In this document: positions 1 through 64,000 of the stretch, piece by piece
Layout: each line of letters begins with the position of its first letter
How positions within the stretch are numbered: the first letter of the stretch is position 1
Assembly: GCF_019024325.1 (NCBI RefSeq)
Contig: NZ_JAFNJS010000002.1
Location: forward strand, 496,118 to 560,117
Source: Falsiroseomonas tokyonensis
GTDB taxonomy: Bacteria; Pseudomonadota; Alphaproteobacteria; Acetobacterales; Acetobacteraceae
Direction of reading: 5' to 3'
DNA: 64,000 bases
Notes under the pieces: model-generated
Told to the model about the DNA's origin: nothing
Database searches by the model: none
What the model saw: only the letters and a program-made list of their open reading frames with translations
Made by a program: the position numbers and the translations under genes

Positions 1-656
1 GGCTGCGCCAGGTTGCGCAGCGAGGCCCGCGCCCAGGGCGTCGCCTCGCCCCAATAGGCGTCGTTGCGGGCCAGCGTGATGGACTCGCCGCGCGACCAGC
101 CGGTCAGGCGGAAGGGGCCGGTGCCGATGGCGGCGCGGCCCGCATCGAAATCGGCCGTGGTCGCGGCGGTGGCGCGGATGATCGGCACCTGGCTGAGATA
201 GACCGGCATCAGCGGAAAGGGCGTGGCGGTGCGCAGCACGACCGTCCGCGCATCGGGCGTCTCCACCGCCGTGATCTGGCGCAGATAGACGGCGAAGGAG
301 GAGGGCGAGCCAGGAACGGCGGCGGCCCGCTGCAGCGTATGCGCCACATCCGCCGCGGTCAGCGGCGCGCCGTCATGAAAGCGCACGCCGTCGCGCAGCG
401 TCAGGCGCCAGGTGGTGGGATCCGTCGCGGTCCAGGCGGTGGCCAGCGCCGCGGTCGGCCGCTGCCGCGCATCCAGCGCCACCAGCGGCTCATAGAGATG
501 CGGCGCGAAGGCCTTGTTGCCGCCGAAATTGTGCCAGTGCGGGTCGAGGCTGTTGGGGAAGAGCTCCACCCCCAGCCGGATCTCCTGCGCCGCGGCCGGC
601 GCGGCGAGGGCCAGCATCAAAGCGGCGAGCCAGGCGGTGCGCGGCGGGCGGGGCAT
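1..656 (-). CDS. ABC transporter substrate-binding protein, peptide/nickel type (family 5), 3' end cut off
   Basis: The first 218 codons of a periplasmic receptor of the SBP_bac_5 family (oligopeptide/dipeptide/nickel type) are present; the C-terminal half lies beyond the window edge. The N-terminus is a clear signal peptide (MPRPPRTAWLAALMLALA, then APAAAQE, cleavage near residue 24). The family landmarks follow in order: a SLDPHWHNFGG block near residue 40, YEPLVALD, then LRDGVRFHDGAPLTAADV near residues 85-105, which is the hallmark of the family. ATXXFDAGRAAIGTGPF near residue 180 is the usual start of lobe II contacts. It would bind its ligand in the periplasm and pass it to a Dpp/Opp-type permease, which is probably further left. 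The ligand cannot be told from this half. Confidence 0.9.
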   Translation of the reverse strand, partial: MPRPPRTAWLAALMLALAAPAAAQEIRLGVELFPNSLDPHWHNFGGNKAFAPHLYEPLVALDARQRPTAALATAWTATDPTTWRLTLRDGVRFHDGAPLTAADVAHTLQRAAAVPGSPSSFAVYLRQITAVETPDARTVVLRTATPFPLMPVYLSQVPIIRATAATTADFDAGRAAIGTGPFRLTGWSRGESITLARNDAYWGEATPWARASLRNLAQ

Positions 657-725
657 GGCGGATCTCCGAAGGGTGATCCACGATGGCAAGGCCGTCGCTG
701 TGCTGCAATACGGCTTGTATCCCGT

Positions 726-1454
726 CTATCGCTTCGCCCAGCTTATCGCCGCCCGCGCCAGCCCGTCGATCGTGTCGCAGACCGGGAAGGGCAGGGCCGG
801 GCCGGCCGCGATGCCGAGCGGGATCTCGGTGCAGCCCAGCACCACCGCCCGCGCGCCGCGCGCGGCCAGGGCGCGGGCGGCTTCCGCCAGGGGCGCATAG
901 GCGGCGGCGACGTCATTCGCCTTCACCCGCTCGATGCCCGGCGAGACCAGGCGCTGCATTTCCTCCTCGGTCGGCACCAGGCAGGTCCAGCCACGCGGTT
1001 CGAGGCGTTCCTGATACAGGCGCATGGCCAGCGTCCCCGCCGTGCCCATCAGCCCGATCGGTCCCGGGGTGACGCCAAGCCGCAGAAGTTCGGCCTCGGC
1101 GGCATCGACGATGTGCAGGATGGGCAGGGCGGTGGCCGACTGCATGCCCTCGAACCAGCCATGCGCGGTATTGCAGGGGATGGCGATGGCGCCGGCGCCG
1201 GCGGCCTCCAGCCCGCTTATGCCGCGCAGCAGGGCGGGCAGGGGGTCCTCGCCGCTGGCCATCCGCGCCGCGGTGCGGTCCGGCACACGCGGGTCGGACC
1301 AGAGCACGGCAGGGATATGATCCTGGTCGCGCGCGGCATCCGTCAGCAGCGTCAGGCGCAGCATGAACTGGGCCGAGGCGAGCGGCCCCATGCCGCCGAG
1401 CACGCCCAGGATCTGCGTATCGGGCTTCCCCACACCAAGACTTTTTTCCGACAT
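726..1454 (-). CDS. Aspartate/glutamate racemase family protein
   Basis: A 242-residue protein of the cofactor-independent Asp/Glu racemase superfamily. It opens with ILGVLGGMGPLAS, the usual phosphate/carboxylate loop. The two catalytic cysteines sit in PCNTAHGW (about residue 85) and in LGCTEIPL (about residue 205), so both half-sites look intact. Two-base racemisation of L-aspartate or a related amino acid in the cytoplasm is the family reaction. The frame stays open upstream to about 1745, but that part is antisense to the receptor gene beginning at 1501. The ATG at 1454 with a GACGAGG stretch in front gives the normal family length. It is divergent from the TRAP receptor gene, with only 46 bp between them. 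Substrate specificity is not readable. Confidence 0.85.
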   Translation of the reverse strand: MSEKSLGVGKPDTQILGVLGGMGPLASAQFMLRLTLLTDAARDQDHIPAVLWSDPRVPDRTAARMASGEDPLPALLRGISGLEAAGAGAIAIPCNTAHGWFEGMQSATALPILHIVDAAEAELLRLGVTPGPIGLMGTAGTLAMRLYQERLEPRGWTCLVPTEEEMQRLVSPGIERVKANDVAAAYAPLAEAARALAARGARAVVLGCTEIPLGIAAGPALPFPVCDTIDGLARAAISWAKR

Positions 1455-1481
1455 GCCGAGACCTCGTCCTATGCTTGGCGC

Positions 1482-1493
1482 GACTCCGGAGTC
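1482..1493. promoter_or_regulatory. Palindrome GACTCCGGAGTC in a divergent promoter gap
   Basis: A perfect 12-nt palindrome in the 46-bp gap between the racemase start (minus strand) and the TRAP receptor start (plus strand). Its position suits an operator, but such short GC-rich palindromes also arise by chance. Confidence 0.25.
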
Positions 1494-1500
1494 CCGAACG

Positions 1501-2472
1501 ATGCGCCGTCGTACCCTGCTCGCCCTCGGCACCAGCATGCCCTTCGCCGCCCTGTCGCAACAGGCCGGCGCCCAGCAGGCCTGGACCGCCGCGACCGAAT
1601 ACCCCGCCGGCGCCATGCCGGCCGAGGGGCTGGTGCGGCTGGCGGAGGCGGCGAAGCCGCTGGTGATCACGCCGGCCTTCGACGCGCCGGGCGGCGTGCG
1701 CTCCGCCGCCATGCCGCGCGCGGTGGCGGAGGGGAAGTTCGCCATCGGCGACGCCTTCGCGGGCGCGCTGGGCGGGCTGGACCCGGTCTTCCTGCTGTCC
1801 TCGCTGCCCTTCCTGGCGACCTCGGCGGCGGAGGCGAAGCGGCTGCTGGTGGCGGCGCGGCCGGCCTATCTGGCGGCGCTGGAGAAGCTGGATGTCACGC
1901 TGCTGCATGTTACGCCCTGGCCGCCCACCGGCATCTGGTCGCGCCGCCCGATCGCGACGCCCGCCGACCTGCGCGGGCTGAAGCTGCGCACCTATGACGC
2001 GACCGGCACGGAGACGATGCGGGCCCTGGGCGCGGAGGCGGAACTGCTGAGCTTCCAGGCGGTGGCGACGCGGCTGGCGGATGGGTCGCTGGATGCGGTG
2101 CTCTCCTCCGGCGATGGCGGCGCCGGGCGACGGCTGTGGGAGCATCTGCCCCATTTCACGGAAATCGGCTACGCCATGCCGGTCAGCCTGGCCTTCGGCA
2201 ACCAGGAAAGGCTTCGCTCCCTGACCGAGGCGCAGCGCGCCGAGCTGGAACGCGCCGCGACCCGCACCGAGACCAGCCTCTGGACCCTGCTGGAAACCCG
2301 CGACGCCGCCAACCAGCAGCGCATGCGGGAGAATGGCGTGACCATCGCCCAGCCCGGCGCGCCGCTGTTGGCGGCGCTGAAGGAGGCCGGCGGCGCGGCG
2401 GTGCGGGAGTGGGAGGCGAAGGCGGGATCCGCCGGGTCCGAGATCCTCGCCGCCTATCGCAGCGGCGGCTGA
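1501..2472 (+). CDS. TRAP transporter substrate-binding protein (DctP-like), no permease beside it
   Basis: A 323-residue periplasmic receptor. MRRRTLLALG begins a signal peptide that ends near QQAGAQQA (residue 26). The middle holds WPPTGIWSRRPIATPADLRG, a variant of the DctP signature in which a conserved Arg and the P-x-D-L-R-G-L-K-L-R segment (about residues 145-165) form the carboxylate-binding lobe. Receptors of this family bind carboxylates or similar acids and dock onto DctQM permeases. No DctQ or DctM gene is adjacent, since the next gene is a convergent TauE permease, so it must work with a permease encoded elsewhere. No good ribosome binding site precedes 1501. An in-frame ATG at 1471 is an alternative, but the signal peptide reads best from 1501. 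Confidence 0.82.
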   Translation: MRRRTLLALGTSMPFAALSQQAGAQQAWTAATEYPAGAMPAEGLVRLAEAAKPLVITPAFDAPGGVRSAAMPRAVAEGKFAIGDAFAGALGGLDPVFLLSSLPFLATSAAEAKRLLVAARPAYLAALEKLDVTLLHVTPWPPTGIWSRRPIATPADLRGLKLRTYDATGTETMRALGAEAELLSFQAVATRLADGSLDAVLSSGDGGAGRRLWEHLPHFTEIGYAMPVSLAFGNQERLRSLTEAQRAELERAATRTETSLWTLLETRDAANQQRMRENGVTIAQPGAPLLAALKEAGGAAVREWEAKAGSAGSEILAAYRSGG

Positions 2473-3240
2473 CTACAGCCCCGCCAGCCCGTCCCAGACC
2501 AGCTTGGCGCCGGTCACCGCCAGCATCGCATAGACGATGCGATAGAAGACCCGGTCGCTCATCCGCGCCTGCAGCCAGATGCCGAGCCTCACGCCCAGCG
2601 GGGCGAGGGGCAGCAGCACCAGGCTGGTCAGCAGGTTGGTGGCCGAAAGCTGGCCGAGGAAGGCATAGGGGATGAGCTTCACGTAGTTCATCACCGCGAA
2701 GAAGACGACCGTGGTCGCCGCCAGCGTCGCCCGGTCCAGCCGCAGCGGATAGAGATAGACCGCGAGCGGCGGCCCGCCGGCATGCGCCACCGTGCTGGTG
2801 AAGCCGGAGACCAGCCCCCAGAAGCCGCCCTTCACCCGGCTCGGCTGGGCCGGCGCCGGCACCGCGCGGCCGGGCCGCGCCTGCCAGAGGCTGCGCGCCA
2901 GGAAGGCCAGCGCGATGCCGCCCACCATCAGCTTCACGGCGGCATCGTTCATCAGCCCGAAGACCGCCGCACCGGCCGCAATCCCCAGAAGCCCGCCCGG
3001 CAGGATGATGCGCAGCTGCTCCCAGCTCCAGCGCCGCCACCAGGCGCGCAGCGAGGAAATGTCCATCGCACACAGCACCGGCAGGGCGATGCCGGCGGCC
3101 TGCGGCGCCGGGACGATCAGCGCCATCAGCGGCACCGCGACATTGCCGGCGCCGGAGGCGAAGCCGCCCTTGCTGACACCCGTCAGCACGAAGGCCGGCG
3201 CGGCGAGCACCCAGAACCAGGGGTCTGTGATGATGGACAA
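2473..3240 (-). CDS. TauE/SafE family membrane permease
   Basis: A 255-residue multi-span membrane protein of the TauE/SafE (sulfite exporter/anion permease, DUF81) family. It starts with the familiar SIITDPWFWVLAAPAFVLTG, then GVSKGGFASGAGNVAVPLMAL, the first half of the internal repeat. The second half is GFTSTVAHAGGPPLAVYL. Family members move sulfite, sulfonates or organic anions across the inner membrane. The start is uncertain: TTG at 3240 gives the usual N-terminus directly before the first helix. An in-frame ATG at 3318 would add 26 residues that look like upstream DNA rather than protein. The stop codon abuts the stop of the convergent TRAP receptor. It is divergent from a second TauE/SafE gene. 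Confidence 0.85.
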   Translation of the reverse strand: MSIITDPWFWVLAAPAFVLTGVSKGGFASGAGNVAVPLMALIVPAPQAAGIALPVLCAMDISSLRAWWRRWSWEQLRIILPGGLLGIAAGAAVFGLMNDAAVKLMVGGIALAFLARSLWQARPGRAVPAPAQPSRVKGGFWGLVSGFTSTVAHAGGPPLAVYLYPLRLDRATLAATTVVFFAVMNYVKLIPYAFLGQLSATNLLTSLVLLPLAPLGVRLGIWLQARMSDRVFYRIVYAMLAVTGAKLVWDGLAGL

Positions 3241-3335
3241 GCGTGGGACCCCGGGATGACGCGGTGGGAGGGGGGGTGTATGGCACGCGACATTCCCGCC
3301 TGCACCACCCGCCCGCATCAGGAGTTGCCTGCATC

Positions 3336-4166
3336 ATGGAGCATATGACGGACCCGATGTGGCTGGCGGGCCTCGCCGTCGCGATGGCGCTGACCGGCAT
3401 CGTCTCCGGCACGCTGGCGGGGCTTCTGGGCGTCGGCGGCGGCATCGTCATCGTGCCGGTGCTGTTCAACGTCTTTCCGCTATTCGGGATTCCGGAGGCG
3501 GTGCAGATGAAGCTGGCGGTGGGCACCTCGCTCGCCACCATCATCCCCACCAGTATCCAGTCCGCGCGCAAGCACTATCTGAAGGGCACCATGGACGTGC
3601 CGCTGCTGAAGTCGCTGGCGCCGTCCATCGGCGTCGGCGTGCTGCTCGGCACCGTGCTGGCGATCTGGCTGAAGGGGGAGGCGCTGACGCTGGTCTTCGC
3701 CACCATCGCCATCCTGGTCGCGCTGAACATGGGTTTCACGGGCGCGGACTGGAAGCTGCGGGACAGCTTCCCGGGCGGCGTGCTGCGCCAGGCGATCGGC
3801 GGCTTCATCGGCACGGTCAGCGCCATGATGGGCATCGGCGGCGGCACGGTGGGGGTGCCGATCCTGTCCATGTTCGGCGCGCCGATCCGCGGCGCGGTGG
3901 CCACCGCCAGCGTCTTCGGCATCATCATTTCCATCCCCGCCAGCATCGGCTTCATCTATGGCGGCTGGGGCGACCCGCTGCTGCCGCCGCTGAGCCTCGG
4001 CTATGTCAACCTGATCGGCTTCGCGCTGATCGTGCCGAGCTCGATGATCGCAGCCCCCTGGGGCGTGCACCTGGCGCATACCATCCCGCCGCTGCTGCTG
4101 AAGCGGGCCTTCGCGCTGTTCCTGTTCATCACGGCGATGCGGATGTTCTATTCGCTGACCGTGTGA
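3336..4166 (+). CDS. TauE/SafE family membrane permease
   Basis: A 276-residue TauE/SafE permease with about eight membrane segments. The paired repeat motifs are GTLAGLLGVGGGIVIVPVL (about residues 25-43) and GTVSAMMGIGGGTVGVPIL (about residues 155-173). These glycine-rich hairpins define the family. An AGGAG ribosome binding site lies 11 nt before ATG 3336. It differs strongly from its divergent neighbour (long versus short GVGGG loop), so the two are not recent duplicates. The likely role is uptake or export of small anions such as sulfite or sulfoacetate; the substrate is unknown. Sulfite oxidase-like genes occur 22 kb away, and no direct link can be shown. Confidence 0.87.
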   Translation: MEHMTDPMWLAGLAVAMALTGIVSGTLAGLLGVGGGIVIVPVLFNVFPLFGIPEAVQMKLAVGTSLATIIPTSIQSARKHYLKGTMDVPLLKSLAPSIGVGVLLGTVLAIWLKGEALTLVFATIAILVALNMGFTGADWKLRDSFPGGVLRQAIGGFIGTVSAMMGIGGGTVGVPILSMFGAPIRGAVATASVFGIIISIPASIGFIYGGWGDPLLPPLSLGYVNLIGFALIVPSSMIAAPWGVHLAHTIPPLLLKRAFALFLFITAMRMFYSLTV

Positions 4167-4182
4167 GGCGGGAGCGCGGTGG

Positions 4183-4629
4183 TCAGCGCCGCCGCGCCTC
4201 GAAGAAGGTCTTGCCGCCGCGCGTGAAGCCGGCGGCCTCGTAGAAGCGCAGCGTCGCCTCCTGCTTCGAACCGCTGGCCAGCATCACCTTGTAGCAATCT
4301 GCCGCACAGGCCGCGTCCAGCGCCGCCCTCAGCACGCCGTGGCCGAGGCCGCGCCGGCGGAAATCGGCATGGGTGACGACATTCTCGATCACGGCATAGG
4401 GCCGGCCGCCGCGGGTGAGGTTCGGCACGACGACCAGGGTGCATGAGGCGACGGGACGCCCCGCTTCCGCCGCCACGAAAACGGTGGTCAGCCCGGATTG
4501 GAGCAGGGCCTGCCAGGCGGCCTCCGCCACGGCCGGGGCGGGTGGGGCATTGTCCGGGCTCAGATGCCGGTACAGTTCCAGCATCCCGGGCAGGTCCTCG
4601 GCCCGGGCCGGGCGGATCACGGCCGCCAT
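4183..4629 (-). CDS. GNAT family N-acetyltransferase
   Basis: A 148-residue acetyl-CoA-dependent N-acetyltransferase. Motif A is visible as VVTHADFRRRGLGHGVLRAAL (R-R-x-G-x-G pyrophosphate loop, about residues 84-104). It is followed by CYKVMLASG and LRFYEAAGF, the usual motif B end. The start codon lies 13 nt inside the end of the ABC permease gene, so translation is probably coupled to it. The acetyl acceptor is unknown. Its place at the end of an ABC uptake operon may mean that it modifies the imported compound, but hitchhiking is equally possible. Confidence 0.85.
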   Translation of the reverse strand: MAAVIRPARAEDLPGMLELYRHLSPDNAPPAPAVAEAAWQALLQSGLTTVFVAAEAGRPVASCTLVVVPNLTRGGRPYAVIENVVTHADFRRRGLGHGVLRAALDAACAADCYKVMLASGSKQEATLRFYEAAGFTRGGKTFFEARRR

Positions 4630-6296
4630 GGCAGCGTCCCGGCCGGCAGGCGCCGCGCGGCCAGCGTCGCGGCCGCCATCAGCCCGGCGCTCAGCAGCAG
4701 CGCCAGGCAGGAGACGGCGGCGGCCAGCGGCGACTGCCCGCTTTCCTGAAGACTGAAGACCAGCACCCCCAGCGTCTGCGTCCCCGGCCCGTAGAGCAGG
4801 GAGGAGACGGTCACCTCGTTCACCGCCGTCAGCGCCACCAGGATGCCGCCGGCGGCCAAGGCGGGGGCCAGCGGCGGCAGGTGCACCGACCACAGGCGCC
4901 GCCACGGCCCGGCCCCCATGCCGCGCGCCGCATCTTCCAGCAGCGGATCGAGCCGCGCGGCCGCGGCCGCGGCGGGGCGCAGGGCGAGGGCCTGGAAGCG
5001 GGTGAGATAGGCGAAGAGGATCACCCCGAGCGTGCCATACAGCGCCCCGCCGCCCGGCAGCGACAGCACCACCAGGATGGCGGCCACCCCGGTGCAGGCG
5101 CCGGGCAGGGCATAGGGCAGGTCCGTCGCGGTGGCCGCCAGCCGCACCGGCCGGGCGCGCAGCGTCAGCGCGATGGGCAGCGCGGCGGCCGCCAGCAGCA
5201 GCGCGGCCCCGGCCGAGAGCAGCAGCGAATTGCCGAAGGCGCGCCCGGTCTGCGCATTGGCCGCGACGGCGGCGGCGAAGTGGCGCAGCGTCGCCGTCGT
5301 GGCGGTCAGCTCCATGCCGATGGCCGGCACCAGGGCGGCGGCCAGCAGCGCCAGCATCGGCACCGCCAGCACGATGGCCAGGTACAGCCCGACTAGCCCC
5401 AGCACCACAGCTTGACCCGCCGGCGGCAGCGGCACCGGCGCGAAGGGCATCCGCCCCGCCGCCGGCGCCCGCCGCGCCGCCAGCGCCTGCAGCACCAGCG
5501 CGGGCGCGGCCATGGCCGCCAGCAGCAGGGCCAGCGCCGCGGCCTCCGCCAGCGCGGCGGTGCCGCCGGAGGACAGGCGCTGCCAGATCAGCACCGGCAG
5601 CACCGGAAACCGCGCCGGGATGCCGATCAGCGCGCCCACGCCGAAATTGCCCAGCGCGGCGACATAGGCGAGGCCCGCGCCCGCCAGCAATCCCGGCGCC
5701 AGAAGCGGCCAGACGGCGCGGCGCAGCGCCGCCTCCGGCCCCGCGCCCAGGCCGCGGGCGGCCAATACCACCTCGCCCGGCACCCGGCGCAGCAGGGCGG
5801 CGGTGGCCAGCAGCACCAGCGGCGCCGATTGCACGGCCAGCAGCAGCGCCATGCCGGCGGGGGAATAGATCGGGTTGGGCGTGCCGATCGGCGGCGCCAG
5901 GTCCAGCGCCAGCAGCAGTGGGGAGGCCGGGCCGCCGGCCTGGATCCAGCCCAGCGCCATCACCTGCGCCGGCACCAGCGCCGGCAGCACGGCGCAGAAG
6001 ATCAGCGTGCGGCGCGCCGGCAGGCCGCGCAGCAGCAGCGCCCAGGCCAGCGCCGCGCCGATCAGCGTAGCCAGCGCGGCGGCGCACAACGACAGGGCCA
6101 GCGACCGCCAGGCGGCGCGCCAGATCGCCGCATCGCCCAGCGCATTGACCACCGCCGTGCCGGCCAGCGCCTCCGCCAGCAGCCGCGCCAGCGGGATGGC
6201 GCCCACCAGCAGCAGCCAGCCGAGCGACAGCGCCGCAATGCCCCGCCCGAGGCCCAACACCTGGTCCCCGGGCGTCTGGTCCTGGTGCCGCGTCAA
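4617..6296 (-). CDS. ABC transporter permease, fused two-domain FbpB/ThiP type
   Basis: A 559-residue inner-membrane protein made of two homologous BPD_transp_1 halves with about twelve helices. Each half carries an EAA-type cytoplasmic loop that docks an ATPase: VVLAARGLGAGPEAALRRAVWP near residues 175-196, and LLEDAARGMGAGPWRRLWSVHLP near 455-477. This double-domain layout is typical of iron(III), thiamine and phosphonate-type importers (FbpB, ThiP). The receptor gene ends 16 nt upstream, so the two form one operon. No ATPase gene is present on either side, so the pair must share an ATPase from elsewhere or be non-functional. Confidence 0.88.
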   Translation of the reverse strand: MTRHQDQTPGDQVLGLGRGIAALSLGWLLLVGAIPLARLLAEALAGTAVVNALGDAAIWRAAWRSLALSLCAAALATLIGAALAWALLLRGLPARRTLIFCAVLPALVPAQVMALGWIQAGGPASPLLLALDLAPPIGTPNPIYSPAGMALLLAVQSAPLVLLATAALLRRVPGEVVLAARGLGAGPEAALRRAVWPLLAPGLLAGAGLAYVAALGNFGVGALIGIPARFPVLPVLIWQRLSSGGTAALAEAAALALLLAAMAAPALVLQALAARRAPAAGRMPFAPVPLPPAGQAVVLGLVGLYLAIVLAVPMLALLAAALVPAIGMELTATTATLRHFAAAVAANAQTGRAFGNSLLLSAGAALLLAAAALPIALTLRARPVRLAATATDLPYALPGACTGVAAILVVLSLPGGGALYGTLGVILFAYLTRFQALALRPAAAAAARLDPLLEDAARGMGAGPWRRLWSVHLPPLAPALAAGGILVALTAVNEVTVSSLLYGPGTQTLGVLVFSLQESGQSPLAAAVSCLALLLSAGLMAAATLAARRLPAGTLPWRP

Positions 6297-6312
6297 TTTG
6301 GCAGCGGGCGCC

Positions 6313-7329
6313 TCAGCCGCCGGTCAGGGCGGCGAAGCGGCGCAGGATCTCGGCCTGGTCGGCCGCGGCGCGCGCCGCATCCAGCGGCATGATGCGGATC
6401 GACTTCGGATCGGGAAAGCCGGCGGGCGGCGCCACCTCCGGGTCGATCGGCAGGAAGCCCTGGCGGGAGGCCAGCTGCTGGCCCTCCCGCGACAGCAGGA
6501 AATCCAGGAAGGCAATGGCCGCCGGCACGTTGCGGGCGGTGGAGAGGATCGCCGCCGGTTCGGTGATGGCGGAGACGCCATCCTCCGGAAAGACGAAGCG
6601 CACCGGGGCGCCGCGCGCGGCCTCGCGGATCGGCAGGTAGTCGATGGCGATGCCGAAGGCGCGCTCGGCACCCGCCACCGCCTGCATCACCGGGCCATTG
6701 CCGCCGCGCGCCTGCACGCCGTTCTGCACCAGCCGCTCGACATAGGACCAGCCGAGAGCCGGGTTCTGCGCCAGCGCCGTGACATGGATGGCGGCGGCAC
6801 CGGAGACGGCGGGCGAGGGCATGGCCACCTGGTTGCGCGCGCGGGGATCCAGCAGATCGGTCCAGGCCTTCGGCACGAAGGGCGCGCGGGCATGGTGGAC
6901 GATACCGGTGGTGATCAGCTTGGTGGCGAAATAGCCGCGCGCGGCATCCACCTGCGCCGGCGGGGTGCCGCCCAACTGCACCTCCGGGCTCGGCCGCAGC
7001 CGGCCCTCGCTGCGCAGCCCCTCGAAGGTCAGGCTATCGGCCAGCAGCAGCACGTCGGGGCGGGGCTGGCCGGCGGCGATCTCGGCGCGCAGCCGGGTCA
7101 TGATCTGGCCGGTGCCGGCGCGGATCCATTCCACGGTGACGCCGGGGTGGCGCGCCCGGAAGGCTTCCACCGTCTGCGCCGCATCGGGCTCGAGCTGCGA
7201 GGTATAGAGCACCAGCGGGCCGGTGATCCCGCCTGTGGAGCCCCCTTGGGCCAGCGCCGGGCTGGCGAGAAGCCGGCTGGAGGCCAAGCCTGCCGCGGCC
7301 AAGCCGAAACTCCGCCTGTCGAATGCCAT
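6313..7329 (-). CDS. ABC transporter substrate-binding protein, FbpA/ThiB (family 1) type
   Basis: A 338-residue periplasmic receptor. The N-terminus, MAFDRRSFGLAAAGLASS, contains an RR pair before a hydrophobic run, so export may be by Tat. Processing is expected after SPALAQG (about residue 29). LVLYTSQLEPDAAQTVEAF, FRARHPGVTVEWIRAGTGQI and later AIDYLPIREAARGAPVRFVFPEDG follow the iron/phosphonate/thiamine receptor fold. The C-terminal segment NVPAAIAFLDFLLSREGQQ is the typical closing motif. It delivers its ligand to the fused permease immediately downstream. Iron(III), thiamine or an aminophosphonate are the family options, and none can be preferred. Confidence 0.87.
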   Translation of the reverse strand: MAFDRRSFGLAAAGLASSRLLASPALAQGGSTGGITGPLVLYTSQLEPDAAQTVEAFRARHPGVTVEWIRAGTGQIMTRLRAEIAAGQPRPDVLLLADSLTFEGLRSEGRLRPSPEVQLGGTPPAQVDAARGYFATKLITTGIVHHARAPFVPKAWTDLLDPRARNQVAMPSPAVSGAAAIHVTALAQNPALGWSYVERLVQNGVQARGGNGPVMQAVAGAERAFGIAIDYLPIREAARGAPVRFVFPEDGVSAITEPAAILSTARNVPAAIAFLDFLLSREGQQLASRQGFLPIDPEVAPPAGFPDPKSIRIMPLDAARAAADQAEILRRFAALTGG

Positions 7330-7484
7330 CGTTTCCCCGCTGCATGAACGCTGCGCCGATCTAGAGCGGCCCGTGCGGGTCGGGCAGGGGGGGTGTGTGA
7401 ACTTCGCGTGGCTTTTTTCGCCAAGCGGTCGGGTTCGGCGGCGCGGGGCCCCTCCCGCCCCGGCCGCCGCTGCCCCGATCCGGG

Positions 7485-8135
7485 TCAGGGAGGGGTCATG
7501 AAATTGGCTGTCGCGCTGGCGCGGCCGATCAGGGATTGCAGCTCCGGCGCCTGATGCCCATCCACCGCGGTCAGCGCGTCCATCGGGCAGAAATACTCAT
7601 GCGGCTGCGGCATCTGCGACTTGGCGAAGCCGTTGTAGTGGCGCGCCTTCAGCCCGTAGAGCACGCGCACATCGCGCACCGGCAGCACCAGCGGCTCCCT
7701 CGGCGCCTCCCGCAGCAGGCGGATCAGCCGCCAGCGGGGGGTCTCGTCCTCCGCGCCCACGCGGTCCAGCAGCCAGCGCAGCGGGCAGACCACGAGCAGG
7801 GAGGTGGTGGAGGGGGCGAAGCGTGCCCGCTTGTCCTGCAGGTTGGTGATGGAGCCGCAGGCCTCGATGCAGAGGATATCGGCGTAGCGGTCGGCGGGGT
7901 CGGGGCTGAAATGCAGCCAGAGCCCGTCCGGGATGGTGCGGTAGGTATTGGTGCCCGGCAGCTTCAGGAAGGGCTGCGCGACCATCGACAGATCTCCCGG
8001 CCGGCCGCGCAGCCAGGTGCCCGGCTGCTTCGGCGTGCGCACCGCCCCCGGCGGGCGCTGCGGCCAGAGGCGCAGGCGGTTGCGCACGAGTTCGTCGAGT
8101 TCCTTGCCGGAGCCCAGTCGGAGATGCTCGCTCAT
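7485..8135 (-). CDS. Conserved-looking hypothetical protein, 216 residues
   Basis: I do not recognise this family. The protein is soluble, with no signal peptide or transmembrane segment. It is rich in Trp, Arg and Pro and contains a central hydrophobic strand pair, FAPSTTSLLVVCPLRWLLD (about residues 115-133). Other landmarks are GLWLHFSPDPADRYADILCIEACGS (about residues 75-100) and KARHYNGFAKSQMPQPHEYF (about residues 165-185). Codon usage matches the neighbours. ATG 8135 has AGGAG 11 nt upstream, so I chose it over an in-frame ATG at 8162. The gene stands alone after a long upstream gap, which suggests its own promoter and regulation. Confidence 0.7.
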   Translation of the reverse strand: MSEHLRLGSGKELDELVRNRLRLWPQRPPGAVRTPKQPGTWLRGRPGDLSMVAQPFLKLPGTNTYRTIPDGLWLHFSPDPADRYADILCIEACGSITNLQDKRARFAPSTTSLLVVCPLRWLLDRVGAEDETPRWRLIRLLREAPREPLVLPVRDVRVLYGLKARHYNGFAKSQMPQPHEYFCPMDALTAVDGHQAPELQSLIGRASATANFMTPP

Positions 8136-8316
8136 ATGGTTTAGATCTCCTGTGGATATCAACCCTGCGTAGATAGATTCCTCGAAAAGCCTTCGAGTTC
8201 AAGGCGAAAATTCAGGCTTCGTTAAGAAAACACCCGCCGGGGTTGCAGAATCGCCCCGACTACGCGGAAGGCCAGAGCGAGATGCGGCGCCCTCCCGGAC
8301 CCCGCGAAGCGCGCGC

Positions 8317-8381
8317 GCAATTGCAGCGGCGGATTTTTCCACAGGCTTTCAATTGCTTGGGCGGGCGCCGCAATTGCAGCG
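8317..8381. repeat. Direct repeat GCAATTGCAGCG (two exact copies plus one partial)
   Basis: The 12-mer GCAATTGCAGCG occurs at 8317-8328 and 8370-8381, and a third core, TCAATTGC, at 8349-8356. The CAATTG cores start at 8318, 8350 and 8371, so the spacings are 32 and 21 bp, close to three and two helical turns. Each core is palindromic. This fits a set of sites for one DNA-binding protein on one face of the helix, upstream of the hypothetical gene on the minus strand. Confidence 0.4.
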
Positions 8382-8513
8382 CGGAGGATCTCGCGCCGTC
8401 GCAACGGTCAGCATCCATGTCCTGCCGGGGCCACGATTTTTTTCACTTCGGGGGGCGGCGGGGCGTCCAGGGCGGCGGTTGTGGGCTGCCACGCCGCCTC
8501 TACCGGCACGCAA

Positions 8514-8543
8514 ACGCCCCGCGCGGCAGGGCCGGCGGGGCGT
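8514..8543 (-). terminator. Probable gltA transcription terminator
   Basis: ACGCCCCGC and GCGGGGCGT form a perfect 9-bp stem around a 12-nt loop. Read on the minus strand, downstream of the gltA stop at 8629, the stem is followed by TTTG. A second GC hairpin (CCCCCCGG against CCGGGGGG) lies directly after the gltA stop. Confidence 0.5.
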
Positions 8544-8628
8544 CGGGAAGGCGCAGCAAGGGGTCGGGGAGGCCCCAGGAAAGGTCAGCAAGGACCCCCC
8601 GGAGAAACGGACCGGGGGGGGGGTAGGA

Positions 8629-9936
8629 TCAGCCGCGCGCGGCGACCTTCACATAGTCCCGCTGCGCCGGGCCGGTGTAGATCTGGCGCGGGCGGCCGAT
8701 GCGCTGGCTCGGATCCTCGATCATCTCCTTCCACTGGCTGACCCAGCCTACCGTGCGCGCCACGGCGAAGATCACCGTGAACATGCTGGTCGGGATGCCC
8801 ATCGCCTTCAGGATGATGCCCGAATAGAAGTCGACATTCGGATACAGCTTGCGGGAGACGAAATACTCGTCCTCCAGCGCCACCTTCTCCAGCGCCATGG
8901 CCAGATCGAGCAGCGGCTCGTCCTTGATGCCGAGCTCGGCCAGCACCTCGTGGCAGGACTGCTGCATGATCTTCGCGCGCGGGTCGAAGTTCTTGTACAC
9001 GCGGTGGCCGAAGCCCATCAGCTTCACGCCGGAGTTCTTGTCCTTCACCTTGGCGATGAAGTCCGGGATGTTGTCGACGTGGCCGATCTCGCCCAGCATC
9101 TTCAGCACCGCCTCATTCGCCCCGCCATGCGCCGGGCCCCAGAGGGCGGCGATGCCGGCGGCGATGCAGGCGAAGGGGTTGGCGCCGGTGGAACCGGCCA
9201 GCCGCACGGTGGAGGTGCTGGCATTCTGCTCATGGTCGGCATGCAGGACCAGGATCTGGTCCATCGCCTTCGCCAGCGTGGGCGAGACCTTGTACTCCTC
9301 GGCCGGGACCGAGTTCAGCATGTGCAGGAAGTTGGCCGCGTAGCTCAGGTCGTTGCGCGGGTACACGAAGGGCTGGCCCAGGCTGTACTTGTAGGCCATG
9401 GCGGCGATCGTCGGCACCTTGGCGATCAGGCGGAAGGCCGCGATCTCGCGCTGATGCGCGTCGTTGATGTCCAGGTTGTCGTGGTAGAAGGCGGCCAGCG
9501 CGCCGACCACGCCGCACATGATCGCCATCGGGTGCGCGTCGCGGCGGAAGCCGTTGAAGAAGTTCCGGATCTGCTCGTGCACCATGGTGTGGTAGGTCAC
9601 ACCCTTGCGGAACTTCTCGAGCTGCGCCTGGGTGGGCAGATCGCCGTTCATCAGCAGGTAGCAGACCTCGATGAAGTCGGAATTCTCGGCCAGCTGCTCG
9701 ATCGGGTAGCCGCGGTACAGCAGCACGCCCTCATCGCCATCGATATAGGTGATCTGGCTCTCGCAGCTCGCGGTCTCGCCATAGCCGGGGTCGAAGGTGA
9801 AGACGCCGAGATCGGCGTAGAGCTTGCGGATATCGACCACATCCGGGCCGACTGTACCCTTGAGGATGGGCAGGCTGGTACTGCGGTTGGACCCGTCGAG
9901 GGTAAAGGTGACGGACCCGTTGGCCGTGACGGTCAT
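8629..9936 (-). CDS. gltA: Citrate synthase (type II)
   Basis: A 435-residue citrate synthase that condenses oxaloacetate and acetyl-CoA at the entry of the TCA cycle. Length and motifs are those of the hexameric, NADH-sensitive bacterial type. [20 protein letters not shown] lies near residue 65. The catalytic histidine segments are [15 protein letters not shown] (about 240) and [13 protein letters not shown] (about 270-282). [15 protein letters not shown] (about 315) carries the active-site His and Arg, and a catalytic Asp is expected in the following FYSGIIL region. A GAGGAA ribosome binding site lies 7 nt before ATG 9936. The gene is monocistronic, between an unrelated nuclease gene and the long gap downstream. 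Confidence 0.98.
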
Positions 9937-9984
9937 GGCGTGCTTCCTCGCAGGCAGGGGGCTCTCGGCGGGTAAAGGTGACGG
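9900..9984. repeat. 15-nt direct repeat GGGTAAAGGTGACGG spanning the gltA leader and first codons
   Basis: The same 15 nt occur at 9900-9914 (inside codons for VTFTL near the gltA N-terminus) and at 9970-9984 (in the leader), exactly 70 bp apart. They could arise by chance or from a small duplication, or they could be paired binding sites that affect gltA expression. Confidence 0.45.
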
Positions 9985-10018
9985 TCGCCTTACTCGCGCC
10001 ACCGTTATGGTGCGCCGC

Positions 10019-10048
10019 AAGATAGGAGCCTGTCTGCCCGCTTGGCAA
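10019..10048 (-). promoter_or_regulatory. Candidate sigma-70 promoter of gltA
   Basis: On the minus strand, TTGCCA (10048-10043) and TATCTT (10024-10019) are separated by 18 nt, which fits -35 and -10 boxes. The transcript would start near 10012 and have a leader of about 75 nt. That leader contains a small CACC/GGTG hairpin and one copy of the 15-nt repeat. Confidence 0.5.
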
Positions 10049-10094
10049 CGTGGGGCGGGATCAAGACTGCTTTCGCGTTAAGGATGGGTGCATG

Positions 10095-10110
10095 CGGCGG
10101 AATACCGCCG
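10095..10110. terminator. Small hairpin between the thermonuclease gene and gltA
   Basis: CGGCGG-AATA-CCGCCG, followed on the plus strand by ATTTT. It lies downstream of the thermonuclease stop on the minus strand, where no T-run follows, so termination there would be weak. Confidence 0.3.
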
Positions 10111-10163
10111 ATTTTGGCGCCGCGCGCCTGTTGCGGCCCTCGCCGGCCATCAACCCCGCCGCA

Positions 10164-10760
10164 TCAATTGCGGCGGCGCCAGGCCTCCGGCCGGGTGAAG
10201 CTGCCGGCCCAGAGGCCGCGCCCGGCCAGGCGGGCAGCGGTCTCCACCACCAGCATCTGTGGGTCTTCCTCGTCATAGGCCAGGGCCCAACCGGCGGTCA
10301 CGAGGCCGGTGTTGAGCTCCGCCCCGCCGGCGGTGCAGCGGCCGAGCCCCCGCCCGAAGCGGTCCCGCCCATGCACCCGGCAGAGCACGGAGCGGTTGTT
10401 CACCAGACGGGAGAGCGCTTCCGCCGCCGCCGCGCCGCAATCGAACCAGCGGCCGGCGGCATCGGTGCAGGACTGCCCACGCTCCGGCGCATCGATGCCG
10501 GACAGGCGGAGCGTGCGGTCGCCGAGGCGCAGCGTATCGCCATCCACCACCCGGACCTCGGCGGCCAGCGCCGACCAGTCCTGTTCGCGCGGGGCGGAGC
10601 CCATCAGGTCCGGCGGCAGGCCGATGCCGGACAGGCCGGCGACGATGAGGGCCGCAACCAGCGCCACCAGGGGGGCGCGCCAGCGGCGGGGGGCGGGGGC
10701 GGGGCGGAAAATTCGACGGCGGCTAAACACGGGTATGGATGCAGTGCTCGGCTGGTTCAC
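10164..10760 (-). CDS. Membrane-anchored thermonuclease (SNase) family protein
   Basis: A 198-residue staphylococcal-nuclease-fold protein. An Arg-rich N-terminus precedes one transmembrane segment (APLVALVAALIVAGLSGIGL, about residues 29-48), so the nuclease domain should face the periplasm as an anchored or cleaved enzyme. VRVVDGDTLRLGDRTLRLSG holds the Ca-binding Asp residues, and GIDAPERGQ supplies the catalytic Arg/Glu region. GRDRFGRGLGRC and LVTAGWALAY complete the fold. The predicted reaction is Ca-dependent hydrolysis of DNA or RNA. Several cysteines (SCTDAAGRWFDCG, VLCRVHG, GRCTAGG) may form disulfides, as often seen in proteobacterial members. GTG 10760 has no clear ribosome binding site, so the start is tentative. 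Confidence 0.85.
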   Translation of the reverse strand: MNQPSTASIPVFSRRRIFRPAPAPRRWRAPLVALVAALIVAGLSGIGLPPDLMGSAPREQDWSALAAEVRVVDGDTLRLGDRTLRLSGIDAPERGQSCTDAAGRWFDCGAAAAEALSRLVNNRSVLCRVHGRDRFGRGLGRCTAGGAELNTGLVTAGWALAYDEEDPQMLVVETAARLAGRGLWAGSFTRPEAWRRRN

Positions 10761-10833
10761 CTACGGGTAACCCATGCAGCCGGATGGGTGCAACCCATTC
10801 ATTATCTTAATATTTAGGCGAAGAAAATTCGTT

Positions 10834-12327
10834 TCACCTTTGATTCCAGAAGGCTTCCGCGGCCAGCAGCTCGGCCCAGGCCTTTTCCGCCCGCGCCCGG
10901 GCGCGGCGGGATCGCGCCAGCACCCAGCCCTCCGCCACCCCCGCCGCCCAGGCGCCGTCCCCATGTGCCTCGCCCTCCACCAAAGCGCGCGCCACGCTCG
11001 CGTCATTGGCCAGGCCGAACTGCTCCTGCACCTCGGCCAGGCGCTCCAGGAAGCGCCGGCTGCGCTTGCGGCCGAAGAGCGGGGCGAAGAGCTCCGCCAG
11101 GTAGCGCAGCCGTTTGCCGTCCAGCCGGAGGGCGTGGAATTCGGCATCCGGCAGATGCGCGATCTCCGGCCCCACCGCCGTCATGCGGCGCCAGGCCTTG
11201 GCCAGCAGGTGGCTCGCCAGGTCCTCGAGCGGCGCGGCGCGGCGATCCTCGGCCGCGGCATCGGCCTCCGCCCGCCAGGGGCTGCGCAAATCCAGCGCCA
11301 CCGCCTGCCACAGCAGCAGGCGAAATCCGGCGCCGCCCAGCACGGCGCGCAGCCTCGCATAGGCTTCCGCCCGATGCCGCTGGCCGGCGGCGAGCAGAGC
11401 CAGGATGCGCGGCTCCCCGGGCAGCGCCTCGGCCAGTTCGGCGCCGAGGCCGGCCAGGAACACATCCCAGTCCCGCGCCGGGCCGAGCGTCTTGGCCAGG
11501 CCCTTCAGCCCCTCGTCAAAGTCGCGCAGCGCCGGCCCATCCGCCGCGGCGCGGAAGGCCTTGAGCGCCGAGCGCAGCCGGCGCAGCGCGACGCGCATCT
11601 GGTGCACCCCGCTGGGGTCCTGCCCCGCCGCCGCCACCGGGGCGTGCCAGACCAGCACCTCCGCCAGATGGCCGATCAGCAGCCGCAGGGCGGGCTCGAC
11701 GCCGAGTTCCTCGGCCAGCTTCGGCGCGCCCAGCCGGCGCGGGCGCAGCGGCGCCTGCCGGGCCCAGGCGCGTGCCTCCTCGGCCAGCGCGGCACGCGGC
11801 GGCAGCAGCGGCAGGGCCTCGGCCAAGGCGAGCATGGTCTCCAGCACTTCCTCGGGCGGGCCGGTCAGGCTGAGCCGGGCGATCGGCTGCGCGCCGGCCT
11901 CCCCAGCCGGGCGGCGCAGCGTGCCATGCAGCAGGCTGGCTTCCACCGCGCCCTGCAGCGGCACGGTCACCCGGCGACCCTCGAAGGCCGCGATCGGCAG
12001 CAGTGCGGAACCCTCCGCGGCCTCCGGCACGCCATCCGGGACCAGCGACTCCTCGACCGGCACGGGGCTGCCGGGGCGCCAGGGGGCGCCGGGCTCGGGC
12101 AGGCTGCGCAGCAGGCGGCGCGGGGCGCGCGGGCCGGGGCCGGCCTCCAGCGCCAGGCCGGACTCGGCCAGCGCGCCCTTGGCGGTGTCGAGCCAGGTCA
12201 GTGTCACCGGGACGGAGCGTGTGCGCCCGGCGCGGCGGCCGGACAGCGCCGGCTGGCGGAACAGGCCGGCGGCCCCGGCGGGGTCCACCGCCGCCTCCAG
12301 CGTCAGCACGGGCGGGCTGCCGGACAT
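10834..12327 (-). CDS. CHAD domain protein with a degenerate CYTH-like N-terminal half
   Basis: A 497-residue protein. The C-terminal part (from about residue 205) is a CHAD domain, a helical bundle whose conserved His and basic residues bind polyphosphate: VHQMRVALRRLRSALKAFR (about 240-258), LGPARDWDVFLAGL (about 285) and FHALRLDGKRLRYLAELF (about 410-428) are the classic CHAD segments. The N-terminal 200 residues sit where CYTH triphosphatases have their tunnel domain. The diagnostic ExExK start is replaced by LTLEAAVDP, and the later charged strands are poor, so triphosphatase activity looks lost. The start ATG overlaps the stop of the SixA gene by one nucleotide (TGATG), so the two are translationally coupled. 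A polyphosphate-linked role is inference from the family. Confidence 0.85.
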   Translation of the reverse strand: MSGSPPVLTLEAAVDPAGAAGLFRQPALSGRRAGRTRSVPVTLTWLDTAKGALAESGLALEAGPGPRAPRRLLRSLPEPGAPWRPGSPVPVEESLVPDGVPEAAEGSALLPIAAFEGRRVTVPLQGAVEASLLHGTLRRPAGEAGAQPIARLSLTGPPEEVLETMLALAEALPLLPPRAALAEEARAWARQAPLRPRRLGAPKLAEELGVEPALRLLIGHLAEVLVWHAPVAAAGQDPSGVHQMRVALRRLRSALKAFRAAADGPALRDFDEGLKGLAKTLGPARDWDVFLAGLGAELAEALPGEPRILALLAAGQRHRAEAYARLRAVLGGAGFRLLLWQAVALDLRSPWRAEADAAAEDRRAAPLEDLASHLLAKAWRRMTAVGPEIAHLPDAEFHALRLDGKRLRYLAELFAPLFGRKRSRRFLERLAEVQEQFGLANDASVARALVEGEAHGDGAWAAGVAEGWVLARSRRARARAEKAWAELLAAEAFWNQR

Positions 12328-12869
12328 CAGGCGGGAAGCTCCTCGGCCGAGGGCAGGTCGGCCGGCTGCAGCACGCGCAACAGGCGGCCGCCGCCGGCCT
12401 CCAGCCGGTTCCAGGGCAAGGCTATGGAGAATTCGGTCAGCGTGCCGGTCGGATAGCCCTCCGCCAGCCGGCGCGTCATCGGGCTGGCGGTGGCCATGGC
12501 GGCGGGGCCGGCCAGGGCCATGGCCAGGTCGTGCAGCCCGGGATTGTGGCCCAGCAGCAGCACGCTGCGCGCCGTCTCCCGCACCTCGCGCAGCACGTCC
12601 AGCAGGCTGGGCCAGGCGGCGAGGTAGAGGTCGTCCATCGGCTCGACCAGCGGCGGACCTTCCAGCGGGGCCAGGGCTTCCAGCGTCTGCAGGGTGCGGC
12701 GGGCGGAGGAGACCAGCACGATATCCGGCGCCAGCCCCAGCTCCCGCATCGCCGCCCCCATGGCGACGGCCGCCCTTCGGCCGCGCGCATTCAGCGGGCG
12801 GGCGTGGTCCGAAAGGCGCGGATCGTCCCAGGAGGACTTCGCGTGCCGCAGCAACAGCAATTGGCGCAT
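12327..12869 (-). CDS. sixA: SixA-type phosphohistidine phosphatase (histidine phosphatase superfamily)
   Basis: A 180-residue member of the histidine phosphatase superfamily. The RHG-type motif is LLLLRHAKSSW at the very N-terminus, with RHA as in SixA. SSARRTLQTLEAL supplies the second Arg, and LLLGHNPGLHDLAM supplies the second catalytic His. SixA removes phosphate from phosphohistidine, for example on ArcB-type HPt domains or on the nitrogen PTS. The start is ambiguous. ATG 12869 gives the usual family N-terminus but has no ribosome binding site. ATG 12938, in frame, has GAAGGA placed 6 nt upstream and would add 23 residues. The gene is coupled to the CHAD gene downstream. Confidence 0.83.
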   Translation of the reverse strand: MRQLLLLRHAKSSWDDPRLSDHARPLNARGRRAAVAMGAAMRELGLAPDIVLVSSARRTLQTLEALAPLEGPPLVEPMDDLYLAAWPSLLDVLREVRETARSVLLLGHNPGLHDLAMALAGPAAMATASPMTRRLAEGYPTGTLTEFSIALPWNRLEAGGGRLLRVLQPADLPSAEELPA

Positions 12870-12922
12870 GGTGGCCGCAGCATGCCATGCCGGGGGGCGG
12901 TTGGCGACCGATGCGCGGGAGG

Positions 12923-12950
12923 ATGGCTTTTCCTTCATGGCTTTTCCTTC
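12923..12950. repeat. Exact 14-bp tandem repeat (ATGGCTTTTCCTTC twice)
   Basis: Two perfect, adjacent copies occupy 12923-12936 and 12937-12950, in the divergent gap between sixA and the SDR gene. On the minus strand each copy contains GAAGGA, and the junction creates an ATG. The duplication thus places a ribosome binding site 6 nt before an in-frame start codon of sixA. Confidence 0.8.
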
Positions 12951-12988
12951 GCCGGGCCAGGGCCATCTGTGGCGCCCTTGGCTTGGGA

Positions 12989-13720
12989 ATGGATCAAATG
13001 GTGGGTCAGGTGCTGGTCTTTGGGGCCACGGGCGGGGTGGGGGCGGCGCTGGCGCGGCGGCTGGCGGCGCGGGGCGCGACCCCCTTCCTGGTGGCGCGGC
13101 GAGAGGCGCCGCTGGCCGCGCTGGCGGAGGAACTCGGCTGCGGCCATTTCGCGGCCGACCTGCTGGACCCGGAAGGGCGGCGTGCGGCGGTGGCGGCGGC
13201 CGGCTCGCCGCTGGCGGGACTCGCGGTCTGCGTCGGCTCCATCCTGCTGAAGCCTGTGGCGCGGGTGACGGAGGCGGATCTGGTGGAAACCTTCCGGCTG
13301 AATGCCGCCGGCCCGGCGCTGGCGGTGCAGGCGGCGGCGCCGGCGCTGGCGGAGGGGAAGGGTTCCGTGGTGCTGTTCTCCTCGGTCGCGGCGCGCACCG
13401 GCTTTCCGAACCACCTGGCCATCGGCGCGGCCAAGGCGGCGGTGGAGGGGACGACAGTGGCGCTGGCCGCCGAACTCGCGCCACATATCCGCGTCAACTG
13501 CATCGCGCCGAGCCTGACCCGCACGGCGCTGGCCGAACCCCTGACCCGGAGCCCCCAGATGGCCGATGCGATTGCCAGGCAGCACCCGATCCCCCGGCTG
13601 GGAGAGGCCGAGGATGTGGCGGCGCTGGCCGATTTCCTGCTCTCGGACGCGGCCGGCTGGATGACAGGCCAGGTGATCGGCGTCGATGGCGGCCGCGGCG
13701 CCATTGCGGGGCGGGGCTGA
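12989..13720 (+). CDS. Short-chain dehydrogenase/reductase (SDR)
   Basis: A 243-residue classical-like SDR with a Rossmann fold. LVFGATGGVGAALARRL (about residues 9-25) is the glycine-rich NAD(P) loop. The catalytic Ser lies in VVLFSSVAARTGFPNH (about 128-143). At the usual YxxxK position the sequence reads HLAIGAAKAAVEG, so Lys is present but Tyr is replaced by His/Leu-Ala-Ile. A Tyr-less active site means classical oxidoreductase activity is doubtful. RVNCIAPSLTRTALAE and TGQVIGVDGGRG are standard C-terminal motifs. A second in-frame ATG at 12998 is an equally good start. It heads a three-gene operon with a DUF6134 gene and a photolyase. Confidence 0.85.
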   Translation: MDQMVGQVLVFGATGGVGAALARRLAARGATPFLVARREAPLAALAEELGCGHFAADLLDPEGRRAAVAAAGSPLAGLAVCVGSILLKPVARVTEADLVETFRLNAAGPALAVQAAAPALAEGKGSVVLFSSVAARTGFPNHLAIGAAKAAVEGTTVALAAELAPHIRVNCIAPSLTRTALAEPLTRSPQMADAIARQHPIPRLGEAEDVAALADFLLSDAAGWMTGQVIGVDGGRGAIAGRG

Positions 13721-14328
13721 TGCGCCGGCGCGCGCTGTTGGCCGCCGTGCCGGGCCTGGTGCTGGCCGGAGCGGCCACGGCGACCCCCGCCAATCTCGAT
13801 TTCCGCATCCTGCGCGGCGGTGCCAGCGTCGGCACCCATCGCGTCCGCTTCCGCGAGGAGGCGGGGCTGCTGGAGGCCGTCAGCGATGTGCAGATCGAAG
13901 TGAAGCTGATGAGCTTCACCGTCTTTCGCTACGCCCACCGCACGGCGGAGCTCTGGCGCGGCGACCGGCTGGTCTCGCTGTCCTCCCGCCTCGAGAAGAA
14001 CGGCAGCACAACCGCCTGCGAGGCGCGTGCCGAGGGCGAGGCGCTGCTGCTGCGCGGGCCGGAGGGGGCGCAGCGCCTGCCAGGCCAGGCGGCGCCGCTG
14101 ACCTGGTGGCGCAGGGCGACGCTGCGCCCGGGCGTGCCGCTGATCGATCCGCGGAAGGCGCTGCTGGTGGACCCGGAACTGCGCATCAGCCGCGCCCCGC
14201 AGGGCGGCACCCGCGTGGTGCTGGTGGGGGGCGAGGGGGCGGATGTGCTCTATGACGCCGCCGGCACCTGGGTGGGCTTCGCCACCACTGGGGAGGATGG
14301 CAGCGCCGTGCGCTACGAGCGGGCGTGA
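13720..14328 (+). CDS. DUF6134 family secreted protein
   Basis: A 202-residue protein with a signal peptide (MRRRALLAAVPGLVLAGAATAT, cleavage near residue 22) and no other hydrophobic segment. NLDFRILRGGASVGTHRVRF followed by FTVFRYAHRTAELWRGDRLVSL matches the uncharacterised DUF6134 family, which is probably a beta-rich periplasmic domain. The start overlaps the SDR stop (TGATG), and the stop overlaps the photolyase GTG start. Proteins of this family often sit beside photolyase or SDR genes in related bacteria. That is from memory and not provable here, and no function is assigned. Confidence 0.75.
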   Translation: MRRRALLAAVPGLVLAGAATATPANLDFRILRGGASVGTHRVRFREEAGLLEAVSDVQIEVKLMSFTVFRYAHRTAELWRGDRLVSLSSRLEKNGSTTACEARAEGEALLLRGPEGAQRLPGQAAPLTWWRRATLRPGVPLIDPRKALLVDPELRISRAPQGGTRVVLVGGEGADVLYDAAGTWVGFATTGEDGSAVRYERA

Positions 14329-15896
14329 CGACGCTTCGCCTCGTTCTTGGCGACCAGTGCAGCGAGGGGCTCTCCGCGCTGGAGGGGCTGGCCGCCGGCG
14401 ATGTGGTGCTGATGGCGGAGGTGCGCGCCGAATGCACCTATGTGCGCCACCACAAGCAGAAGATCGTGCTGGTGCTGTCCGCCATGCGCCATTTTTCCGA
14501 GTTGCTGCGCGCGCGCGGGATCAGCGTGGATTATGTGAAGCTGGATGATCCGGCGAATAGCCACACCCTGGCCGGGGAGGTGGCGCGGGCGGCGAAGGCG
14601 CATGGCGCGCGGCGCATCGTCTGCACCCATCCCGGCGAACTCCGCGTGCTGGAAGACATGCAGGGCTGTGGCGCGGCGACCGGACTGCCGGTGGAAATTC
14701 GCGACGACACCCGCTTCCTCTGCAGCCTGGATCGCTTCCGCGCCTGGGCGGGGGAGAAGAAGCAGCTGCGCATGGAGTATTTTTACCGCGAGATGCGCCG
14801 CGCCACCGGCCTGCTGATGGAAGCCCCGGACGAGCCCGCCGGCGGCCAGTGGAACTACGATGCCGAGAACCGCGCCGCCCTGCCCGCCGGCCTGGTGCCG
14901 CCGAAGCCGCGCCGCTTCGCCCCCGATGCCGTGACGCGCGAGGTGATGGCCCTGGTCGAGCGCGAATTCCCCGACCACTTTGGCGATCTGCAAAAATTCG
15001 GATGGCCGGTGACGGCGGCGCAGGCGACCCAGGCGCTGGAGGATTTCATCGCCCATCGCCTGCCGCGCTTCGGCGACTACCAGGATGCGATGGCGGAGGG
15101 CGAGGCCACGCTGTTCCATGCCCTGGTCGGCGCCGCGCTGAATTGCGGGCTGCTGGACCCGATGGCCGCCTGCCGCGCCGCGGAAGCCGCCTGGCGCGCG
15201 GGCGCGGCGCCGCTGAATGCGGTGGAGGGTTTTGTCCGCCAGATCCTCGGCTGGCGGGAATATGTGCGCGGCCTCTACTGGCTGAAGATGCCAGGATATC
15301 GTGACACGAACGCGCTGGAGGCCCACCGGAAACTGCCCTGGCTCTACTGGTCCGGCGAGACGGCGATGGCCTGCATGGCAGCCGCCATCGGCCAGACGCG
15401 CGACCTGGCCTACGCCCATCACATCCAGCGGCTGATGGTCACCGGCAATTTCGCCCTGCTGGCCGGCATCGCGCCGGCCGAGGTGAACGACTGGTACATG
15501 GTGGTCTATGCCGACGCCTATGAATGGGTGGAGCTGCCCAATGTGCAGGGAATGGCGCTGCACGCCGATGGCGGGGTGATGGCCAGCAAGCCCTATGCGG
15601 CGAGCGGGGCCTATATCAACCGCATGTCGAACCACTGCCGCGGCTGCGCCTATGACGTGAAGCGGCCGACCGGGCCCGGCGCCTGCCCCTTCAACTTCCT
15701 CTACTGGGATTTCGTCGCACGCCACGCAGCGCGCTTCGCGAAGAATCCGCGCATGGCGATGCCGCTGCGGACGCTGGCGCGGATGGATGCAAAGAAGGTC
15801 GCGGCGATGCGGGCGGAGGCGAAGGGCTTCCTGGATGCGCTGGCGGAGGATGCGGAGCCGATGCTGCGCGCAAGGGGGCAGCAGAAGTTGCTGTAG
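14325..15896 (+). CDS. FeS-BCP class photolyase/cryptochrome (PhrB-type (6-4) photolyase)
   Basis: A 523-residue cryptochrome/photolyase of the bacterial iron-sulfur class. The cysteines that ligate the [4Fe-4S] cluster in Agrobacterium PhrB (C350, C438, C441, C454) occur at the same residue numbers here: AMACM (350), NHCRGC (438/441) and GACPF (454). The HisHis pair important for (6-4) repair is at 365-366 in YAHHIQRLM. WREYVRGLYWLKMPGYRD and NWYMVVYADAYEWVELPN are FAD-pocket blocks. Predicted function: light-driven repair of (6-4) pyrimidine photoproducts with FAD and a lumazine-type antenna. GTG 14325 overlaps the preceding stop by 4 nt, so it is co-translated with the DUF6134 gene. Confidence 0.93.
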   Translation: MTTLRLVLGDQCSEGLSALEGLAAGDVVLMAEVRAECTYVRHHKQKIVLVLSAMRHFSELLRARGISVDYVKLDDPANSHTLAGEVARAAKAHGARRIVCTHPGELRVLEDMQGCGAATGLPVEIRDDTRFLCSLDRFRAWAGEKKQLRMEYFYREMRRATGLLMEAPDEPAGGQWNYDAENRAALPAGLVPPKPRRFAPDAVTREVMALVEREFPDHFGDLQKFGWPVTAAQATQALEDFIAHRLPRFGDYQDAMAEGEATLFHALVGAALNCGLLDPMAACRAAEAAWRAGAAPLNAVEGFVRQILGWREYVRGLYWLKMPGYRDTNALEAHRKLPWLYWSGETAMACMAAAIGQTRDLAYAHHIQRLMVTGNFALLAGIAPAEVNDWYMVVYADAYEWVELPNVQGMALHADGGVMASKPYAASGAYINRMSNHCRGCAYDVKRPTGPGACPFNFLYWDFVARHAARFAKNPRMAMPLRTLARMDAKKVAAMRAEAKGFLDALAEDAEPMLRARGQQKLL

Positions 15897-15919
15897 CTGG
15901 CGCGCCTTGCCAAGCATCT

Positions 15920-15943
15920 CCCTCCCCCGCCTGCGGGGGAGGG
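15920..15943. terminator. Bidirectional terminator-like palindrome of a widespread repeat type
   Basis: CCCTCCCCCGC-CT-GCGGGGGAGGG forms an 11-bp stem with a 2-nt loop between two convergent genes, followed by GCCGGGGTGGGGG. The layout (CCCTCC palindrome plus GGGGTGGGGG tail) resembles intergenic palindromes dispersed in many proteobacterial genomes. It probably protects or ends both transcripts. Confidence 0.6.
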
Positions 15944-15978
15944 CCGGGGTGGGGGTTGCCGCAGCGCCCCGGAGACCA

Positions 15979-17895
15979 TCACGCCGCTGTGCGCGAAGCC
16001 CGCCCCGATTCCTCCGCGATCAGGCGGCGCACCGCCTCGGCCGGCATGGGGCGGCCGAAGAGCCAGCCCTGGCCCTGCTCGCAGCCTTCCGCCGTCAGGA
16101 TGCGGGCCTGGTCCTCGGCTTCCACACCCTCCGCCACCACTTCCATGTCCAGGATGCGGCCGAGGCCCACGATGGTGGCGACGATGGCGGAAAGCTTCGG
16201 GTCGCGCGTCAGCTCCGTGATGAAGGCGCGGTCGATCTTCAGCTTGCCGAAGGGGAAGCGCCAGAGATGCGCCAGGCTGGACCAGCCGGTGCCGAAATCA
16301 TCCATGGCGATGGACACGCCCAGGCCGCGCAGGTCCAGCAGCAGGCGAACCACATCCTCGGTATCCTCCTGCAGCAGGCTTTCGGTGATCTCGAGCTCGA
16401 GGCGATGCGGCGAAAGGCCGGACCGGGCCAGCGCCTCCGCCACCGTGCAGACCAGGTCGCCGTGGCGGAACTGGGCGGGGGAGAGATTGACCGCGACGCG
16501 CAGGTCGCCCGGCCAGCGGGCGGCTTCGGTGCAGGCGGCGCGGATCACCCAGGCGCCGAGCGGCACGATCAGCCCGTTCTGCTCCGCCATCGGGATGAAT
16601 TCTGCGGGCGGGATCATACCGCGCCGGGGATGCGGCCAGCGCAGCAGCGCCTCGAACCCCGTCAGGCGGCGGTCGCGCAGGCGGCGCTGCGGCTGGTAGT
16701 GCAGCACCAGCGCCTCGGCCTCGATCGCCTGGCGAAGGTCGGCCTCGATCTCGCGCCGGGCCCGGATCGCCTCGTCCATCGCCGGCTCGAAGCCACGGAT
16801 GGCAGGCTCGGGCTGGCCGCGGGCGGCGGAGAGCGCGGCCTCGGCCCGGGCCAGCAGCAGCTCCGCCTCCTGCCCATCCTGGGGCGCGACGGCCAGGCCC
16901 AGCTCGACGCTCAGCGTCAGGCCGCCGCCGCAGGCCAGCGGCAGCGGCTCGGCGAGCGCCTTGGCCAGGCGCTCGGCCAGGGTGATGGCATCTTCCTCCC
17001 CGATGATGGCGGTCTGCACCACGGCGAAGCGGTCGGCGGACAGCCGCGCGACCGTATCCTCCCGCCGCACCAGGGTGCGCAGGCGCAGCGCCAGCGCTTC
17101 CAGCACCGCATCGCCGGTGGCGCGGCCATGCACGGCATTGACGTCGCGGAAGCCGCGCAGATTGAGCACCAGCACGCCCACCTGCCGCCCCGTGGGCCGC
17201 GCCAGCGCCAGGGCCTGGGCCAGGCGGTCGCGCAATTCCGCATGGGTGGCGAGGCCCGTCAGGCTGTCGTGGCGCAGCAGGTAGCGGGCCCGGGCGGCGG
17301 CCGCTTCCTCTCGCCGGCCGCGCAGGCCGAGCCAGAGCAGCAGCAGCAGCGTGGCCGCGCCGAAGGTGGCGATGCTGGCCTGGGCCATGCGGAAGGCCTC
17401 CCGCAGGGCGGCGCGGCGCCCGGTCTCCCGCATCGAGACCACCAGCCAGCCGGCGACGCCTTCGGCATCGGCCAGCGGAACCTCGGCCTGCGGCAGGCGG
17501 GGCGGGGCGGCCTGCGTGCGCGGCGGCGCGGCGGCGGTTGCGCTGCTCTGGTACAGGAGCTGGCCATCCGGTCCCAGCAGCCGGTAGCCGGCGATCTCCA
17601 CGGCCTCGGGCACACCGACGATGCGCGCCAGGGCGGTGGGATCCGGGGCGCCGTCGCGCAGCAGGGTGTGCAAGGCGGGCTCCCGCCGCAGCAGCTCGGC
17701 CGCGAAGGACTGGGTCCAGGCGATCGCGCCATGGTGCAGCACGCGGTCCAGCAGGAACTGGTTCACCCCGATCGCCGCCAGGGTCAGCAGGATGGCAAAC
17801 GCGATCAGCCGACGCACCAGGCGCTGGATCGTATCCGAGGGCGGTTCAGCCGGAAGCGCTGGTCGGGCCATGGGCGCAGTCTGGACTGCATTCAT
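15979..17895 (-). CDS. Membrane GGDEF-EAL protein with degenerate GGDEF, probable c-di-GMP phosphodiesterase
   Basis: A 638-residue sensor enzyme. One helix at about residues 29-50, a periplasmic loop of about 120 residues and a second helix at about 170-192 form the input part. A GGDEF domain follows (HDSLTGLATHAEL at about 209). Its active-site motif reads SADRF (286-290) instead of GGDEF, so cyclase activity should be lost, and it may act as a GTP-binding regulatory domain. The EAL domain looks complete: FEALLRW (414-420), VAVNLSPAQF, LELEITES, MDDFGTGWSSL, LKIDRAFI and VVAEGVE. Predicted function: hydrolysis of c-di-GMP at the inner membrane in response to a periplasmic signal. Confidence 0.92.
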   Translation of the reverse strand: MNAVQTAPMARPALPAEPPSDTIQRLVRRLIAFAILLTLAAIGVNQFLLDRVLHHGAIAWTQSFAAELLRREPALHTLLRDGAPDPTALARIVGVPEAVEIAGYRLLGPDGQLLYQSSATAAAPPRTQAAPPRLPQAEVPLADAEGVAGWLVVSMRETGRRAALREAFRMAQASIATFGAATLLLLLWLGLRGRREEAAAARARYLLRHDSLTGLATHAELRDRLAQALALARPTGRQVGVLVLNLRGFRDVNAVHGRATGDAVLEALALRLRTLVRREDTVARLSADRFAVVQTAIIGEEDAITLAERLAKALAEPLPLACGGGLTLSVELGLAVAPQDGQEAELLLARAEAALSAARGQPEPAIRGFEPAMDEAIRARREIEADLRQAIEAEALVLHYQPQRRLRDRRLTGFEALLRWPHPRRGMIPPAEFIPMAEQNGLIVPLGAWVIRAACTEAARWPGDLRVAVNLSPAQFRHGDLVCTVAEALARSGLSPHRLELEITESLLQEDTEDVVRLLLDLRGLGVSIAMDDFGTGWSSLAHLWRFPFGKLKIDRAFITELTRDPKLSAIVATIVGLGRILDMEVVAEGVEAEDQARILTAEGCEQGQGWLFGRPMPAEAVRRLIAEESGRASRTAA

Positions 17896-17930
17896 GAACC
17901 CGGGATTGAGAAGCCGGCGGGATCGGTCCG

Positions 17931-17969
17931 GATTTGCCGCCCCGATTTGCCGTCCCGATTTGCCGCCCG
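17931..17969. repeat. Three tandem copies of a 13-bp unit (GATTTGCCGCCCC)
   Basis: Copies at 17931-17943, 17944-17956 and 17957-17969 differ by one base each. They lie in the 152-bp divergent gap between the EAL gene and yebC. The array may be a set of operator half-sites or a slippage-prone tract. Confidence 0.75.
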
Positions 17970-18047
17970 GGGGGGCGGGCCAGTATAGCAGCCCGGCGCG
18001 GGCGCCCGGCGTGCCCGCCGCGGGATCGAGAGACGGAGAGCAAGGCC

Positions 18048-18797
18048 ATGGCCGGCCATTCGCATGCGAAGAACATCATGCACCGCAAGGCGGCGCAGGG
18101 GGCCAAGAAGGCGGCGGCCTTCGGCAAGCTGATCCGGGAAATCTCCGTCAGCGCCAAGCAGGGCCTGCCCGACCCGGCCATGAACCCGCGCCTGCGCGCC
18201 GCGGTGAAGGCGGCGCTGGTCGCCAACATGACGCGCGACACCATCGACCGCGCCATCAAGCGCGCCGCCACCGCCGGGGTGGGAGAGGACTACCAGGAGA
18301 TGCGCTACGAGGGCTACGGCCCCTATGGCATCGCCGTGATCGTCGAGGCGCTGACCGACAACCGCAACCGCACCGGCGGCGACCTGCGCTCCATCTTCGC
18401 CAAGAATGGCGGCGCGCTGGGGGAGACCAATTCGGTGGCCTTCCAGTTCGAGCGCAAGGGCGTGCTGCGCTATCCGGCCAGCGCGGGCGATGCCGACACG
18501 ATGCTGGAGGCGGCGATCGAGGCCGGCGCGGATGATGTGGAAAGCGGGCCGGAGGGCCACGAGGTCTCCTGCGCCGTCGAGGATTTCGCCTCCGTCCGCG
18601 ACGCGTTGGAGGCGAAGTTCGGTACCGCCGAGGCCGCCAAGCTGGAATGGTGGCCCACCACCACGGTGGACCTGGACGAGGAGCGGGCGCGGGAGGTGCT
18701 GAAGCTGCTCGACCTGCTGGACGACCATGACGACGTGCAGAACGTCTATGCCAATTTCGAGGTGGATGCGGCGGCGATGGAGCGGCTGAGCGCCTGA
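18048..18797 (+). CDS. YebC/PmpR (TACO1) family protein
   Basis: A 249-residue protein of the YebC/TACO1 family. It starts with the invariant [17 protein letters not shown], then [10 protein letters not shown] (domain I), [19 protein letters not shown] (domain II, the negatively charged pocket strand) and a third domain ending in [29 protein letters not shown] sequence. The family was long annotated as transcriptional regulators; recent work supports a role at the ribosome on polyproline stretches. GGAGAG is 8 nt before the ATG. It is not followed closely by ruvC, which often neighbours yebC. Confidence 0.95.
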
Positions 18798-18931
18798 CTA
18801 GCGCAGCCCCGGATTGTTCAAGCGCCGATCACGAAACCGTGTCGGCCTGAACTTCGGGGTTCGTCCCGCGATCTGTTCTCAACCGCGACGATGACAACGC
18901 GCCGCGCGAGACCAGACGGGACTTTCGCATC

Positions 18932-19075
18932 ATGAGTCGCAACTTGCTCTATCCTGTGATCGGCGTGCTGCTGATTGCCGTGGGTGCCCTGGGCTACTGG
19001 GCATGGCAGGAGCAGAACCGCAACGCGGTGGAGATCAACCTCGGCGGCCGCAGCCTCAGCGTGGAGACACGCTGA
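18932..19075 (+). CDS. 47-residue membrane mini-protein
   Basis: ATG 18932 begins MSRNLLYPVIGVLLIAVG, continues as ALGYWAWQEQNRNAVE and ends INLGGRSLSVETR. One helix (about residues 5-25) with a short cationic N-terminus predicts a single-span protein whose charged C-tail is outside or periplasmic. The stop overlaps the ATG of the next mini-gene (TGATG), and codon usage has the GC-rich third positions of the neighbours. Both points argue for a real gene. Short proteins of this kind (YWAWQEQ followed by a VxINLGG strand) occur in alphaproteobacteria. Function unknown. Confidence 0.7.
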   Translation: MSRNLLYPVIGVLLIAVGALGYWAWQEQNRNAVEINLGGRSLSVETR

Positions 19076-19236
19076 TGCTCGGCACCATCCTCATCATCCT
19101 CCTGATCCTGGTGCTGCTCGGCGGCGTCAGCGGCCGCTTCGGCGGCTATGGCTATGGCTTCGGCCATGGCGGCATGGGCCTGCTCGGCACCGTGCTGGTT
19201 ATCGTCATCGTGCTGCTGGTGCTGGGGCGGATCTGA
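19075..19236 (+). CDS. DUF3309-like 53-residue membrane mini-protein
   Basis: The sequence runs MLGTILIILLILVLLGGV, then a Gly/Tyr/Phe/His-rich turn (GRFGGYGYGFGHGGMG), then a second helix ending VLVIVIVLLVLGRI. Two short helices around a glycine-rich loop and the LGRI end are characteristic of DUF3309 proteins, which are small, abundant and uncharacterised. The gene is coupled by a 1-nt overlap to the preceding mini-protein, which suggests a two-component membrane unit. In-frame sequence upstream up to 19003 is the other gene in another frame and is not needed. Confidence 0.75.
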   Translation: MLGTILIILLILVLLGGVSGRFGGYGYGFGHGGMGLLGTVLVIVIVLLVLGRI

Positions 19237-19309
19237 GGCACCAGTTGCATCCAGCCTTGGCTTGGGAGGGATTTGCGGCGATCATCCGCGCAAACGGAGG
19301 AGAACCGCC

Positions 19310-20284
19310 ATGACCCTGATCCCGCGCCGGGCCGCGCTCGGCCTGCCCCTGATGGCGCTGGCCGCGCCCGCCTTGGGCCAGACCGCCGCCTGGCCGTCCC
19401 GCCCGATGCGCCTGATCGTGCCCTATGCGCCCGGCGGCACCACCGATGTGATGGCGCGGCTGATCACGGACCGGCTCTCGCCCAAGCTCGGCCAGCCCAT
19501 CATCGTCGAGAACCGCCCCGGCGCCGGCGCCACCATCGGCGCCGCCGTGGTGGCGCAGGCGGAGCCGGATGGGTTGACCCTGCTGATGTCGAACAGCGGG
19601 TCGCATGGCGTCTCGCCCAGCCTCTATCCCAACCTGCCCTATGACCCGATGGCCGACTTCACCCATGTGGCGCTGGTGGTCACCAGCCCCTCGGTGCTCG
19701 TCGTCACCAAGGCCAATCCGGCGCAGAACCTGGCGCAGTTCATCGCCAATGTGCGCCGTGCCGGGGAGATCGATTTTGCCGTCTCCGGCATCGGCAGTTC
19801 CAGCCATCTGACGGGCGTGCGCCTGGGCATGGCGTTGGGGGTGAAGGTCACGCCCATCCCCTATCGCGGCGCGGGGCCGGCGATGACGGATACCATCGCC
19901 GGCGTGGTGCCCGCGATGATGGACAGCCTGCCCTCCGCCGCGCCGCATATCGCCAGCGGCAGCGTGCGGGCCATCGCGGTCTCCACCGCCGAACGCTCCG
20001 CCCGCTATCCGGACCTGCCGACGCTGCGCGAGGGCGGGGTGGATGTGGTGAATTCCTCCTGGTTCGGCATTTCCGGCCCGGCCCGGCTGCCGGCACCCAT
20101 CGTGGCCAGGCTGGCCACGGCGATCCGCGAGGTCATGACGGACCCCGGCACCGTCGCCCGCTTCGAGGAACTGTCCGGCGCCCCGCCGCCCGAGAGCACG
20201 CCGGAAAGCTACACGGCCTTCATCCGCTCCGAGATCGCGAGCTTCGCGCCGATCGTGCGGGCCGCCGGGATCGAGCCGCGCTGA
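19310..20284 (+). CDS. Bug family tripartite tricarboxylate transporter receptor
   Basis: A 324-residue periplasmic binding protein of the Bug (TctC) family. The signal peptide ends near PALGQTAA (residue 25), then AWPSRPMRLIVPYAPGGTTDV (about residues 27-47). This PGGxxD loop carries the ligand-binding signature. VENRPGAGATIGAAVVAQAEPDGLTLL is the second family block. GGAGGAG lies 7 nt before the ATG. Bug receptors deliver carboxylates or aromatic acids to TctAB permeases. None is in the window, so this is one of three orphan receptors here. The ligand is unknown. Confidence 0.92.
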   Translation: MTLIPRRAALGLPLMALAAPALGQTAAWPSRPMRLIVPYAPGGTTDVMARLITDRLSPKLGQPIIVENRPGAGATIGAAVVAQAEPDGLTLLMSNSGSHGVSPSLYPNLPYDPMADFTHVALVVTSPSVLVVTKANPAQNLAQFIANVRRAGEIDFAVSGIGSSSHLTGVRLGMALGVKVTPIPYRGAGPAMTDTIAGVVPAMMDSLPSAAPHIASGSVRAIAVSTAERSARYPDLPTLREGGVDVVNSSWFGISGPARLPAPIVARLATAIREVMTDPGTVARFEELSGAPPPESTPESYTAFIRSEIASFAPIVRAAGIEPR

Positions 20285-20298
20285 GAAGCTATTGTTCC

Positions 20299-20349
20299 TG
20301 AAGCACGAAACCGGTTCACACGGATCAGGTGTGAACCGATAGTGCTTCA
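20299..20349. terminator. Long two-part hairpin between convergent Bug genes
   Basis: TGAAGCAC pairs with GTGCTTCA (20342-20349), and inside it GGTTCACAC pairs with GTGTGAACC (20313-20337). Together they give 17 bp of stem with a small internal loop. The right arm contains the stop codon of the minus-strand Bug gene. It is well placed to terminate both convergent transcripts. Confidence 0.7.
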
Positions 20350-21324
20350 GCGCGCCGGCGCGCCATTCACGCGCCGGCCGATCTCCTCGGCTTGCCGCGC
20401 CTGAGCGGCGACGAAGGCGCTGAATTCGGCGGGCGGCATGGCGATGCCTTCCAGCCCCTGGCTGTCGAATTGCGCGCGCACCTCGGCATCCGCCACCGCG
20501 GCGGCCACGGCCGCATGGATCCGCTGCACGATCGGCGGGGGCGCGCCGGCCGGCAGCCACAGGCCGAACCAGTTCACCACCGCGAATCCCGGCAGGCCGG
20601 ATTCCGCCATGGTCGGCACCTCCGGCATGCCCTTCCAGCGCCGCGCGCCGGTCAGCGCGATGGCGCGCAGCCGGCCGGCGCGGACGTGTTCCAGCGCCAC
20701 ATTGGTGCCGACGAAGAACATGTCGACGCGGCCGGCCAGCAGGTCCGCCACCGCCTCCGCCACGCCGCGATAGGGGATGGAGAGCACGTCGACGCCCGCC
20801 ATGGATTTCATCAGCTCGGCCGGGATGTGGCTGGCGGTGCCGTTGCCGGCATTGGCGTAGGTCAGGCGGCCGGGCTCGCGCTTCGCCAGCGCGATCAGCT
20901 CCGCCAGATTGGTCGCCTGCACGGAGGGATGCAGCACCAGGGCCTGGCCGAAATTCTGCACCGCCAGCGTCACATGCGTGAAGTCGCCGATCGGGTCGAA
21001 GTTCACGTTCGGATTGAAGGGCGGCGTGTTCACATGGGACGCCGTGGTGAAGAGCCATGTGTATCCATCGGCCGGCTGCCGCGCGACGTAGGCCGTGCCG
21101 ATCACGCCGCCGGCGCCCGGGCGGTTTTCCGTCACCACCGGCTGGCCGAGGGTCGCGGTCAGGCGCGGCGCGATGGCGCGCAGGATCAGGTCCGGCGGCC
21201 CGCCGGGCGGGGAGGGGACCACGACCCGGATCGGCCGGCTGGGCCAGTCCGTCTGCGCCTGGGCCTGGCGGGCGAGGCCGAGGCCGGCGGCGCCCAGCAT
21301 CCAGTGGCGGCGGGTGAGCGGCAT
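20347..21324 (-). CDS. Bug family tripartite tricarboxylate transporter receptor
   Basis: A 325-residue Bug receptor. The signal peptide (MPLTRRHWMLGAAGLGLARQ) carries an RR pair and ends near AQAQTD. WPSRPIRVVVPSPPGGPPDLI is the binding loop, VTENRPGAGGVIGTAYVARQPADGYTWL the second block and SIPYRGVAEAVADLLAGRVDM the third. The gene follows a Gfo/Idh/MocA oxidoreductase by 17 nt, so the two are co-transcribed. A dehydrogenase for the compound delivered by the receptor is a plausible reading but not shown. No TctA or TctB gene is nearby. Confidence 0.92.
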   Translation of the reverse strand: MPLTRRHWMLGAAGLGLARQAQAQTDWPSRPIRVVVPSPPGGPPDLILRAIAPRLTATLGQPVVTENRPGAGGVIGTAYVARQPADGYTWLFTTASHVNTPPFNPNVNFDPIGDFTHVTLAVQNFGQALVLHPSVQATNLAELIALAKREPGRLTYANAGNGTASHIPAELMKSMAGVDVLSIPYRGVAEAVADLLAGRVDMFFVGTNVALEHVRAGRLRAIALTGARRWKGMPEVPTMAESGLPGFAVVNWFGLWLPAGAPPPIVQRIHAAVAAAVADAEVRAQFDSQGLEGIAMPPAEFSAFVAAQARQAEEIGRRVNGAPAR

Positions 21325-21341
21325 GCGCGGGACTCCTTGCC

Positions 21342-22349
21342 TCAGATGCGGACGGGACCCTGGGACCGGATGGAGGCCATGATCGCCTCCAGCACCTCGA
21401 CATTATGGACGGCATCGCCGGCCGGCCGGGCCAGCGGCGCGCGGGCCTCGGCCTGGCGGGCGAAATGCTCCAGCTCGGCGCGTTCCGTGCTGGTCTTCGG
21501 GAAGCGGATCACCTCCGGCCGCTGCTTCACCGTGATGTTGTCCGGGTCGATGCGGCAGATGGTCAGGTCCCAGGTGGTCAGGTGCTCGACATCGCCGACC
21601 GAGACCCAGGCCTTGCTGCCGAAGACCTGCATGCGCCAGGTCTCCGCGGTGGCGATGACGGTGCCGAGATAGCCGGTGGCGCCGCTGGCGAAGCGCAGCA
21701 GCATCGAGGTGGTGTCGTCCATGCCGAAATCCTGGACCAGGCGGTAGCTCTGCGCCGTCAGCTGCTCGATGGGGCCGGCGAGGTAGAGCATGGCGTCCAC
21801 CACATGCACGCCGCGGCCGGTCATGCCGCCGGCCGGGGCCTCGGCGCGGTCGTGGCGCCAATGGCCCTGCGGAAAGCGATAGGCGCTGGGGCCGCAGAAA
21901 TTGCCCTCGAGATGCAGCACGCGGCCCAGCGTGCCGTCCTCGATCATGCCGCGGATGGCGATCAGCGCCGGCTGGTAGCGCCAGTTGTAGCCGACGCCGA
22001 GGGTGACGCCGGCATCGGCGCAGGCTTGTGCTGCGCGCTGCGCTTCCTCCACGCTGACGCCAAGCGGCTTTTCGGTGAACACATGCTTGCCCGCGGCCGC
22101 GGCGGCGACGATCTGGCCGGTGTGCTGGCGATGCGGGGTGGCGAGCACCACGGCGTCGATCTCGGGATCGGCCAGCGCCGCCTCGTAGCTCGCGATCTCG
22201 CGCAGGCCATGGGCGGCGGCGAAGTCGCGCGCCTTGGCGGGGGTGCGGGTGGCGAAGGCGGTGAAGCGGATGAGGTCGCTCTGCCCCTGCACGCAGCGGA
22301 CCAGATGCTGGCCCCATGTGCCGAGGCCGATGATGGCGGCGCGGATCAT
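21342..22349 (-). CDS. Gfo/Idh/MocA family NAD(P)-dependent oxidoreductase
   Basis: A 335-residue two-domain oxidoreductase. The N-terminal Rossmann domain starts IRAAIIGLGTWGQHLVRC (GxGxxG). VVLATPHRQHTGQIV and GKHVFTEKPLGVS carry the conserved EKP lysine (about residue 96), which contacts nicotinamide and substrate. The C-terminal beta-sheet domain includes GGMTGRGVHVVDAMLYL, with the family's catalytic His region. Family members oxidise or reduce polyols, inositols, sugars or ketoacids. It is the upstream gene of a unit with the Bug receptor. An inverted repeat lies 11-30 nt before the start. Confidence 0.9.
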   Translation of the reverse strand: MIRAAIIGLGTWGQHLVRCVQGQSDLIRFTAFATRTPAKARDFAAAHGLREIASYEAALADPEIDAVVLATPHRQHTGQIVAAAAAGKHVFTEKPLGVSVEEAQRAAQACADAGVTLGVGYNWRYQPALIAIRGMIEDGTLGRVLHLEGNFCGPSAYRFPQGHWRHDRAEAPAGGMTGRGVHVVDAMLYLAGPIEQLTAQSYRLVQDFGMDDTTSMLLRFASGATGYLGTVIATAETWRMQVFGSKAWVSVGDVEHLTTWDLTICRIDPDNITVKQRPEVIRFPKTSTERAELEHFARQAEARAPLARPAGDAVHNVEVLEAIMASIRSQGPVRI

Positions 22350-22360
22350 GCGGGGAAATG

Positions 22361-22379
22361 TCCTGTCTGGGATACAGGA
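22361..22379. promoter_or_regulatory. Inverted repeat TCCTGT-N7-ACAGGA upstream of the oxidoreductase
   Basis: Six-bp perfect arms, centred about 20 nt upstream of the Gfo/Idh/MocA start on the minus strand, inside the 69-bp gap to the next gene. This is the position expected for an operator or a leader hairpin. Confidence 0.3.
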
Positions 22380-22418
22380 TCATTCACCATCCCGGACGGG
22401 CGGCATAGCCAGCCGGGC

Positions 22419-23399
22419 TCAGTCTTCCTCCACCCCCGCCGCAAAAACCTCCGCCACCGCCAGCCGTCGCCGCGACAGGTGTTGTTCATGCGACCAGCGG
22501 CAGATCGCCTCCAGCTCCGCACGGTTGGGGCCGATGCCATAGGTCCAGGGATCGGGGCCGAGCAGGGCCTTGGTCGCGGCCCATTCCTCGGCGTGGAAGG
22601 GCAGCATCTGGCTAAGCGAGGAATGGCGCAGGTCGGACTCGATATCGGCCAGGGCCAGGCGCTTGGCCTCGGCGAAGGCCTCCATCAGCCGCGGCGCCAG
22701 GGACGGATCGCGCGCCAGCACGTCCTGGCGGATGCCGATCAGGTGCATGATGGGGTGGAAGCCGGTGCGGCGGTGCCAGGCTTGCGCGGCCGCGCGCGGA
22801 TCGGGGAACAGCCGGACGATGCGCGGGTCGCCGGCGGCGAAGGCGGCGGGCTCGGTGGGGGAGAGGATGGCATCCAGCTCGCCCGCCAGCAGCGCCTCGT
22901 TCAAGGTGCCCGCGATGGGCTGCACATCCATCCCCGGCGGCAGTTCCAGCGGCAGGCGCTCGCGCCGGCCGGCCGCGTTGGTGCCGGCGGTGCGCCAGGC
23001 GATGCCATTCACATCGACGCCGTGGTCGTCCGAAAGGATGCCGCGCAGCCAGAGGCCGAGCGTCATCTGGTATTCGGGGATGCCGACGCGGCGCCCATCC
23101 AGATCCTTCGCGGTGCGGATGCCGGCATCGGCGCGCAGATAGATGCAGCCATGCCGGAAGGCGCGGGAGACGAAGGCGGGGATCGCCGCATAGGCGGCCT
23201 CGCCTCGCGAGAGCTGCAGCAGGTGCGAGGAGAGCGAGAGCTCCGTCACATCGAATTCCGCGCGCGAGAAGGCGCGCGGAAAGCTCTGCTCCGAATGGAT
23301 CGGCACCTGCACCAGGCGGACGCCCTGGATCCGCACGCGCCCATCGAACAGGGCGCGCACGCGGTCATAGGGCGCGCAGGCGACGGTCAGGGTCAGCAA
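22419..23399 (-). CDS. ABC transporter substrate-binding-fold protein, annotated in relatives as 4,5-dihydroxyphthalate decarboxylase-like
   Basis: A 326-residue protein of the periplasmic-binding-like fold group that includes Pht5-type '4,5-dihydroxyphthalate decarboxylase' and NMT1/SsuA-like proteins. Landmarks are ACAPYDRVRALFDGRV at the N-terminus, FDVTELSLSSHLLQLSRGEAAYAAIPAFVSRAFRH (about residues 50-85), and DLDGRRVGIPEYQMTLGLWLRGIL (about 98-122), the common binding-lobe segment. No signal peptide is visible, so it is cytoplasmic or exported by an unrecognised route. The start lies 4 nt after the upstream Bug gene stop, so the two are coupled. Whether it is an enzyme or a receptor cannot be decided; old decarboxylase annotations of this family are weakly founded. 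Confidence 0.8.
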   Translation of the reverse strand: MLTLTVACAPYDRVRALFDGRVRIQGVRLVQVPIHSEQSFPRAFSRAEFDVTELSLSSHLLQLSRGEAAYAAIPAFVSRAFRHGCIYLRADAGIRTAKDLDGRRVGIPEYQMTLGLWLRGILSDDHGVDVNGIAWRTAGTNAAGRRERLPLELPPGMDVQPIAGTLNEALLAGELDAILSPTEPAAFAAGDPRIVRLFPDPRAAAQAWHRRTGFHPIMHLIGIRQDVLARDPSLAPRLMEAFAEAKRLALADIESDLRHSSLSQMLPFHAEEWAATKALLGPDPWTYGIGPNRAELEAICRWSHEQHLSRRRLAVAEVFAAGVEED

Positions 23400-23403
23400 G
23401 CGT

Positions 23404-24378
23404 TCAATCCGCCCGGATGCCGGCGCGGGCGATCAGAACCCGGAAGCGCTCCAGCTCGCTGGCGATCAGTGTACGGAAGGCGTCCGGCGTGCGGGGCGCG
23501 GCGTCGGCGCCCTCGGTCACCAGGCGGGCCTTGAGGTCGGCATCGCCCAGCAGCCCGTTCACTGCGGCATTGATCCGCGCCACCACCTCGGGCGGCGTCG
23601 CGGCCGGGGCGACCAGGCCGTGCCACTGCACCACCTCGAAGCCCGGCAGGGCGCCGGCGGCGATGGGGGCCAGGCCTGGCAGGGCGTCGGAGGGGGTGAG
23701 GGCGCTCATCCCCAGCCCCAGCAGCCGCCCGTCGCGGATCGAGGGCAGCACCACCGGGGCGCCCGCGAAACTCGCCTTCAGCCGGCCGGCGATAAGGTCC
23801 GCCAGCATCGGGCCATTGCCGCGATAGGGCACATGCACCAGCTCGATTCCCGCCGCGTCGCAGAAGGCCGCCATGGTGATGTGGGACGCCGCGCCATTGC
23901 CGGCGCTGCCATATTCCAGCGTGCCGGGGTTTGCCTTCGCCAGCGCGATGAACTCCGCCGCCGTGCGCGCTTGGACCGAGGGGTGGATGGTCAGGATGGA
24001 GGGCAGGGTGGCCACCAGCGCCACCGGCGCGAAGTCGCGCAGCACGTCATAGGGGTTGTTTGGGTAGATCCAGGGATTGACGGCCAGCGTGCCGACATGG
24101 CCCCACATCAGCGTATGGCCATCGGCCGGGGCGCGGGCCACCGCCACCGCACCCACCGTGCCGCCGGCGCCGCCGCGGTTTTCCACCACCACGGGATGGC
24201 CGCCCAGCGCCTGCTGCAGCTTCAGCGCCACCGGGCGGGCCAGCAGGTCGTTCGACCCGCCGGGCGGGAAGGGCACCACGATGGTGATGGGGCGGGACGG
24301 CCAGGGCGCCTGGGCCAAGGCGGGGGCCGCCAACGGTGCCAGCAGGGAGGCGTGGAGCAGGCGGCGGCGCGTGGGCAT
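23404..24378 (-). CDS. Bug family tripartite tricarboxylate transporter receptor
   Basis: A 324-residue Bug receptor with a signal peptide (MPTRRRLLHASLLAPLAAPALAQ, cleavage near residue 23). WPSRPITIVVPFPPGGSNDLL is the binding loop, VVENRGGAGGTVGAVAVARAPADGHTL the second block and VPYRGNGPMLADLIAGRLKASF the third. It heads a two-gene unit with the 4,5-DHP-decarboxylase-like protein. It is divergent from a DapA-family aldolase across a 122-bp gap with a GntR-like inverted repeat 22 nt upstream of this start. Divergence from a lyase and linkage to a catabolic-type protein suggest uptake of one carbon source. Confidence 0.92.
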   Translation of the reverse strand: MPTRRRLLHASLLAPLAAPALAQAPWPSRPITIVVPFPPGGSNDLLARPVALKLQQALGGHPVVVENRGGAGGTVGAVAVARAPADGHTLMWGHVGTLAVNPWIYPNNPYDVLRDFAPVALVATLPSILTIHPSVQARTAAEFIALAKANPGTLEYGSAGNGAASHITMAAFCDAAGIELVHVPYRGNGPMLADLIAGRLKASFAGAPVVLPSIRDGRLLGLGMSALTPSDALPGLAPIAAGALPGFEVVQWHGLVAPAATPPEVVARINAAVNGLLGDADLKARLVTEGADAAPRTPDAFRTLIASELERFRVLIARAGIRAD

Positions 24379-24399
24379 CGGAGGACGTTCCTTCCTTGG

Positions 24400-24415
24400 A
24401 ATTGTCCCTACAATT
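24400..24415. promoter_or_regulatory. Inverted repeat AATTGTCCCTACAATT, candidate GntR-family operator
   Basis: Perfect 6-bp arms around CCCT in the divergent gap between the Bug receptor and the DapA-family gene. The TTGT-N4-ACAA pattern is what GntR regulators of the FadR subfamily commonly bind. It lies 22 nt upstream of the Bug start and 85 nt upstream of the aldolase start, so one regulator could control both. Confidence 0.55.
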
Positions 24416-24500
24416 GCCCGCCCTGCTGCACTGCGGAAGGGGGTGTAGCAAACGGGGTGGCGGAGTTGCTAGGCTGGCCGCCTTCGCCTGGAGAAAGCCG

Positions 24501-25445
24501 ATGACCAAGATGCGGATCGAGGGGTCCTTCGTCGCCCTGATCACCCCCTTCAACGCCGATGGCAGCGTCGATTTCGGCGGCTTCCGGACGCTGATCGACT
24601 GGCAGGCGAAGAACGGCACCTCCGCCGTGCTGATCATGGGCTCGACCGGCGAGGTCTCGATGCTGACGCCGGAGGAGCGGCGCGAGATCGTCGAGAAGAC
24701 GGCGAAGATGAAGACCGGGAACATGAAGATGTTCTACGGCTGCACCGGCACCAGCACGGCGGCGACCATCGCCTATCTCAAGCACGCCAAGGCCGCCGGC
24801 GCGGATGGCGCGATCCTGGCCGCCCCCGCCTATATCTGCGCGCCGGAAGACGATATCGAGGCCTTCTTCGCCGAATGCGCGGATGCGGTGGAGCTGCCGA
24901 TCGGCATCTACAACAACCCGCCGCGGGTGAAGTCCGACCTGCATTGGGACCATCTGCTGCGGCTGATGAAGCACCCGAACATCGTCGTGCTGAAGGAAAG
25001 CACCACGCGCGTCGGCCAGGTGGCGCAGGTCTGCGCGGCCCAGCCGGATGCGACGATCATGTGCTGCGACAGCCCGAACCTCGGCCTGGTGGTGCCCACC
25101 ATGTCGCTCGGCGGGCATGGCACGGCGAATATGACGGGCAATATCGACCCGGCGGGCCTGGCGCTGCTCTCCACCCCCTGGGCGGACCCGGCGCAGTCCG
25201 TGGTGTTCCGCGAAACCTACCTCCGCCTGCTGCCGCTGCTGCACTTCACCTATTCGGCGATCAACCCGGTGGCGGTGAAGTCGCTGATGAAGGCGGTGGG
25301 GCTGCCGGCGGGTGACTTGCGGCGGCCGCTGACGGGCCTGAAGCCGGACCACCTGGCGCGCGGCCTGGCCATCGTGCGGAACCTCGGCCTGGATGCGCGT
25401 AACGGCTGGAAGACCGCGCCCGCGCTGCCGCTGGCGGCGGAATAG
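24501..25445 (+). CDS. DapA/dihydrodipicolinate synthase family aldolase/lyase
   Basis: A 314-residue TIM-barrel class I aldolase-type enzyme. The Schiff-base lysine is K165 in VVLKES, the catalytic Tyr is Y137 in IYNNPPR, and the substrate carboxylate loop is GSTGE (47-51). All are as in dihydrodipicolinate synthase and relatives. It is probably not the biosynthetic DapA: the context (divergent Bug receptor, sulfite oxidase-like genes downstream) is catabolic, and the family also includes 2-keto-3-deoxy acid and 4-hydroxy-2-oxoglutarate aldolases and KDG dehydratases. GGAGAAA is placed 8 nt before the ATG. Expect pyruvate as product or co-substrate, by family rule. Confidence 0.88.
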   Translation: MTKMRIEGSFVALITPFNADGSVDFGGFRTLIDWQAKNGTSAVLIMGSTGEVSMLTPEERREIVEKTAKMKTGNMKMFYGCTGTSTAATIAYLKHAKAAGADGAILAAPAYICAPEDDIEAFFAECADAVELPIGIYNNPPRVKSDLHWDHLLRLMKHPNIVVLKESTTRVGQVAQVCAAQPDATIMCCDSPNLGLVVPTMSLGGHGTANMTGNIDPAGLALLSTPWADPAQSVVFRETYLRLLPLLHFTYSAINPVAVKSLMKAVGLPAGDLRRPLTGLKPDHLARGLAIVRNLGLDARNGWKTAPALPLAAE

Positions 25446-25458
25446 CGGAAGGGGTCGC

Positions 25459-26790
25459 ATGGCGCAGGAACGCTCGGCCCAGGAACTCTATCGCGACGAT
25501 CCCGAACGCGCCGATGCCGAGGTTTTTGGGCGTCGCGGCGCGCTGGAAGGGCCCGCCCTGCAGGCAATGGAGGCGGCGGTCGGCGCACCCATCCCGGCCG
25601 CCGCCAGCCTGCCTCCCGGCACCCTGCCGGCCGCCATCGCCCGCCCCGGCGCCCAATCGGCAACAAACCCGGCGGCGCTGAACCTGCCGGGCAAGGCGCG
25701 CCTGCTGGTGCATGACGAGACGCCGCTCTGTGCCGAGACGCCGGAGGTGCTGCTGGACGAGGCGGTGACCTCGGCCCCGAACATGTTCATCCGCAACAAT
25801 GGCGGCATCCCGCCGGAGGTGGCGGATCCACAGGCCTGGCGCTTCGTGGTGGACGGGGAGGTGAACGCGCCGCTCTCGCTGACGCTGGGCGAGCTGCAAT
25901 CCCGCTTCCCGGTGGTGACGCGGCAGCTGCAGCTGGAATGCGGCGGCAACGGCCGCGCCTTCCACCAGCCGGCGGCGCGCGGCAACCCCTGGGGCAATGG
26001 CGCCATCAGCAACGGTGCCTGGACCGGGGTGCGGCTGCGTGATGTGCTGCAGGCGGCGGGGCTGAAACCCTCGGCCCGCTTCACCGGGCATTACGGCGCG
26101 GATCCGCATCTCTCGGGGGAGGCGGGGAAGGTCTCCATCGCGCGCGGCATGCGGATCGAGAAGGCGCTGGACGAGGATACGCTGCTCGCCTTCGCGCTGA
26201 ACGGCGCACCGCTGCCGCGTCTGCACGGCGCGCCGCTGCGCCTGGTGGTGCCGGGCTGGCCGGGCAGCCTCAGCCAGAAGTGGCTGACCCGGATCTGGGT
26301 GCGGGACGCGCCGCATGACGGGCCGGGGATGGGCGGCACCAGCTACCGCGTGCCGCGGCATCCGGTGATCCCCGGCAGCGCGCAAGATGGGCGGGGTTTC
26401 GTCGAGCTGGAGAGCATGCCGGTGCGCTCCATCCTGACCAGCCACGCCCATGGCGCCCGGCTGGCGGGGGGCACCCGGCACCTCGATCTGCGCGGCGCCG
26501 CCTGGGCGGGCGACCTGAGCGTGCAGGCGCAGCATGTCAGCCTGGATTTCGGCGCCACCTGGCAGCCGATGACGCTGTTTCCGGCCGCGAACCGCCACGC
26601 CTGGCAGCGCTGGCAGGGCCGCGTCGCGGTGCCGGCGGATGGCTATTATGAGGTCTGGTACCGCGCGACGGACAGCGCCGGCCGGATGCAGCCGCACGCC
26701 GCCGCCAACTGGAATCCGCAGGGCTATGGCGCCAATCCGATCAGCCGTGCCGCCGTATTCATCGGCGATCCGCTTGCGGCCACCGCGTGA
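25459..26790 (+). CDS. Sulfite oxidase-like molybdopterin protein, copy 1, with degraded export signal
   Basis: A 443-residue protein of the sulfite oxidase (SorA/SoxC) family. LQLECGGNGRAF carries the Mo-ligating cysteine (C161). GHYGADPHLSG, GWPGSLSQKWLTRIWVRD and MGGTSYRVP are Moco-domain blocks, and a C-terminal dimerisation domain ends in WNPQGYGANPISRA. It is very similar to the next gene along its length. The RR pair (25-26) of the Tat signal is kept, but the hydrophobic stretch behind it is broken (GALEGPALQAMEAAVGAPIP, with Glu residues), and the AAAQ cleavage site is absent. Export is therefore doubtful. It starts 13 nt after the aldolase gene. Confidence 0.88.
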   Translation: MAQERSAQELYRDDPERADAEVFGRRGALEGPALQAMEAAVGAPIPAAASLPPGTLPAAIARPGAQSATNPAALNLPGKARLLVHDETPLCAETPEVLLDEAVTSAPNMFIRNNGGIPPEVADPQAWRFVVDGEVNAPLSLTLGELQSRFPVVTRQLQLECGGNGRAFHQPAARGNPWGNGAISNGAWTGVRLRDVLQAAGLKPSARFTGHYGADPHLSGEAGKVSIARGMRIEKALDEDTLLAFALNGAPLPRLHGAPLRLVVPGWPGSLSQKWLTRIWVRDAPHDGPGMGGTSYRVPRHPVIPGSAQDGRGFVELESMPVRSILTSHAHGARLAGGTRHLDLRGAAWAGDLSVQAQHVSLDFGATWQPMTLFPAANRHAWQRWQGRVAVPADGYYEVWYRATDSAGRMQPHAAANWNPQGYGANPISRAAVFIGDPLAATA

Positions 26791-26804
26791 TGGGGTGATC
26801 CTTT

Positions 26805-26826
26805 CTCCCGCCGAGAAGTGCGGGAG
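26805..26826 (+). promoter_or_regulatory. Hairpin covering the ribosome binding site of the second sulfite oxidase gene
   Basis: CTCCCGC and GCGGGAG form a 7-bp stem with an 8-nt loop. The right arm contains the GGGAG of the ribosome binding site used by ATG 26838. Folding in the mRNA would lower initiation of copy 2 unless ribosomes finishing copy 1 (stop at 26790) open it. Confidence 0.45.
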
Positions 26827-26837
26827 GACAAGACGCC

Positions 26838-28154
26838 ATGACGCGCAGGACCGAACGGTCGATCCAGGAACTGTATCGCGATGACCCCGAGCGCGCCGAC
26901 GCCCTGGCCTTCGGCCGACGCGGCGCGCTGAAGGGCGCGGCGCTGGCCGCCATGGGCGGCGCGATCGGCAGCGCCATCCCCTTCGCCGGCAACATGCCCG
27001 CCGGCACCTTGCCCGCCCTGTTTGCCCGCCCCGCCGCGGCCCAGGGCAATGCGCCGGCCACCCTCCAGATGGAGGGCAAGGGCCCGCTGATCATCCAGGG
27101 CGAGCGGCCGTTGAATGCGGAAACGCCCGAGACCCTGCTGGATGAGCCGGTGACCTCCGCCCGGAACATGTTCATCCGCAACAATGGCGGCGTGCCGGAA
27201 GTGCCGGCGGATCCGAAGACCTGGAAGCTGACGGTGGACGGGGAGGTGAATACCCCGCTCGAGATCACCCTGGGTGAGCTGGAGTCCCGCTTCCCCGTAG
27301 TGACGCGGCAGCTGCAGCTGGAATGCGGCGGCAATGGCCGATCCGCCTTCCAGCCGCAGACCCGCGGCAACCAATGGGGCAATGGCGCCATCAGCAATGG
27401 CGAATGGACCGGCGTGCGGCTGCGCGACGTGCTGCAGGCAGCGGGTTTAAAGCCGTCGGCCGTTGCCACCGGCCATTACGGTGCGGACCCGCATCTGTCC
27501 GGCGAGCCGGGCCGCCCCTCCATCGCGCGCGGCATGCAACTCGGAAAAGCGATGGACGAGGATACGCTGATCGCCTTCCGCCTGAACGGCGAGCCGATCC
27601 CGCTGGTGAACGGCGCGCCGCTGCGGCTGGTGACGCCGGGCTGGCCGGGCAGCCTCAGCCAGAAATGGCTGACCCGCGTCTGGGTGCGCGACAAGCCGCA
27701 TGACGGCCCCGGCATGGGCGGCACCAGCTACCGCGTGCCGGTGCGCCCGATCGTGCCCGGCAGCAGCAGCAACGGCGCCGATTTCACCGACCTGGAGAGC
27801 ATGCCGGTGCGCTCCATCCTGTCGTCGCACGCGCATGGTGCGCGGCTGCCGGCGGGCACCCGCAGCCTCGACCTGCGCGGCGCCGCCTGGGCCGGCGACC
27901 TGACGGTGCGGGCGGTGCATGCCAGCGTCGATTTCGGCGCGACCTGGACCGAGATGCAGGTGGCCGCCCCCGCGAACCGCCACGCCTGGCAGCGCTGGAC
28001 CGGCCGCGTGGCGCTGCCCTCGGATGGCTATTACGAGATCTGGTACCGCGCGACCGACAGCGAGGGTCGCATGCAGCCGCATCTGCCGGCCAACTGGAAT
28101 CCGCAGGGCTATGGCGCCAATGCCATCAGCCGGGCGGCGATCCTGGTCGGATGA
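26838..28154 (+). CDS. Sulfite oxidase/dehydrogenase molybdopterin subunit, copy 2 (SorA-like)
   Basis: A 438-residue SorA-like sulfite:acceptor oxidoreductase. FGRRGALKGAALAAMGG followed by IGSAIPFAG is a good Tat signal, with AAAQ processing near residue 69, so the folded Moco enzyme is sent to the periplasm. C163 in LQLECGGNGR is the molybdenum ligand. The same block order as copy 1 follows. Downstream, its last codons overlap a cytochrome c gene by 4 nt (ATGA), matching the SorAB arrangement in which electrons from sulfite pass from Mo to a c-type heme. Sulfite from sulfonate breakdown is the likely substrate; methionine sulfoxide-type oxidoreductases of the same fold are an alternative. 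Confidence 0.92.
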   Translation: MTRRTERSIQELYRDDPERADALAFGRRGALKGAALAAMGGAIGSAIPFAGNMPAGTLPALFARPAAAQGNAPATLQMEGKGPLIIQGERPLNAETPETLLDEPVTSARNMFIRNNGGVPEVPADPKTWKLTVDGEVNTPLEITLGELESRFPVVTRQLQLECGGNGRSAFQPQTRGNQWGNGAISNGEWTGVRLRDVLQAAGLKPSAVATGHYGADPHLSGEPGRPSIARGMQLGKAMDEDTLIAFRLNGEPIPLVNGAPLRLVTPGWPGSLSQKWLTRVWVRDKPHDGPGMGGTSYRVPVRPIVPGSSSNGADFTDLESMPVRSILSSHAHGARLPAGTRSLDLRGAAWAGDLTVRAVHASVDFGATWTEMQVAAPANRHAWQRWTGRVALPSDGYYEIWYRATDSEGRMQPHLPANWNPQGYGANAISRAAILVG

Positions 28155-28519
28155 GGCTGCGCACCCTTCTGGTCCTGGCGCTGCTGCTTCCCGCAGCGGC
28201 GCTGGGACAGGATGCATCCCAGCGCCAGGCCGATGCCGCGCGCGCCATCGAGCAGACGGCGGAGGAGGAGACGGTGCTGGCCGAGGGTGAGGGCCGGTCC
28301 GAGGTCTTCGGCTATTGCACCGCCTGCCACAATACCGCGCTGATCCGCCGCAGCCGCTTCACCCGCCCGCAATGGGACGGGCTGATGGACTGGATGACGG
28401 AACGCCACGGCATGAACCCGCTGGAGGGCGAGTTCCGCGACACCATCGTGGACTATCTGGCCCGCCACTACGGCCCGGCTCAGGCCCCGGCGCGCGGGCG
28501 CAACCCCTTCCTCAATTGA
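28151..28519 (+). CDS. Monoheme c-type cytochrome, SorB-like
   Basis: A 122-residue periplasmic cytochrome. The signal peptide (MRLRTLLVLALLLPAAALGQ) ends near residue 20. CTACH (56-60) binds one heme, and M88 in RHGMNPL is the likely sixth ligand. It is joined to the upstream Moco gene by an ATGA overlap, so it is the expected electron acceptor subunit. It is longer than the roughly 80-residue mature SorB of Starkeya because of about 25 residues between the signal and the heme domain (QRQADAARAIEQTAEEE). The stop codon lies inside a perfect 24-nt palindrome. Confidence 0.9.
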   Translation: MRLRTLLVLALLLPAAALGQDASQRQADAARAIEQTAEEETVLAEGEGRSEVFGYCTACHNTALIRRSRFTRPQWDGLMDWMTERHGMNPLEGEFRDTIVDYLARHYGPAQAPARGRNPFLN

Positions 28520-28527
28520 GGAAGGGG
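28504..28527 (+). terminator. Perfect 24-nt palindrome over the cytochrome stop codon
   Basis: CCCCTTCCTCAA and its exact complement TTGAGGAAGGGG, with no spacer. The stop codon TGA (28517-28519) is in the right arm. It ends the aldolase-sulfite oxidase-cytochrome unit. No T-run follows, so it may act as a stability element or a protein site rather than a simple terminator. Confidence 0.5.
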
Positions 28528-28615
28528 CGTCGCCGGCGCGTGCTGCCGCGGCAGCTTAACCGGGCATTCATGGCGCTGCCCTAACCCTTCCGGCCTCATC
28601 GCCAGGAAGGCACTC

Positions 28616-31369
28616 ATGACTGCAAGACGCCCCATCTCCGCCCGCATCCTGCACCGGGCGGCGGGCCTGATGCTCTCGGTCTCGGCCGTCGCGCTGCTGG
28701 CAGGCCTGCCGCAGCGCAGCGAGGCGGAGACGGCGACCTTCTTCGACAGCATCTTCGAGGGGCGTGCCGAATTCGATCAGCGCGTGGGCACGGCGGGCGG
28801 CACGGTCAACATGGACCTGCTGTCCGGCCTGACCAGCAACCAGACGAGCTGGGCGCGCAGCGCCTTCACCATCAGCTCCGGCAATGGCGCGACGCGCACC
28901 ACGCGCACCACCAGCTTCCAGAACGTGCAGGGCCCCAGCGGCACCTTCAGCAGCGGCGACAGTGTCCGCATGGTCGCGGACAACAGCGATCCCGCGGGCA
29001 ATGGCCTGGTCTTCACCTTCTCCTCCCCCATCAATGCCTTCGCGATCGAGCTGGAGGGCTGGGCGACCTGCTGCTTCCCCTCCGCGCTCTACATCGCCTT
29101 CGACGGCGGCACGCCGATCCTGATCGGGACCGCGAACAGCAGTACCGACAACCCCGGCGCGGCCCGCTACAGCCAGACGATGACCTTCGTCGCCGCGATC
29201 AGCGACAGCGCCACCTTCTCCACCGTCGCCTTCTATGGCGACGCCACTGGCGACACGATGTGGGGCGGCGGCACGGTGCGCTACGCGCTGGTGCCGCTGG
29301 GCGGCCTGTCCGGCGGCGGCCAGGTGATCGATGGCAGCCAGGCCTTCTTCACCCAGTCCGACGGCGCGGCGCAGGCCACCACCGTGACCTTCAACGGCGG
29401 CACCTTCCGCCCGACCGAGGCCGCCGCGCTGACGCAGCCGGTGGTGATCCAGTCCGGCAACGGCATCATCGACACCAGCCAGGGCGCCGTCATCCTGCTG
29501 GGCGACCTCAGCGGCGTCGGCCAGCTGCAGCTGTTGGGCGGCGGGGTGCTGACCCTGCAGGGCAATGCCAGCAACACCGGCGGCGCGCAGGTGCAATCCG
29601 GCACGCTGGCCATCCAGGGCGCCTTCCAGGGCGCGGTGACGGTGCTGGCGGGCGGCACGCTGACCGGCGGCGGCAGCATCGGCGGCGGCAGCATCGATGG
29701 CATCCTCTCCCCCGGCAGCTCCCCGGGCAGCATCACCTTCACCGCGCCGGTCACCTTCGGCGCCGGCTCCACCCTGCGGCTCGAGATCGACGGGCCGGGC
29801 ACCGGCACCGGCGCCGGCGCGCATGACCAGGTGCTGGTCACCGGCGCGGGCAGCACGCTGACCGCGGGCGGCACGCTGCAGCCGGTGCTGCGCGGCATCA
29901 CCGGCTCCGCCACCAATACCTTCACCCCGGTGCTCGGCCAGACCTTCCGGGTGATCCAGGCCCAGGGCGGGCTGCTGGGCAGCTTCGCGGGCCTGACCCA
30001 GCCGGCGGAGGGGCTGCCTACCGGTATGCGGTTCGACGCCCTGTACGGCGCCAATACGCTGGACCTGGTCGCCACGCCCGCCAGCTACGCCAATCTCGCG
30101 TCGCTCGGCCTCGGCCAGCGGGGCAATGCGGTGGCGGTGGGCGGCGCGGTGGATGCCATCCGCCCGGCGGCCGGGCTGCGGATGGAGGGCGATGCGGCCA
30201 CCACCTTCGGGGCGCTCTATGCGCTGCCGGCCTCCGCCATCGCCCCGGCGCTGGACCAGCTCTCGGGCAGCATCCATGCAGATGCGCTGGCCGCCGCGCT
30301 GGCGCATCGCCGCATGCTGGGCGCGGGCACCGCGCAGCGCATGGCCGCGATCCGGGCCGGGGATCCCGCGCTGGTCGCTGCCCAGGGCGCGCTGGCGCCG
30401 CGCGTGGCGCTGGACAGCGCGCGGACCGTGCAGATGAGCGCCATGCCCGGCGCCGGCACCGCGCCGGACTGGGATTCGGGCGCAGGCCTCGGCGATGGCG
30501 CCGATGGGGCGGAGGCGGGCTTCGCCGGCTGGTCCGTCTGGGGCCGGGCGATGGGCGGCTGGGGCAGCACCGATGGCGACGGCGTCTCGGCCGGCTATTC
30601 CCGGCAATCCGGCGGCGCGCTGGTCGGCGCCGATCGCAGCTTCGCCCCGGGCCTGACCGGCGGCGTGGCGCTGGGCTTCCTGCGCGGCACGGTGGATGGC
30701 GATGGTGGCACCGGGGAGGTGCGTTTGGACAGCTACCAGGCCAGCCTCTACGGCGTCTTCGCGCCGCCGAGTGCGGCGCGCGCGAAACCCTTCGTCGACG
30801 CCATGCTGGGCACCGGCCTCAGCCGCTACGACAGCCGCCGCACCATCAGCTTCGGCACCCTGTCCCGCCGCGCACAGGCCGATAGCGAGGGCACGGATGT
30901 GACGGCGGAACTCGGCTTCGGCCTGACGACGCGGCTGGAGGATGGGGTGGAGCTGGAACCCCGCGCCTTCCTGCGCTGGGACCGCATCGCCCGTGGCAGC
31001 TTCACGGAGACCGGCGCCGATTCGCTGAACCTCGCGGTGGATGGCCGGGACGCGGATGCGCTGCGGGCGGGCATCGGCCTCAGCGCCGCGCGCACCTATC
31101 GCCTGGCCGATGGCTATCGGCTGCGGCCGGAGGCACGAATCGGCTATGCCCGCGAATTGCAGGAGGGGCTGGGCCGCGGCACGCATCGGTTGGGCGGCGC
31201 CGCCTTCGGCGTCGACTCCGCCCGGGTGGGGCGGGACGCGGTGACCGCCGGCCTCGGCGCCACCGCCTATCGCGGCGACCGCTTCGCCGTGGTGGCGGAT
31301 TATGACGTCGCACGCGCCAGCGGTGGTACGGAGCATGTGCTGACGCTGGGCCTGCGCTGGGTCTGGTAA
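28616..31369 (+). CDS. Autotransporter (type Va) with beta-helical passenger
   Basis: A 917-residue surface protein. The signal peptide (to about residue 38, SEAETA) is long. Residues about 40-225 form a beta-sandwich-like region (GLVFTFSSPINAFAIELEGWATCC, similar in tone to carbohydrate-binding or PEP-CTERM ectodomains). Residues about 230-500 are Gly/Thr-rich beta-helix repeats that include the autotransporter-associated block GGTLTGGGSIGGGSIDGILSPGSSPG. Residues about 640-917 are the 12-strand barrel (GWSVWGRAMGGWGSTDGDG to GLRWVW, ending in an aromatic residue as outer-membrane proteins do). No protease triad is evident. The role may be adhesion or a structural surface function; the substrate is unknown. 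Confidence 0.9.
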   Translation: MTARRPISARILHRAAGLMLSVSAVALLAGLPQRSEAETATFFDSIFEGRAEFDQRVGTAGGTVNMDLLSGLTSNQTSWARSAFTISSGNGATRTTRTTSFQNVQGPSGTFSSGDSVRMVADNSDPAGNGLVFTFSSPINAFAIELEGWATCCFPSALYIAFDGGTPILIGTANSSTDNPGAARYSQTMTFVAAISDSATFSTVAFYGDATGDTMWGGGTVRYALVPLGGLSGGGQVIDGSQAFFTQSDGAAQATTVTFNGGTFRPTEAAALTQPVVIQSGNGIIDTSQGAVILLGDLSGVGQLQLLGGGVLTLQGNASNTGGAQVQSGTLAIQGAFQGAVTVLAGGTLTGGGSIGGGSIDGILSPGSSPGSITFTAPVTFGAGSTLRLEIDGPGTGTGAGAHDQVLVTGAGSTLTAGGTLQPVLRGITGSATNTFTPVLGQTFRVIQAQGGLLGSFAGLTQPAEGLPTGMRFDALYGANTLDLVATPASYANLASLGLGQRGNAVAVGGAVDAIRPAAGLRMEGDAATTFGALYALPASAIAPALDQLSGSIHADALAAALAHRRMLGAGTAQRMAAIRAGDPALVAAQGALAPRVALDSARTVQMSAMPGAGTAPDWDSGAGLGDGADGAEAGFAGWSVWGRAMGGWGSTDGDGVSAGYSRQSGGALVGADRSFAPGLTGGVALGFLRGTVDGDGGTGEVRLDSYQASLYGVFAPPSAARAKPFVDAMLGTGLSRYDSRRTISFGTLSRRAQADSEGTDVTAELGFGLTTRLEDGVELEPRAFLRWDRIARGSFTETGADSLNLAVDGRDADALRAGIGLSAARTYRLADGYRLRPEARIGYARELQEGLGRGTHRLGGAAFGVDSARVGRDAVTAGLGATAYRGDRFAVVADYDVARASGGTEHVLTLGLRWVW

Positions 31370-31372
31370 CCA

Positions 31373-31390
31373 CTGTCAGCAAACTGTCAC
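31373..31390 (+). promoter_or_regulatory. Pho box upstream of the STAS/HATPase genes
   Basis: CTGTCAG-CAAA-CTGTCAC: two 7-mers separated by 4 nt, matching the PhoB box pattern (CTGTCAT-N4-CTGTCAT) at 12 of 14 repeat positions. It lies 58 nt upstream of the STAS start. TCTAGA (31412-31417) is a possible -10 element 21 nt behind it. Confidence 0.75.
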
Positions 31391-31447
31391 GCCGCGCGGA
31401 CGGGGCGACGGTCTAGACAACCGCGCCTCGTTTCACGGAGACCGTCA

Positions 31448-31789
31448 GTGCGCTTCGAAGTGGTTGAGATCAGCCCCACCGCCAATAAGGTGCTTTTGGT
31501 GGGGCGGCTGGATGCCACCACGGTGGGGCAGGTGGAAACGCCCTTCACCGCCGCCATCGCCGCCTCCGGCCGCAATGCGGTGCTGGACCTGACGGGGCTG
31601 GAATTCCTCTCCTCGCTCGGCATCCGCCTGCTGCTCTCCTCCGCCCGGGTGGTGTCGCGGCGCGGCGGGGTGGTGGTGCTCTACGGCGCCCAGCCCATGG
31701 TGGCGGAGGTGCTGCAGGCCATGGCGCTGGACCAGGTGCTGCCCCTGGTCGCCACGGAAGCGGAGGCCCTGGCCCGCCTGCCCGGATGA
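31448..31789 (+). CDS. STAS domain anti-sigma factor antagonist-like protein
   Basis: A 113-residue single STAS domain of the RsbV/SpoIIAA type. NAVLDLTGLEFLSSLGIRLLL (about residues 43-63) is the strand and helix that carry the phosphorylatable serine, here S56, aligned with S58 of SpoIIAA. In partner switching, the dephosphorylated STAS protein binds the HATPase kinase and frees that kinase's target (a sigma factor or enzyme). The GTG start has GGAG 10 nt upstream. The stop overlaps the next start (ATGA), and the next gene is the matching kinase. A Pho box precedes the unit. Confidence 0.9.
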   Translation: MRFEVVEISPTANKVLLVGRLDATTVGQVETPFTAAIAASGRNAVLDLTGLEFLSSLGIRLLLSSARVVSRRGGVVVLYGAQPMVAEVLQAMALDQVLPLVATEAEALARLPG

Positions 31790-32214
31790 CCCTTCGCCTG
31801 GAGGTGCCGATCTCACTGGCCGGGCTGGAAGCCGCGCAGGATGCGGCGGAGGCCTGGGCCGAGGGGCAGGGGGTGCCGCCCGCTTTGGTGCTGCGGCTGC
31901 GCCTGGTGGTGGAGGAGCTGGTCGCCAACTTGGTGGAGCACGCCGCCTGGCCGGGCCTGCCGCAGGGCGAGGCGCCGCCGCCCGCGCGCCTCGAAGCCGG
32001 TTTCGAATCGGGCAGGCTGCGCCTAGTGCTGTTCGATGCCGCGCGTCCCTTCGACCCGATTACGGCGCCCGAGGCCGCCGCCCCCTCGCTGGACGATGAC
32101 CGCGTGGGCGGGCTGGGCCTGGCCCTGGTGCGGCGGATGAGCCGGGACCTGGCCTATGCTCCCGGCCAGGATGGATGGAACCGGACCTCCCTGTTCATCA
32201 GCGAAACCCATTAG
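31786..32214 (+). CDS. RsbW-like anti-sigma factor serine kinase (HATPase_c_2)
   Basis: A 142-residue GHKL-fold ATP-binding protein. The N box is VVEELVANLVEHA (about residues 40-52), and a G1/G2 region reads DDRVGGLGLALVRRMSRDLAYA (about 103-124). It is predicted to phosphorylate S56 of the adjacent STAS protein and to sequester an unknown partner. No PP2C phosphatase or sigma factor gene is next to it, so the partners lie elsewhere. The pair sits between an autotransporter gene and pstS. The gap to pstS contains a further Pho box, so both units should respond to phosphate starvation. Confidence 0.88.
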   Translation: MTLRLEVPISLAGLEAAQDAAEAWAEGQGVPPALVLRLRLVVEELVANLVEHAAWPGLPQGEAPPPARLEAGFESGRLRLVLFDAARPFDPITAPEAAAPSLDDDRVGGLGLALVRRMSRDLAYAPGQDGWNRTSLFISETH

Positions 32215-32247
32215 CGACCCGACAACACGCAAGGGTTGTGGAGGGCG

Positions 32248-32276
32248 TTGTCATCGAAGCTTCATCGAACTGCAAT
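32248..32276 (+). promoter_or_regulatory. Triple Pho-box repeat upstream of pstS
   Basis: Three 11-nt-spaced units: TTGTCAT, GCTTCAT and CTGCAAT, the first two each followed by CGAA. This is the direct-repeat pattern bound by tandem PhoB dimers, about 90 nt upstream of the pstS start. The central units deviate from CTGTCAT at two or three positions. Confidence 0.75.
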
Positions 32277-32364
32277 CGTGCTTACGCCAGAGCCGCCTAG
32301 AAGGCGCCCCGACGGCGCCGCCCTCTATCCGCGGGCCGTCCGAACAGCACCGGAGAGAGACACA

Positions 32365-33426
32365 GTGAACAGGCGCACCCTTCTGCTCGGCACCGGCGCG
32401 GCCTTCGGAGCCGGGATGCTGAACGCCCGCGGCGCGATGGCCCAGTCGGCGACGATCACCGGCGCCGGCGCCACCTTCCCCCGGCCGGTCTATGAGCGCT
32501 GGGGCAATGCTGCCCGGCAGCCGACCGGCATCCAGCTGAACTACCAGTCCATCGGCTCGGGCGGTGGCATCAACCAGATCACCAACCGCACGGTGGATTT
32601 CGGCGCCACCGACGCGCCGCGCACCGTGGAGCAGCTGCGTGAGGGCAACCTGATGCAGTTCCCGACCGTCATGGGCTCGATCGTGCTGATCGTGAACCTG
32701 CCGGGCGTGGCCGATCGCCAGCTTCGCCTGACGCCGGAAGTGATCGCGGACATCTTCTTCGGCCGCCTGACGCGCTGGAACGACAGCCGCATCACCGAGC
32801 TGAACCGCAACCTGCGCATCCCGGGCCTGCCGATTTCCGTGGCCTATCGCGCCGATGCCTCCGGCACCACCTGGGGCTTCACCAACTATCTGGCGCGCGT
32901 GTCCTCCGCCTGGAAGGACGGCCCGGGCGCCGGCACCTCCATCCAGTGGCCGGCCGGCCAGGGCGCCCGCGGCAATGAAGGCGTCTCCAACGCCGTGCGC
33001 AACACCCCGGGCGCCATCGGCTATGCCGAGAATGCCTATGCGGTGGTGAACCGTCTGGTGACGACGCAGATCCGCAACAAGGCCGGCAATTTCGTCGAGC
33101 CGGTGCAGGCCACCTTCGTCGCCGCCGCCGATGCCGCCGACTGGTCGGTGCCGAACATGGCGCCGGATACGCTGGACCTGCCGGGCGCCAATGCCTGGCC
33201 GATGACGGTCGGCACCTATATCCTGCTGCCGACCAACCCGGCGGCCGATAAGGTCGAGGCGAGCCGCAACACGATGAAGTTCTTCGACTGGTGCTTCAAG
33301 AACGGCGACCAGATCGCCGGCCAGCTGGAATACATCCCGCTGCCGGAAAGCGTGACGAACGTGATCCGCCGCAACTGGGCCAGCATGGTCAAGACGCCCT
33401 CGGGCGAGGCCATCTGGACCGCCTGA
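32365..33426 (+). CDS. pstS: Phosphate ABC transporter, substrate-binding protein PstS
   Basis: A 353-residue high-affinity periplasmic phosphate receptor. NRRTLLLGTGAAFGAGMLNA then RGAMAQ is a Tat-like/Sec signal cut near residue 27. ITGAGATFPRPVYERWG and YQSIGSGGGINQITNRTVDFGATDAP (about residues 65-90) hold the phosphate-binding Ser, Gly and Asp residues. RADASGTTWGFTNYL (about 168-182) is the third binding segment. GTG 32365 follows GGAGAG and gives the correct signal peptide; the in-frame sequence upstream is the promoter region. It is the first gene of pstSCAB-phoU-phoB and is separated from pstC by a strong hairpin. Confidence 0.96.
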   Translation: MNRRTLLLGTGAAFGAGMLNARGAMAQSATITGAGATFPRPVYERWGNAARQPTGIQLNYQSIGSGGGINQITNRTVDFGATDAPRTVEQLREGNLMQFPTVMGSIVLIVNLPGVADRQLRLTPEVIADIFFGRLTRWNDSRITELNRNLRIPGLPISVAYRADASGTTWGFTNYLARVSSAWKDGPGAGTSIQWPAGQGARGNEGVSNAVRNTPGAIGYAENAYAVVNRLVTTQIRNKAGNFVEPVQATFVAAADAADWSVPNMAPDTLDLPGANAWPMTVGTYILLPTNPAADKVEASRNTMKFFDWCFKNGDQIAGQLEYIPLPESVTNVIRRNWASMVKTPSGEAIWTA

Positions 33427-33447
33427 GGCCTGGCTGCGTGAACCACA

Positions 33448-33470
33448 CCCCGGGCGCCCTGCGCCCGGGG
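33448..33470 (+). terminator. pstS-pstC intergenic hairpin
   Basis: CCCCGGGCGC-CCT-GCGCCCGGGG, a perfect 10-bp stem with a 3-nt loop, 22 nt after the pstS stop and followed by ATTTCG. It probably acts as a partial terminator or mRNA stabiliser that lets the receptor be made in excess over the membrane subunits. Confidence 0.65.
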
Positions 33471-33520
33471 ATTTCGCCTGACCTGAACGCCCGAACCGAA
33501 CTCCTGACCAGGACCCTGCC

Positions 33521-34504
33521 GTGAGCGACATGACGATGGGCGCGCGGGCCGCGCCGAAGCCAATCGGTCGGGGACGCGGGGTCGATATCGGGGATCTTCT
33601 GTTCGAATGGATGTGCCGCGGCGCGGGCATCCTGGTCCTGCTGCTGCTGGGCGGCATCATCGTCACGCTGTTCATCGGCGCGCTGCCGGCTTTCCGCGAA
33701 TTCGGCCTGGGCTTCCTGACCAGCACGGACTGGAACCCGGTGGAGGGGCGGGAGAATTACGGCGGCGCCGTCGCCATCTTCGGCACCGTCGCCTCCGCCA
33801 TCCTGGCCATCGTCTTCTCCGTCCCCGTGGCCTTCGGCATCGCCTTCTTCCTGACCGAGCTGGCGCCCGAGTGGCTGCGCCGCCCGGTGGGCACGGCGAT
33901 CGAGCTGCTGGCCGCCGTGCCCTCCATCATCTACGGCATGTGGGGCCTGTTCGTGGTGGTGCCCTTCGTGCAGATGCACATCCAGCTGGCGCTCGGCGAC
34001 TACCTCACCGCCATCCCGCTGCTGGGCTTCCTGTTCGAAAGCCGCTTCTTCGCCGGCACCTCGCTGTTCACCGCGGCCATCGTGCTGGCCATCATGATCC
34101 TGCCCTTCATCGCGGCCACCATGCGCGACGTCTTCCTGCAGGTGCCGCCGGTCTACAAGGAAAGCGCCTATGGCCTGGGCGCCACGCGGTGGGAGGTCGT
34201 GAAGGGCGTGGTGCTGCCCTATACGCGCATCTCCGTCGTCGGCGGCATCATGCTGGGGCTGGGCCGTGCGCTGGGCGAGACCATGGCGGTGACCTTCGTC
34301 ATCGGCAACGCGAACCGCATGCCGCAGAGCCTTTTCGACCCCTCCACCACCATCGCCTCCATCGTTGCCATGGAGTTCCCCGAGAGCCTGATGGGCAGCC
34401 TGAAGCAGTCGGCGCTGTTTGCGCTGGGCTTTTTGCTCTTCGTCATCTCCTTCCTGGTGCTGGCGGCCTCGCGCTACCTGCTCCGCTCCCGGCTGAAGGC
34501 CTGA
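33521..34504 (+). CDS. pstC: Phosphate ABC transporter permease PstC
   Basis: A 327-residue inner-membrane permease with about six helices. LGFLTSTDWNPVEGRENYGG near residue 65 is the PstC signature after helix 1. YGLGATRWEVVKGVVLPYTR (about 215-234) is the EAA loop that contacts PstB. It pairs with PstA to form the phosphate channel. The start is GTG 33521. An in-frame ATG four codons on is an alternative. The next gene, pstA, starts 3 nt after its stop. Confidence 0.95.
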   Translation: MSDMTMGARAAPKPIGRGRGVDIGDLLFEWMCRGAGILVLLLLGGIIVTLFIGALPAFREFGLGFLTSTDWNPVEGRENYGGAVAIFGTVASAILAIVFSVPVAFGIAFFLTELAPEWLRRPVGTAIELLAAVPSIIYGMWGLFVVVPFVQMHIQLALGDYLTAIPLLGFLFESRFFAGTSLFTAAIVLAIMILPFIAATMRDVFLQVPPVYKESAYGLGATRWEVVKGVVLPYTRISVVGGIMLGLGRALGETMAVTFVIGNANRMPQSLFDPSTTIASIVAMEFPESLMGSLKQSALFALGFLLFVISFLVLAASRYLLRSRLKA

Positions 34505-34507
34505 TCC

Positions 34508-35410
34508 ATGAGCAGCACGACCTTCCAGCCGGAGACGCGCGGCGTGGTCCGCCGCAGCCCGGCGCTCGCCTCGCGCCGCAAGATGGTGGACCTGACGGTC
34601 AAGTGGCTGTGCATGGCCGCCACGCTGATCGGCCTGTTCTTCCTGGCCTCCATCATGCTGACGCTGCTCTGGCGCGGCCTGGTGGCGCTGGACTGGACGG
34701 TGCTGACCGAGGAATTCCGCCCGACGCGCTATGGCGACGACACCGCGCCCAAGGGCGGGCTGGTGCATGCCATCATCGGCAGCCTGATCCAGACCGCCAT
34801 CGGCACCGCCATCGGCACGCCGATCGGCCTGCTGGTGGGCACCTACCTGTCCGAATATGCGCGGGGCTCGGTGCTGGGCAATGTGCTGCGCTTCGTCTCC
34901 GACGTGCTGCTCTCCGCGCCCTCCATCCTGATCGGCCTGTTCATCTACCAGCTGGTGGTGCTGCCCATGGGCGGCTTCTCCGGCATTGCCGGCGCGCTGG
35001 CACTGGCCATCATCGTCATCCCCGTGGTGGTCCGCACCACGGAGGACATGCTGCAGCTGATCCCGAATACGCTGCGCGAGGCGGTGATCGGGCTCGGCGC
35101 GCCGAAGTGGAAGATGATCACGCTGGTCTGCTACAAGGCCGCAGCGTCCGGCATCCTTACCGGCATCCTGCTGGCGGTGGCGCGCATCGCCGGAGAGACG
35201 GCGCCGCTGCTGCTGACCAGCTTCGGCAACAATGTCACCAGCTTCGACCTGACCCGCGCCATGGCCAGCCTGCCGATCGCCATCTACCAGCAGGCCAATT
35301 CCGGCTTCCCCGACCTGATCCAGATCGCGTGGTCCGGCGCGCTGCTCATCACGCTGGGCGTGCTTGCCATCAACATCATTGCCCGCGCCGTGCTGCGCGG
35401 GCGCAACTGA
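34508..35410 (+). CDS. pstA: Phosphate ABC transporter permease PstA
   Basis: A 300-residue permease, the partner of PstC. Its periplasmic entry segment is [45 protein letters not shown] and [22 protein letters not shown] lead into the EAA loop [20 protein letters not shown] (about residues 195-214). [18 protein letters not shown] is a PstA hallmark. It acts in the inner membrane to import phosphate with ATP hydrolysis by PstB. Confidence 0.95.
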
Positions 35411-35429
35411 GCCAGGAAGGGAAGGCCCG

Positions 35430-36266
35430 ATGGGCTCGACGACCGAACAGACCGCCGCCAGCGCCCCCGGCTTCGGCGGCATGCAGGCCCGCTCCGCCGA
35501 GGCGCTGAACGCGCAGGCGCGCATCTCCGTCCGCAACCTCGATTTCTACTACGGCACCAACAAGGCGCTGAAGGGCATCAACCTCGACCTGCCGGACCGG
35601 CAGGTGACGGGCATGATCGGCCCCTCCGGCTGCGGCAAGTCCACGCTGCTGCGTGTGCTGAACCGGATGTACAGCCTGTACCCGGGCCAGCGCGCGGAAG
35701 GCGAGGTGCTGATGGACGGGCGCAACATGATCGACGCCTCGGTCGATCTGAACGAGCTGCGCGCCAAGGTCGGCATGGTCTTCCAGAAGCCCACGCCTTT
35801 CCCGATGACGATCTACGACAACATCGCCTTCGGCATCAAACTGCACGAGAAGCTGCCGAAGTCCGAGATGGACGACCGGGTGGAATGGGCGCTGACGCGC
35901 GCGGCCATCTGGACCGAGGTGAAGGACCGGCTGCAATCCTCCGCCATGGGCCTGTCGGGCGGCCAGCAGCAGCGGCTGTGCATCGCGCGCTCCATCGCCG
36001 TGCGGCCGGAGGTGATGTTGTTCGACGAGCCGACCAGCGCGCTGGACCCGATCAGCACGCTGAAGATCGAGGAGCTGATCGACGAGCTGAAGCGCGACTT
36101 CACCATCTGCATCGTCACCCACAACATGCAGCAGGCCGCACGCTGCGCCGACCAGGTGGCCTTCTTCTACCTCGGCGAGCTGGTCGAGGTGGCGCCCGCC
36201 GCGCAGCTCTTCACCGCGCCGCGCGAGAAGCGCACGCAGGAATACATCACGGGCCGGTTCGGCTGA
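35430..36266 (+). CDS. pstB: Phosphate ABC transporter ATP-binding protein PstB
   Basis: A 278-residue ABC ATPase. Walker A is GPSGCGKS (64-71), the Q loop is [10 protein letters not shown], the signature is [21 protein letters not shown], Walker B is [12 protein letters not shown], and the H loop is [12 protein letters not shown]. The FQKPxPFPMSIYDN-like block is diagnostic for PstB. ATG 35430 has AGGAAGGGAAGG upstream; the open frame before it overlaps pstA and is ignored. Its N-terminus is about 28 residues longer than in E. coli PstB. Confidence 0.97.
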
Positions 36267-36277
36267 GGAGCAGGCAG

Positions 36278-37003
36278 ATGCCCATGGAAACCCAGTCCGA
36301 CCACATCGTGCGGTCCTACGACGAGCAGCTGCGCCGCGTGCGCGACATGCTCGCCCGCATGGGCGGCCTGGCGGAGCGCCAGGTGAATGACGCGACCGTG
36401 GCGCTGGTGCGTCGGGACGCCGCGCTGGCGGCGGAGGTGATCGGCCGCGACGCCGCGCTGGACCAGCTGGAGCGCGAGATCGAAGCCTTCTGCATCCGCA
36501 TCCTGGCCACCCGCCAGCCCATGGCGATCGACCTGCGCTTCATCGTGGCCGCCATGAAGGTGGCGCACAACCTGGAGCGCATCGGCGACTATGCCCGCAA
36601 TGCCGCCAAGCGCAGCATCGTGGTGGGGCAGCAGCCGATCCTCGGCAGCCTGAACGGCTTTTCCCGCATGGCGCGCCTGGTGCAGGAAAACCTGAAGGCC
36701 GCGATCGACGCGCTGGTGAACGACGATGCCGAGGCCGCGGCGCGGGTCTGGGGCAATGATGAGCCGGTGGACGATGTCTACAACGGCATCTTCCGCGAGA
36801 TGCTGACCTTCATGATGGAGGACCCGCGCAACATCACCGCGGCCACGCATCTGCTCTTCATCGCCAAGAACCTGGAACGCATCGGCGACCATGCGACCAA
36901 CATCGCCGAGACGGTGCATTACGCCGTGCGCGGCGACAGCCTGCCGGATGAGCGGCCCAAGGCGGACAGCTCCGCCTATGCCGTGGTCCGGCCGCCCGAG
37001 TAA
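36278..37003 (+). CDS. phoU: Phosphate transport system regulator PhoU
   Basis: A 241-residue all-helical PhoU made of two three-helix bundles. Each has the metal-binding pattern: DLRFIVAAMKVAHNLERIGDYARN (about residues 84-107) and HLLFIAKNLERIGDHATNIAE (about 190-210). PhoU couples PstSCAB activity to the histidine kinase PhoR, represses the Pho regulon when phosphate is ample and limits Pst uptake. It starts 11 nt after the pstB stop with GAGGAG upstream. Confidence 0.96.
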   Translation: MPMETQSDHIVRSYDEQLRRVRDMLARMGGLAERQVNDATVALVRRDAALAAEVIGRDAALDQLEREIEAFCIRILATRQPMAIDLRFIVAAMKVAHNLERIGDYARNAAKRSIVVGQQPILGSLNGFSRMARLVQENLKAAIDALVNDDAEAAARVWGNDEPVDDVYNGIFREMLTFMMEDPRNITAATHLLFIAKNLERIGDHATNIAETVHYAVRGDSLPDERPKADSSAYAVVRPPE

Positions 37004-37015
37004 GGGAACGCCCCC

Positions 37016-37729
37016 ATGCCCGAAGCCATCGGCAGCCTCGCCAAACCCACCATCCTGGTGGTGGAGGACGAGGCCCCCCTGCTGACGCTGCTGCGCTACA
37101 ACCTGGAGAAGCAGGGTTTCCGCGTCGAGGAAGCGACCGATGGCCAGGAGGCGCTGATGCGCGTGGCCGAGGGCAAGCCCGACCTGATCCTGCTCGACTG
37201 GATGCTGCCGGCGCTCTCAGGCCTCGAGGTCTGCCGGCAGATCCGCCGGCGGCCCAATACCCGCGACCTGCCCATTATCATGGTCACCGCCCGCACGGAG
37301 GACCAGGACGCGGTGCGTGCACTGGATACCGGGGCGGACGACTATATCTCGAAGCCCTTCGTCATGGACGCACTGCTGGCGCGAATCCGCGCCCTGCTGC
37401 GGCGGTCGGGCGCCGTGCCGGTGAAGGGGCGGCTGAGCTACCGCGACCTGGTGATGGACCAGGACGCGCATCGCGTGACGCGCGGCAGCCGGTCGCTGCA
37501 CCTGGGCCCCACCGAATACCGGCTGCTGGAATTCTTCCTGCAGCATCCGGGCCGCGTCTTCACCCGCGAACAGCTGCTGGATGCCGTCTGGGGCCGCGAC
37601 ATCCATGTGGAGCCGCGCACGGTGGACGTGCATATCCGCCGCCTGCGCAAGGCGGTGAACGGCGACAACGAGGCGGATATCATCCGCACCGTCCGCTCCG
37701 CCGGCTACGCGCTGGACGTCGAGGAGTAG
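37016..37729 (+). CDS. phoB: Phosphate regulon response regulator PhoB
   Basis: A 237-residue OmpR/PhoB-class regulator. The receiver domain has DE at 18-19, the phosphoacceptor D61 in LLDWMLP, T91 in VTARTED and K113 in YISKPF. The winged-helix effector domain (about residues 135-237) ends PRTVDVHIRRLRKAVNGD and IRTVRSAGYAL. Phosphorylated PhoB binds the CTGTCAT-type boxes seen at 31373 and 32248. The kinase gene phoR is not in the window, unlike the phoR-pst-phoU-phoB order common in alphaproteobacteria. Confidence 0.95.
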   Translation: MPEAIGSLAKPTILVVEDEAPLLTLLRYNLEKQGFRVEEATDGQEALMRVAEGKPDLILLDWMLPALSGLEVCRQIRRRPNTRDLPIIMVTARTEDQDAVRALDTGADDYISKPFVMDALLARIRALLRRSGAVPVKGRLSYRDLVMDQDAHRVTRGSRSLHLGPTEYRLLEFFLQHPGRVFTREQLLDAVWGRDIHVEPRTVDVHIRRLRKAVNGDNEADIIRTVRSAGYALDVEE

Positions 37730-37738
37730 GCGTCCGGC

Positions 37739-39463
37739 TCACGCCTCCCGCAGCGCGCCCTCCGCGACACGCAACTGCCGCCCGTGGAAGGCGGCGACGG
37801 CCGGGCGGTGGGCGATGGACAGCACGCCGGCGCCCGGCAGCCGTTCCGAGACCAGCCGGTACAGCGCAGCCTCCGCCGCCGGGTCCAGGCTGGCGGTGGC
37901 CTCGTCCAGGAACAGGAAGTCGGGCTTGGCCAGCAGGGCGCGCGCGAAGGCCAGGCGCTGCTGCTCGCCGCCTGACAGGCGCCGGTCCCAGGCATCCTCC
38001 AGATCCAGCCGGTCCTGCAGATGGCCGAGGCCCACGGCCTCCAACGCCTCCCGCACCGCGGCATCCGGCACCAGGGCGGCGTCCAGCGGGTAGCAGACGG
38101 CGCGGCGCAGGCTGCCCAGCGGCAGGTAGGGGCGCTGCGGCAGGAACAGCGCGCGGGCGCCATCCGGCACATGCACCTGGCCATGGCCGAAGGGCCAGAT
38201 GCCGGCGATGGCGCGGAACAGCGTGGACTTGCCGCTGCCGGAGGCGCCGGAGATCAGCACCGCCTCGCCCTTCTCCAGTCGCAGCGTGGCATCGCGCAGC
38301 AGCACGCGGCCATCCGGCAGGCTCAGCGTGGCGCCGGTGAGCGTCACGGCCGCATCCCCGCCCGGCACCGGCCGCGGGCCGCTGGCGCTGGCGCGGGCCG
38401 CGGCGATGGCCCGGCGGAAACCGGTCAGCCGTTCCACCGTGGCGCGCCATTCGGTCAGGCGTGCGTAGTTCTCGACGAACCAGGACAGGGCGCCCTGCAC
38501 CTGGCCGAAAGCGCTGCTGGTCTGGATCAGCCCGCCGAGCGGGATGGTCCCGGCGAAATAGGCCGGCGCCGCCACCACGATGGGGAAGATGCTGGCCACC
38601 TGGGTAAAGCCGGCGGTGAAGAAGGTGAGCCGCTTGGTGGCGGTCATGATGGCCCACCAGTTCTCGGTCAGCGCCTGGAAGCGGGTCAGCAGGCCGCGCT
38701 TCTCGTCCGCCTCGCCATTATGCAGCGCGATGCCCTCGACATTGTCGCGCAGCCGCACCAGGGCGTAGCGGAAATCGGCCTCTACCCGCTGTTGCAGGAA
38801 GTTCAGCCGGATCAGCGGCCGGCCGATGAGATGGGCGAGCCAGGTGCCCAGCGCGGAATAGATCAGCGCCACCCAGACCATGTAGCCGGGAATCGAGACG
38901 CCGAAGACCTCGAGCGGGCCGGAGAGCGACCAGAGCACGAAGACGAAGGAGAACAGCGTCACCAGGCTCGACATCAGGCCGAGGCCCAGCGTCAGCGTAT
39001 CGTCGACGAAAAGCCGCAGGTCATCGGCCACGCGCTGGTCGGGATTGTCGGTGGCGGGGTCGGTCAGCGCGATGCGGTAATAGGCGCGGTCGGCCAGCCA
39101 GTTGTCCAGGTAGTCGCGCGTCAGCCAGCGGCGCCAGCGGATCTGCAGCGCCTGCTGCAGGTACAGCGCATAGACCGCGATCAGGATATAGGCCACGGCG
39201 AGGACGGAGAAGCCGGGGAACCAGGTGCCCGCGGCTTCCCCGCCAAGGAAGATCAGCGACCAGAAGGCGCCGGCATCCTTCGCCTCTAGCGCATTGTAGA
39301 AGGCGCGCTGCCAATAGGTCAGCAGCACCGTCATGCCGACCAGCGACAGGTTCAGCACCACCACCGCCGCCAGCAACAGCCGGGCCCGGCCCCTTTCCTC
39401 GCTGGTCCAGTAGGGGCGCGTCAGCGCCCAGGCATCGCGGAGGAAGGGGCCGATGCGGCGCAT
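37739..39463 (-). CDS. ABC transporter fused permease/ATP-binding protein, SbmA/BacA-like (YddA type)
   Basis: A 574-residue half-transporter of the ABC_membrane_2 / SbmA-BacA fold. The N-terminal membrane domain (about residues 1-340) has the family segment YWTSEERGRARLLLAAVVVLNL, TYWQRAFYNALEAKD and WRRWLTRDYLDNWLADRAYYR. The ATPase domain (about 370-574) has Walker A GASGSGKS, the signature LSGGEQQRLAFARAL and Walker B FLFLDEATASLD. Homologues (YddA, Rv1819c, and BacA-related BclA) import or export peptides, vitamin B12 or very-long-chain lipids. It is the last gene of a minus-strand operon starting at 41861 and is convergent with phoB, 9 nt apart. Confidence 0.9.
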   Translation of the reverse strand: MRRIGPFLRDAWALTRPYWTSEERGRARLLLAAVVVLNLSLVGMTVLLTYWQRAFYNALEAKDAGAFWSLIFLGGEAAGTWFPGFSVLAVAYILIAVYALYLQQALQIRWRRWLTRDYLDNWLADRAYYRIALTDPATDNPDQRVADDLRLFVDDTLTLGLGLMSSLVTLFSFVFVLWSLSGPLEVFGVSIPGYMVWVALIYSALGTWLAHLIGRPLIRLNFLQQRVEADFRYALVRLRDNVEGIALHNGEADEKRGLLTRFQALTENWWAIMTATKRLTFFTAGFTQVASIFPIVVAAPAYFAGTIPLGGLIQTSSAFGQVQGALSWFVENYARLTEWRATVERLTGFRRAIAAARASASGPRPVPGGDAAVTLTGATLSLPDGRVLLRDATLRLEKGEAVLISGASGSGKSTLFRAIAGIWPFGHGQVHVPDGARALFLPQRPYLPLGSLRRAVCYPLDAALVPDAAVREALEAVGLGHLQDRLDLEDAWDRRLSGGEQQRLAFARALLAKPDFLFLDEATASLDPAAEAALYRLVSERLPGAGVLSIAHRPAVAAFHGRQLRVAEGALREA

Positions 39464-39487
39464 GCGAAGATATCCATGGGCAAGGTG

Positions 39488-39934
39488 TCAGGCTGTGCGC
39501 AGCGCCTCATCCAGCCTGGCGCGCCAGGCGCGGAGTCGGCGCAGGTTCACGCCGAAGTCGTAATAGCCGAGCAGGCTGCGCGAATACAGGAAGACGCCGG
39601 ACCCGCCCACCAGCGGCACCACCTGGCCCTGCACCAGGTCCGGGAAATTGCCGAGGCGCGACCGCACCACCCATTGCACCTGCCGCCGGTCCGGCCATTC
39701 CGCCACCTTCCAGCAACGCTCCACCGGCTCCCCCAGCATGCGCAGCGCGGCCCAGGCGGCTTCCGCGGAAACGGGCAGCAGCGGCAGGCCGATATGCTTC
39801 TGGCTGGTCGTGCCGGGCGGGGCGAGGAGCGCGGCATTGGGCGAGGCGGGCAGCACCAGCCGGGTGAAGTCCAGCGGCTCCGCCGCCGGAAGCCCGGCCG
39901 CGCCACGGCCGCGCAGCAGCGCCGCGGCGCTCAT
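39488..39934 (-). CDS. DUF1499 family protein
   Basis: A 148-residue soluble protein. LPASPNAALLAPPG (about residues 28-41) takes the place of the usual CPxSPNCV start of DUF1499. The end SRSLLGYYDFGVNLRRLRAWRARL is the clear family closing motif (RS-x-x-GY-x-D-x-GVN-x-x-R). VQWVVRSRLGNFPDLVQGQVV is the middle strand set. The family is uncharacterised. No lipobox or signal is seen, although relatives are often lipoproteins. It overlaps the DUF3253 gene by 4 nt. Confidence 0.75.
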   Translation of the reverse strand: MSAAALLRGRGAAGLPAAEPLDFTRLVLPASPNAALLAPPGTTSQKHIGLPLLPVSAEAAWAALRMLGEPVERCWKVAEWPDRRQVQWVVRSRLGNFPDLVQGQVVPLVGGSGVFLYSRSLLGYYDFGVNLRRLRAWRARLDEALRTA

Positions 39935-40203
39935 GCCGCACCGCCGTCGCGCGGGGCGCGCAGGCGGATGACACCGCGGATCTCGGTCTCCGTTCCCACC
40001 GGCTTGCCCTTGCGCAGCACCTCCAGCTGCCCGGCGCGGGCCAGGCGGATGGCGGCGGCGCGGATCGGGCCCATCAGCCGGCGCCAGGCTTCCTCCTCCG
40101 GCGCCAGGGCGCGGGCCACTTCGCTGGGGCAGATGCTTTTGGCCGGGCCGCGCAGGGCGGTCTGGCGGAGGATTTCGGCGGTGATCGCTTCGGGGGAGGT
40201 CAT
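39931..40203 (-). CDS. DUF3253 family small protein
   Basis: A 90-residue protein predicted to be a compact winged-helix-like domain. It runs from ITAEILRQTALRGPAKSICP through SEVARALAPEEEAWRRLMGP and IRAAAIRLARAGQLEVLRKG to a final IRGVIRLR. This SICPSEVAR plus AGxLEVxRKG layout is the DUF3253 signature. The fold is compatible with nucleic-acid binding, which is unproven. It sits between the PNPOx-like gene (54 nt upstream) and the DUF1499 gene (ATGA overlap). Confidence 0.8.
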   Translation of the reverse strand: MTSPEAITAEILRQTALRGPAKSICPSEVARALAPEEEAWRRLMGPIRAAAIRLARAGQLEVLRKGKPVGTETEIRGVIRLRAPRDGGAA

Positions 40204-40257
40204 GGCTGCCTTGCTAGAGCATTTTGCAGCCGGGCGGAAAGACGGCCGCGGCGGCGG

Positions 40258-40872
40258 TCATGGCACCAGCCAGCCGGCGGCGGGCGGCTGCCCCTCCGGC
40301 CAGGTGAACAGCGCCCGCCGATGCCCGGCCGCGGCCAGGTGCAGCCATTCCAGACGGACCACCTGCAGTCGCAGCACGCAGAAATTGGGCCAGCCTGCCG
40401 CGCTGTCGGTCGGCGCCGGCGGTGGGGCGGGGCACGGGGTGCCGGGGGCGGGTTCGATCGCGTAGCAGCGGCGGCTGAAGTCATGGCTGCCGGCCCAGGC
40501 GGCCTCCGCCACCGCATCGGCCCGGTGCAGCGTCACGCGCCCGGCCAGGCGCAGCTGGATGGCGGCCGCGGGGTCGTAGAAATGCAGCGCGGCGCGCGGA
40601 TCGGAGGCCAGCTCCGCCACCTTGCCGGCGCGGCTGTCGCTGTGCAGGCGCAGGCGGCGCGCCCCCGCCTCGAAGCCGCGCAGCACCACGGATCGCGCGG
40701 CGGGGAAGCCATCCGCGCCCGCCGTCGCCAGGGTCGGCGTATGGAAGGCATAGCGCCGATCCGCCACGCCGCGGGCGAGCAGCGCGAAGGCCTCGGCAAG
40801 GGTCGCCTGGAGGTCCGGCGCCCCCCTTAGCGCCTCCGGCGTCCCCCTAAGCGCCTCCGGCGTGGGGCTCAT
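40258..40872 (-). CDS. Pyridoxamine 5'-phosphate oxidase-like FMN-binding protein
   Basis: A 204-residue split-barrel flavoprotein. AFHTPTLATAGADGFPAARSVVLRGF (about residues 43-68) and RRLRLHSDSRAGKVAELASDPRAALHFYDP (about 73-102) match the general-stress/PNPOx family FMN pocket. The C-terminus (VVRLEWLHLAAAGHRRALF) matches the PNPOx dimer segment. It lacks several PLP-contacting residues of PdxH, so a flavin-dependent reductase or oxidase of another substrate is more likely. The N-terminus contains a short repeat, EALRGTPEALRGAP, from a local duplication. It overlaps the upstream FAD gene by 4 nt. Confidence 0.8.
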   Translation of the reverse strand: MSPTPEALRGTPEALRGAPDLQATLAEAFALLARGVADRRYAFHTPTLATAGADGFPAARSVVLRGFEAGARRLRLHSDSRAGKVAELASDPRAALHFYDPAAAIQLRLAGRVTLHRADAVAEAAWAGSHDFSRRCYAIEPAPGTPCPAPPPAPTDSAAGWPNFCVLRLQVVRLEWLHLAAAGHRRALFTWPEGQPPAAGWLVP

Positions 40873-41861
40873 GCGCTCCGGATCGCGTCGACCAGGGCGG
40901 CGGCGCTGTCCACCGCGGCCTCCGCCCGCGCGCCGATACACCAGTCCCCGGCGGCGCCGAGGCCGAGCGTCGCATCCCAGAGGCAGGGCGCGCCCAGCGG
41001 CGCCTCCACCAGCGCATGGCGCCAGCGATGCGCGGCGCTGAAGAAGGGCGGGGGCGGCGGCGTGCCTTGGCCCTGCAGCGCGGCAAGCTGCAGGAAAGCC
41101 TCCAGCAGCCTGTCCCCGGCCTGCTGCGGCGTCAGCTCCAGATGCTCCCGCGACCATTCGGGCCCGCCCTGCACCACCCACAATTCCAGGCTGGCATCGC
41201 GGCCGGGCTTCGAACTGTCGCGCGCCGCCCAGCCGATGGGGCCGTTATCCAGCCGCAGGGTATCGGGCAGGTTCAGCCGTTCCGGGAAGGCAAGCATCAG
41301 CGACCAGCAGGGCTCGAAGCGCACCGCCTGCAGCACGCCGGCCAGGTGCGGCGCCGGGTCCTGCAGCAGCGCCTGGGCCTGCGGCGCGGGCACCGCCAGC
41401 AGGACGGCATCGAAGGGGCCCTCCACCTCCGGCTTCTGGGTGGGCAAGGGACGGTCGGGGCGCACCAGCCGGGCGTCGAGGTGGTGCAGGTACCAGGCGC
41501 GCGGCGCGCCGGTGATGGCCGTCACATGGCGCACCAGGTCGATATCCAGCCCCTCCGCCAGCGCCCGCGGTACGGAGGACATGCGCGGCACGCCGACCAT
41601 GCGGCCCGCATCGGGCCATTCCTGCGCCCGCGCCGCATCCAGCACCGCGGCGAAGGGGGCGCCATGGGCGGTCAGGTACTGCGCGCCATGGTCGAAGTTC
41701 AGCACATGCCCCTCGGCCTCCACCCGCCGCGTGGCCATGCGACCGCCGGGGCCGCGGCCCTTGTCGAAGAGCCGGACGCGCACGTCATAGGCGGCCAGGG
41801 TTTTGGCGCAGGCGAGACCGGCGAGGCCGGCCCCCACGATGGCGATGTCTTTCGGAGGCAT
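40869..41861 (-). CDS. Renalase-like NAD(P)/FAD-dependent amine oxidase family protein
   Basis: A 330-residue flavoprotein. IAIVGAGLAGLACAKTL (6-22) is the dinucleotide-binding motif. FDKGRGPGGRMATRR (about residues 32-46) is the second flavin segment, typical of bacterial renalase-type enzymes that oxidise non-productive isomers of NAD(P)H. FDHGAQYLTAH follows. The C-terminus LGLGAAGDWCIGARAEAAVDSA is the closing FAD motif. ATG 41861 is the first start that gives the Rossmann fold directly; the frame is open further upstream. It is the first gene of a minus-strand operon of five genes. The divergent neighbour is a response regulator. Confidence 0.85.
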   Translation of the reverse strand: MPPKDIAIVGAGLAGLACAKTLAAYDVRVRLFDKGRGPGGRMATRRVEAEGHVLNFDHGAQYLTAHGAPFAAVLDAARAQEWPDAGRMVGVPRMSSVPRALAEGLDIDLVRHVTAITGAPRAWYLHHLDARLVRPDRPLPTQKPEVEGPFDAVLLAVPAPQAQALLQDPAPHLAGVLQAVRFEPCWSLMLAFPERLNLPDTLRLDNGPIGWAARDSSKPGRDASLELWVVQGGPEWSREHLELTPQQAGDRLLEAFLQLAALQGQGTPPPPPFFSAAHRWRHALVEAPLGAPCLWDATLGLGAAGDWCIGARAEAAVDSAAALVDAIRSA

Positions 41862-42069
41862 GAATCCCTGTATGGCGTGGCCTGCGCTCAAGGCAAGTGT
41901 CTTGTGCAGTGCGGTATCCAGCAAGCGTGATTGGAGGCGATCCGGGCCGCAAGCGCGGCGCGGCTGCCACGCTGCCAAGCTTTTGCCATAAATCACGCAG
42001 ACGTGGCGGATCGGAGACAACCGTTCCACGCCGCTCTGTGCTTACGCTTCCTGGCTGGAGGATCCTGGC

Positions 42070-42435
42070 ATGGAGGCGGGGCCGCTGACGCTTTTACTGG
42101 TTGAAGACGACGCATTGGTCCGCATGACCCTGGTCGAGGGTCTGACCGATGCCGGCTATACGGTGCTGGAGGCCGAGGATGCGGAGGCGGCGCTGGGCCT
42201 GCTCGCGCGTCGGCCCGACATCGACGTGCTGATGACGGACATCAACCTGCCGGGTGCGGATGGCTTCGACCTGTCGCATGCGGCGCGACAGCTGCGGCCG
42301 CATCTGCCGGTGGTCTATGCCTCCGGCCGCTTTCGCGCGGCGGAGCCGGGGCGCGGCCTGCCCGGCGCGCCCTTCCTGGCCAAGCCCTTCACCGTGGCCC
42401 GCGCGGCCGAGACGATCGGCGCGCTGCTGCGGTAG
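42070..42435 (+). CDS. Single-domain response regulator
   Basis: A 121-residue CheY-like receiver without an output domain. VEDD (11-14) is the acidic pocket, D57 in MTDINLPGADGF the phosphoacceptor and K105 in FLAKPF the conserved lysine. It probably acts through protein contacts or as a phosphate sink, as in alphaproteobacterial general stress or hybrid-kinase pathways. No kinase gene is adjacent. The stop is 1 nt from the pcaG stop on the other strand. Confidence 0.88.
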   Translation: MEAGPLTLLLVEDDALVRMTLVEGLTDAGYTVLEAEDAEAALGLLARRPDIDVLMTDINLPGADGFDLSHAARQLRPHLPVVYASGRFRAAEPGRGLPGAPFLAKPFTVARAAETIGALLR

Positions 42436-42436
42436 C

Positions 42437-42997
42437 TCAGATCTCCAGGAAGACCGTCTCGCCCTCGCCCTGCAGGCGGATATCCAGGCGCCAGGCGCCG
42501 GCACCGGCGGGCTGGGCGACCAGCGTGCCGCGCCGGCCTTCCTCGACCAGGTTCAGCACGGGGTCGGCGGCGTTCAGTGCCTCGCCCGCGAAATAGGCGC
42601 GGGTGGTGACGTGCTTCATCAGACCGCGTGCGAAGATGGTCAGCAGGATATGCGGCGCCTGGGTCGCATTGCCGAGGCCGGGCACCGGGCCGGGCTTCAG
42701 CGTGGCGAATCGGAAGACGCCGTCCTGGTCCGTGGCGCAGCGGCCGAAGCCATGGAAGCCGCCGTCGTAGCGGCCATCCGGCCCGGCCTGCCAGATCTCC
42801 ACCAGCGCATCGACGCAGGGCGCGCCATCCCCATCGGTGATGCGGCCGGTGAGGGTGATGCGCTCGCCCTGCGCGCCCGCATTCGGCCCGCCGGCACGCA
42901 GCAGGTCCGCCCATTCCGGGAAGTCGATCATGTGCCAGTAGGGGCCGGCGGTCTGGCTCGCGGTGGCCGGTGTGAAAGTGGCGGGGGTAGGGGTCAT
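42437..42997 (-). CDS. pcaG: Protocatechuate 3,4-dioxygenase alpha subunit
   Basis: A 186-residue intradiol dioxygenase alpha chain. It starts TPATASQTAGPYWHMIDF. GRITDGDGAPCVDALVEIWQAGPDGRY is the shared beta-sandwich core, and HILLTIFARGLMKHVTTRAYF is the substrate-side segment. The alpha chain lacks the iron ligands, which are in PcaH. The complex cleaves protocatechuate to 3-carboxy-cis,cis-muconate. The start overlaps the pcaH stop by 4 nt. Confidence 0.94.
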   Translation of the reverse strand: MTPTPATFTPATASQTAGPYWHMIDFPEWADLLRAGGPNAGAQGERITLTGRITDGDGAPCVDALVEIWQAGPDGRYDGGFHGFGRCATDQDGVFRFATLKPGPVPGLGNATQAPHILLTIFARGLMKHVTTRAYFAGEALNAADPVLNLVEEGRRGTLVAQPAGAGAWRLDIRLQGEGETVFLEI

Positions 42998-43701
42998 GGC
43001 GCTGACTCGAAGGGGGTAGCGGCCGGGCCGCGCAGCACGATGTCGAAGCGGTAGCCCAGCGCCCATTCGGGCTTCGTGATATCGAGGTCGAAGGTCGAGA
43101 CCAGCCGGTTGCGCGCGGCTTCGTCCGCCGTGCAGTTGAACACCGGGTCCAGCGGCAGCAGCGGGTCGCCCGGAAAATACATCTGGGTGATCATGCGCTG
43201 CGCGAAGCCCGCCCCATGCAGGCCGAAATGGATATGGATCGGCCGCCAGGCATTGGCGTGGTTGCGCCAGGGATAGGCGCCGGGCTTGATGCTGACGAAG
43301 CTGTAACGGCCCTCCGCATCGGTGAACAACCGCGCGCGGCCTTCGAAGTTGGGGTCGAGCGGCGCGTCATGCTGGTCGCGCGGATGGTGGTAGCGGCCGG
43401 AGGAATTGGCCTGCCAGACCTCCACCATGGCACCCCGCAGCGGGCGGCCATCCTCATCCGTCACGCGGCCGGCGACGATGATGCGCTCCCCCATCGCGGC
43501 GCGGCCATTGACCTGCGACATGTCGACCTGCGGCGGGTAGAAGGCGGGGTCGAAGCGCGGCGCGCTGGTCTCGGTCAGGGTATGCGGCACCGTGACCAGC
43601 TTCTGCTTCGGATGGCGCTTATGCGTGCTGCCATAGGCCGGCGCGTCATAGGGCGGCTGCGTCGCCGGGTCCGGCCGGCGGAAGGGGATGGGGTCGGGCA
43701 T
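42994..43701 (-). CDS. pcaH: Protocatechuate 3,4-dioxygenase beta subunit
   Basis: A 235-residue catalytic subunit. The four iron(III) ligands are present with the same spacing as in Pseudomonas putida: Y104 (SGRYHHP), Y143 (GAYPW), H156 and H158 (RPIHIHFG). The N-terminal extension YDAPAYGSTHKRHPKQKLV is the usual PcaH arm. It forms the dioxygenase with PcaG. It starts 3 nt after the stop of the fused PcaDC gene, in one operon. Confidence 0.95.
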   Translation of the reverse strand: MPDPIPFRRPDPATQPPYDAPAYGSTHKRHPKQKLVTVPHTLTETSAPRFDPAFYPPQVDMSQVNGRAAMGERIIVAGRVTDEDGRPLRGAMVEVWQANSSGRYHHPRDQHDAPLDPNFEGRARLFTDAEGRYSFVSIKPGAYPWRNHANAWRPIHIHFGLHGAGFAQRMITQMYFPGDPLLPLDPVFNCTADEAARNRLVSTFDLDITKPEWALGYRFDIVLRGPAATPFESAP

Positions 43702-43704
43702 GCC

Positions 43705-44862
43705 TCAGGCTTCCTCCGGCGCCGCGCCTTCCTGCAGCACGGCCTTGGCGATCTTAAGCGCGGCATTGGCCGCAGGCACGCCCGCATAGGCGCCGACCTG
43801 CAACAAAACCTCGCTGATCTCGGCCTGCGTCACACCTGTCGCGCGCGTGGCGCGCAGATGCAGCGCCAGCTCCTCGTGCCGGGCGAGCGCCGCCATCATG
43901 GCGATGCAGAGCAGGCTGCGCGTGTGGCGCGTCAGGCCGGGGCGGGTCCAGATCCCGCCCCAGACGCTCTGGGTGATCCAGTCCTGGAAGGGGGCATCGA
44001 GCGCCGTGACGCCAGCGGCCGCGCGATCGACATGCGCATCGCCCAGCACGGCGCGCCGCACCGCTTCCCCGGCCTCGGCGCCGGCAGCGGGGGCCAGGCT
44101 CGCAAAGTGGTCCTTCAACACGGCGGTGGCTGCATCGGCGAATTCCAGCGTGGGCAGATGGCCGCCGCCGAGGATTTCCACGTAGCGGCTGCCGGGCACT
44201 GCCGCTTGCACCGCCCGCGCCATCTCGGGCGGGGTCGCCACATCCTGCGTGCCGACGGCAACCGTGGTGGGGCAGGTGATGCGCCCGGCCACCTGTTCGG
44301 CCCGCGCATCGCGCAGCGCGGCGGCGGAGCCCGCATAGCCGCGGCGGTCCGTGCGCAGCAGCATCTGCCGCAGCCCCTGGGAGGAGGGGAGGGAGGTATC
44401 CACCACCCAGCGCGGCATGACCACATCCACCAGCGCCTGGGTGCCGATGGCGCGCACCGCCTCGATCCGGTCCTGCCAGGCCTGCGGCGGAAGGAAGTCC
44501 AGCGCCGTGTCCATCAGCACCAGGGACAGCACGCGGGAAGGCGCCATGGCCGCCATGGCCAGCGCGATGCGCCCGCCGATCGACAGGCCGAAGACATGCG
44601 CCCGGGCGATGCCCAGCGCATCCAGCAGCGCCAGCGCATCCGCCGCATGCAGTTCCATGGAATAGTCGCCATCGGTGACGCCCGAATGGCCATGGCCGCG
44701 CATATCCATGCGGATGACGCGGTGGCTGCGCGACAAGGCCGCGGCCTGCGGCGCGAAGATATGCATGGAGGTGCCGATGGAATGCAGCATCAGCAGCGGC
44801 GGGGCCCCTTCAGGTCCCTCCACCGCGACATGCGCGACGATGTCCCCCAGCTGCAGAAACAT
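43705..44862 (-). CDS. pcaDC: Fused 3-oxoadipate enol-lactonase / 4-carboxymuconolactone decarboxylase
   Basis: A 385-residue bifunctional enzyme (also named PcaL). Residues 1 to about 255 are an alpha/beta hydrolase: LLMLHSIGTS holds the oxyanion loop, FGLSIGG the nucleophile S94 and LGGGHLPTLE the catalytic His. Residues about 262-385 are the CMD domain (AVLGDAHVDRA, FQDWITQSVWGGIWTRPGLTRHTRSLLCIAMM, LHLRATRATGVTQAEI), with the conserved Glu/Cys/His region partly varied. It performs two successive steps, 4-carboxymuconolactone to enol-lactone to 3-oxoadipate. The muconate cycloisomerase PcaB is not in the window. A 29-bp palindrome lies 15 nt upstream. Confidence 0.93.
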   Translation of the reverse strand: MFLQLGDIVAHVAVEGPEGAPPLLMLHSIGTSMHIFAPQAAALSRSHRVIRMDMRGHGHSGVTDGDYSMELHAADALALLDALGIARAHVFGLSIGGRIALAMAAMAPSRVLSLVLMDTALDFLPPQAWQDRIEAVRAIGTQALVDVVMPRWVVDTSLPSSQGLRQMLLRTDRRGYAGSAAALRDARAEQVAGRITCPTTVAVGTQDVATPPEMARAVQAAVPGSRYVEILGGGHLPTLEFADAATAVLKDHFASLAPAAGAEAGEAVRRAVLGDAHVDRAAAGVTALDAPFQDWITQSVWGGIWTRPGLTRHTRSLLCIAMMAALARHEELALHLRATRATGVTQAEISEVLLQVGAYAGVPAANAALKIAKAVLQEGAAPEEA

Positions 44863-44876
44863 TCTGGCTCCCCGGC

Positions 44877-44905
44877 CGATCAGGTTAATTCGTATCACCT
44901 GATCG
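44877..44905. promoter_or_regulatory. 29-bp operator-like palindrome before pcaDC
   Basis: CGATCAGGT and ACCTGATCG are perfect 9-bp arms around an 11-nt AT-rich spacer (TAATTCGTATC). It ends 15 nt before the pcaDC start, where a repressor would block transcription or initiation. The local A+T richness stands out. The cognate regulator is not in the window. Confidence 0.65.
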
Positions 44906-44957
44906 CGGGGAGCGGGAAGCCGGCCGCGCGATCGCGACGTGCCAGGATGCACGATTC

Positions 44958-44976
44958 AAGGCGCTTTTTGCGCCTT
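44958..44976. terminator. Hairpin between pcaF and pcaDC
   Basis: AAGGCGC-TTTTT-GCGCCTT, a 7-bp stem with a 5-nt loop, 22 nt after the pcaF stop on the minus strand. It may end or attenuate the pcaF transcript before the operator-controlled pcaDC promoter. Confidence 0.4.
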
Positions 44977-44998
44977 CCCCTATCGCCGGCCTGAAAGG

Positions 44999-46207
44999 TC
45001 AGACGCGCTCCAGCACCATGGCGATGCCCTGGCCGACGCCGATGCACATGGTCACCAGCGCATAGCGCTCGCCGCGATTGTGCAGCTCCTGCACCGCGGT
45101 CTGCACCAGCCGGGCGCCGGACATGCCGAGCGGATGGCCCAGCGCGATGGCGCCGCCATTCGGGTTCACATGCGCCGCATCGTCCGGCAGGCCGAGGTCG
45201 CGGGTGACGGCCAGCGCCTGGGCGGCGAAGGCCTCGTTCAGCTCGATCACCGCCATGTCCGACAGGCTGAGACCCGCCTTGGCCAGCACGCGCTTCACCG
45301 CGGGCGCCGGGCCGAAGCCCATGATCCGCGGCGCGACGCCGGCGGTGGCCGCGGCGACCACGCGGGCACGCGGCGTCAGCCCATGCTTGCGGGCGGCGGC
45401 CTCGCTGGCCACCAGGATGGCGCAGGCGCCGTCATTGACGCCGGAGGCATTGCCGGCGGTGACACTGCCGCCTTCCTTGCGAAAGGGCGTGCCGAGCTTG
45501 GCCAGCGCCTCCATCGTCGTGTCCGGGCGCAGATGCTCGTCCTGGTCGACGATGATGGGGTCGCCCTTGCGGCGGGCGATGCTGACCGGGACGATTTCCT
45601 GCGCGAAGCGGCCGGAGGATTGCGCCTTGGCGGCGCGCTGCTGGGAGCGCAGGGCGAAGGCGTCCTGGTCCTGGCGGGAGACCTGGAAATCCTGCGCCAC
45701 GTTCTCCGCCGTCTCCGGCATGGAATCGATGCCGAAGCCCGCCTTCATCTTCGGGTTCACGAAGCGCCAGCCGATGGTGGTGTCGTAGATCTCGGCGGTG
45801 CGGCCGAAGGCCTCGGCGGACTTGCCCATGACGAAGGGGGCGCGGGTCATGCTCTCCACGCCGCCGGCCAGCATCAGATCGGCCTCGCCGGCCTTGATGG
45901 CGCGTGCGGCGATGCCGACGGCATCCATGCCGGAGCCGCAGAGGCGGTTCACGGTGGAGCCGGGGATCGATTCGGGCAGGCCGGCCAGCAGGGCGGACAT
46001 GCGCGCCACATTGCGATTGTCCTCGCCCGCCTGGTTGGCGCAGCCGAAGATCACATCTTCCACCGCCGCCCAGTCGAGGTTCGGGTTGCGGGCCATCAGC
46101 GCCTTGATGGGCACAGCGCCGAGGTCGTCCGGGCGGACATCCTTCAGCGCGCCGGCATAGCGGCCGATGGGGGTGCGGGCGGCGTCGCAGATGAAGGCAT
46201 CGGCCAT
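44999..46207 (-). CDS. pcaF: 3-oxoadipyl-CoA thiolase
   Basis: A 402-residue thiolase with the PcaF-specific start RTPIGRYAGALKDVRPDDLGA followed by KALMARNPNLDW. The catalytic cysteine is C90 in VNRLCGSGMDAV. HPLGMSGAR carries the active-site His, and CIGVGQG the second Cys. It splits 3-oxoadipyl-CoA into acetyl-CoA and succinyl-CoA, the last step of the beta-ketoadipate pathway. It is colinear with pcaDC-pcaH-pcaG but separated from pcaDC by 136 bp that include a hairpin and an operator. The CoA transferase genes pcaIJ are absent here. Confidence 0.93.
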   Translation of the reverse strand: MADAFICDAARTPIGRYAGALKDVRPDDLGAVPIKALMARNPNLDWAAVEDVIFGCANQAGEDNRNVARMSALLAGLPESIPGSTVNRLCGSGMDAVGIAARAIKAGEADLMLAGGVESMTRAPFVMGKSAEAFGRTAEIYDTTIGWRFVNPKMKAGFGIDSMPETAENVAQDFQVSRQDQDAFALRSQQRAAKAQSSGRFAQEIVPVSIARRKGDPIIVDQDEHLRPDTTMEALAKLGTPFRKEGGSVTAGNASGVNDGACAILVASEAAARKHGLTPRARVVAAATAGVAPRIMGFGPAPAVKRVLAKAGLSLSDMAVIELNEAFAAQALAVTRDLGLPDDAAHVNPNGGAIALGHPLGMSGARLVQTAVQELHNRGERYALVTMCIGVGQGIAMVLERV

Positions 46208-46281
46208 GGTCGGGTTCCTCTATGCGTTGCCCGTGTCGTGCCGCCGAAGGATGACGGCGTCAACCGCCCCCCCCGCCTGGC

Positions 46282-47604
46282 TCAGCTCAGCGCGGTGACA
46301 AGCCATAGGCTGAGCGCCGGGAAGGCCACCAGCAGTCCGAGGCGGACCAGGTCCATCGCCAGGAAGGGCAGGACACCGCGATAGATGCGCGCCATCGGCA
46401 CGTCCTTCGCCAGGCCGGAGACGACGAAGACATTCAGCCCGATCGGCGGCGCGGTCAGCCCGATGCCCACCACCACCAGCACCAGGATGCCGAACCAGAT
46501 CGCCGTCTCCTCCGTCGTCAGGCCGAAATCCAGCGCGGTGATGACGGGGAAGAAGACCGGCAGGGTCAGCAGCATCATCGCCAGCTCGTCCATCACCGCG
46601 CCGAGCACGATGTAGGCGAGCAGCAGGATGCCGAGCACCACATAGGGCGGATAGTCCTGCTCGGAGATCCACAGCCCCAGCAGGTCCGGCGCCTGGCTCA
46701 GCGCCAGGAAGGCATTGAAGACCTCCGCGCCGAGCAGGATCGCAAAGATCATCGCCGTGGTCTCGGCGGTGGCGAAGAGACTTTCCCGAATTTGGCGCGG
46801 GCTCAGCGTGCCGCGCAGCACGCCGACCGCGAGCGTGCCGATGCAGCCGATGGCGGCGCTTTCGGTGGGGGTGAAGACGCCGCCATAGATGCCGCCCACC
46901 ACCACCACTGCGATCAGCAGCACCGGGATGACATTGAGGAAGGCGGTGCGGCGCTCCGCCGGGCTGGGCGGTTCGGCGGGCGGGCCGAGGGCCGGGTTGC
47001 GGCGGACGATCAGCGCGATGGCCAGGATATAGAGCGCGACGGCGAGCAGGCCCGGGATCAGCGCCGCCATGAACAGCTTGGCGATGTTCTGCTCCGTGCT
47101 GATCGCATAGATCACCAGGATGACGCTGGGCGGGATCAGGATGCCGAGCGTGCCGCCCACCGCGATGGTGCCGGTGGCAAAGCCCGGATCGTAGCCGTAG
47201 CGGCGCAGCTCCGGCAGGGCGGCGCGGGCGAAGGTGGCTGTGGTGGCGACGGAGCTGCCGCAGACCGCGCCGAAGCAGCCGCAGGCGCCGATTACCCCCA
47301 TCGCCATGCCGCCCGGCTTGCGGCCGATCAGCGCATTCGCCGCGGCGAACAAGTCCCGCGCCAGGCCGCCGCGTTCCGCCAGCGCGCCCATCAGGATGAA
47401 CAGCGGAATGACCGAGAGCGTGTAGTTGGCGAACAGATGGTAGGGCGTGGTCTTCAGGTAGTTGCCCAGCGCCGTCCAGTCCAGGATGTGGACATAGCCG
47501 CCCATGCCCACCAGCAGCATGGCCAGGCCCACCGGCGCGCGCAGCGCGATCAGCGCCAGCAGCACGCCGAAGCCGGTCAGCGCCAGGGCGAATTCCGGCG
47601 CCAT
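46282..47604 (-). CDS. TRAP transporter large permease (DctM)
   Basis: A 440-residue 12-helix permease of the DctM family. FANYTLSVIPLFILMGALAERGGLARDLF and MGVIGACGCFGAVCGSSVATTATFARAALPEL (about residues 110-140) are the signature first-half blocks. GTIAVGGTLGILIPPSVILVIYA is the typical IPPS motif, and GGIYGGVFTPTESAAIG is its counterpart in the second half. With DctQ and DctP it imports an organic acid using an ion gradient. Its start overlaps the dctQ stop by 1 nt. Confidence 0.95.
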   Translation of the reverse strand: MAPEFALALTGFGVLLALIALRAPVGLAMLLVGMGGYVHILDWTALGNYLKTTPYHLFANYTLSVIPLFILMGALAERGGLARDLFAAANALIGRKPGGMAMGVIGACGCFGAVCGSSVATTATFARAALPELRRYGYDPGFATGTIAVGGTLGILIPPSVILVIYAISTEQNIAKLFMAALIPGLLAVALYILAIALIVRRNPALGPPAEPPSPAERRTAFLNVIPVLLIAVVVVGGIYGGVFTPTESAAIGCIGTLAVGVLRGTLSPRQIRESLFATAETTAMIFAILLGAEVFNAFLALSQAPDLLGLWISEQDYPPYVVLGILLLAYIVLGAVMDELAMMLLTLPVFFPVITALDFGLTTEETAIWFGILVLVVVGIGLTAPPIGLNVFVVSGLAKDVPMARIYRGVLPFLAMDLVRLGLLVAFPALSLWLVTALS

Positions 47605-48116
47605 CAGAAACGCCCCCGCAGGAAGCGCAGCGCCCAGACCAGGGCGGCCACGCCCGTCATGGCGAAGGCCAGCGCGCCGATGGCGACGGCCCACCAATAG
47701 GGCAGCGCCAGCAGGCCGATGGTGCGCATGCCGTTGTTCAGCGTCTCGATGGCGCCGAGGCTCATGCGCTCCGCCAGCCACAGCGTGACCGCCGCCCAGA
47801 CCAGCATCCAGAAGCCATCCACCACCCCGGCGACGCGGCGCGGCAGCCAGGTGGAGAAGGTGTCGACCAGGATATTGGCGCGCATCAGCGTGCCATAGGC
47901 CAGGAAGCCGAAGACGCCGACGCCGCTGGCGATGGAGACCATCTCGAAATCGCCGCGGATCGGCTGGCTGGTGGCCCAGCGCAGCAACACGCTGATGGTG
48001 GTGATCAGCGCCGCCACCAGCAGCGCGATGCCGCCGAGGAAGGCCAGCGCCCGCGCCGCGATGCCGATGGCGCCGCCCGGCGGCTGCCCCCAATCGGGGG
48101 TGGCTTCATCCCGCAT
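47604..48116 (-). CDS. TRAP transporter small permease (DctQ)
   Basis: A 170-residue four-helix protein. FLGGIALLVAALITTISVLLRW, RGDFEMVSIASGVGVFGFLAYGTLMRANILVDTF (family core with the G-D-x-E-x-V motif near residue 55) and a terminal helix ending ALRFLRGRF identify DctQ. It scaffolds DctM and receives DctP. The stop and the dctM start overlap as TGATG. Confidence 0.92.
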   Translation of the reverse strand: MRDEATPDWGQPPGGAIGIAARALAFLGGIALLVAALITTISVLLRWATSQPIRGDFEMVSIASGVGVFGFLAYGTLMRANILVDTFSTWLPRRVAGVVDGFWMLVWAAVTLWLAERMSLGAIETLNNGMRTIGLLALPYWWAVAIGALAFAMTGVAALVWALRFLRGRF

Positions 48117-48161
48117 CCGCCGGCGCTCCTATCAATCGGGCGCGCCGGCCCGTCGTTGCGA

Positions 48162-49205
48162 TCAGGCGGCGTGCTTGGCGATCAGGCGGCGGGCATCGGC
48201 CAGCAGGGCCGCGCCATCAAAGCCGCGCTCGCGGGACCCGGCGACCCAGCTTTCGACCACCGGGCGCGTCGTCTCGATCCAGCGCTGCTTCTCCTCGGCC
48301 GAGAGCTGCACGATGGTGTTCTGGCGCCGGCGCTCCACCTGGGCGCGGACGATCGGGCCCTGCTCGTCCCAGGGCTTGGCCGCCATCTCCGCCGCCGCCA
48401 TGCCGGAATTGGCATCCAGCACGGCCCGCAGCTCGGCCGGCATCGCGGCATACTTCGCCTTGTTCATCGCCAGAATGAAGGTGGCGGTATAGAGCGTGGG
48501 GGTGCCCGGGATCTCGGTATGGTGCGTCACCAGCTCCTGCAGCCGGATCGAGGGCACGACCTCCCACGGCACCACGGCGCCGTCGATAACGCGCTGGGAG
48601 ACGGCCTCCGGCACCTGCGGCACGGGCATGCCGATGGGTGCGGCGCCGAGGGCGCGCAGCGCTTCGCCCGCCTGGCGGGTCGGGAAGCGCAGCTTCAGGC
48701 CGCGCATATCCTCCAGCCTGGTGACGGAGCGGTTGGAATGGATGACGCCGCCATCATGCGCCCAGATGACGATGGGATGCACATCGGCGAATTCCTCGCG
48801 CAGATGGGTCTGTGCGAATTCCTGGCAGGCCAGCGCATTCGGCCGGGCGCGCGCATCGGCGACGAAGGGAAGTTCGAAGACCTCGACGCGGGGGAAGCGG
48901 CCGGGGGTATTGCCGGGCAGCGTCCAGACGATGTCCACAACGCCATCCCGCGCCTGGTCGAAAAGCTGCGGCGGCGCACCGCCCAGCTGCATGGACGGGA
49001 AGACCTGCACCCGCAGCTTGCCCTGGGATTCCTCCTGGATCTTCTGCGCCCAGGGCATCAGAAAGTGGCGGTGCACATTGGAGACGGCGGGCAGGAAGTG
49101 GTGCAGCCGCAGCGTCAGCTCCTGCGCCCTGGCGCTGCGAACCAGCGCTGGCGCAGCAAGCGCCGCGGCACCGAGCAGGACGAAATCGCGGCGATGCCAG
49201 TTCAT
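48162..49205 (-). CDS. TRAP transporter substrate-binding protein (DctP)
   Basis: A 347-residue DctP receptor. WHRRDFVLLGAAALAAPALV then RSARAQE is an RR-containing signal peptide. LTLRLHHFLPAVSNVHRHFLMPWAQKI (about residues 35-61) is the first lobe. RLEDMRGLKLRFPTRQAGEAL (about 165-185) holds the conserved carboxylate-binding Arg. GAVVPWEVVPSI follows. The three TRAP genes form one operon between dgoA (80 nt upstream) and pcaF (74 nt downstream). The cargo could be a sugar acid or an aromatic acid. Confidence 0.93.
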   Translation of the reverse strand: MNWHRRDFVLLGAAALAAPALVRSARAQELTLRLHHFLPAVSNVHRHFLMPWAQKIQEESQGKLRVQVFPSMQLGGAPPQLFDQARDGVVDIVWTLPGNTPGRFPRVEVFELPFVADARARPNALACQEFAQTHLREEFADVHPIVIWAHDGGVIHSNRSVTRLEDMRGLKLRFPTRQAGEALRALGAAPIGMPVPQVPEAVSQRVIDGAVVPWEVVPSIRLQELVTHHTEIPGTPTLYTATFILAMNKAKYAAMPAELRAVLDANSGMAAAEMAAKPWDEQGPIVRAQVERRRQNTIVQLSAEEKQRWIETTRPVVESWVAGSRERGFDGAALLADARRLIAKHAA

Positions 49206-49285
49206 GGACAACAGACCCCCCTGTGCCACCCGTTCCGCGACCTTCGCGCCGGATGCTTGGCCGCAATCATGCCTTTCCTGCCGCT

Positions 49286-49894
49286 TTAGGCAAGGCGAAG
49301 CTTCGCCGCCTTGGCGGCGACCGCGGCGGCATCGTCGCCCGGGCGATAGATGGCGCTGCCGATGCCGAAGCCGGCCGCACCCGCTGCGCGCCAGGCGGGG
49401 ATGTTACCCGCGTCGATGCCGCCCACCGGCAGCACCCGCGTGCCCGCCGGCAGCACCGCCAGCAGCGCCTTCAGCATGGCCGGCGACCCGGCCTCCGCCG
49501 GGAACAGCTTCAGGCCATCGGCGCCCGCCTTGAGCAGGGCGAAGGCCTCGCCCGGGGTGAAGAAGCCGGGGATGCAGATCATGCCCTCGGCCTTGGCGGC
49601 GCGCACCACGGCGGGGTCCGCATGCGGCGTCACGATCAGCCTTCCGCCGACGGCGGCGATGCGGGCGCAGTCGGCCGGATCCGTCACCGTGCCGGCGCCG
49701 ATCAGCGCATCCTCGCCGAAGCGGGCGGACAGGATGCGGATGCTTTCCAGCGGCTCCGGCGAATTCAGCGGCACCTCCAGCACGCCGAGCCCGGCGCCGA
49801 CCAGCGCCTCTCCGATGCCCACCGCCTCCTCCGGCCGCAGGCCGCGCAGGATGGCGACCAGGGGGCAGGCCGCGAGCCAGTCCTTCAAACCCAT
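49286..49894 (-). CDS. dgoA: 2-dehydro-3-deoxy-6-phosphogalactonate aldolase
   Basis: A 202-residue class I aldolase of the KDPG/KDPGal family. VLEVPLNSPEPLESI (E40) is the DgoA-type variant of the substrate strand (Eda has VTLRTP). PGFFTPGEA is at 109-117. The Schiff-base lysine is K129 in GLKLFPAE. It splits 6-phospho-2-dehydro-3-deoxygalactonate into pyruvate and glyceraldehyde 3-phosphate. Its start lies 10 nt inside the end of the kinase gene, so the two enzymes are coupled. Confidence 0.93.
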   Translation of the reverse strand: MGLKDWLAACPLVAILRGLRPEEAVGIGEALVGAGLGVLEVPLNSPEPLESIRILSARFGEDALIGAGTVTDPADCARIAAVGGRLIVTPHADPAVVRAAKAEGMICIPGFFTPGEAFALLKAGADGLKLFPAEAGSPAMLKALLAVLPAGTRVLPVGGIDAGNIPAWRAAGAAGFGIGSAIYRPGDDAAAVAAKAAKLRLA

Positions 49895-50760
49895 TGCAGG
49901 CTCCTGCCGATATGCCGCAGCCCGGCTGCGACGAGGTCCGGATCGTGCCGGGTCACCGCGATGCCGTTCTGCGCCAGCGCCGCCGCATAAAGCGCGCTGA
50001 GGCTGGCGGCACCGGCCAGATGCACCTGCGCCACGCCCTGGGCGGCGGCCGCGATCTCGTGCCCGATCAGCAGGCCGGACAGGAAACTGCGCGTTTCCGC
50101 CTGCGCCAGCCGGCCCATCAGATGCAGGGTGCGGGCGCCGAACAGATGGTGCAGCAGCCCGCCGGGCTGGCGGGCGCGCTCCACGCCGCGGGCGAAGGCC
50201 TCCGGCACGTCCGGACCCTCCACGCTGGTGCGCGCCAGGATGGTGTGCTGCGACAGCGCGGCGAAGGTTTCGCCGGTCATGTGGGTGGTGAAGCCGGTGA
50301 CGCGGCCGCCCTCCAGCCGGGCCCATTTGCTGTGGGTGCCGGGCAGGCAGGCGAGGCCGCTGCCGATGGTCTCGGCCAGGGCCACCAGCTTGGTCTCCTC
50401 GCCGCGCATGACGTCCGGGATGCCGGAGCCGTCTTCCGTGGTCAGGCCGGGGATGAGGCGTAGCTCGGCGCCTTCGAAGGGGATGGGGGTGGTGGCGGCG
50501 GCGATCTCGGCCGGGCCGGCGGGGCAGCGCAGATAGGGGGCCTCGACCCAGCCCTGGCGGCTGCCGACCATGCCGCAGAGCAGCACTTTGGTCTCGCCCT
50601 CGACCAGCCAGGGGCCGATGGCTTCGCGCAGCGCGGCGGGGAAGCCGCCCTCGGGCACGGTCAGGATGCCGCCCGGCCGGTCGATGCGTGCTTCCGGCGC
50701 GCCGGCCGCACCGATGCGGTAGGCGCGCAGGCTCGTGGTGCCCCAATCGACGCCGATCAT
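49885..50760 (-). CDS. dgoK: 2-dehydro-3-deoxygalactonokinase
   Basis: A 291-residue sugar-acid kinase of the DgoK family. MIGVDWGTTSLRAYRI is the start with the first phosphate loop, VLLCGMVGSRQGWVEAPYL the family-specific block (about residues 59-77), and LPGTHSKWARLEGGRVTGFTTHMTGE another (about 138-165). It phosphorylates 2-dehydro-3-deoxy-galactonate, the substrate-forming step for DgoA. The dehydratase (DgoD) and a galactonate regulator are not adjacent. Confidence 0.93.
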   Translation of the reverse strand: MIGVDWGTTSLRAYRIGAAGAPEARIDRPGGILTVPEGGFPAALREAIGPWLVEGETKVLLCGMVGSRQGWVEAPYLRCPAGPAEIAAATTPIPFEGAELRLIPGLTTEDGSGIPDVMRGEETKLVALAETIGSGLACLPGTHSKWARLEGGRVTGFTTHMTGETFAALSQHTILARTSVEGPDVPEAFARGVERARQPGGLLHHLFGARTLHLMGRLAQAETRSFLSGLLIGHEIAAAAQGVAQVHLAGAASLSALYAAALAQNGIAVTRHDPDLVAAGLRHIGRSLQWV

Positions 50761-50833
50761 GCCTGGTTCCGTATTCCGTCCCGGGCAGGGGGATGCGCCG
50801 CGCGGCGGGCGGGCGCAAGCCCCCCCGGAATGG

Positions 50834-52174
50834 TCAGAAGGTCAGCTCGGCCACGCTGATGCGGCCCTCGGCGGCCGGCCAGGCGCGGGCCACCACGCGT
50901 TCCTCGTTGCAGATTCCGACCACGGCGCGGCCGGCTTCGCCAGCGGGCAGGCGGAGGGTGGCGGTGGCGGTCACGGCCACGCCCGGCCGCAGCTCCGGCG
51001 GCTGGCGGCCGTCCAGCAGCACGATGTCGCGGGGGATGCCGAAATAGCCGCGCGGGCGCTGCAGCAGCAGGACGCAGCCGGAAGCCTCGCGCTCCGCCGG
51101 CGTCAGGGCGCGGGCGGGGCGGAGATGCACCACATCCGAGCTGCGCGGGAAGGGGCCGCGGTAGAAATGCGTGGTGGTATGGCCGGGGGCGGCGACGACG
51201 ATCTCCAGCGTCCAGTCCGGTGCCACCGTCACCGGGCCCCAGGCGCCGTCCGCGCCGGTGGTGCGGCGGTGCAGTGCCTCGCCGATGCGGGCGCCGGTGG
51301 CGGGGTCGGTGCGGAAGACCTCGACCTCGGCCGCGGCGAGCGGGCGGTTGGTGGGGGCAGGGCGGGTTTGCGTCACCAGGCCGGAGAGCACGGGGCGTGC
51401 CTCGGGCAGGGGGGCGATCCGTTCCGGTTCGCGGCCCGCGATGAAGCGGAACTGTTCGCGAAAAGCGCGCCAGTGATAGGCGACCTCGCGATGGTCCAGC
51501 GCGCCGAGCACCAGGTTGGTGGCGCCGCGCAGCTCAGGCCCGTCCACATCCGTGCCTGTCGGGCGGTCCGGCGTCGCGGACCAGATGGCGCGCGGCTGGG
51601 CATAGACGTCGTTCCATGCGCTGCGCAGCGTCAGGAAGGCGGTTCCGGGGACCACGTCGCTGGGGCCGGCATTCAGCCGGGACAGGAAGGGGCCGGTGCT
51701 GTTGAATTCGCGGTTGCGGATCTCGGGCCAGTCATAGACGCCGCGATTGGGCGTGCCGCAGAGGATGGCGTGGGAGACCTGATCGGACCCGCCCTGGTGC
51801 ACAACGAAGTCGCGGATCGGGTTGCCGCCGCGGGAATTGCCGATCAGGGCGACGCGGGCCGCGCCGGTGCGGGCGCGCAGCGCGGCCACGGCCTCCGCCA
51901 CCCGCTGCGTTTGCTCCGCGCTGCCGCTGCGGCCGGGTTGCGGCACCGTGTCGTCGTCGCGGGCCAGCGGGTCCGGCAGGTTCAGCGCCAGCAGGCGGTC
52001 GCGCGCGAAGCCATTGGATGCGAAGCGCCAGAGGGTGGTGAGCCACAGCGCGGCGTGGTCGCCATTGCCATGCACGAAGACAATGGGCGGCGCCTCCGCC
52101 GCCTGGGACCGGGCCAGGCGGGGCATTGCGAGAAGGGCGGCGGAGGCCAGCAGGCCACGGCGAGGGAGGTGCAT
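50834..52174 (-). CDS. Secreted alpha/beta hydrolase with C-terminal beta domain
   Basis: A 446-residue exported esterase/lipase-like protein. The signal peptide (MHLPRRGLLASAALLAMPRLARSQA, RR at 5-6) suggests Tat or Sec export. IVFVHGNGDHAALW (about residues 31-44) is the oxyanion loop, ALIGNSRGGNPIRDF (about 109-123) carries the nucleophile Ser, and HAILCGTPNRGVYDWPE resembles lipases acting on esters. After about residue 270, beta-rich segments (LSGLVTQTRPAPTNRPLAAAEVEVF, DWTLEIVVAAPGHTTTHFYRGPFPRS) look like a carboxypeptidase-regulatory or accessory binding domain. The substrate could be a polyester or lipid. Unlinked to its neighbours apart from strand. Confidence 0.8.
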   Translation of the reverse strand: MHLPRRGLLASAALLAMPRLARSQAAEAPPIVFVHGNGDHAALWLTTLWRFASNGFARDRLLALNLPDPLARDDDTVPQPGRSGSAEQTQRVAEAVAALRARTGAARVALIGNSRGGNPIRDFVVHQGGSDQVSHAILCGTPNRGVYDWPEIRNREFNSTGPFLSRLNAGPSDVVPGTAFLTLRSAWNDVYAQPRAIWSATPDRPTGTDVDGPELRGATNLVLGALDHREVAYHWRAFREQFRFIAGREPERIAPLPEARPVLSGLVTQTRPAPTNRPLAAAEVEVFRTDPATGARIGEALHRRTTGADGAWGPVTVAPDWTLEIVVAAPGHTTTHFYRGPFPRSSDVVHLRPARALTPAEREASGCVLLLQRPRGYFGIPRDIVLLDGRQPPELRPGVAVTATATLRLPAGEAGRAVVGICNEERVVARAWPAAEGRISVAELTF

Positions 52175-52220
52175 GCGGCAAGCCTGCCCGCCCCGAATGA
52201 GGCGGGCAAGCGGCCGAACA

Positions 52221-53135
52221 TCACACCCCCGGGACGCTGACCTGCTGCTGGTCGTTCTGGCCGCGCATCGCCCAGCCCGTGGTGCGGTTCTCGATGGCGA
52301 CCGCCGCCACATACATCGCCACGCCCATCACCGCGGTCACGATCAGCCCGGCGAAGACCAGCGGCACGTCGAAGCGGCTGCTCGCCAGGATCATCAGATG
52401 GCCGATGCCTTTGTTGGCGGCCACCGTCTCCGCAATGATGGAACCGACGAAGGCCACCGTGATGGCGATCTTCAGCGAGGCGAAGAAATAGGGCATCGCG
52501 CGCGGCAGGCCGACCTTGCGGATGATGTCGGAGGGTTTTGCCCCCAGCGCCCGCAGCACATCGCGGAGTTCGGGTTCAACGGTCGCAATGCCAGTCGCGA
52601 CGTTCACCACAATTGGAAAAAAACTGATCATGAAGGCGGTGATCACGGCGGGCACCGTGCCGATGCCGAACCAGATCACCAGGATCGGCACCACCGCCAC
52701 CTTGGGCACGGAGTTGAAGCCGATCAGAAGCGGGTACAGCCCATGATAGAGCAGGGAGGAGCTGCCGATGGCGACGCCCAGCAGCAGCCCGAAGATCACG
52801 GCCAGGAAGAAGCCGATCAGCGTGGTCATCAGCGTCTGCCAGCTATTGTCCAGCAGCGGCACCCACCACTTGATCATGCTCTCCGCGATGGCGGTCGGCG
52901 CCGGCAGCACGAATTGCTGCACATTGAAGGCGCGCACGCCGGCTTCCCAGATCACGAACATGCCGATGATGACGAGCCAGGGCAGCCAGGCCTGCAGCCG
53001 CCGGCGGCGGCGCTGCGCCAGCGCCATGGCCTGCAGCCGGCGCAGCGCCTCGGGCGACATGGTGGCATCCGCCGGCGCCTTGGCGGCGGTGCCAGGGGCG
53101 GGGGCTGTGGCGGTCAGCGCGGCATCACTGGCCAT
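52221..53135 (-). CDS. ABC transporter permease, SsuC/TauC/NrtB type
   Basis: A 304-residue permease with about six helices. FVLPAPTAIAESMIKWW, TLIGFFLAVIFGLLLGVAIGSS and FNSVPKVAVVPILVIWFGIGTVPAV are the family blocks. ELRDVLRALGAKPSDIIRKVGLPRAMPYFFASLKIA (about residues 195-230) is the EAA loop. The family imports nitrate, sulfonates, taurine, pyrimidine precursors or aromatic acids. The start lies 11 nt inside the ATPase gene, with GAGGAGG as a strong ribosome binding site. No NMT1/SsuA-type receptor gene is beside it. Confidence 0.92.
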   Translation of the reverse strand: MASDAALTATAPAPGTAAKAPADATMSPEALRRLQAMALAQRRRRRLQAWLPWLVIIGMFVIWEAGVRAFNVQQFVLPAPTAIAESMIKWWVPLLDNSWQTLMTTLIGFFLAVIFGLLLGVAIGSSSLLYHGLYPLLIGFNSVPKVAVVPILVIWFGIGTVPAVITAFMISFFPIVVNVATGIATVEPELRDVLRALGAKPSDIIRKVGLPRAMPYFFASLKIAITVAFVGSIIAETVAANKGIGHLMILASSRFDVPLVFAGLIVTAVMGVAMYVAAVAIENRTTGWAMRGQNDQQQVSVPGV

Positions 53136-53934
53136 GGACGACCTCCTCGCCCTTGCGGGCGGCACTGATGTGTTCGCGTAGATCATGCACCAGGGAGACG
53201 AATTCAGGCTTGTAGGTTGTCTCCAGCGTGCGCGGCCGCGGCAGGTCCACGATTCGCTCGGCGATGATCCGTCCGGGGCGGGACGACATGACCAGCACGC
53301 GGTCGGCCAGGTAGGCGGCCTCCCGCAGGTCATGCGTCACCAGGATCACGGTGGGCTTGCGGGCCATCCACACCCCCTGCAGCACCGCCCAGAGATCTTC
53401 GCGCGTGAAGATGTCGAGTGCCGCGAAGGGCTCGTCCAGCATCAGCAGCGCGGGTTCGTGGATCAGCGCGCGGCAGAGGCTGGCGCGCTGCTGCATGCCG
53501 CCCGACAGCTCATGCGGGAATTTCTTGTCGAAGCCGCCGAGGCCGACCAGCTTCAGCAGGTCCTGCGCGCGCGCCTCGTACATGGCGCGTTGGCTGCGCA
53601 GCTGGCGGCGATGCGGCTCCACCACCTCCAGCGGCAGCATCACGTTGTCGATGATGTTGCGCCAGGGCAGCAGGGTCGGGTTCTGGAAGGCCATGCCGGC
53701 GATGGAGAGCGGGCCGTCCACCTCCTGCCCCGCGACCAGAAGCGTGCCGGCGGTGGCGGGCCAGAGGCCGGTGACCAGCTTCATCAGCGTCGACTTGCCG
53801 CAGCCGGAGGGGCCGACCACGGCGATGAACTCCCCCTTGCCGACGGACAGCGTGGCGTTCTGCAAGGCCAGCGTGCCTTCCACGCCGCCATACCGCATGG
53901 CGACGCCGCTGATCTCGACGAAAGGTCGCTCCAT
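53125..53934 (-). CDS. ABC transporter ATP-binding protein, SsuB/TauB/NrtD type
   Basis: A 269-residue ATPase. Walker A is GPSGCGKS (about residues 42-49), the Q loop AFQNPTLLPW, the signature LSGGMQQRASLCRALIHEPALL, Walker B MLDEPFAALD and the H loop THDLREAAYLADRV. FTREDLWAVLQGVW is typical of the taurine/nitrate subfamily. It energises the permease encoded by the overlapping gene. The operon would normally also encode a periplasmic receptor, which is missing here. Confidence 0.93.
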   Translation of the reverse strand: MERPFVEISGVAMRYGGVEGTLALQNATLSVGKGEFIAVVGPSGCGKSTLMKLVTGLWPATAGTLLVAGQEVDGPLSIAGMAFQNPTLLPWRNIIDNVMLPLEVVEPHRRQLRSQRAMYEARAQDLLKLVGLGGFDKKFPHELSGGMQQRASLCRALIHEPALLMLDEPFAALDIFTREDLWAVLQGVWMARKPTVILVTHDLREAAYLADRVLVMSSRPGRIIAERIVDLPRPRTLETTYKPEFVSLVHDLREHISAARKGEEVVHGQ

Positions 53935-54067
53935 CAGAATTCCCCGGCCCTTCCCTGGCGCGACGGGTCGCGCACGGTCCTGTGTGCGACAGGCGGAGGG
54001 GCCGGCGCAAGACGCGGACCGGCCCGCAAGCCGCGCTTCGGCCAGGGAATGGGCGTTTTTTGGCGCG

Positions 54068-54090
54068 CGCTTGGGCAGGCTGCCCAAGCG
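54068..54090 (-). terminator. Hairpin after mepA
   Basis: CGCTTGGGCA-GGC-TGCCCAAGCG, a 10-bp perfect stem with a 3-nt loop, 4 nt after the mepA stop on the minus strand. No T-run follows, so it may be a transcript 3'-end stabiliser. Confidence 0.5.
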
Positions 54091-54094
54091 GAGG

Positions 54095-54979
54095 TCACTG
54101 GGCGGCCAGCACCGCGCTGCAGGCCAGGGGCAGTCGGGGCGGCGGGCCGGGCGGTCCGGGCGGGCGCGGCCGGGGATTTCGGGCCTCGTCCGAGAACCAC
54201 CAGTCGAGGCTGGCGTCGCAGCCATCGCCGGGCGGTGGCGGCGCGATGTCGCGGCATTCCGGGCTATCGGCCGGGCAGCGCAGGCGCAGATGCATATGGC
54301 TGTCATGCCCCCGCCAGGGCCGCACGCGCCGCAGCCAGGGGGCGCCGGCATGGTCGGCGCAGAGGCGGCGCTTGATGGCGGGGTTCACCAGCAGCCGATC
54401 CAGCCCCGGCGCCTCCGCCGCGATTCGGATGAGGGTCGCGTGGCGGGCGGTCCAGCGGGCGGGGTCCACATCCTCCCCATCCGCGCGGACCAGGGAGGGG
54501 ATGGTCAGCTCCTCCCGCATCGCCGCCGGCACGCGGGGTTTGGGGCGCAGGTCGAGCCAGATGTCGGCATCCAGCCCGGTCTGGTGGCTGGCATGGCCCC
54601 AGGGCATCGGCCCGCCGCGCGGCTGCGACAGGTCGCCGATCCAGAGGTCCGGCAGCCCCGCCGCCCGCGCCCGGCCCGCCACATGCGCCACCAGGGCGAG
54701 CGTTGCCGGATGGCCCCAATGGCGGTTGCGGGAAGTGCGGATGGCCTGCCAGCCCGGCCCATCCGGCGCCAGCGCCTGGCCGCCGGCCAGGCAGCCGAGG
54801 CCGGTGCCGCCGATGGCGCGCGGCGGACCCAGGGTGGGACGGGGCAGGGCGGCCCAATCCGCCGCGCGTGCCGGCGGGCCGGCCAACGGGCCGGGTTGCG
54901 CGGCGGCCGGCGCCACCGGCAGCGGCGCCAGCAGGCAGGCGGCCATCGCGGCGGGGCGGAGGAGGCGGAACAGGGTCAT
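54095..54979 (-). CDS. mepA: Penicillin-insensitive murein DD-endopeptidase (MepA family)
   Basis: A 294-residue LAS-type zinc peptidase. The signal peptide is MTLFRLLRPAAMAACLLAPL, then PVAPAAAQP. SRNRHWGHPATLALVAHVA (about residues 83-101), HASHQTGLDADIWLDLRP (H-x(6)-D metal motif, about 128-145) and RGHDSHMHLRLRCP (H-x-H, about 225) are the metal and catalytic groups of MepA. It cleaves D-Ala-meso-DAP cross-links in periplasmic peptidoglycan. The C-terminus is Pro-rich (NPRPRPPGPPGPPPRLPL), a low-complexity tail. ATG 54979 gives the signal peptide directly. Confidence 0.93.
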   Translation of the reverse strand: MTLFRLLRPAAMAACLLAPLPVAPAAAQPGPLAGPPARAADWAALPRPTLGPPRAIGGTGLGCLAGGQALAPDGPGWQAIRTSRNRHWGHPATLALVAHVAGRARAAGLPDLWIGDLSQPRGGPMPWGHASHQTGLDADIWLDLRPKPRVPAAMREELTIPSLVRADGEDVDPARWTARHATLIRIAAEAPGLDRLLVNPAIKRRLCADHAGAPWLRRVRPWRGHDSHMHLRLRCPADSPECRDIAPPPPGDGCDASLDWWFSDEARNPRPRPPGPPGPPPRLPLACSAVLAAQ

Positions 54980-55157
54980 GTCCGGCTGATTAGGCGCCGC
55001 ATCGCCGCCGCTCAACAAGCCTCCGCTCCCGCTCAACCCATCGCGATCAGCGCGCCGGCCGCCGCGATTTCTGACACATTTCGAGGCAAGACTGCGTTTC
55101 AGGCCGCAGGGGCCCGTCCGCCGGTGGGGCGGTGCCGGCGGAGCGGGAGCAGGGATC

Positions 55158-56159
55158 TTGGGTCGTTATCTGGTGACCGGGGGCGCCGGCTATGTCGGCA
55201 GCCACACCGTGCTGGCGCTGCGCGATCGCGGCGACGAGGTTGTGGTGCTCGATGACCTCTCGAAGGGGCATCGGGCCGCGGTGCCGGCCGGGGTGCGGCT
55301 GGTGGAGGGGCGCTGCGAGGACAAGCGCGCCTTGGCCGAGGCCTTCGGCGGCGGGCGCTTCGACGCGGTGCTGCATTTCGCCGCGCTGTCCCTGGTGGGC
55401 GACAGCATGCGCGACCCGCTGCGCTACATGTCGGAAAACCTCTCGGTGCTGGCCGCCGTCACCAAGGCCGCCGTGCAGCACGACTGCCGCCGCCTGGTCA
55501 TGTCCTCCACCGCCGCGCTCTTCGGCTTCCCCGAGCGCATCCCGATTGACGAGGAGCAGCGCCTGGGCCCCGTCTCGCCCTATGGCGAGAGCAAGCTGAT
55601 GTGCGAGCGGGCGCTGGACTGGGCGGAGAAGATCCACGGCCTGCGCTTCGCCTCGCTGCGCTACTTCAACGCCGCCGGCGCCGACCCGGCAGGCCGCGCC
55701 GGGGAGGATCATGACCCGGAGACGCATCTGGTGCCGCTGGCGATCGATGCCGCGCTCGGCCTTCGGCCGCCGCTGATGGTCTTCGGCACGGACTACCTGA
55801 CGCCAGACGGCACAGGGGTGCGCGACTATGTGCATGTGACCGACCTGGCGGATGCGCATCTGCGCGTGCTGCCGCTGCTGGAGGAGCGGTCGGTGCGCTA
55901 CAACCTGGGCAATGGCACCGGCTATTCGGTGCGCGAGGTGATCGACACGGTGCAGCGCGTCGGCGGCCGCCCGGTGCCGCATGCGCTGGGCCCGCGGCGG
56001 GAGGGGGATCCTGCGGTGCTGGTCGCCTCCTCCGCCAGGCTGCGGGCGGAGACCGGCTGGTCGCCGCGTTTCCCGAAGCTGGAGGATATCGTCCGCACCG
56101 CCTGGGACTGGCGGCTGGCGCACCCGCAGGGCTATGCGGGGGCGCGGCGAGCGGCCTGA
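55158..56159 (+). CDS. galE: UDP-glucose 4-epimerase
   Basis: A 333-residue extended SDR. YLVTGGAGYVGSHTVLAL (4-21) binds NAD, SSTAALFG (about 116) supplies the catalytic Ser/Thr, and Y142-x3-K146 in SPYGESK is the catalytic pair. LRYFNAAGADPAGRAGEDHDPETHLVPLAI and DYVHVTDLADAHL match GalE. It interconverts UDP-glucose and UDP-galactose for polysaccharide synthesis. The start is an unusual TTG at 55158 behind AGGGA; no ATG or GTG gives the Rossmann start. It is divergent from mepA. Confidence 0.93.
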   Translation: MGRYLVTGGAGYVGSHTVLALRDRGDEVVVLDDLSKGHRAAVPAGVRLVEGRCEDKRALAEAFGGGRFDAVLHFAALSLVGDSMRDPLRYMSENLSVLAAVTKAAVQHDCRRLVMSSTAALFGFPERIPIDEEQRLGPVSPYGESKLMCERALDWAEKIHGLRFASLRYFNAAGADPAGRAGEDHDPETHLVPLAIDAALGLRPPLMVFGTDYLTPDGTGVRDYVHVTDLADAHLRVLPLLEERSVRYNLGNGTGYSVREVIDTVQRVGGRPVPHALGPRREGDPAVLVASSARLRAETGWSPRFPKLEDIVRTAWDWRLAHPQGYAGARRAA

Positions 56160-56255
56160 CCAGCCCGCAAAGAGCAGTGTGACGATCTTCTGGCCGGTGC
56201 CGGCTCGGCGACGGCAATCCGTGCGGCGTGCCGCTCCTAAACCGGTCGCCGGCAG

Positions 56256-57236
56256 CTACGTCTTTGCTCGCTTGGCTATCAGCAGCTTTTTGCGGAAGTC
56301 TTCAACTAGCGCCCATGGGCGTTCACGGTGAATGATTCGATGGCAGTTCGAACAAAGCATTGCTAGATCGGAAATTTTGCTCACTGTTGCGGTGTCCATT
56401 GTGTGCATAGGACGTAAATTATGGTGTACCTCGATGAAATTGCTTCCCATCCGCCCGTAATATGACTCGAAATCAAAATGACAAACTTCGCAAAAAAGCC
56501 GCCCATGTTTTCTTATGAAAGCAGCTTTAGCCTCTTTCACGAGGGTTTTATTGCGCTCCCGCCTATAGTGTGTTTTCTGGATAAGTTCTCCTTCAGGAAA
56601 TTCGAGATTGCCGCCATCTGAATAGTCATCTTCAGGCAGCCGATTCTCATAGTCATGCGCCAGAAGCCGTAGTTGGTCCCACTGCGCCGGCGCTATTTCC
56701 GTTGGTCGCGTGTAGTGTTTGCCTGGCCCGCCGATGATTTCTGATGGGACCGCCACCCGAACCTGCAGAGGCTTGATGTTCTCGGGACGGACTCGCCACC
56801 GATACATCTTTAATTCATCCGAAAGAAGCTTGGCTTTCTGGATGACGGATTGACCCTTGTACGCCCCGCCGATATGCCCGAGAGCATCTAGCTCGTCTAA
56901 CTCTTTGGCGCGTTGCCGGACAAGCGCAAGCGGGAAATTGGCGCCGTTCACCGCGAACGATGCTTGCTCATAGAAGCCGGCGAGATGCCAGCCAATACCC
57001 TTGTCATAGGCTGCAAACGCAATGTTGAAATCGCCTTCCGGCTGCTTGGGTTCATAATACATGTAGCCGTAGATATGCCCGTCAGCGCACACGTCCCGGC
57101 GAAAGTTCCAGTCCTCATGCGCGAAGCCATGAGTGACGACGTAGCCGCCATCACTCCTGCTACCTAGGCGGCCGCTCGAAGGGCCGGTCCATAGCTTGTC
57201 GTTTTGAACAACGCGCTGAAACAGATACCGCACCAC
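56256..57236 (-). CDS. HNH endonuclease with an unrecognised N-terminal domain, low-GC gene
   Basis: A 326-residue protein. The C-terminal HNH module (about residues 240-310) has zinc cysteines C249-x2-C252 and C295-x2-C298, the catalytic FIEVHH (H271/H272) and NCHRIIHR, as in McrA-like and other beta-beta-alpha-metal nucleases. Residues 1 to about 235 match nothing I recognise. They include GHIYGYMYYEPKQPEGDFNI and GWHLAGFYEQASFAVNG, a possible alpha/beta sensor or DNA-modification reader. The gene is clearly richer in A and T than all its neighbours (about half GC by eye), so it is probably recently acquired. GTG 57236 with GAGGTGG upstream is the start. A solitary (type IV-like or mobile) defence nuclease is possible. 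Confidence 0.82.
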   Translation of the reverse strand: MVRYLFQRVVQNDKLWTGPSSGRLGSRSDGGYVVTHGFAHEDWNFRRDVCADGHIYGYMYYEPKQPEGDFNIAFAAYDKGIGWHLAGFYEQASFAVNGANFPLALVRQRAKELDELDALGHIGGAYKGQSVIQKAKLLSDELKMYRWRVRPENIKPLQVRVAVPSEIIGGPGKHYTRPTEIAPAQWDQLRLLAHDYENRLPEDDYSDGGNLEFPEGELIQKTHYRRERNKTLVKEAKAAFIRKHGRLFCEVCHFDFESYYGRMGSNFIEVHHNLRPMHTMDTATVSKISDLAMLCSNCHRIIHRERPWALVEDFRKKLLIAKRAKT

Positions 57237-57454
57237 AGTCCACCTCTAGCTTCTCCCTCTTTTTATCTTCCGACATTGTAACGTCCTTGGCTAGGGGCGG
57301 CCGAGCATGCGCTGTGACAGGCAGCCAGCCGCAGAACCGGCGATCAAATGTGGCATGACCCCAACCGCCCTGCTGCCACGAAGCCGCGCTAGCGGTCATG
57401 ATGTTCCAGAATCAAACGCGCACGCCTCAGTTGCTACCGGCTGTGCGCCTTTAA
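57237..57454. other. 218-bp non-coding boundary of the low-GC island
   Basis: It sits between the HNH gene start and the T1SS-linked small protein. I see no reliable gene: one open frame on the minus strand (57160-57399) overlaps the HNH start and has no ribosome binding site. No tRNA or direct repeats were found at the edge. The promoter of the HNH gene should lie in the A/T-richer part (57240-57300). Confidence 0.4.
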
Positions 57455-57775
57455 CTATCCGTTGAAGCGGAAGGCGCCGGCCACCTGGTCCTGCGGCTCC
57501 GCCTGGGCCGGCTGGCCCTGGTTGGCCTGGGCGCCGGCCTGGCTGGCCAGGTTCTCCTTGGCCTTGGCCTCGATCTGCCGCGTCACCTCCGCCAGCACCC
57601 GCGCCAGGTTCGGTAGCTGCAGCACCGGCACCACCAGCATGGCGGAGGCTTCGGGCTTGCCCTCCTTGACGGAGGCGGAAGCGGCCGTCTGCATGCCGAG
57701 CGTGATGCGCACGACGCCGCTGGCCACATGCACGTCGATGATGCCGTCGCCGAAGACGGTGGGAATGGCGGTCAT
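57455..57775 (-). CDS. Small hypothetical protein at the end of the type I secretion operon
   Basis: A 106-residue protein of a family I do not recognise. The N-terminal half looks like a small beta-sheet (IPTVFGDGIIDVHVASGVVRITLGM). A helix follows (LPNLARVLAEVTRQIEAKAKENLA, about residues 52-75), then a Gln/Ala-rich disordered tail (QAGAQANQGQPAQAEPQDQ). There is no signal peptide or membrane segment. It starts 11 nt after the HlyD-family gene stop, so it is co-transcribed with the secretion system and may be a cytoplasmic accessory or regulator of secretion. Confidence 0.7.
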   Translation of the reverse strand: MTAIPTVFGDGIIDVHVASGVVRITLGMQTAASASVKEGKPEASAMLVVPVLQLPNLARVLAEVTRQIEAKAKENLASQAGAQANQGQPAQAEPQDQVAGAFRFNG

Positions 57776-57786
57776 GAGCGGGATTC

Positions 57787-59223
57787 CTATTGTTCGCGGA
57801 AGGCGCGGTGGAAGCTGTCGATCAGCGGCTGCATCATGTAGCGGGCGAAGGTGCGTTCCCCGGTCCGGATCTGCGCCTCCACCGCCATGCCGGCGCGCAG
57901 CGTCAGCCCCTCCACCGCCTGGATCTGGCTTTCGTCGAGCAGGATCTGCACCCGGTAGTAGCTGAGGCCGCGGCGCTCATCCTCCGTCACGTCGGAGGCG
58001 ACGAAGGTGACGTGGCCGTGCAGATAGGGCACCAGCCGCTGCTTGAAGGCGGGCAGGCGGATCTCGGCCTGCAGGCCGTCATGGATCACGTCGATGTCGT
58101 TCGGCTGGACATGCACCTCGGCCACCAGCCGGTCCTCCGCCGGCACCAGGTCCATCACCGGATCGCCGGCGCGCACCACGGCGCCCACGGTGAAGACACG
58201 CAGGTTCAGCACCGTGCCATTCTCCGGCGCCACGATCTCGAGCCGGGTGGAGACATTCTCCGCCGCGCGCAGCCGTTCCTCGGTCTCGGAAAGGCGCAGG
58301 CGCACCTCGCGCAGCTCGGTCGAGGCTTCCTGCGTGCGGCCGGTCTCGATGCGCTCGATCTCGCGCTCCGCTTCCTCGATCTGGGCGCGGGAGCGGACCA
58401 TCTGGTTGGCGATATCCGTGACATTGCCCTCGACCGAGGCCACCTGCCGCTGCAGCGCCAGCAATTGCGGCAGGCGCGCCAGGCCCTGGCGCAGCAGCTG
58501 GGCGGTGTTCGATTCCTCGGCCCGCAGCAGCACCAGCATGCGGCGCTGCGCATCCATCTGCCCCTCGGCAGAGGCGATGGTGGCGCGGTGCTGGTCGATG
58601 CGGGCGCGCAGCACCTGCACCTGGCTTTCCAGCGCCAGGCTGCGCGCCTGGAACAGGGCGCGCTGGCCGGTGATGACCTCCTCCGCGCGCGGTTCGCGGG
58701 AGGCGAGGAGATCGGGCGGGAAGGTGATGGAGGGCGCCCGCGCCAGCTCCGCCTCCAGCCGCGCATCCTGCGCCAGCAGCGCCCAGCGCTGGCTGCGCAG
58801 CGTTTCCGTCTGCTGCGCGGCCTGCGGCTGGTCGAGCCGCATCAGCACCTGGCCGGCGGTGACGACGTCGCCGTCCCGCACCAGGATCTCGCGCACGATG
58901 CCGCCCTCGAAATGCTGGATGGTGCGGCGCGTGCCTTCCACCTTCAGCACGCCTGGCGCGATCGCGGCCTCGGCCAGCGGCACCAGGCTGGCCCAGACGC
59001 CGAGCCCGATGACGAAGATGCCGACGATGAGGTAGCCCAGCCACATCGCCACGGCGGTGCGCGGCCGCTGTGCGTCCAGGATGGAATCCGGCTCCGGCGG
59101 CTGCCACAGGGCGGGCGGCGGCGCGGCGGGGCGTGGCGCGAGGCCGGTAATGGCCGGCACCGGCAATATGCTGCCGATCGGCTGCGGGCCGGAATTCGGG
59201 CCCATGGGAATGGCGCCGCTCAT
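57787..59223 (-). CDS. HlyD/PrtE family type I secretion membrane fusion protein
   Basis: A 478-residue periplasmic adaptor. A Pro-rich cytoplasmic N-terminus (about residues 1-55) precedes one helix (WLGYLIVGIFVIGLGVWASLVP, about 61-82). A lipoyl half-motif (IAPGVLKVEGTRRTIQHFEGGIVREILVRDGD, about 88-119), a long coiled-coil (about 135-315) and a second lipoyl/barrel region (LEIVAPENGTVLNLRVFTVGAVVRAGDPVMDLVP) follow. The C-terminus is LRAGMAVEAQIRTGERTFARYMMQPLI, typical of PrtE/AprE. It links the inner-membrane ABC protein to an outer-membrane TolC-type channel that is not encoded here. It overlaps the ATPase gene by 4 nt. Confidence 0.94.
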   Translation of the reverse strand: MSGAIPMGPNSGPQPIGSILPVPAITGLAPRPAAPPPALWQPPEPDSILDAQRPRTAVAMWLGYLIVGIFVIGLGVWASLVPLAEAAIAPGVLKVEGTRRTIQHFEGGIVREILVRDGDVVTAGQVLMRLDQPQAAQQTETLRSQRWALLAQDARLEAELARAPSITFPPDLLASREPRAEEVITGQRALFQARSLALESQVQVLRARIDQHRATIASAEGQMDAQRRMLVLLRAEESNTAQLLRQGLARLPQLLALQRQVASVEGNVTDIANQMVRSRAQIEEAEREIERIETGRTQEASTELREVRLRLSETEERLRAAENVSTRLEIVAPENGTVLNLRVFTVGAVVRAGDPVMDLVPAEDRLVAEVHVQPNDIDVIHDGLQAEIRLPAFKQRLVPYLHGHVTFVASDVTEDERRGLSYYRVQILLDESQIQAVEGLTLRAGMAVEAQIRTGERTFARYMMQPLIDSFHRAFREQ

Positions 59224-60989
59224 CGTGCTCCTTCCGCCCTTGGGGGCTCCCTGGGGGGCTGCTGGACGATTTCCGCCGGCCGGCTGCCTTGGGCCAGGCG
59301 CTTGAGGACTTCCGCGCGCGGGCCGAAGGCTTCCGCCGCGCCATCGCGCAGCAGCAGCACCTTGTCCACGCCCTGCACCAGGGTCGGCCGGTGCGAGACC
59401 AGGATCACGGTGGCGCCCTGCGCCTTCAGCATCTCCAGCCCCCGGATCAGCGCCTGCTCGGCATCGCCATCCAGGTTGGAATTGGGCTCGTCCAGCACGA
59501 CGAAGCGCGGGTTGCCGTACATGGCGCGCGCCAGGCCGATCAGCTGGCGCTGGCCGCCCGAGAGGTGCTGGCCGCCATCGCCGATCTCGGTGTCGTAGCC
59601 CTGCGGCAGGCGCAGGATCATCTCATGGCAGCCGGCCAGCTGCGCGGCCTCGAAGACACCCTCCGGCGGCTCGTCGCGCATGCGGCTGATGTTCTTCATC
59701 ACCGTCCCGTCAAACAGTTCCACATCCTGCGGCAGGTAGCCGACATAGCGGCCGAAATCCTCCCGCTGCCAGGTGAAGACATCGGCGCCATCAAGGCGGA
59801 CGGTGCCGGCGGCGGGGGCGAGCGTGCCGATCAGCAGGCGGATCAGCGTGGTCTTGCCGGCGGCGGAGGGCCCGATGATGGCCATGCTCTCGCCGGCCGC
59901 CAGGTTGAAGCTGACGCCCTTGATGATGGCGACCGGCTGGCCCGGGAAGCCGAAGGTCACCCGTTCCGCCGCCACGCGGCCGGTGGGCGCCGGCAGCGCC
60001 ATGCCCGTGGGGCGGATGCGCGGCATGGCGAGGAAGGCGAGCAGCCGGCGATAGGACTGCCTGGCTTGCACCAGCTGCTTCCAGCCGCCGATCATCTGCT
60101 CCACCGGCGCCAGCGCCCGGCCCATGATGATGGAGGCGGCGATGGAGGCGCCGGAGGTCAGCTGCTGTTCCAGCACCAGCCAGGCGCCGACGCCCAGCAC
60201 GCCGACCTGCACGGCCAGCCGCGTGAAGCGGGTGATGGAGAGGAGGATGGCGGCGCGGTCCGCCGCGCGTTCCTGCGGGGGGATGGAGCTGGACAGCCCC
60301 TCGCGCCAGCGGGCCAGCACGGCGGGCGCCATGCCCATGCTGTCGATCACCTCCGCATTGCGGACCATGCTCTCGGCGCGGCGCTGATTGGTGATGCTGG
60401 CGGTGCTGGCCTGGCGCACCAGCTTGCCGGTCGCCCATTCATTGGCCAGCGTCAGCAGGAACAGGATGCAGGCGCCGCCGAAGGCGATCCAGCCGAGCAT
60501 GGGGTGCAGGGCGAAGATCACCGCCAGGTAGATCGGCACCCAGGGCACGTCGAAGACGGTGAGCGAGGCCGGGGAGCCGAGCCAGGCGCGGCAGGCGCCG
60601 AGATCGCGCAGCGCCTCCATCCGGTAGGGGCGGCCGCGCAGCTGGCTCTCGATGGCGCGCAGGAAGGCCTCGGGCGCCACCTTGCCCTCGATCCAGCTGG
60701 CGAGACGCTGCATCACCTGGCCGCGCAGCCCGTCCAGGATCGCCATGACGAGCAGGGCGAAGATGGCGATGGCGGTCAGGTAATACAGCGTATCGATGCT
60801 GCGGGAGCCGAGGACGCGGTCGAAGACCTGCATCATGTAGAGCGAGACGGTGAGCTGCAGCAGGTTCACCACGCCGCTGAACAGCGCAACGCCGACCAGC
60901 TGCCGCCGTCCGGCCGCGATGGCGCGCGACAGCACCGTCTCCGGCGCGGACTCTGCGGCGCCGGGCAACAGGGGCATCGGGGGGCGCAT
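59220..60989 (-). CDS. Type I secretion ABC transporter permease/ATPase (PrtD/AprD type)
   Basis: A 589-residue exporter. The membrane domain (about residues 25-315) starts with LVGVALFSGVVNLLQLTVSLYMMQVFDRVLGSRSIDTL, characteristic of PrtD-type T1SS transporters without a C39 peptidase domain. The ATPase has Walker A GPSAAGKT, the signature LSGGQRQLIGLARAMYG and Walker B FVVLDEPNSNLDGDAE (the family-specific EPNSNLD). It drives one-step secretion of RTX-type proteins. ATG 60989 lies 2 nt after the stop of the upstream small gene. Extended starts exist but overlap that gene. No RTX substrate is in the window. Confidence 0.95.
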   Translation of the reverse strand: MRPPMPLLPGAAESAPETVLSRAIAAGRRQLVGVALFSGVVNLLQLTVSLYMMQVFDRVLGSRSIDTLYYLTAIAIFALLVMAILDGLRGQVMQRLASWIEGKVAPEAFLRAIESQLRGRPYRMEALRDLGACRAWLGSPASLTVFDVPWVPIYLAVIFALHPMLGWIAFGGACILFLLTLANEWATGKLVRQASTASITNQRRAESMVRNAEVIDSMGMAPAVLARWREGLSSSIPPQERAADRAAILLSITRFTRLAVQVGVLGVGAWLVLEQQLTSGASIAASIIMGRALAPVEQMIGGWKQLVQARQSYRRLLAFLAMPRIRPTGMALPAPTGRVAAERVTFGFPGQPVAIIKGVSFNLAAGESMAIIGPSAAGKTTLIRLLIGTLAPAAGTVRLDGADVFTWQREDFGRYVGYLPQDVELFDGTVMKNISRMRDEPPEGVFEAAQLAGCHEMILRLPQGYDTEIGDGGQHLSGGQRQLIGLARAMYGNPRFVVLDEPNSNLDGDAEQALIRGLEMLKAQGATVILVSHRPTLVQGVDKVLLLRDGAAEAFGPRAEVLKRLAQGSRPAEIVQQPPREPPRAEGAR

Positions 60990-60991
60990 AT

Positions 60992-61456
60992 TCAGAAGAC
61001 TCCCCCCGGCAGCAGGTCCGGGCGAAGCCACAGCGCAAGCGCGATGCCGCCGAGCAGGCCGAGCGCCACCAGATTGGCCAGGACGAGCTTCAGGAAGCCG
61101 GGCCCGCCGCGCAGCCGCGCCAGCTGGTCCCGCGCCGCTTCCAGGCGGATGGCCTCAACCTGGTTGTGCAGGGTGCGGAAGGCATGCGCCTGCAACTCCG
61201 CCTCCGCCTTGCCGCGCAGTGCCTCCCGCTCCGTCGGGCGGGCGGCTTCCACGGCCAGGGCGAAGGCCAGCAGGTCGCGCAGACGGTGCTCGGCCGCGCC
61301 GGTGACGAAGTCCTCCAGGCAAGGGCCGGCCAGGGGGGCAGTCGGGGTGGCAGCCGGGGCGGCAAGCGCCACCGGCGGCACGGGCCGGGGTGCCTGGTCG
61401 GCGCGGCCCGGGCTGGCACCGTCCTGGTGCAGGCCTGTGATGTGACTTCCAGACAT
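60992..61456 (-). CDS. Small hypothetical protein with C-terminal membrane anchor, first gene of the T1SS operon
   Basis: A 154-residue protein not recognised as a named family. After a Pro/Ala-rich N-terminus (about 45 residues) come two predicted helices (CLEDFVTGAAEHRLRDLLAFALAVEAARP and an Arg/Glu-rich helix to about residue 118). A single transmembrane segment follows near the C-terminus (FLKLVLANLVALGLLGGIALALWL, about 121-144). This looks like a tail-anchored inner-membrane protein with a cytoplasmic helical head. Its stop is 2 nt from the T1SS ATPase start, so tight coupling implies a role in assembly or control of the exporter. Confidence 0.72.
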   Translation of the reverse strand: MSGSHITGLHQDGASPGRADQAPRPVPPVALAAPAATPTAPLAGPCLEDFVTGAAEHRLRDLLAFALAVEAARPTEREALRGKAEAELQAHAFRTLHNQVEAIRLEAARDQLARLRGGPGFLKLVLANLVALGLLGGIALALWLRPDLLPGGVF

Positions 61457-61549
61457 TTAATGGTCCGTGCAACTGGCGGGCGAGCGGCGAAATACGCTCA
61501 CCACTCGTCTCCTAGCATGCGAAGGCCTGACAACAAACAAACGTGAGGG

Positions 61550-62563
61550 TTAAACCGCACCAGGAAGACAATCAGGCGCGCCCGGCCGAGGGCTGGAAGC
61601 TTCGGACGCAATCGTTTCGGTATCGAAGTCGGGGGCGGGGATGGCCAGGTAGGCCATGCGCTTCGCTTCCATGCGGCCGCGCGTCACGGTGTCCAGGATC
61701 AAGCCGCAGGCAAGCGAAAGGAAGGCCAGCAGCACCAGGCCCATGGACAGCACGGCTGTGGGCAGGCGTGGCACCAGGCCGGTGGCAAGGAAGGTCTGGA
61801 TCACGGGAATCGCCAGCACGACGCCGATGCCGGCCAGCAGCGCGGCCGCCAGGGCGAAGAAGGGCAGCGGCCTTTCCCGCCGCACCAGCAGCAGGATGGC
61901 GCCCAGTATGCGGAAGCCGTCGCGCCATGTATTGAGCTTGGAGGTGCTGCCGGGCGGCCGCGCGCGATAGGGGGTCGGGACCTCGCCCACCGGCATGTGC
62001 AGTTCCAGCGCATGCACGGTGAATTCGGTCTCGGTCTCGAAGCCTTCCGCCAAAGCGGGGAAGGATTTCGCGAAGCGGCGGGAGAAGACGCGGTAGCCGG
62101 AGAGCATGTCGCTGATCCGGTTGCCGAAGATCACGCGGACCATGCCGGTCAGCACCAGGTTGCCCAGCACATGGCCGGGGCGATAGGCGGCTTCAGCCTC
62201 CGTCACGCGGGTGCCGGTGACCATGTCCAGCTTCTGGTCGATGGCCAGGCGCAGCATCTCGGGCGCCGCGGCGGCCTCGTAGGTGTCGTCGCCATCGACC
62301 AGCACGTAGAAATCGGCCTCGATATCGGCCAGCATCCGCCGCACCACATGGCCCTTGCCCTGCTGCGGCTCCGACCGCACCAGGGCGCCGGCGGCGCGCG
62401 CCGCTTCCACCGTGCCGTCGCGGCTGTTGTTGTCATAGACATGGATGACGGCGCCGGGCAGGGCGGCGCGGAAGGCGGCGACCACGCGGGGGATCGCCAC
62501 CTCCTCGTTGTAGCAGGGAATCAGGACGGCGATGCGGGGCGCAGCGCCCATTTGGGGGCTCAT
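61550..62563 (-). CDS. Family 2 glycosyltransferase with C-terminal membrane helices
   Basis: A 337-residue GT2 enzyme. IAVLIPCYNEEVAIPRVVAAF (about residues 11-31) is the nucleotide-binding start. VYDNNSRDGT follows, and VLVDGDDTYEAAA (about 85) holds the DxD-like metal site. DMLSGYRVFSRRFAKSFPALAEGFETETEFTVHAL resembles bactoprenol/dolichol-phosphate sugar synthases. Two helices near the C-terminus (about 235-255 and 270-290) anchor it. With the overlapping GtrA gene it forms the usual pair that makes and flips a lipid-linked sugar. Confidence 0.9.
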   Translation of the reverse strand: MSPQMGAAPRIAVLIPCYNEEVAIPRVVAAFRAALPGAVIHVYDNNSRDGTVEAARAAGALVRSEPQQGKGHVVRRMLADIEADFYVLVDGDDTYEAAAAPEMLRLAIDQKLDMVTGTRVTEAEAAYRPGHVLGNLVLTGMVRVIFGNRISDMLSGYRVFSRRFAKSFPALAEGFETETEFTVHALELHMPVGEVPTPYRARPPGSTSKLNTWRDGFRILGAILLLVRRERPLPFFALAAALLAGIGVVLAIPVIQTFLATGLVPRLPTAVLSMGLVLLAFLSLACGLILDTVTRGRMEAKRMAYLAIPAPDFDTETIASEASSPRPGAPDCLPGAV

Positions 62564-63009
62564 GCCGCGGCGGCCTGGAAGACGAAGCGGCGCGAGAGGA
62601 AGAAATTACCGGCCAGGCCCGCGATCGCGCCGGCCGCGACACCGATCACCGGATGCGCCGCCACGAAGGGCACGAAGGCGACCAGCGCGGCATAGGTGCC
62701 GTAGTTGCAGGCGAAGCCGACCAGGTTCACCAGCAGGAACACCGCCCATTGCCGCGCCAGGGGGGCGCGGGGCGCATTGCGAAAGGTCCAGGCGCGATTC
62801 AGCGCCCAGGTGGTGCTGGCCGCCGCCACATAGGAGACGGCGCGGCCGGAATAGAGCCCGAGCCCCATCGCCAGCCCGGCATAGAGCACCGCCGAATCCA
62901 CCAGGAATCCCACCGTGCCCACCACGCCGAAGCGCAGGAATTGCAACAGCCCGTCCCGCCGGTGCGGCCCCAGGCGCGCGATCAAGGCTTCGGCGGTGCG
63001 TGCGGGCAT
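62560..63009 (-). CDS. GtrA family membrane protein
   Basis: A 149-residue four-helix protein. LLQFLRFGVVGTVGFLVDSAVLYAGL (about residues 23-48) is the GtrA signature, followed by SYVAAASTTWALNRAWTFRN and AGLAGNFFLSRRFVF. GtrA proteins are thought to flip undecaprenyl-phosphate-sugars. ATG 63009 has GGAAG 5 nt upstream; an in-frame ATG at 63054 would add 15 Pro/Ala-rich residues. The stop overlaps the GT2 start by 4 nt. Confidence 0.9.
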   Translation of the reverse strand: MPARTAEALIARLGPHRRDGLLQFLRFGVVGTVGFLVDSAVLYAGLAMGLGLYSGRAVSYVAAASTTWALNRAWTFRNAPRAPLARQWAVFLLVNLVGFACNYGTYAALVAFVPFVAAHPVIGVAAGAIAGLAGNFFLSRRFVFQAAAA

Positions 63010-63142
63010 TGGTCTTCCATGGGCTGGACGTGGTGTGGCGGGCGCGGTCGTCAAACCACGCCACGGTGACGAAAAGGCGGCAGCTTGCCGGCGCCGCGCC
63101 GGGCTGCGAGCCTCGGCGGTGTCACCAAGGGGGTTTTGGCGG

Positions 63143-63991
63143 ATGCGGGTCGGCGTCGTGGGGCTGGGGCAGATGGGCTTGGGCCTGGCCGGGCGGCTGG
63201 TGGAGCAGGGGGCGGACGTCTGCGGCTTCGACCTCGATGCCGGGCGGCGCGCCGCGGCGCAAGCCCGGGGCGTGCGGGTGGTCGAGGCGGCGGAGGTCGT
63301 GGTGGCGCCGATGGTCCTGCTCTCCCTGCCGCAGGACCGGGCGGTGGAGGCGGTGCTGCTGGCGCTGCTGCCGGCGTTGCCGAAGCAGGCGGTGGTGGCC
63401 GATACCTCGACGCTCGACCCCCAGGCGGCGCGGCGCTTCGCGGCCGCGGCGGCGGATTGGGGCGTGGACTACCTGGATGCGCCGGTCTCCGGCGGCCCGG
63501 CTGGCGCCGCGGCCGGCACGCTGGCCATGATGCTGGGCGGCGAGGCGGCGGCGATCGAACGCGCCCGCCCGGCGCTGGCGCTGGTCGCCACGCGGCTGGT
63601 GCATGTGGGCGGCGCGGGGGCGGGGCAGGTGGCCAAGCTGGTGAACAACCTGATGGTGGCGACGCATCTCGCCGTGGCCGGAGAGGCGCTGCGCCTCGGC
63701 GCGTTGGCCGGCGTGGCGCCGGAGGCGCTGCTGCCCGTGGTCAATGCCGCCTCCGGCCGCTCCGCCGCCACCGAGGTCAATTTTCCGAAGTGGATCCTGC
63801 CCGGCGGCTTCGATTCCGGCTTCACCGCCGGGCTGATGCGCAAGGATGTGCGGCTGGCCCAGGCGCTGGCGGCGGATGTGGGCGCCGCCTTGCCGGTCTG
63901 CGCCGCGGCCGTGGCGCGGTGGGAGGCGAGCGAGGTCGCGGACGGCGCCGACTTCAACCGCGTGCCCGCCGCCATCTTAGGGGGCGCATAG
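63143..63991 (+). CDS. NAD(P)-dependent beta-hydroxyacid dehydrogenase (3-hydroxyisobutyrate dehydrogenase family)
   Basis: A 282-residue two-domain dehydrogenase. VGVVGLGQMGLGLAGRLVEQG (3-23) binds NAD(P), and VVADTSTLDPQAARRFA follows. DAPVSGGPAGAAAGTLAMMLGG (about residues 113-134) is the substrate-binding SGG motif. KLVNNLMVATHLAVAGEAL (about 161-179) carries the catalytic Lys, and FTAGLMRKDVRLAQALA is the C-terminal signature. The substrate may be 3-hydroxyisobutyrate, tartronate semialdehyde or a relative. A further gene seems to begin 3 nt after its stop. Confidence 0.93.
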   Translation: MRVGVVGLGQMGLGLAGRLVEQGADVCGFDLDAGRRAAAQARGVRVVEAAEVVVAPMVLLSLPQDRAVEAVLLALLPALPKQAVVADTSTLDPQAARRFAAAAADWGVDYLDAPVSGGPAGAAAGTLAMMLGGEAAAIERARPALALVATRLVHVGGAGAGQVAKLVNNLMVATHLAVAGEALRLGALAGVAPEALLPVVNAASGRSAATEVNFPKWILPGGFDSGFTAGLMRKDVRLAQALAADVGAALPVCAAAVARWEASEVADGADFNRVPAAILGGA

Positions 63992-63993
63992 CC

Positions 63994-64000
63994 ATGTTCG
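63994..64000 (+). CDS. Possible start of the next gene (cut by the window edge)
   Basis: ATGTTCG begins 3 nt after the dehydrogenase stop, with GGGGGCG 8-14 nt upstream. Only two codons are present, so nothing can be said about its product. Confidence 0.3.

Follow-up and report, generated by a model that had tools for sequence, protein, structure and literature searches.

A stand-alone STAS-domain protein (STAS1) and a stand-alone HATPase (HAT1), encoded together just before the phosphate-uptake genes of Falsiroseomonas tokyonensis, probably form a PhoB-controlled, RbaVW-like partner switch, which a receiver-SpoIIE protein perhaps dephosphorylates. We hold this reading with moderate confidence. 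A switch-like pair beside phosphate-uptake genes suggests that phosphate hunger is coupled to a second response. It also gives a concrete setting in which to test whether phosphate starvation and a serine-phosphorylation switch belong to one regulon.

The STAS1-HAT1-pst locus

The genome analysed (G000) comprises 6.16 Mb, and all window coordinates refer to the 64-kb stretch of it that was studied, which occupies G000:C12:496118-560117. A preliminary description of this DNA had named an antagonist and kinase pair followed by pstSCAB-phoU-phoB, and profile searches recover both: the pair matches STAS (PF01740, TIGR00377) and HATPase_c_2 (PF13581) models, PstS, PhoU and PhoB were recognised through Pfam and NCBIfam, and pstC, pstA and pstB through translation and synteny. 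The features of the locus are as follows.

31373..31390, plus strand: candidate PhoB box CTGTCAGCAAACTGTCAC (CTGTCAG-CAAA-CTGTCAC), 12/12 to CTGTCA-N5-CTGTCA
31412..31417, plus strand: TCTAGA, possible -10 element, 21 bp past the box
31437..31441, plus strand: GGAGA, likely ribosome-binding site of STAS1, from the sequence
31448..31789, plus strand: STAS1, stand-alone STAS-domain protein of 113 aa, anti-sigma-factor-antagonist type (PF01740, 5.8e-15; TIGR00377 above cut-off)
31786..32214, plus strand: HAT1, stand-alone HATPase_c_2 protein of 142 aa, RsbW/SpoIIAB type (PF13581, 8.2e-18)
32248..32276, plus strand: candidate pstS Pho box, TTGTCAT-CGAA-GCTTCAT-CGAA-CTGCAAT, three repeats in an 11-bp register
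32365..33426, plus strand: pstS (TIGR00975 above cut-off)
33521..34504, plus strand: pstC (reading frame, translation and synteny only)
34508..35410, plus strand: pstA (reading frame, translation and synteny only)
35364..36266, plus strand: pstB, frame as listed, real start probably further in (reading frame, translation and synteny only)
36314..37003, plus strand: phoU (PF01895)
37016..37729, plus strand: phoB (TIGR02154 above cut-off)

The stop codon of an autotransporter gene precedes the box and the STAS gene. The latter starts with GTG, and the HATPase gene, which starts with ATG, shares 4 bp with it. The pstS start lies 150 bp past HAT1, and pstC, pstA, pstB, phoU and phoB follow in this order. 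The gene order is shared by F. selenitidurans. A scan of the stretch found no terminator-like site between HAT1 and pstS, which is weak evidence since only 0.4 such sites would be expected by chance. A tie between the pair and the autotransporter gene (28616-31369) was considered and rejected, as the roughly 1.3-1.5 kb upstream hold no autotransporter match in 6 of the 11 pair-keeping genus loci. Further upstream in the window, two similar adjacent frames (25393-28154; 465 and 438 aa) look by eye like a tandem-duplicated oxidoreductase, and a small cytochrome-like frame comes after them.

Conservation was followed with a STAS profile searched against 397 genomes of the family. Thirteen matches reached E <=9e-48, namely our own genome, ten other members of the genus, G011 and G377; the profile rows among them are our own sequence, G369, G195, G356 and G011. 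Weaker matches continue gradually from 4e-38. The genus set, for which G397 and G398 were added to the profile matches, consists of 15 genomes, 13 of them pair-bearing. Rare adjacency to pst in relatives had been named beforehand as an outcome that would speak against the proposal; the comparison was run, and within the genus STAS1, HAT1 and pstS are contiguous on one strand in 13 of 15 genomes, with a HAT1-pstS gap of 145-225 bp. In the other two, G095 and G308, the 18 kb around pst contain no STAS or HATPase match.

Outside the genus, the STAS family occurs at E <=9e-48 only in G011 and G377 among the 397 family genomes, G011 being itself a profile row. In G011, which belongs to another genus, a STAS gene (46% identity to STAS1) begins 12 bp behind phoB, accompanied by a HATPase gene whose product is closer to a second stand-alone HATPase of our genome, HAT2 (39.7%), than to HAT1 (33%). 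In G377 the STAS gene lies away from pst: the 16.4 kb read hold only a 31% ABC-ATPase match and no other pst gene. An order-level search of 395 genomes yielded the strong genomes already known from the family search, with no additional genus ranking above them.

Evidence for Pho control

The Pho box consensus is CTGTCAT-N4-CTGTCAT, with a usual spacing of 10 bp to the -10 element. To judge sites, we counted matches to the 12 fixed bases of CTGTCA-N5-CTGTCA, an E. coli-type consensus, and took the reversed pattern as control. Pho boxes are described as direct repeats overlapping the -35 region (PMC10294691, PMC2695467). The box proposed earlier in front of the pair lies where it had been placed, scores 12/12 and spans -75 to -58 relative to the STAS1 GTG, a start codon kept in all 13 pair-bearing genus genomes.

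It is the sole site of at least 11/12 in the 64-kb window. Pattern and reversed control give 31 versus 19 window sites at 9 or more matches, 2 versus 3 at 10 or more, and 1 versus 1 at both 11 and 12; the control's 12/12 match is apparently the 31373-31390 site itself, judging from the letters read by eye. The 6.16-Mb genome holds three exact copies of CTGTCA-N5-CTGTCA, this site among them. Allowing at most one mismatch, the pattern (7 matches) is no commoner than its control (7 matches), so genome-wide box counts prove nothing alone, and the idea of a genome-wide enrichment of near-consensus Pho boxes was rejected. Two further places, L051 (G000:C12:152225-152241) and L054 (G000:C3:134101-134117), carry Pho-box-like repeats on the minus strand with 0 and 1 mismatch, respectively. 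A plus-strand TCTAG stands just behind these repeats, as if the order were reversed, and no phosphate genes are recognisable by eye among the neighbours.

Unlike the genome-wide counts, position and conservation do count as evidence for the candidate box. We took the best-scoring site in the 150 bp preceding the STAS gene at each of 13 loci, namely G011, G377 and 11 from the genus. The scores add up to 118, whereas 500 shuffles averaged 92.3 and never exceeded 101. Scores in the slot from -80 to -70 are 12, 12, 11, 10, 10, 9, 9, 9, 8, 8, 7, 6 and 5 across the 13 genus genomes that carry the pair. At -74 to -76 the site reaches at least 9/12 in 8 of these genomes and 8/12 in two more, so that the suggested check on relatives finds it at 8/12 or better in 10 of 13. 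G356 and G262 are both among these ten and have a 9/12 site elsewhere upstream. The lowest scores (5-7 of 12) belong to G344, G152 and G287, where the pair still adjoins pstS. Eight of these 13 genomes carry the exact TCTAGA hexamer 20-21 bp past the box; a consensus scan found no sigma-70-type promoter.

The pst operon had been credited with a box of its own, and a candidate is present in the three-repeat element at 32248-32276. This element and a CCTAGA in the pstS promoter are both conserved across the 4 aligned genomes. The fit of the element to the E. coli-type consensus is modest, and it is weaker than the STAS1 box: the first two repeats score 8/12, with a shuffle P of 0.17 taken alone.

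Because the STAS1 box is conserved in 10 of 13 genomes, the pair adjoins pstS in 13 of 15 and no SpoIIE-family phosphatase is encoded near it, membership of the pair in the Pho regulon is very probable. According to the preliminary description, a pair under Pho control would connect phosphate starvation with a protein-level switch, and such pairs normally serve sigma control. Regulon membership, with its conserved box and pstS adjacency, stands as very probable, while sigma control finds no support here. We also considered the pair as a substitute for phoR beside phoB. This was rejected, since the best phoR-model match lies on a different contig from pst/phoB in all 15 genus genomes; these best matches stay below the curated cut-off in 15 of 15, with or without the pair.

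STAS1 and HAT1 as a probable partner-switching pair

We took as marks of a partner switch a phosphorylatable serine at the position of SpoIIAA Ser58, a residue mentioned in PMC8256260, intact N, G1 and G2 boxes and a one-operon layout, and the pair shows all of them. Counted by eye in the alignment, Ser56 of STAS1 falls opposite residue 58 of a SpoIIAA chain of solved structure; it is invariant in 15 orthologues. Equally invariant in 15 orthologues are the N-box Glu/Asn/His, the G1 Asp and the G2 GG.GL of HAT1. With starts chosen by script, the 15 orthologue pairs have gaps of between -11 and +28 bp from the STAS to the HATPase gene.

The solved sequence nearest to a HATPase profile that holds one HAT2-type row is RsbW (6m36, E 2.9e-4). 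STAS1 scores 34.9 bits against the SpoIIAA equivalog TIGR02886, far below the cut-off of 114.75 expected of a SpoIIAA/SpoIIAB sporulation pair. The mean pairwise distance is 0.27 for STAS1 versus 0.52 for HAT1. A mirror-tree comparison of the two proteins gave a correlation of r = 0.74, which carries no weight because shared ancestry predicts such a correlation.

A distant candidate phosphatase and its chemosensory cluster

It had been stated that no phosphatase lies nearby and that the partner is unknown. The first part holds for the SpoIIE family, as a genome search for its domains found no such gene near STAS1-HAT1; the second can be narrowed to one receiver-SpoIIE protein about 93 kb from the pair, which contains the only SpoIIE-family domain of the genome. 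Its gene neighbours encode an MCP, a fasciclin-domain protein, CheA, CheB, a CheW-domain protein, CheR and the stand-alone HATPase HAT2. A Na/Pi cotransporter gene and a gene for a xanthine/uracil-type permease adjoin HAT2. A second stand-alone STAS gene, STAS2, lies elsewhere in the genome. The relation to the pair is distant, with 31% identity between STAS2 and STAS1 and 38% between HAT2 and HAT1. Because the cluster has its own HATPase and STAS2 exists, the receiver-SpoIIE may not act on STAS1.

SpoIIE proteins occur in 14 of the 15 genus genomes, the exception being G308, which lacks the pair, and each of the 13 pair-bearing genomes has at least one. In G095, also without the pair, the SpoIIE gene sits beside STAS and HATPase genes of its own. 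Eight of the 13 pair-bearing genomes have a confirmed copy of the chemosensory receiver-SpoIIE itself, and a ninth, G231, probably has one. In G152, G287, G344 and G356 the SpoIIE proteins examined show 25-42% identity to it or no match; it was not found in these four, a few weak SpoIIE matches aside, and the idea that it is a constant companion of the pair was rejected.

Eleven of the 15 genus genomes contain a match to HAT2, which has the Na/Pi cotransporter gene beside it in 7 of the 11 loci. The gap between the two genes in our genome (L049:6001-6018; G000:C12) contains a Pho-box-like site of 10/12, GTGTCATCTATCAGTCAT, which faces HAT2 and is the only site of at least 10 in 19.5 kb. Among the 11 genus loci, sites in the direction of HAT2 reach 10/12 in our genome and in G195 (shuffle P 0.003 each), and 7 or 8 in the other nine (P at least 0.19). 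Taken together with L107-L109, the 11 loci give a site sum of 118, against a shuffle mean of 101.2 and a maximum of 111 (300 shuffles). The site in our genome could serve the cotransporter instead of HAT2. The xanthine/uracil-type permeases at L049:2430-4196 and L109:6847-8595, both on the minus strand, have about 165 C-terminal residues outside the Pfam match, and by eye these tails recall a worn HATPase domain.

Similar clusters occur in other genera. We compared 21 loci with HAT2-like or STAS2-like genes, consisting of 8 g4 and 7 g17 genomes from the family STAS search and six others; for g4 and g17 the sample takes in only genomes with a STAS match in that search. Eleven of the 21 have a HAT2-STAS2-Che cluster downstream of pstSCAB-phoU-phoB (7 of 8 in g4, 4 of 7 in g17, 0 of 6 in the others):

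Loci L107, L108, L109, L136 and L138-L144, genera g4 and g17: clusters downstream of phoB

The extent of these clusters varies, as L108 stops at CheR and L143 has no CheR or CheW match. A receiver-SpoIIE is present in 6 of the 11, all from g4, and its presence in every cluster behind phoB was thus rejected. In L143 and L144, from g17, none was found although the stretches run 2.7-3.4 kb beyond CheA; those of L108, L109 and L136 end too early to show it. Five of the 11 clusters have HAT2 within about 330 bp behind phoB and no separate box. In three others a transporter gene stands between, and the 230 bp before HAT2 hold a site of 12/12 (G374) or 11/12 (G332, G348). The remaining three (L136, L142 and L144; a permease between in G330 and G202, a 620-bp gap in G314) have no such site before HAT2, and in G278, whose cluster lies away from pst, a 10/12 site precedes it. 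Over all 21 loci, sites upstream of HAT2 show no enrichment (sum 163, shuffle mean 153.3, maximum 164; 200 shuffles). By gene neighbourhood, the chemosensory cluster is linked to phosphate in our own and in other genera. A single bacterial family has two different STAS/HATPase modules associated with pst-phoB, and one of these comes with a chemosensory cluster behind phoB.

Proposed mechanism and alternatives

In the mechanism we favour, phosphorylated PhoB would bind the box at 31373-31390 when phosphate is short and switch on STAS1-HAT1 alongside the separately boxed pstSCAB-phoU-phoB. HAT1 would phosphorylate Ser56 of STAS1, upon which the two proteins would separate. A SpoIIE-type phosphatase would remove the phosphate, the proteins would rebind, and a third partner would be freed or captured. 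The likeliest phosphatase would be the receiver-SpoIIE of the phosphate-linked chemosensory cluster about 93 kb away. The module would have joined the Pho regulon in Falsiroseomonas-like bacteria. As to the output, STAS1 is far better conserved than HAT1, and for this reason we consider a non-sigma target, or STAS1 itself, no less likely than a sigma factor.

Other readings share part of this evidence. Pho control may be genuine and the pair served by no dedicated phosphatase or by an unknown one. HAT1 would then be an anti-sigma factor or other binder, its release would follow the quantity of newly made STAS1, and PhoB would be the switch, acting by dosage. Such a scheme accommodates the lack of a SpoIIE-family gene near the pair, the failure to find anything close to the receiver-SpoIIE in the pair-keeping G152, G287, G344 and G356, and the stronger conservation of STAS1. 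It sits less well with the invariance of Ser56 and of the HAT1 ATP-site motifs in 15 orthologue pairs, and with the distribution of SpoIIE proteins, present in 13 of 13 pair-bearing genomes, absent from pairless G308 and found in G095 once, beside its own STAS/HATPase genes. We regard dosage as rather unlikely. We also think it unlikely that phosphate starvation is tied to a stress regulon through a sigma factor under the control of the pair, on the model of RsbV/RsbW in Bacillus. STAS1 does exceed the TIGR00377 cut-off for anti-sigma factor antagonists and RsbW is the nearest solved HATPase, but the SpoIIAA equivalog score (34.9 versus 114.75 bits) and the reported lack of interaction between RbaW and the sigma factors tried in R. 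capsulatus (PMC3999984) weigh against it; a sigma factor as target would follow from the family name only.

Distinctly improbable, we think, is that the box serves mainly as a second upstream promoter raising pst transcription, the pair being a passenger with a function unrelated to phosphate. The pair and pstS do share a strand at 145-225 bp in 13 genomes, and the missing terminator-like site between HAT1 and pstS points weakly the same way, given the 0.4 expected by chance. Against this, pstS has its own conserved box and CCTAGA, the STAS box keeps a constant distance from the STAS start, and two other genera have a distant HATPase/STAS pair (HAT2, STAS2) linked to phoB. A wider possibility, which we advance tentatively and with some doubt, is a PhoB-induced, CheA-driven network, in which a chemosensory array would act on the receiver-SpoIIE and not on a flagellum, and would thereby determine how far one or two STAS/HATPase pairs, with genes at pst-phoB or behind Pho boxes elsewhere, are phosphorylated. 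Phosphate status would then be read twice, by PhoR-PhoB for transcription and by a chemoreceptor for protein binding.

Relation to known systems

A PhoB-controlled partner switch made of STAS1 and HAT1, the reading we prefer, can be compared with several known systems. In Bacillus, RsbV/RsbW control a sigma factor. Like RsbV/RsbW and SpoIIAA/SpoIIAB, the present pair combines STAS and HATPase domains, a serine at the phosphorylation position and ATP-site motifs; unlike them, it has a Pho box and no SpoIIE gene beside it, and it does not reach the SpoIIAA equivalog cut-off. SypA/SypE, BtrV/BtrW and HmpV/HmpW show that the STAS protein or another non-sigma target is a possible output (PMC8256260), as may be the case here. 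They serve biofilm, secretion or motility, and no PhoB link is named for them in the parts of that paper drawn on. Among the open-licence literature matches listed, taken by title and start of abstract, none connects an alphaproteobacterial STAS/HATPase pair with PhoB or pst.

The nearest published idea in the material drawn on is pstS2-pknD of Mycobacterium tuberculosis, where a Ser/Thr kinase gene likewise shares a predicted operon with a pstS gene and PknD is reported to phosphorylate a predicted anti-anti-sigma protein (PMC3322341, PMC4601284). It differs in having a eukaryotic-like kinase with a sensor domain, in responding to osmotic stress instead of phosphate, and in coming from another phylum (PMC3322341, PMC4601284).

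The nearest characterised alphaproteobacterial system is RbaV/RbaW, for which two-hybrid assays with the sigma factors tried were negative (PMC3999984). RbaVWY of Rhodobacter capsulatus is reported to depend on CtrA and to be connected with the production of gene transfer agents and with viability in stationary phase (PMC3999984). As in STAS1-HAT1, RbaV-RbaW form a two-gene operon with overlapping STAS and HATPase genes; RbaY, with receiver and PP2C domains and a gene number of its own, resembles the separate receiver-SpoIIE found here (PMC3999984). In contrast to RbaY, the receiver-SpoIIE sits in a chemosensory cluster, and the pair has a Pho box and pst as neighbour, neither of which is named for Rba in the part of PMC3999984 available. 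The partner switches in the papers cited serve stress, sporulation, biofilm, secretion or gene transfer. Set beside them, STAS1-HAT1 provides low phosphate as a defined condition under which the output of an RbaVW-like system can be sought.
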